Source: Pirellulales bacterium (lineage in GTDB: Bacteria; Planctomycetota; Planctomycetia; Pirellulales; JAICIG01). From it: a stretch of DNA of 17,014 nt. The position numbers and the translations under genes are program-made. How positions within the stretch are numbered: position 1 is the first letter of the stretch; each line of letters begins with the position of its first letter. Below the pieces are notes generated by a model that was given only the letters and a program-made list of their open reading frames with translations, made no database searches and was not told the origin of the DNA. Where the stretch lies: contig JAICIG010000139.1 of the NCBI GenBank assembly GCA_025924495.1, positions 1 through 17,014 of the forward strand, written 5' to 3'. Below are positions 1-17,014 of the stretch, piece by piece.

Positions 1-2
1 AA

Positions 3-401
3 CAGATGGTGCGTCTCCGGGCCGTCGATCGCATGCTCGTGATGGCCCTGCTGCACTACGGCGCCGAACTAAAACGCCCCGCTGAGGTCGAGAAGGATCT
101 CCCTGCCGGGCGACCGGCGAAGAAGAGCGTCGATCTGGCCGTGAAACTGATTCAATCATTCACCGCCAAGGACTTTGATTTCGACGCTTACCAGGATGAT
201 TACCGCGAGCGGATGAAGGAACTGATTGACGCCAAGCGCGAAGGCCGCGAGATTACGGCGCCCGAAGAAGAGGAACTGCCCGCCACCGTCAACCTGATGG
301 ACGCCTTGCGCAAGAGCCTGGAGCGGGGGCGGGAAGCTCCTGCGAAACACGCTCATCGCAAACCGGCCCGCAAACGCACCAGCCGCCGACGCGCATCGTA
401 G
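3..401 (+). CDS. ku: Ku protein, C-terminal part (5' end outside window)
   Basis: This is the C-terminal part of bacterial Ku, the homodimeric DNA-end-binding ring of non-homologous end joining, which normally works with the ligase LigD. The frame is open to the left edge (codon 3-5 is Gln), so the true start lies outside. The visible part begins with RAVDRMLVMALLHYGAEL, which matches the family's strand-helix segment ending in a 'hydrophobic-HYxxEL' motif. It is followed by the conserved C-terminal arm (KKSVDLAVKLIQSFTAKDFD, then YQDDYRERMKELIDAKREG). It ends in an Arg/Lys-rich tail (KPARKRTSRRR), the basic extension common in bacterial Ku and thought to bind DNA. No ligD is visible in the window. 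The gene converges with the basic winged-helix-like gene at 988-1398 across a hairpin-rich spacer. The family call is firm; the symbol is generic. Confidence 0.88.
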   Translation, partial: QMVRLRAVDRMLVMALLHYGAELKRPAEVEKDLPAGRPAKKSVDLAVKLIQSFTAKDFDFDAYQDDYRERMKELIDAKREGREITAPEEEELPATVNLMDALRKSLERGREAPAKHAHRKPARKRTSRRRAS

Positions 402-482
402 GATGGCGGAGCAATCGGTTATGCTGTTAATGGTGAAAGTCTCATCGCCACAACAAGAAATTTGCTGCTTGAATCTGGGCGC

Positions 483-520
483 CATGCTTTCCCGCGAGCG
501 TCAGCGAGTGGGACAGCATG
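483..520. repeat. Stem-loop unit 1
   Basis: CATGCT (483-488) pairs with AGCATG (515-520). After one mismatch, TCCC (490-493) pairs with GGGA (510-513). The inner part can close further through GC-GTCA-GC (498-505). It shares the CATGC start of its outer arm with stem-loop unit 2 twenty bases downstream. Confidence 0.6.
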
Positions 521-539
521 CTCATTTTCGCAGTGGCAG

Positions 540-574
540 CATGCCTACGTCGGCGAGGCGCCGACGAAGGCATG
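540..574. repeat. Stem-loop unit 2 (16-bp stem)
   Basis: A near-perfect inverted repeat. The left arm CATGCCTACGTCGGCG (540-555) pairs with CGCCGACGAAGGCATG (559-574) across a 3-base AGG loop, with one A-A mismatch in 16 pairs. There is no T-run after it on either strand, so it is not a standard terminator. It is the longest stem in the cluster. Confidence 0.75.
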
Positions 575-606
575 GCACCCAAGATGTGTTCATTGCAGCT
601 CATGCT

Positions 607-631
607 TGCCACCCAGCTTCAGCTGGTGGCA
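607..631. repeat. Stem-loop unit 3 (TTCA loop)
   Basis: TGCCACCCAGC (607-617) pairs with GCTGGTGGCA (622-631) around a TTCA tetraloop, leaving one bulged C. The arms resemble those of unit 6 (CCACCAGC around TAAA), which suggests the same repeat family in the opposite orientation. Confidence 0.65.
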
Positions 632-657
632 GGAGAGCCATTCGTGAACCGTTGTCG

Positions 658-677
658 AGCCGGCTTTAGCCGGCTTC
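658..677. repeat. Stem-loop unit 4 (TTTA loop)
   Basis: AGCCGGC and GCCGGCT form a perfect 7-bp stem around a TTTA loop. The loop is the reverse complement of the TAAA loop in unit 5 at 762-779, and the stems are similar (GCCGGC versus GTCGGC). Units 4 and 5 therefore look like an inverted pair of the same element. Confidence 0.65.
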
Positions 678-761
678 CCCTTGAAGATGGCGCAGTCCAT
701 GCCGAGTCATGTCTTCCACGAGATTTATCTCCACGCTGGCAAGCGCCTGAAAGCTTGCACA

Positions 762-779
762 AGTCGGCTAAAGCCGACT
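762..779. repeat. Stem-loop unit 5 (TAAA loop)
   Basis: AGTCGGC (762-768) and GCCGACT (773-779) form a perfect 7-bp stem with a TAAA loop. It matches unit 4 read on the other strand. Confidence 0.65.
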
Positions 780-806
780 GAAGACAACAATGTTCTTGCT
801 CGAATA

Positions 807-827
807 CCACCAGCTAAAGCTCGGTGG
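807..827. repeat. Stem-loop unit 6 (TAAA loop)
   Basis: CCACCAGC (807-814) pairs with GCTCGGTGG (819-827) around a TAAA loop, with one bulged C. It mirrors unit 3 with the loop strand reversed (TTCA versus TAAA). Confidence 0.6.
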
Positions 828-987
828 CAGACAGGAGAAAGCCTGGCCACTGAATTCACGGCCTCTGGGAGTTGAGGAATTATTTAGTCCCCAAGTCTGT
901 CGTCAATGCGATCATTCGTATCTCGCCTGTCTGGTTGCGGCTTCGCCGCGCTACGCTGAAGCATAACCTACGCGGATTAGGCGCGGA

Positions 988-1398
988 TCATGCGCGCTTG
1001 ACCTTCGCCAGAAGCTTGCGAGCGTCTTCTTCGCTGAGACGCTGGTCTTGCTTGCGGAGCGCGGCGACCGTCGGGTAAATGACGGGATAGTTGTCGCCTT
1101 CGACCGTCACATAGCCTTGCTCGACCAGTTTCCGAATGGCGGGCTGCAATCGGCCGGGCGTTTTATCAAATCTCTCGGCAAGGCTCTCGACCAGGCAACA
1201 CTCGCCATAATCCTCGAAGGCAATCTTGTTGAGGATCTGCAAATAGAGATCGCGCGCCATTCCGGTCAGCGGCGGCAAAGATCGCGGCGACTTATGCCTG
1301 GCTAACGGCTTGCGTTGAGCGGCGGTTTTGCTCCGGGGCGAGGTCTTCCGTGCGGGTTTCTTATTCGCAGTCGTCTTAGAGGTTTTTTTTCGCGTCAT
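988..1398 (-). CDS. Small basic-tailed, winged-helix-like protein (unknown function)
   Basis: 136 residues in two clear parts. Residues 1-45 are a Lys/Arg/Ser/Thr/Pro-rich tail with two SPRS motifs (20-23, 37-40), resembling histone H1-type or SPKK minor-groove-binding tails. Residues 47-118 look like a compact helical fold ending in a turn and beta hairpin (LVEQGYVTVEGDNYPVIYPT). This fits a winged helix, with helix-loop-helix at about 68-95 (VESLAERFDKTPGRLQPAIRKL). The last helix is charged (EEDARKLLAKVKRA). I do not recognise a named family; DNA binding is inferred from charge and fold pattern. The ATG has no obvious Shine-Dalgarno. It lies 89 bases downstream of the DUF1559 gene on the same strand and may be cotranscribed. 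It faces ku. Confidence 0.72.
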   Translation of the reverse strand: MTRKKTSKTTANKKPARKTSPRSKTAAQRKPLARHKSPRSLPPLTGMARDLYLQILNKIAFEDYGECCLVESLAERFDKTPGRLQPAIRKLVEQGYVTVEGDNYPVIYPTVAALRKQDQRLSEEDARKLLAKVKRA

Positions 1399-1487
1399 AC
1401 AAAGGGGTGCTTACTAGGACTCTTGCAGCTTGCCGCCGTTTAAATCTCGAGTTCGGCAGTTATTCCAACCGCGTACCGCAACACTCA

Positions 1488-2390
1488 TCAGAAATCGTCG
1501 GGCACTTTTTCTCCGCCGGCTTTGGTGCAGAGAGCTTGCAGGAGTTGTTGAGATATATTTTCTTGAATCGTTTGCGTGTGTCCGTCGGCAAAGAGGGCAA
1601 TGGCGCAGCCCGGATGCATGCTCGAGATGCCAGGGTCTTGTTTGGCATTGATGCCTTTGGAGACTTCGGCAAATGACAGATCGCGAGGCTCCATCCAATG
1701 GATGCCGGCGTTCGCCGCTTCAATGACGGCAATCGTATTGGAAGTGCCATCCTTGATTTCCTTAAACGTCGTTCCGTGATTCGGCTGCCATAGAGTCTCC
1801 GGTCCCGCGATCGCCACATAGTCGGTCAAGTTTCCCGAATTCGCCGCATCCGACGGACAACGATAAGTCGCCGGCATCTGTTTGGCCAGCAGCGAGTTGT
1901 TCGGCCCATCCCAAGGTTCGTTGAAGTCATACTTGTCATATAGCGCTTTCTCTTCGATGAACGGCAAGAGCAACACGCGCCAACTGTGCATTGGCTTGCC
2001 GTTGTCGTCTGTCACAGACGCTGGCGGAAAGCAGCCGTAAACTACGGCATAGTTCTGCAGCCCGAGCCCGATTTGATGGAGGTTGCTTGTGCATTGGCTC
2101 CGCCGCGCGGCGAGCGGCGGCCTGCGAACCGCCGGCAGTAACATGCAAAAGGCAACGAACACGGTCAGTAAGTACAGAAGTGTATGAAGTACGGCGGACC
2201 TGAAATCTCGCGAAAAGGCGAAAATCGCCGCCAGACCCGCCAGTAGAAAGAAGGCGACATAACCCACCGCACCGAGCCAGGCGCCAGCCGCAAAGAGCAA
2301 GGCGATGGCGCTGGTGATTGCCAGGATCGTCTTCAGGCCGAATTGGACCCGAGGCGGAGGCAGCGGGGCGGGAATTTCAAGTTGTTCCAT
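1488..2390 (-). CDS. DUF1559-domain membrane protein, without the usual prepilin leader
   Basis: 300 residues from the ATG at 2390. An in-frame TTG at 2405 would add five residues, and neither start has a clear ribosome site. The C-terminal two thirds match DUF1559 (also called PulG-like/SBP_bac_10), a family greatly expanded in planctomycetes. Visible motifs are CTSNLHQIGLGLQNYAVVYG and FPPAS (100-124), the WRVLLLPFIEE block (137-147), a C-terminal DGTSNTI (214-220) and ALFADGHTQ (265-273). In typical members a type IV prepilin-like N-terminus (FTLVELLVVIAIIG) precedes the Asn-Leu block. Here about 85 residues with three predicted membrane helices (about 20-38, 41-60, 67-86) replace it. The first helix starts with FGLKTIL, like the FSLATLF helix of the 3230-4177 protein. 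Function is unknown; a membrane-anchored surface role is likely. Confidence 0.85.
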   Translation of the reverse strand: MEQLEIPAPLPPPRVQFGLKTILAITSAIALLFAAGAWLGAVGYVAFFLLAGLAAIFAFSRDFRSAVLHTLLYLLTVFVAFCMLLPAVRRPPLAARRSQCTSNLHQIGLGLQNYAVVYGCFPPASVTDDNGKPMHSWRVLLLPFIEEKALYDKYDFNEPWDGPNNSLLAKQMPATYRCPSDAANSGNLTDYVAIAGPETLWQPNHGTTFKEIKDGTSNTIAVIEAANAGIHWMEPRDLSFAEVSKGINAKQDPGISSMHPGCAIALFADGHTQTIQENISQQLLQALCTKAGGEKVPDDF

Positions 2391-2540
2391 AAGCGAGATT
2401 ACCAATCCGAGGGCAAAGAGTCTCGCCGAGGCGCCAATTACACTATTTGTCCGAAAGTCACACGATCGCCCGTACTCCTATTGTACTCGACGCGCCCGGC
2501 GGCGGTGCGGAATGCCGCCAAAGCCGTTGCGCGGGGGCGC

Positions 2541-2750
2541 TTACCGACACTTTACTTCGAGCTTGATCACGCGACTCTCGGGGACCACGAGCCGCCAACC
2601 ATCGCGTCGGAATTCAAGATAGTGCGCCCCATAACGGCGCGCCGAACCATCAGGAAACGTGGTGTGCTGGCGGCAGACATACGGCTCGACGACCTGCCCA
2701 TTCGGCTTGATGACTTTCGCTCGCGTTCCGGCAGGGATGATGAATGGCAT
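2541..2750 (-). CDS. Conserved-looking small protein, unknown function (69 aa)
   Basis: I chose the ATG at 2750, giving 69 residues from MPFIIPAGTRAKVIKPNG. The open frame reaches 2837, but the extra residues look like untranslated leader and would overlap the promoter of the divergent gene. The protein is beta-rich with alternating hydrophobic residues (VVEPYVCRQ, YLEFRRDGWRLVVPESRV). It has no membrane segment or signal peptide. Its opening (IIPAGTRAKVIKPNG) reads as a small beta-barrel-like fold. I cannot name a family. No Shine-Dalgarno is visible. It is divergent from the S24/S26-like gene at 2850. Confidence 0.55.
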   Translation of the reverse strand: MPFIIPAGTRAKVIKPNGQVVEPYVCRQHTTFPDGSARRYGAHYLEFRRDGWRLVVPESRVIKLEVKCR

Positions 2751-2776
2751 GGACGCGACGGGACGAGAGCCGCAGT

Positions 2777-2804
2777 TTGACGTAAGACTGTGCGCATGTA
2801 TACT
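2777..2804 (+). promoter_or_regulatory. Sigma70-like promoter for the 2850-4177 gene pair
   Basis: TTGACG (2777-2782), a 16-base spacer and TATACT (2799-2804) make a good -35/-10 pair. They lie in the 99-base gap between the divergent genes at 2750 (-) and 2850 (+). Transcription would start near 2811 and give a leader of about 39 bases to the ATG at 2850. Confidence 0.55.
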
Positions 2805-2849
2805 GATCGCGGCAAAGCTGTCAATGATGCGCCTCACTGAGAGAATCGC

Positions 2850-3158
2850 ATGGGTTGGGTGACTGATGCGCTAAAAGAACTCGATGCCGGACGCACAGCG
2901 CAAGTGCGTCCGCAGGGCGGATCGATGCGCGGACGCATTGAAAGCGGCCAGTTGGTCACGATTTGCCCCGTTTTGGCCAGCGAAGTCGCAGTTGATGACG
3001 TGGTCTTCGTGCGATGGAAGGGCAACTGCCTCCTGCATTTGGTGAAAGAGATCAAAGACGGCCAGTTCTTGATCGGCAACAATGTCGGCAAGACCAATGG
3101 TTGGGTCGCCGCGGATGCAATTCTCGGAAAGGTGATTTCCATCGGTGAAGAAACGTAG
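2850..3158 (+). CDS. Small S24/S26-type serine peptidase-like protein
   Basis: 102 residues, with the shape of the LexA/UmuD/signal-peptidase catalytic core and little else. The putative nucleophile Ser25 sits in RPQGGSMRGRI, matching the 'GxSMxPxI' box of S24/S26. 'ESGQLVTI' follows, standing where GDxV usually is, then DDVVFVRWKGNCLLHLVKEI and FLIGNNVGKTNGWV. The position after the beta strand is His63 (LLHLV) rather than an obvious Lys. This resembles the Ser-His arrangement of Sec11-type S26B enzymes rather than the Ser-Lys dyad of LexA. There is no membrane anchor or DNA-binding domain, so it is neither a classic signal peptidase nor a repressor. The start follows a weak GAGAGAA. Substrate and activity are unknown. 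It is probably cotranscribed with the membrane protein 71 bases downstream. Confidence 0.68.
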   Translation: MGWVTDALKELDAGRTAQVRPQGGSMRGRIESGQLVTICPVLASEVAVDDVVFVRWKGNCLLHLVKEIKDGQFLIGNNVGKTNGWVAADAILGKVISIGEET

Positions 3159-3229
3159 CCATGGGACTCTGTTACATGCAATGACCGTGCTGCAAGTTCG
3201 ATGAGCTCAAGGTAGGCAGTTGAGCAAGC

Positions 3230-4177
3230 ATGAATTACTCCGAGCCATCGCAGCAGTCGACCGCAAGCGAGCCGCTCGCAATTCCCTCTGGACTGAAGGT
3301 AGTCGCGACCTCGTTCCTCGTCATTGGATTGCTGAGCGTCGTCGAAATCATTTTTTCTGGACTTCGCGGCCGCCTCCATATCGATCTTAATGTTTTGACG
3401 TTATTGATTGGCATAGGCCTGTGGCGGCTCAACGCGCGAGCGCACTGGTGGTCGCTCTTCTACCTGCGGTTTGGACTAGGAGTGATGGCCTTGGCAATGG
3501 CTTTTGCCGCCTCCCGTGCGCCAAACTCGGTCAAATGGCTTGCGGCATATCCTATGATCGCTGCGTTAAGCGGCTTCTTATGGTGGCAAATCAAGGTCTT
3601 GAGGCGAGCGGACGTCCACCAGCTTTTCCACGATCCCGAGCTGAAAGCCCGAATTGTGGGCAGCTCAGCGGGACGACGCTATCAATTCAGCCTTGCGACA
3701 TTGTTTGTAGCCATGCTCGTCGTAGGCATTGTCGCCGCGCGGGTCACCGACGAGCTTAACGACCCCGGTGAAGCGCCGTTCGGCTATCTCCGCCGAGATG
3801 CGACTTGTTTTGGGAGCACAGCGGATGGCCGCCCCTTTTCCTACGGCGTCGGTTACTTCGAGCCAAAATCAGGCCGCGGAAAGAAGGACCTTCTCTATGT
3901 CGTCTTTTCGAACGCGAGCGACGAATTCCCGCTTCCCATGAGGTTTGAATCAAGCTCCGGTAACAAGAAGACAGCCTGGCTCTTTAAGCCGGATGGAACG
4001 GAAACCAAGTTGCCAGAGCCTGGGCGCCAACTCTACGAATTCTGCGACGGCGGCTATCGCGAATCGAATGAACGGGTTTCTATGCGGCAATTTAAGGACT
4101 TCGTCCGCTCTAAGCCCGAAGCCTATTCGATAGATGCCCTGCTGGAATTTGCTCGCACCCATCCTGACGGCGATTGA
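3230..4177 (+). CDS. Polytopic membrane protein, unknown function
   Basis: 315 residues. There are four hydrophobic segments in the N-terminal half (about 22-43, 51-67, 75-94, 102-120). A cytosolic-looking basic stretch follows, then a fifth helix at 153-172. The fifth helix begins YQFSLATLFVAML, the 'FSLxTLL' motif seen before membrane helices in many planctomycete proteins. The remaining 140 residues form a soluble, beta-rich domain (GVGYFEPKSG, LLYVVFSNASDEFPLPM, TAWLFKPDGTETKLPEP) that is probably extracytoplasmic. I recognise no enzymatic motif. The ATG at 3230 lacks a close Shine-Dalgarno (AAGGTAG lies about 14 bases upstream). It likely shares the promoter at 2777-2804 and converges with the SET gene. 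Confidence 0.78.
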   Translation: MNYSEPSQQSTASEPLAIPSGLKVVATSFLVIGLLSVVEIIFSGLRGRLHIDLNVLTLLIGIGLWRLNARAHWWSLFYLRFGLGVMALAMAFAASRAPNSVKWLAAYPMIAALSGFLWWQIKVLRRADVHQLFHDPELKARIVGSSAGRRYQFSLATLFVAMLVVGIVAARVTDELNDPGEAPFGYLRRDATCFGSTADGRPFSYGVGYFEPKSGRGKKDLLYVVFSNASDEFPLPMRFESSSGNKKTAWLFKPDGTETKLPEPGRQLYEFCDGGYRESNERVSMRQFKDFVRSKPEAYSIDALLEFARTHPDGD

Positions 4178-4232
4178 TTTTCTCACGACGCCTGCAGCGG
4201 CAATTGCAATGCAGCCAATCACCGAACCCGTT

Positions 4233-4724
4233 TCAATCGCCATCCGACCGGCACGCGCCCGACAACGATGCCGTCGCCGGCGAGTCGTCCAGTTCGCGTA
4301 AATAATCGGCAATGTAGCGGCCGAGCGCCTGCCGACGTTCAGGCGGCAGCCCGCGATAACCGGTGATTTGGCCGCGGCAGGCCGGCATACCGCACTGGCA
4401 CCGGGCGGTCATGTACTCAATCTCGTATTCAAACGATGCGTAGTCGGTGCTTAATTCCTCGCCCTCTTCAATATCACGCAGCGCATGGATCTCCAGCGTC
4501 TGTTCATCAAGCCGAACGAGCACGCCGCAGTTTGGTTCGCAGGAATGATTGATCAGTTGGATTTCGGAATCGATAATGACATGCGTGTCCGCCGCGACTT
4601 GCAGCGAATGCCTGGTGCGGTCTGCCGTCAATTCGCCCCAACCGCTCAGAATCTTTTCTCCACGCCGAATGTCACGCGCCGCATGGACCGCGAGCCCCAA
4701 TCGGCCCTGTCGCACTTCCGTCAT
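4233..4724 (-). CDS. SET-domain protein, putative lysine methyltransferase
   Basis: 163 residues covering a compact SET domain plus post-SET, the fold that transfers methyl from S-adenosylmethionine to protein lysine. Seen motifs: the N-terminal GRLGLAVHAARDIRRGEKIL (7-26), which fits 'G.Gv.A..dI..Ge.i'; LINHSCEPN (57-65), the SAM-binding NHSCxPN signature; GEELSTDYASFEY (88-100), the ELxxDY box with catalytic-type Tyr95; and post-SET CQCGMPACRG (109-118), whose cysteines with Cys62 could bind zinc. The I-SET region is very short, so substrate selectivity cannot be read. The ATG at 4724 has a strong GAGGAG four bases upstream (4729-4734). No partner is encoded immediately beside it. SET proteins occur sporadically in bacteria and some modify histone-like or ribosomal proteins. 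The fold is confident; activity and substrate are inferred. Confidence 0.88.
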   Translation of the reverse strand: MTEVRQGRLGLAVHAARDIRRGEKILSGWGELTADRTRHSLQVAADTHVIIDSEIQLINHSCEPNCGVLVRLDEQTLEIHALRDIEEGEELSTDYASFEYEIEYMTARCQCGMPACRGQITGYRGLPPERRQALGRYIADYLRELDDSPATASLSGACRSDGD

Positions 4725-5207
4725 GTCGCTCCTCAGTTCCGAGACCGAATTCCTGATGACTCCTTAAAGCACGGCCCCGCTGTGCAAGGCCTATGCCGCT
4801 GGCAGGCAAGAGTCTAGCAAAAGGGCCTGCGACTTTTTAAGGGGCTGCGAAGTGACGAGATTGGAGTCGACCGCGGTTGATCAGTGCGCGCGCGTCGCTC
4901 ATTTTGGCTGCGGTTCGGCCAAGGTTTGTTTTGGACATGCCGGCGACGGACCACCTCCAGTTCGGTAGGCGTCCGCGGCCATCTACCGTTCCGAGCACTC
5001 AAGGAGCGGCTCAGCATCACCAGTTGGCGCCATCAGGCGCAGTTTGGTTTCGTTATCACCGCGGCGGCGATGATCCCGCGAGCATGACGGCTGTATCGTA
5101 AGTCGCAATCGCGAGCGGCTTTAAGTTTCGTTCGCCCGCCCCTTGCCGCGAGCCGGGTTTTGTGTTCTTTAGAGAGATTACCGTCCGCCCGACTGGAGTC
5201 TTCTTGC
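4725..5207. other. Intergenic region between the SET gene and ilvD
   Basis: This divergent spacer of 483 bases holds the promoters of both neighbours, though I find no clear -35/-10 pair. The only site I can support is the ilvD ribosome site, TGGAG at 5194-5198. The minus-strand frame at 4814-5020 contains a segment (WPRTPTELEVVRRRHV) faintly like a Myb/SANT-type helix start. It then dissolves into low-quality sequence, so I do not call it a gene. No attenuator or T-box-like leader is apparent ahead of ilvD. Confidence 0.5.
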
Positions 5208-6887
5208 ATGGCCAGCCAATTGAACAAGTACAGCTCTCGGATCACCCAACCCAAAAGCCAAGGCGCCAGCCAGGCCATGCTCTATGGCACGGGCATGACG
5301 CCCGAAGACATGCAAAAGGCGCAAGTCGGCATCGCCAGCGTCTGGTACGAAGGCAATACGTGCAACATGCACCTCAATACGTTGGCCGCCAAAGTCAAGG
5401 AAGGGGTGACGGCGGCGGGCATGGTGGGCATGCGGTTCAACACTATCGGAGTCAGCGACGGCATCTCGATGGGCACCGAAGGCATGAGTTACTCGCTGCA
5501 ATCGCGCGACATCATCGCCGACTCCATAGAAACCGTGATGCACGCTCAGTGGTACGACGCCAATATTTCCATTCCCGGCTGCGACAAGAACATGCCGGGC
5601 TGCCTGATCGCCATGGGCCGCGTCAACCGGCCCTCGCTGATGGTCTACGGCGGCACGATCAAGCCGGGGCACAAAAACGGCGATGCGCTCGATATCGTTT
5701 CGGCCTTCCAATGCTACGGCGAATATCTGGCCGGCAAGCTCAACGAGCAGGGGCGGCAAGAGGTCGTGCGCAAAAGCTGCCCGGGCGCCGGCGCCTGCGG
5801 CGGCATGTACACGGCCAACACCATGGCCTCGGCCATTGAAGCGATGGGCATGTCGCTGCCCTACAGTTCGTCGATTCCCGCCGAAGATCCCGCCAAGTTG
5901 GACGAATGCTTCCGCGCCGGCGCCGCCATTCGCGTTTGCCTCGAGCGAGACCTCAAGCCTCGCGACATCATGACGCGCAAGGCGTTCGAAAATGCCATGG
6001 TCGTCGTCATGGCGCTAGGCGGTTCGACGAACGCCGTGCTGCACCTGATCGCCATGGCCCGTGCGGTAGGCGTGGAACTGACGATCGACGATTTCCAGAA
6101 AGTCAGCAATCGCGTGCCATTCCTGGCCGATCTGAAACCGAGCGGCCGCTACGTGCAAGAAGATCTGCACAATGTCGGCGGTACGCCGGCCGTGATGAAA
6201 TATCTGCTGGAAAAAGACATGATCGACGGCAGTTGCATGACCGTCACTGGCAAGACCATCGCCGAGAACCTGGCCGACTTGCCTGGGTTCAAGCCAGGAC
6301 AGGACGTGTTTCATCCGCTCGAAAATCCGATCAAGAAAACCGGGCACATCCAAATCCTCAAAGGCAATCTCGCCCCGGCAGGCGCCGTGGCCAAGATCAC
6401 CGGCAAAGAAGGAGAGCGGTTTGCCGGCCCGGCGAAAGTCTTCGATTCCGAAGAAGACATGCTCGCGGCCCTTGAGCAGAAGCAAATTGCCAAGGGAGAC
6501 GTGGTAATCATTCGCTATGAAGGGCCCAAAGGGGGACCCGGCATGCCCGAGATGCTCACGCCGACTTCGGCCATCATGGGCGCCGGCTTGGGCAAAGAGG
6601 TGGCTCTGCTGACCGATGGGCGTTTTTCGGGCGGCTCGCATGGTTTTATCGTCGGCCACGTCACGCCCGAAGCGCAGGAAGGCGGCCCTATCGCTCTGGT
6701 CGAAAACGGCGACACGATCGTCATCGACGCTGGCAAGAACCTGCTTGCCGTTGAGATCAGCGACGCCGAACTCGCCGCCCGCAAAGCGCGCTGGAAGGCC
6801 CCGCCCTACAAAGCTACGCGCGGCACCCTGTACAAATACATCAAAAACGTCAAAAACGCCTCGGAAGGCTGCGTGACGGACGAGTGA
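5208..6887 (+). CDS. ilvD: Dihydroxy-acid dehydratase
   Basis: 559 residues, normal for the family. The enzyme (EC 4.2.1.9) dehydrates 2,3-dihydroxy-isovalerate and 2,3-dihydroxy-3-methylvalerate to 2-keto acids, the third common step of valine, leucine and isoleucine synthesis, in the cytosol. Visible motifs: GNTCNMH (Cys52), [11 protein letters not shown] (Cys125) and [16 protein letters not shown] (Cys197), the three cysteine positions that hold the [2Fe-2S] cluster in the IlvD/Edd family; VSDGISMG (83-89); and near the C-terminus [12 protein letters not shown] and [11 protein letters not shown], which carries the Ser proposed as base. I chose the ATG at 5208 because TGGAG lies nine bases upstream and [12 protein letters not shown] is a natural family N-terminus. 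An in-frame TTG at 5160 would add 16 unlikely residues. It appears monocistronic, with no other ilv or leu genes near. Confidence 0.97.
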
Positions 6888-6896
6888 GGAGAAATT

Positions 6897-6922
6897 CGGA
6901 AGTCGGAATGCGGAAGTCGGAA
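6897..6922. repeat. 12-bp tandem direct repeat
   Basis: CGGAAGTCGGAA occurs at 6897-6908 and again at 6911-6922, separated by TG, ten bases after the ilvD stop. It is a short two-copy repeat in non-coding DNA. Confidence 0.7.
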
Positions 6923-6958
6923 CGGGGATTGGGCCGGCCTTGCGCGCCGCGACGGTAG

Positions 6959-6975
6959 GGCGGGCCATGCCCGCC
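6959..6975. repeat. Perfect GC-rich hairpin after ilvD
   Basis: GGCGGGC (6959-6965) and GCCCGCC (6969-6975) form a 7-bp stem with a CAT loop, 71 bases after the ilvD stop. A second hairpin, TGTTGAA/TTCAACA (6982-6988 with 6995-7001), follows at once. No U-run follows either one. They could protect an mRNA 3' end, or the first could be a dispersed palindromic repeat. Confidence 0.55.
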
Positions 6976-7235
6976 AAACACTGTTGAATCGCTTTTCAAC
7001 AAGGTTAAGCGATGCACAGGACTGAATCTCGTTCTTGTAGCGGTCGGCGGCGCCGAAGTTCATTATCTCCTAGCAGCAGAAGCGGACGGCCAATCGGTCG
7101 TGCGGTTGCACGGTCCAGCCAATCACCCTGGATTGCCCGCGAAATACTAGGGAAGGCGAGGCGGAATTTCAGCGACTCAGGGGCCGGTGGGACTGCATTG
7201 CGTGCGTACGCAGAAACCTCGTTCGCGACTCGCTC

Positions 7236-7264
7236 TTGACTCAAAACCCTCCCGGGTTTACCGT
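7236..7264 (+). promoter_or_regulatory. Possible promoter with palindromic spacer, upstream of the DegT-family gene
   Basis: TTGACT (7236-7241), a 17-base spacer and TACCGT (7259-7264) make a plausible -35 with a weak -10. The spacer contains the perfect inverted repeat AAACCC-TCCC-GGGTTT (7244-7259), positioned where a repressor could block RNA polymerase. The weak -10 keeps this tentative. Confidence 0.3.
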
Positions 7265-7369
7265 TCGCCCGCCTGAGCCGACGGCGGTTTCGCCCTGAAA
7301 GGCTTAATCCATTCGCCCGGGCCTTCCCCCTTTCCTCGACTCACAGCAAGGAAGCAGTAGGGTCATTTC

Positions 7370-8629
7370 ATGCCGCTTGTGCCGCCCCCCAATCCGCAGC
7401 CGTCCGCGTCTCTGCCCGTACCGTCCGGAGTTCCGCTGATCGATATGCAGCGACAATACGCTGCCTTGGAAGGCGAGTTGACGGCAGCGATCCAACGGGT
7501 CTGTTCTTCAGGCCGGTTTGTGCTCGGACCCGACTGCCAGGACCTGGAGCGCGCGGTGGCGGAATACTGCCAGGCGAAACATGCGATCGCCTGCGCTTCG
7601 GGCAGCGACGCGCTGTTGTTGGCGCTGATGGCCTGCAATGTCGGGCCGGGCGACGAAGTGATCGTCCCCAGTTACACCTTCTTTGCGACGGCTTCGGCCG
7701 TGACGCGGCTGGGCGCCCGGCCGGTATTCGTCGATATCGAACCTGCCAGCTTCAATATCAAGCCGGCGGCCGTCGAAGCAGCGATCACGCCGGCGACCCA
7801 AGCGATTATTCCCGTGCATCTTTACGGCCAGTGCGCCGAGATGGATCCCATCATGAAGATTGCCGAGCGTCATGGCCTGACGGTCGTGGAAGACGCCGCG
7901 CAAGCCATCGGCGCCGAATACCAAGGTCGCCGCGCGGGCTCGATCGGCCAGATGGGCTGTCTCAGCTTTTATCCCACCAAAAACCTTGGCGGGTTTGGCG
8001 ACGGCGGCATGTTGACAACGAACGATGATCAATTCGCCGACAAGCTGCGGCTGTTGCGCGTCCACGGCATGCAGCCGCGCTATTACCATCGCGTGCTGGG
8101 GATCAACAGCCGGCTCGATAGCATTCAAGCGGCGGTGCTGAACGTGAAGCTGCCGCACCTGAACCGTTGGACCGAATTGCGCCAGCAGCACGCCACACGA
8201 TATACGGAGTTATTCCGAGCGGCCGGACTCGAAGGCACAGTCACGCTGCCGCTAGCGCTAGAAAACCGCCGGCACGTCTGGAACCAGTACATCATTCGCA
8301 TTGCTAATGGCCGGCGCGATGCACTGCGCGAGCACCTGAGCCAGAAGAAGATCGGCACGGAAATTTACTATCCCGTACCGTTGCACCAGCAGCAGTGTTT
8401 TGCCTTCTTGGGCGTTCGGCCCGGCAGCTTGCCGGAGACCGAGCGCGCAGCGCAAGAAACGATGGCGCTGCCCATCTTCCCGGAATTGACGGTCGCAGAG
8501 CAGACGCTGGTCGTGCAGGAGATCGGCGCTTTCTTCGCTGCGTCGAACTCCGCCAAGCGCCATAGTCCGGAGGCGCCGAAGTTTCTCAAACGCCCCGGTT
8601 CGGCCAAGGCCGAAGGCAAAACCAAGTAA
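7370..8629 (+). CDS. DegT/DnrJ/EryC1/StrS-family PLP aminotransferase
   Basis: 419 residues. The family transfers an amino group, usually from glutamate, to a keto-sugar nucleotide using PLP, in the making of amino sugars for surface glycans or glycosylation. Visible: VPLIDMQRQYAAL at 21-33, the family's usual start; SGRFVLGPDCQDLE (47-60); CASGSDALLLAL (75-86), the phosphate-binding turn; GDEVIVPSYTFFATA (95-109); VVEDAAQAIGAEYQG with Asp175 and Gln178; and SFYPTKNLGGFGDGGM with the Schiff-base Lys204. A Pro-rich leader (1-20) and a Lys-rich tail (about 390-419) flank the core. TAGGG lies close upstream of the ATG. It most resembles the WbpE/FdtB-like branch, but the exact sugar cannot be read. 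No other sugar-nucleotide gene is nearby, so it may serve a pathway encoded elsewhere. Confidence 0.93.
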   Translation: MPLVPPPNPQPSASLPVPSGVPLIDMQRQYAALEGELTAAIQRVCSSGRFVLGPDCQDLERAVAEYCQAKHAIACASGSDALLLALMACNVGPGDEVIVPSYTFFATASAVTRLGARPVFVDIEPASFNIKPAAVEAAITPATQAIIPVHLYGQCAEMDPIMKIAERHGLTVVEDAAQAIGAEYQGRRAGSIGQMGCLSFYPTKNLGGFGDGGMLTTNDDQFADKLRLLRVHGMQPRYYHRVLGINSRLDSIQAAVLNVKLPHLNRWTELRQQHATRYTELFRAAGLEGTVTLPLALENRRHVWNQYIIRIANGRRDALREHLSQKKIGTEIYYPVPLHQQQCFAFLGVRPGSLPETERAAQETMALPIFPELTVAEQTLVVQEIGAFFAASNSAKRHSPEAPKFLKRPGSAKAEGKTK

Positions 8630-8853
8630 CGCTGTGCGGGGAAGCTGCTTCTGGCCTTGATGTCAGCCGGCATCGGGATTCGCCCGATTGCGGTGCTTGG
8701 CGCAACCGTTGTGTATGGCGTTCCATCGCGCTGCACGGGATGATGCCATCGCGACTCAAGGGGATGTCCTGTACGGCGTTCCTTAGAGTGGCGACATTAC
8801 CTATTGGTCAGTCCGTCAAGCGCCGGCCGTAATATTTTGTCGACGGGGCTGCC

Positions 8854-10548
8854 ATGCCGCTCTATGTCCCGATCGTGTTCTTCTTGGCAGTGCCCCTCGA
8901 GGCGCTGCTCATCGGCACGCTCGCGCTGTGGCTGGGTTGCCGCTGGCTCAAAGTTCCTGGCGTGAACGGTCGGCGAGCGCTGGTCGTCAACGGCGCCTCA
9001 ATCGGCGTGGCGATCGTTTGCCAGTTGGTGGTGGCTTTGCTACTGGTTTTGACGAGCATGATTGAGACAGCCGGTTCTGTCGCGACCAGTCTCATACTAG
9101 TGGCGGTTTTATTAGGGGGGCTGATCGCCAGCGTGGCCGCGCAGGTCATAGTTATCGCCAGGCTAGTTGGTGCGCAAAAGTGGAAGGCGTTTGTGGTCTG
9201 GTTGTTCATGAATGCGACCGTTGTAGCGCTTAACTTGGGCTTAGCCGTCGTTGCAAAAACTGCCATCGTCGAAGCTTTCGTGATGCCGACCAACGCTATG
9301 GCCCCGACGATTTTCGGCGTGCACGCGGATCGTGTTTGTTCTCATTGCGGTTACTCATTCGCGGTAGGTCTCTCGCAACGAGTCGCGCCCGAATTTGCCG
9401 ATGCCGCTCGTTGGGCGAAGCGCATCCGACCGGTCGTTACGGCATGCCCCAATTGCCGCCATGTAGATACGATTAGCGTCGACGCGCCCATGCGCAAAGG
9501 CGATCGATTGCTTGTGGATAAGCAAGTGATGCCGGCTCGGTGGGAACTCGTTGTCTTTCGCAATCCCGAAGACCGGAAGGTTCTATTCGCCAAACGGCTC
9601 GTCGGCTTGCCCAGCGAGACGATCGAGATTGTAGCGGGAGAGGTGTTCATCGACGGCAAACGGTTGCAAAAGCCGCCGACCGTGGCCCAAGATCTCTGGT
9701 TGCACATCCATGACACCGCATTTCGTGCAAAGGTCTCCGCGCCCGATGACCCCGGTTGGCGTCCGGCAGAGCAAGACTCCGCCTGGCGCGCAGAGCAGGG
9801 GGGCTGGACATGCGGCGGCGAAATGCGGCGAGAGAGCTTGGACTACGTCGGGCCGATCGATGACTTCGAGGCTTACAACGCAAAGGAAACTGGTTATGAC
9901 CCTGAGTCTTTCGAACAACACATGGTAGGAGACGTGTTGGTAGCCTGCGATGTCGTTTCCTTGTCGGGCTCAGGACGCTTCGGCCTGCAGTGGAAGTTCC
10001 GCGGAGACTCGGTCGAGGCCTACGTCCGCCCCGACGGCGCCGTCGATCTCGAGGTCGACTCGCACAACGATCAGGGCGAGCGCGTTCGCGATCGTCTGAG
10101 CGGCAAGTTGGGCGCGCCGTTGAAGACGGGCCATCGTTTAGGGTTCGCCATTCGCGATGGTCAGGCGTACGTGGTGCATAACGAACGCATCGTTTTGCTC
10201 CAGCCTTTCGGGCCGCAAGATGTCGCAAGCGCCAAGCGAGATGCGGACAAACTAGCGGGGCTTTGTCGTGTGTCGTTGATTGCCGACAAGTGCCACGTGT
10301 CGCTTAACCGCATCGTGCTGGTGCGAGACGTCTATTATCTCGCCGGCGATAACGACGACGGTTTTAACTTCATGCGCGGCGGTCGCGACAACCCGGTGAC
10401 GCTTGGCGAAACCGAGTATTTCGCCTTAGGAGATAACAGCGCGCTAAGCAAGGACTCGCGATTTTATGGCGACATTCAGGCGTCCGATTTGATCGGAACG
10501 CCCAGGTGGATTTATTGGCCGCACCGCCGATGGCACGCATTTCATTAA
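8854..10548 (+). CDS. Signal peptidase I-like (S26) membrane protein lacking the catalytic serine, with zinc-ribbon insert
   Basis: 564 residues, well above usual SPase I lengths. About four membrane helices (5-28, 42-66, 78-103, 112-137) precede the S26 domain. Box B reads MPTNAMAPTI (144-153): Ala148 stands where the nucleophilic Ser of 'GSMxPT' belongs. The general-base Lys is kept (Lys247 in LFAKRLVGLPSETIEI), as is box E (ALGDNSALSKDSRFYG, 524-539). Right after box B, CSHC (162-165) and CPNC (198-201) form a probable zinc ribbon. Between box D and box E is an insert of about 250 residues, where the variable domain of SPase I also lies. It is beta-rich (FGLQWKFRGDSVEAYVRPDG, LGFAIRDGQAYVVHNERIVL), suggesting a LamG-like sandwich, and ends with an extra box-E-like AGDN (497-500). 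With Ser missing it should not cleave by the normal mechanism; a binding or chaperone role is inferred. It converges with the kinase gene, 13 bases apart. Confidence 0.85.
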   Translation: MPLYVPIVFFLAVPLEALLIGTLALWLGCRWLKVPGVNGRRALVVNGASIGVAIVCQLVVALLLVLTSMIETAGSVATSLILVAVLLGGLIASVAAQVIVIARLVGAQKWKAFVVWLFMNATVVALNLGLAVVAKTAIVEAFVMPTNAMAPTIFGVHADRVCSHCGYSFAVGLSQRVAPEFADAARWAKRIRPVVTACPNCRHVDTISVDAPMRKGDRLLVDKQVMPARWELVVFRNPEDRKVLFAKRLVGLPSETIEIVAGEVFIDGKRLQKPPTVAQDLWLHIHDTAFRAKVSAPDDPGWRPAEQDSAWRAEQGGWTCGGEMRRESLDYVGPIDDFEAYNAKETGYDPESFEQHMVGDVLVACDVVSLSGSGRFGLQWKFRGDSVEAYVRPDGAVDLEVDSHNDQGERVRDRLSGKLGAPLKTGHRLGFAIRDGQAYVVHNERIVLLQPFGPQDVASAKRDADKLAGLCRVSLIADKCHVSLNRIVLVRDVYYLAGDNDDGFNFMRGGRDNPVTLGETEYFALGDNSALSKDSRFYGDIQASDLIGTPRWIYWPHRRWHAFH

Positions 10549-10562
10549 AGCGGCGGGCGCTT
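10548..10562. other. Small hairpin spanning the convergent stop codons
   Basis: AAGCG (10548-10552) and CGCTT (10558-10562) pair around GCGGG. The stem covers the last base of the signal-peptidase-like gene's TAA and the first base of the kinase's TGA complement. The 13-base gap leaves no room for separate terminators, so the two transcripts must overlap at their 3' ends. Confidence 0.3.
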
Positions 10563-12853
10563 CAGGACGCGTTTGTTTCGGCAACGGGCGATTGTCCGTG
10601 AAGTGCGTCGATCGCCGCCTTGAACTGAGGGACGCTGTCCCACGGCGTATTTTTCAGCCGCCGTTCCGCCGCGCGATCGAACTGGAACCCTGCGGCGGTC
10701 GCATCGTGCAGCGCATGGACAGCCGCCGCATCGGCTTGGCGAGCCAGCGCGCGCTCTGCGTCCGAGTCGAGACGCTCTGGTGCGCAGCGAGCCAGATCGC
10801 AAGCAACCTCGAAAAGTTCTCGAGAGCGGCTTGCCGATAAGGGGCCGGCTGCCAATGCAGCCGCTACGGCGGCGGAAATCCGCAAGGATTGCCGGAAGGA
10901 GGCCAGCGCTTTCTCCGGAGTTCCAATTTCGTTTTCCAACACTCCCAGGCTGCGGTAACAGAGCGCCAAATCGCTGCGATACTTCAGCTCGTCCGGGTGC
11001 GCTTCGACAAGTTCCTGAAAGGCCGTTCGCGCTTGCTGAAAGGCGTCGATCGCCTCATGTTTCGATCCGCCGATATTGCTGAGCCGCCCGACTCGCAGGA
11101 TCGCGTTGGCCAGGTCATGCCGAACGTGCGCGTCGTGGCCGTCTTTGTCGATCAACTGCTGATAATAACGCCGTGCGTCTTCCAGCAATTGCCGCCGCAG
11201 CGGCTGCATCTGTTCGTCTTTTAGGGAGTCGTCTTCCGAAACCAGTTGTACGTAGTTGTCGATGGCCCGGCGCGCTTCGTTCTTGGCAGTCCGTTCGGCC
11301 TCAAGGGCGGCATGCGCTTGCAGCTTGGCGGATTTCTCCGCCTCCAAGGCGAGTCGCACCTCGTCGCGTTCTTGCTCGACTTCACGCTTGGCCCCGTGCA
11401 CTAACACGGCGGCGACAATCGACACCACGGCGACAACAATCAAGGCGGCGGCCCCGACTTCGACGCTGCGGCGATGTCGGCGGCCCCAGCGCGCCAGCCG
11501 CTCGTTCCACGCCGCCCGATAGGCCGTCACCGGTTCGTCCGCCAGCCAGCGGTCGACGTCTTCGGCCAACGCTCGCGCCGAGGGATACCGATCGCTTGGC
11601 GCGAGCGCCATCGCTTTGAGGCAGATGGCCTGCAAAGCCGCGGGCGTGTCCGGATTGATCTCGCGCGGGCGGGGGAAATCGCCTTCTTGCACGCGGATCA
11701 GCAGCTTGAGCAGGCCTGAATCTTCGATCGGCGGACGACCGGTCAGCAGGTAATAGAGCGTAGCGCCGAGACTATACACGTCGCTGGCCGGTCCCATTTG
11801 GTCGAGCTGGCCCGCCGCTTGCTCCGGGCTCATGAAGGCCGGCGTGCCCACGGCGGACCCCACCTGCGTGCGCGTGGTGTCGCCACGATGGGAAGTTTCT
11901 AACGGCCGTTTCGCGCTTGCTTCGCTTTCGACGACTTGCTTGAGCGGTTTGGCAAGCCCCCAGTCGACGACCAGCGTTTCGCCAAACGTGCCGAGCATGA
12001 TGTTGTCGGGCTTCAAGTCGCGATGAATCACGCCGCGGCTGTGGGCATACTCGATGGCATTGCAGACGTCGATAAATCGCCGTAACAGCTTGCGCAACGC
12101 AAGCGCGCGTTCGCCTGGATCGCACTCGTTGCGGTCGGCGCGATGAAACTGGTCGACCGCCTGCTTCAGGCTGTCGCCGCGAATGAAACGCATGGCGTAA
12201 TAAGGCCGGCCTTCGGGATCGCGGCCCAGACTGTAGACGGGCACGATGCCCGGATGCTCGAGTCCTCCTGTGACCTCCGCCTCGAGCATGAATCTTGCCC
12301 GCGTACCCGGCACGTCGGCGTGGCGATCGTGGAGCTGCTTGAGCGCGACTTCGCGGCGCAACTCGTGATCGTGCGCGATAAACGCCTCGCCTAAGCCGCC
12401 CCTGGCATGCGGTCGCAAAATGCGAAATCGCGACCCGCTCGGCGACTGGGGATCGGCTTCTTCGCGAGCCTCGCCGGCAGTCACGAGCGTCAATGTGGCC
12501 GGGGAGCGAGTCTTGTCGTCGACGGGCCGACTTTCGGCATCGATGTCGGCCAATTGAGAGAGCTCGCCATGCAACGTCGGCAAATCGGCGAGCGCGCTGA
12601 GGCAGATCGATGCGTCCCCCTCGTGGCAGGACAAGTATTCCGCCAGCAAACGGTCGACGGCAGCACATTGATCGGGAAGAATGCTGCCCTGTTCAGTCAG
12701 GATTTGACCCAAAGGCTTATCGGGATCGGCGGCCGAGGCATCGAGACCGGACCGCACGGCGGCCGGCGAAGCGAAGCCAAACAAACGGACCAATAGTCCA
12801 TACAGCAGATTGCGATCTTGATTGATCACGATGCGACGATCGACGTTTGACAA
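10562..12853 (-). CDS. Transmembrane Ser/Thr protein kinase (PknB-type) with TPR-like C-terminus
   Basis: 763 residues. An N-terminal helical region (about 10-90, with RNLLYGLLVRLFGFAS) resembles the one ahead of many planctomycete kinases. The kinase domain covers about 142-437: a glycine loop of divergent form (HARGGLGEAFIAHD), VALK with Lys172, HRDLKPDN (277-284) with Asp279, DWG (297-299) in place of DFG, the activation segment GTPAFMSPEQA (336-346), and DVYSLGATLYYLLTG (358-372). One membrane helix (466-486) follows. A charged coiled coil (488-530) and TPR-like helices (about 575-665; SKHEAIDAFQQARTAFQEL, TPEKALASFRQSLRI) lie outside the membrane. It phosphorylates proteins on Ser/Thr in the cytosol, probably in response to an external signal. 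Start uncertain: TTG at 12853 (GAGG abuts it; the upstream stop is at 12866) or GTG at 12829; no ATG fits. It lies behind the DUF4384 gene. Confidence 0.93.
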   Translation of the reverse strand: MSNVDRRIVINQDRNLLYGLLVRLFGFASPAAVRSGLDASAADPDKPLGQILTEQGSILPDQCAAVDRLLAEYLSCHEGDASICLSALADLPTLHGELSQLADIDAESRPVDDKTRSPATLTLVTAGEAREEADPQSPSGSRFRILRPHARGGLGEAFIAHDHELRREVALKQLHDRHADVPGTRARFMLEAEVTGGLEHPGIVPVYSLGRDPEGRPYYAMRFIRGDSLKQAVDQFHRADRNECDPGERALALRKLLRRFIDVCNAIEYAHSRGVIHRDLKPDNIMLGTFGETLVVDWGLAKPLKQVVESEASAKRPLETSHRGDTTRTQVGSAVGTPAFMSPEQAAGQLDQMGPASDVYSLGATLYYLLTGRPPIEDSGLLKLLIRVQEGDFPRPREINPDTPAALQAICLKAMALAPSDRYPSARALAEDVDRWLADEPVTAYRAAWNERLARWGRRHRRSVEVGAAALIVVAVVSIVAAVLVHGAKREVEQERDEVRLALEAEKSAKLQAHAALEAERTAKNEARRAIDNYVQLVSEDDSLKDEQMQPLRRQLLEDARRYYQQLIDKDGHDAHVRHDLANAILRVGRLSNIGGSKHEAIDAFQQARTAFQELVEAHPDELKYRSDLALCYRSLGVLENEIGTPEKALASFRQSLRISAAVAAALAAGPLSASRSRELFEVACDLARCAPERLDSDAERALARQADAAAVHALHDATAAGFQFDRAAERRLKNTPWDSVPQFKAAIDALHGQSPVAETNAS

Positions 12854-12982
12854 CCTCGGACTTTGTCAGCGGCAGCGACAGTTCCGGCGGTCGTGCGCCC
12901 CGGCTCCTGCAAAATTGGCGATTCAATCAGAGATAAACGCGGCTTACAAGCAGCAAATGCGCCGGCCTTAAGCTCGGACTGC

Positions 12983-13011
12983 ATTATAACCCGCGGGCGC
13001 GAGCGGATCAG
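12983..13011 (-). promoter_or_regulatory. Promoter candidate for the kinase gene
   Basis: On the minus strand a consensus -10, TATAAT (12988-12983), has CTGATC (13011-13006) 17 bases upstream as a weak -35. It lies in the 195-base gap between the DUF4384 gene and the kinase. Transcription would begin near 12976, leaving a leader of about 120 bases to the TTG start. The kinase may therefore be made independently of the DUF4384 gene. Confidence 0.45.
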
Positions 13012-13048
13012 CAACCTGGCGCGAACGAACCGCTGTTCGACTGCGGGC

Positions 13049-13906
13049 TCAGGGTCTGGCCGTAGTTTGCGGCACCGAGCGGAGAGAAATCGTCACGAAC
13101 AATTCGGGTTGATTCTCCGCAGCAAATGAGGCGGCCAGACAGAAGGTGCCCGTTTGCTTGTCATGCGGCGGCTCCTCCAGCACAGCCTGCGTCGAGCCAT
13201 GCTGCTGCGAATCCTGGCCCAGCTTCGCTAGCGCCTGTTCACTGAGAATGCCGCGATACTGTTCGCTGTGACGCAATTCCTCTCGCAACGTCTGGAGCAT
13301 CTTCTGGCTGCGTTTTTTGAGCTGATCGCGTTGGGTCTTCTCTTGCGGCGTCAACGTATCGTCCCGCTTGCGGCAGACCATGTCGGCTAGCGCAGCCAGA
13401 TCTTCGCTCGGCTGCTCCGTAGCGACGACGAGTAGCTTTTCCTCGCCCTGCGGCGCGTCAAACTCGTACACGCTGCCGTCGGCCGGCAGTTCGAAGGCCT
13501 GGTTGTGCTTTGCCAACGGCGGGGACTCTTTGCTGATCGGCTGCAGGCAGAGGCGTTGTCCCCCCGCGCGCTCGTAGAAGATGTAAATATACATGTCGTT
13601 GAGCGGATTAATGCGCACCCGGATCTGGTCGCCTTGATGGAATTCATGCAAGGCTTCGTTGACCGGCAGGTCCTTGCCGTCTTTGTGCAGCAGCACCGTG
13701 TATTCCAGCGCGATGGCTCGCTTCACGTCGCGAGCAAGCCCAGGGATGCGGCGCGGCAGCGCACTGGCGGCTTGTTGCTCGACATTGCGACGCACCAGAT
13801 CGCGAAACACGGGCATCTCGGCTCGCGCGTGCGACGACAGCGCGAGGCCGAAGGAGATCATCGCCCCATAAAAAAGCGTCCGCCAACCGCCTGCGATTCG
13901 GCTCAT
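13049..13906 (-). CDS. Secreted DUF4384-domain protein
   Basis: 285 residues with a clear Sec signal peptide: a basic start, hydrophobic core 11-25, and the cleavage motif SHARA|EM after residue 29. Residues about 66-165 match DUF4384, a beta-rich domain found in secreted or kinase-associated bacterial proteins. Visible are the FHQGDQIRVRINPLNDMYIYIFYERAG block, the LCLQPI strand, and GSVYEFDAPQGEEKLLVVATEQ. A charged helix follows (about 180-215, KRDDTLTPQEKTQRDQLKKR). The last 60 residues are a further small domain. The start is supported by AAGGA nine bases upstream of the ATG. It lies upstream of the kinase on the same strand. In planctomycetes DUF4384 genes often neighbour Ser/Thr kinases, so an extracytoplasmic partner or sensor role is a fair inference, but ligand and function are unknown. 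Confidence 0.87.
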   Translation of the reverse strand: MSRIAGGWRTLFYGAMISFGLALSSHARAEMPVFRDLVRRNVEQQAASALPRRIPGLARDVKRAIALEYTVLLHKDGKDLPVNEALHEFHQGDQIRVRINPLNDMYIYIFYERAGGQRLCLQPISKESPPLAKHNQAFELPADGSVYEFDAPQGEEKLLVVATEQPSEDLAALADMVCRKRDDTLTPQEKTQRDQLKKRSQKMLQTLREELRHSEQYRGILSEQALAKLGQDSQQHGSTQAVLEEPPHDKQTGTFCLAASFAAENQPELFVTISLRSVPQTTARP

Positions 13907-14008
13907 GCCTTGAGTTCCTTCGCGGCTCCCCGCGTCAATTGGCGGATGGTGCAGCCGTCCAACGTGTCCGCCACGACGGGCCTTTTAACTGCGCTTCCGC
14001 CTGCCCGC

Positions 14009-14017
14009 ATCATAGCA
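14009..14017 (-). promoter_or_regulatory. Extended -10 element, candidate DUF4384 promoter
   Basis: On the minus strand TGCTATGAT is an extended -10 (TGn plus TATGAT at 14014-14009). The sequence 17 bases upstream (GCTGTT) is a poor -35, as is common for extended -10 promoters. The start point would be near 14002, about 96 bases before the ATG at 13906. Confidence 0.33.
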
Positions 14018-14258
14018 CGATATGTGCCACGAACAGCGTATTTGGCGTACCTAACGAGGATTTAAGGTTGCTGAGGGCTCGCAAGAGGGGCAGCGGTCCG
14101 TGCTTCTTGTTCGACTTCGGCCCTCACTGGTCGCTCACTTGCCAGGAAAAGCAGGCAATAGCAGAGTCTGCGTGACCGCGAGCGCTTTTCATATGCGGCA
14201 AGCGGCATGTGGACGGCCGGGCGGCTTTGAGCCCTCGCGGCGTCGGACTGATACCGCC

Positions 14259-14273
14259 CGCCGCTCTGCGGCG
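14259..14273. repeat. GC-rich hairpin downstream of the M50 gene
   Basis: CGCCGC (14259-14264) and GCGGCG (14268-14273) form a perfect 6-bp stem with a TCT loop, about 90 bases past the M50 stop. It resembles the GCGGC-TTC-GCCGC hairpin at 937-949. There is no T-tract. Confidence 0.4.
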
Positions 14274-14361
14274 TTGCGAGATTTCAACATCCCGCGGAAA
14301 AAGTGCGGCTGTTAACGCACAATTCGCGACCACGATAGGGCCGACGCGCGCGAGAGAATGA

Positions 14362-16599
14362 CTACAGGCGGAAGTTGAACGTCTGGGTGATATATCGCCA
14401 CAGCCGATGGCCAAGCGTTTGCGGCTCCGTCTGGATCCGGCTGCGGCCGCGCAGGCCGATGCGAAGCAGGTCCTCCGGATCGTCCAGCGGCACTCGAACC
14501 TGATACGAGGTGTTCAAAGGACGCTCGACGCCCGACTCATCGGTCTTGGTGGCCAACTCGCCGCCCGCCTTGTTGGAAAGGTGCCGGGGGCTGACGGTCA
14601 ATGGCTCGGCGCCGATTTCGGCAATCTCGCCGCTCAGCGTCTCGGCCGGCAGTTCATCCAGTTTTACCTCGGCGGTCTGGCCCTTCCTGAGATACTCGAT
14701 GTCTTCCTGATCGACGACGAGGAGCGCTTCCATTTTGTGGGGATCGCCGACCAGACAGAACAGCACGCCTTGCTCGAGATAGGCGTTACGGTTCTTGGGA
14801 TCGAGCGGGGTTCCGCTCCAATGCTGAAGCTGCTTGTCCTGATTCCGCTTCGCCGGAAGTTCGGGCGGAGGCAGCACAGTTCCGCTCACCGGAGAGACGA
14901 GTGTCAGGCGCTCCAGATCGAACTGCTTGTCAGCGATTTGTTTATTCAAGGCGGCCAGCATCTCGCGTAGCGGCTGAACTTGCAGGCTGGCGCCCTGGGG
15001 ATCTCGAGTCATCTGCACCTGCAGACTCTCGAGCTGCGTCTGATTCTGATCGCGTTCTCCCTTCAGCTCGGCCAAGGAAAGGTCGACATCCAGATTGACC
15101 AATTGTGCCAACCGGGCGTTCTGTTCGACCTGATCGCCCGGTTTGACAAAGACATCTTCCAATTCGCCAGGGACGCTGACATAAATGCTCTTGGCTTCGC
15201 GCGGCTGAATCTCCAGCGTGCAGTACACGCGGTGCGGCAGCGGAATGAAAAGCACAGCCGCGGCGACTGCCGCGAGCACGCCCAGCGTCGCATACATGCG
15301 CCCTTTTTTCACCTTTTCGAGTCTCCCAGGCACATAGAAGAACTTGCCCAATTTCCACAAAGGCTGGATCGCCAGCCCGTAGATCGATGCCACGCCAATG
15401 ATCTGCCCGATGATTTCCAGCCGGTAAGGCTTCCAGATTTCGTACAAGAACCACAGGATCGAGAACACCACGACCCAGCGGTAGATGGCGGCGGCGATAC
15501 TGTACAGCGCGAAGAAGATCTGGTTGCGCTCGGGCAGAAATGGATCGTCCGGCTGCTCCAGTCCCAAGCACCAGTAGCCGAGCTTGCGGTTGAGAATGTC
15601 CGAGGCCTTCTGCCGCAAGTTGGGAATTTCCACGAGGTCGGCCAGGATGTAATAGCCGTCGTACCGCAAGAGCGGATTGGAATTGAACATCAACGTGCTG
15701 ACCGAACAGACGAACATGGTGCTCAAGCACAAGTGATTGAGCATGCCGGGTTCGGTAAACCACCAGATGAAGGTGCAAATCGAAGCGATGACGATTTCGA
15801 TGTACATGCCGCCGGCGCCGATCGCGATGCGATGCCATTTGTTCGGCAGCATCCAAGAGTCGGACACGTTGCAATACAAGCAGGGCGTCAGCACCAGCAC
15901 CATCACGCCCATCTCATGGCATTCGCCGCCGAAATGCTTGCAAGTCAGGCCGTGGCCGAACTCATGAATCACCTTGGTGACGCCCAGCGCAATCGACAAC
16001 CAGATGGCGTTTTTCAGGTTAAAGAACTGATGGAACGAAGGGAGTTTCGACTGAAATACGTCGAACTGGACCAGCACCAGCGATAACGCCGACAGCGCCA
16101 GGATGGCACAGCATGCCACGGCGGTGCGCGAGTACATCCATTTCAGCTTGGGATGCATCCATTCCAACAGCCGATCGGGATCGATCCCCTTGAAGCGTAT
16201 GGAAAGGATATTGCTGAGCTTGTTCAGCCATTCTTTGCGCCACCGCTCGTCGCGTCGGATCTTAAGCTGTTTGCCCTGGCCCGGCACGTTGGCAATGATC
16301 AACCCGCTGCGATGCAGCATGCCGATGAATTGCTGAAGCTCTTCAACGCCGATCTTCTGCGGCGGAAAGCGAGCTTCGAACTCGGCCTTGATGTCGTCCA
16401 GGCTCGACTTGCCGTCGAGCATCAGCAGGATGGCGTATTCCTCTTCCTGAAAGCGGAAGTAGTTCAGCCCGACAGGTTCCTTGACGACCCAGTACACGCG
16501 ACCCTGGTAGCGGTGCTGCCGCGCCGACAGATCGGGCCGCATGCGCATCGCCAGTTTGCGTGCGGAACTGGAAACCAGACTGTCAGCAAGGGTCGCCAT
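14362..16599 (-). CDS. PqqD-like / M50 metalloprotease / HlyD-like fusion membrane protein
   Basis: 745 residues in three parts. Residues 22-105 look PqqD-like (YWVVKEPVGLNYFRFQEEEY, LLMLDGKSSLDDIKAEFEARF, FIGMLHRSGLI), the small winged-helix fold that binds leader peptides in RiPP systems. Residues 155-455 are a polytopic M50 (site-2 protease family) domain: zinc motif HEFGHG with His212, Glu213 and His216 in the second helix, and the third-ligand motif NSNPLLRYDGYY with Asp314, plus several further helices (257-280, 360-388, 396-412, 437-453). Residues 460-725 form a membrane-fusion (HlyD) module: a split lipoyl-like motif (SVPGELEDVFVKPGDQVEQN and LTLVSPVSGTVLPPP) around a coiled-coil hairpin (505-562), then a beta barrel. 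Such fusions suggest processing or export of a peptide across the envelope. The ATG at 16599 has no clear Shine-Dalgarno. It follows the adaptor gene by 90 bases and is probably cotranscribed with it. Confidence 0.9.
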   Translation of the reverse strand: MATLADSLVSSSARKLAMRMRPDLSARQHRYQGRVYWVVKEPVGLNYFRFQEEEYAILLMLDGKSSLDDIKAEFEARFPPQKIGVEELQQFIGMLHRSGLIIANVPGQGKQLKIRRDERWRKEWLNKLSNILSIRFKGIDPDRLLEWMHPKLKWMYSRTAVACCAILALSALSLVLVQFDVFQSKLPSFHQFFNLKNAIWLSIALGVTKVIHEFGHGLTCKHFGGECHEMGVMVLVLTPCLYCNVSDSWMLPNKWHRIAIGAGGMYIEIVIASICTFIWWFTEPGMLNHLCLSTMFVCSVSTLMFNSNPLLRYDGYYILADLVEIPNLRQKASDILNRKLGYWCLGLEQPDDPFLPERNQIFFALYSIAAAIYRWVVVFSILWFLYEIWKPYRLEIIGQIIGVASIYGLAIQPLWKLGKFFYVPGRLEKVKKGRMYATLGVLAAVAAAVLFIPLPHRVYCTLEIQPREAKSIYVSVPGELEDVFVKPGDQVEQNARLAQLVNLDVDLSLAELKGERDQNQTQLESLQVQMTRDPQGASLQVQPLREMLAALNKQIADKQFDLERLTLVSPVSGTVLPPPELPAKRNQDKQLQHWSGTPLDPKNRNAYLEQGVLFCLVGDPHKMEALLVVDQEDIEYLRKGQTAEVKLDELPAETLSGEIAEIGAEPLTVSPRHLSNKAGGELATKTDESGVERPLNTSYQVRVPLDDPEDLLRIGLRGRSRIQTEPQTLGHRLWRYITQTFNFRL

Positions 16600-16689
16600 G
16601 AACGGAATCGGTCAATTCGGTGGAGTCGGAGTGCGATGGCGCGCGGACGGCGCCGGCCGGCGATCGCGGCCAACGGACCTGCTTCACGG

Positions 16690-17014
16690 TTAGCGGTTCG
16701 ATCGATCGGTGAGCTTGGCGACTCCGGCATCGATGGTCATGTCGACCGTCGTACCCGGCAGCAGCAGCCAGGCGCCGTCTTCTTCGCGATTTTCTACTTC
16801 GGCTTTGACGCGGTACTCGCCGCCTTGCAGAACGCGCATGTCGATGAACACGACTTTGCCGCGAAATTCTTGTTTCTTGCCGCCGGTCAAGGTAGCAGTG
16901 ATTCGCACGGGGCGCTCGATGACTTCCGTGGGGGAGACGTCGGCGATGCTCAAGTTGCCTTCGACTCGCAGTTTGTCCATGCGCAGCAATTGTACGACTC
17001 GATCACCCGGATTG
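16690..17014 (-). CDS. Periplasmic adaptor (HlyD/RND-MFP type), C-terminal part; 5' end outside window
   Basis: The frame is open to the right edge and reads NPGDRVVQLLRMDKLRVEGN there, so the start lies beyond the window. The sequence matches the beta-barrel and membrane-proximal end of membrane-fusion proteins. 'PGDRVVQLLRMDKLRVEG' fits the end of the lipoyl region and first barrel strand. VRITATLTGGKKQEFRGKVVFIDMRVLQGGEYRVKAEVENRE fits the barrel's flap-like strands, and LLLPGTTVDMTIDAG the usual 'l.pGm.v.v.i' end. Such adaptors bridge an inner-membrane transporter and an outer-membrane channel. It lies just upstream of the M50-HlyD fusion on the same strand, so two adaptor-type modules probably act in one complex. 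The cognate transporter is not visible. Confidence 0.8.
   Translation of the reverse strand, partial: NPGDRVVQLLRMDKLRVEGNLSIADVSPTEVIERPVRITATLTGGKKQEFRGKVVFIDMRVLQGGEYRVKAEVENREEDGAWLLLPGTTVDMTIDAGVAKLTDRSNR

Follow-up and report, generated by a model that had tools for sequence, protein, structure and literature searches.

A probable lineage-level pseudo-signal-peptidase in a Pirellulales bacterium and the four-helix clade in which the catalytic pair has repeatedly changed

We find that a 564-residue protein (the query) encoded in a 17,014-nucleotide stretch of DNA from a Pirellulales bacterium (the window) is probably a pseudo-signal-peptidase, with a real, lineage-level Ala148 at the site of the catalytic Ser. 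The surprise is not this single Ala but the repeated catalytic change inside one architecturally marked clade. The group is mostly planctomycete, and its cutting site has been altered repeatedly with the rest of the fold kept, a combination that probably means that exported proteins are held and not cut. The features of the gene are as follows:

8854..10548, + strand: whole gene, 564 aa, putative pseudo-peptidase of the S26 (signal peptidase I) fold, from PF10502 and TIGR02227 matches
8863..9267, + strand: four-helix membrane domain, residues 4-138, predicted N-out/C-out from AF2 helices and loop charges
9280..9315, + strand: box B, VMPTNAMAPTIF, residues 143-154, from sequence and alignments
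9295..9297, + strand: Ala148 codon, site of the catalytic Ser, from alignments, tree and counts
9337..9456, + strand: putative zinc-ribbon-like stretch with Cys162, Cys165, Cys198 and Cys201, from sequence; conserved in most Ser-bearing planctomycete signal peptidases (SPases)
9493..9678, + strand: boxes C and D, residues 214-275, with GDRLLVDK and AKRLVGLP, from sequence and alignment
9592..9594, + strand: Lys247 codon, site of the general-base Lys, from sequence and alignments
9679..10353, + strand: concanavalin-like jelly-roll insert, residues 276-500, with RDVYY at 491-495
10408..10545, + strand: box E and C-terminus, residues 519-564, with GDNSALSKDSR at 526-536, from sequence and alignment

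As would an active S26A enzyme, the query exceeds the curated cut-offs of both Pfam Peptidase_S26 (PF10502, 83.6 bits against 22.9) and signal peptidase I (TIGR02227, 81.6 bits against 47), has the SPase fold by prediction, and keeps the Lys general base and the GDN...DSR of box E; the Ser nucleophile is replaced by Ala148. A sequence-only reading of this DNA had already recognised box B as MPTNAMAPTI with Ala at the nucleophile site, Lys247, box E and the Cys pairs 162/165 and 198/201, and all of these are present in the 564-residue numbering. However, it began the gene at 9280, which is only residue 143; the true start is 8854, a position supported by the homologue P0003, whose alignment begins at query residue 1. 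The earlier coordinates thus omitted 142 residues comprising the four predicted membrane helices, the feature that accompanies dyad loss. A second GDN, reported at 498-500, exists but is incidental, since P0003-P0006 read differently there.

When about 5.8 billion proteins were searched and 7998 candidates scored, 20 homologues other than the query were returned. The four closest, P0003-P0006, come from JGI, ENA and LGN sources and match the query at 52-57% identity from end to end; all four combine Ala with the Lys and box E, which places Ala148 beyond chance and, on these alignments, makes it a fixed trait of the lineage. The proposal that the frame is conserved without its nucleophile is borne out.

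To the hits of the homologue searches we added S26 proteins found on genome contigs and in whole genomes, giving 119 rows (113 plus six added later), of which 22 were dropped before the tree and dyad counts were made and 97 were aligned. Five of those dropped were fragmentary or misread and did not include box B or the bulk of the core (L029_1261, L057_3, L064_3, L073_1 and L023_2506); the others were Streptomyces L014 (four rows), Peptococcaceae L010 (two rows), the short or distant L011, L012, L015, L016, L017 and L091, and very long frames (two of L081, L083 and two of L086). Among all 22, two have broken dyads, L012 with Gly/Gln and L015 with Ser/Gln; their records carry the names Akkermansia and Verrucomicrobiales. 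The remaining dropped rows covering both sites are Ser/Lys, except the misaligned L029_1261. In the L081, L083 and L086 rows the Ser/Lys SPase domains sit in frames that exceed 1000 residues (1072-1272) and are much longer than usual.

In a first, quick tree the clade was unresolved and four-helix rows fell in several branches; a careful core tree, with the two catalytic columns removed, recovered a 35-row clade with support of 98/95. This clade contains all 30 rows with at least four helices and five others whose N-terminus is incomplete or for which a simple hydropathy count finds fewer helices (none in L002, which stops at a contig end, two in L003, and three in P0014, L009 and L013). Within it, the Ser/Lys dyad is intact in 11 of 35 rows, Ala or Gly replaces Ser in 20, and Ser is present without Lys in four. 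In contrast, 60 of the 62 rows outside the clade, which were chosen by similarity to the query and not at random, have an intact dyad, the exceptions being P0020 (Ala/Lys) and L008 (Ser/Ser). A 45-row tree rejected grouping the 24 broken rows as one clade (p-AU 5e-6), as well as grouping the 20 rows lacking Ser (p 0.0014), although both values are optimistic because the groups were defined only once the first tree had been inspected. Parsimony on this tree requires a minimum of eight dyad-state changes, counting loss and regain alike. Of the 20 clade rows that lack Ser, 14 retain Lys, as do 11 of the 15 with Ser; the two losses thus look independent of each other, and selection does not appear to keep the pair together here. 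The expectation that Ala would be fixed while Lys stays therefore stands for the five-member subclade of the query and fails for the 35 rows.

The four helices that mark this clade were predicted by AF2 in the query at residues 4-31, 39-70, 76-105 and 109-138. Among 33 clade rows (the 35 minus L002 and L003), K+R exceeds D+E in 31 for each of the joining loops 1 and 3 and in only eight for loop 2; by the positive-inside rule, the net positive loops 1 and 3 would place the N-terminus and the S26 domain outside the cytoplasm. The S26 domain of E. coli LepB, which has two helices, likewise faces away from the cytoplasm.

The zinc ribbon and insert had been read as marks of a special form, but both are general in Ser-bearing planctomycete SPases; Cys pairs and a lectin-like domain within the protease core are common to planctomycete SPases, an arrangement for which our literature search found no description. 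In three Ser/Lys SPases that are related to one another, L024, L092 and L098, both Cys pairs have apparently disappeared from the aligned positions. A short four-helix form (L005, L007, L131-L136, P0018, L009 and L013) has about 19-34 residues in place of the jelly-roll insert, and Ser/Lys losses are found there too.

These data bear on an alternative in which the S26 part does no more than act as a scaffold, the jelly roll (binding glycan or wall) and the four-helix domain hold the function, and the catalytic site has drifted. The insert's concanavalin-like fold, common to lectins and carbohydrate-binding modules, and the uncoupled losses of Ser and Lys are consistent with it. We nevertheless consider it unlikely, as the insert is absent from 11 of the 35 clade rows and five of these 11 (P0018, L132, L135, L009 and L013) have broken dyads. 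Moreover, the boxes are better conserved in the five-member subclade (10/17, 37/62 and 33/53 positions invariant) than is the insert (85/225) or the four-helix domain, its least conserved part (29/138).

Decay after duplication, under relaxed selection and with no present function, is an improbable explanation. The long form is patchy, with matches at E <= 1e-100 in five of 296 genomes of one order and in three of 392 in a phylum sample, and in L132, which lacks box E, the reading of that box seems to break down in the final third. Against decay, the five subclade members, from different contigs, keep all parts intact in a single frame. The core is retained in the 24 broken rows, with Arg248, Gly251 and Pro253 in all 24, Met149 in 23, Asp534 in 22 and Arg536 in 21, the misses including one truncated and one damaged row. 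In two broken-dyad pairs, both outside the query's own subclade, differences at codon positions 1/2/3 (0.38/0.25/0.61 over 535 codons and 0.36/0.24/0.53 over 550 codons) follow the pattern of proteins under constraint.

That the protein still cuts, whether with a different nucleophile, with Lys alone or with help from the substrate, is very unlikely. Lys247, Ser532, Asp534 and Arg536 are kept, as is Thr146, which we take to be the position of LepB Ser88. However, Thr146 is equally common in Ser-bearing enzymes (51/62 outside the clade), Lys is also missing in six of the 20 rows without Ser, and no core column gains Ser, Thr or Cys in those 20 rows, which speaks against the different nucleophile once suggested for this protein. 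The only enriched columns (309, 365, 371 and 480) belong to the insert, and their enrichment is in part due to intact rows that lack it. Finally, although the exact gene was found on one contig only, Ala in all four nearest homologues, from three other sources, and in further lineages makes a single mutation or a sequencing or assembly error virtually impossible.

A separate canonical SPase, which the sequence-only reading had proposed looking for, is common among relatives: of 13 genomes of four-helix holders searched whole with PF10502 (eight further genomes or records lie outside this count), 12 encode an ordinary Ser/Lys SPase alongside the four-helix member, the exception being G007. L022 (G001) and L102 (G012) represent a second, different-looking degenerate S26-like kind in frames of 286 and 368 aa, with GEGMSPA or FDRMAPA at the Ser site and AGRLLAVP or VARILAVP at the Lys site, so that by eye both catalytic residues are apparently missing.

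The query gene has genes for a DegT aminotransferase and a kinase as neighbours; we found no neighbouring gene conserved across the clade, and hence the neighbourhood suggests no partner. Elsewhere in the window, a DUF1559 (PF07596) protein (1488-2405, - strand, 142.5 bits) lies 6 kb from the query gene, and a 102-residue frame (2850-3158, + strand) with a GGSM motif resembles a lone S24/S26-type domain (Pfam S24 18.6 bits, below the 23.3 cut-off). A 745-residue membrane protein (14362-16599, - strand) matches HlyD_3 above the cut-off, and the same chain also contains sub-threshold stretches of M50 peptidase, HlyD_D23 and PqqD; the adjacent gene (16690-17013) also matches HlyD_3.

Compared with Ser/Lys planctomycete long SPase I (for example L028, L097 and L093), the query shares the S26 boxes, two Cys pairs and a homologous RDVYY insert but has four helices, where those enzymes usually have one N-terminal helix, and Ala148, where they keep Ser and Lys. 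To our knowledge, LepB has no such zinc ribbon or jelly roll. LepB is an active Ser90/Lys145 enzyme. As an excerpt of PMC4049620 describes it, SipA of streptococcal pili is a non-proteolytic SPase fold that keeps the peptide cleft, lacks both Ser and Lys, is required for pilus assembly and is encoded in pilus clusters with sortase. The query resembles SipA in having the SPase fold without the catalytic Ser, but it is not a SipA: it keeps Lys247, no sortase or Gram-positive pilin was matched among the 13-14 other window proteins scanned with Pfam, the DUF1559 gene apart, and it has, by sequence and prediction, a zinc ribbon, a jelly roll and four helices, none mentioned for SipA in that excerpt. 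Another similar case is SpsA of Staphylococcus, described in excerpts of a review (PMC12445088) as a dispensable, inactive SPase homologue without two conserved catalytic residues beside the active SpsB.

On balance we lean towards the query being a membrane-anchored pseudo-signal-peptidase that most likely binds signal peptides or exported N-termini while separate Ser/Lys SPases cut. Its four helices would leave the S26 domain facing outwards, as LepB's does, with a peptide cleft that seems retained (its positions remain hydrophobic in sequence) and an Ala148 unable to act as nucleophile, which is why binding rather than cutting is most likely. It may then bind signal peptides or the N-termini of exported proteins, possibly aided by the jelly-roll domain, and hold, sort or shield the bound pre-proteins as a chaperone or adaptor, cutting being left to the separate enzymes. 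By analogy, SipA is the nearest worked-out precedent, although it bound none of the peptides tested in vitro, according to the excerpt of PMC4049620. Also against a binding role are the retention of Lys247, needless for a pure scaffold, and the low conservation of the four-helix domain in the subclade; the 11 clade members that keep Ser and Lys suggest that some may cut.

More tentatively, and less probably than not, Planctomycetota and relatives may possess a dedicated four-helix pseudo-signal-peptidase family, many members with a lectin-like domain, acting as export chaperones or adaptors that decide which pre-proteins, perhaps glycosylated, reach the cutting SPase, with catalysis dropped repeatedly because binding alone was selected. 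Non-cutting signal peptidase homologues have been described from Gram-positive bacteria, as excerpts of PMC4049620 and PMC12445088 relate. Here a whole clade outside the Gram-positives keeps the fold through at least eight changes of its catalytic pair, with intact enzymes alongside, which makes the use of a non-cutting signal peptidase a testable matter in planctomycetes.
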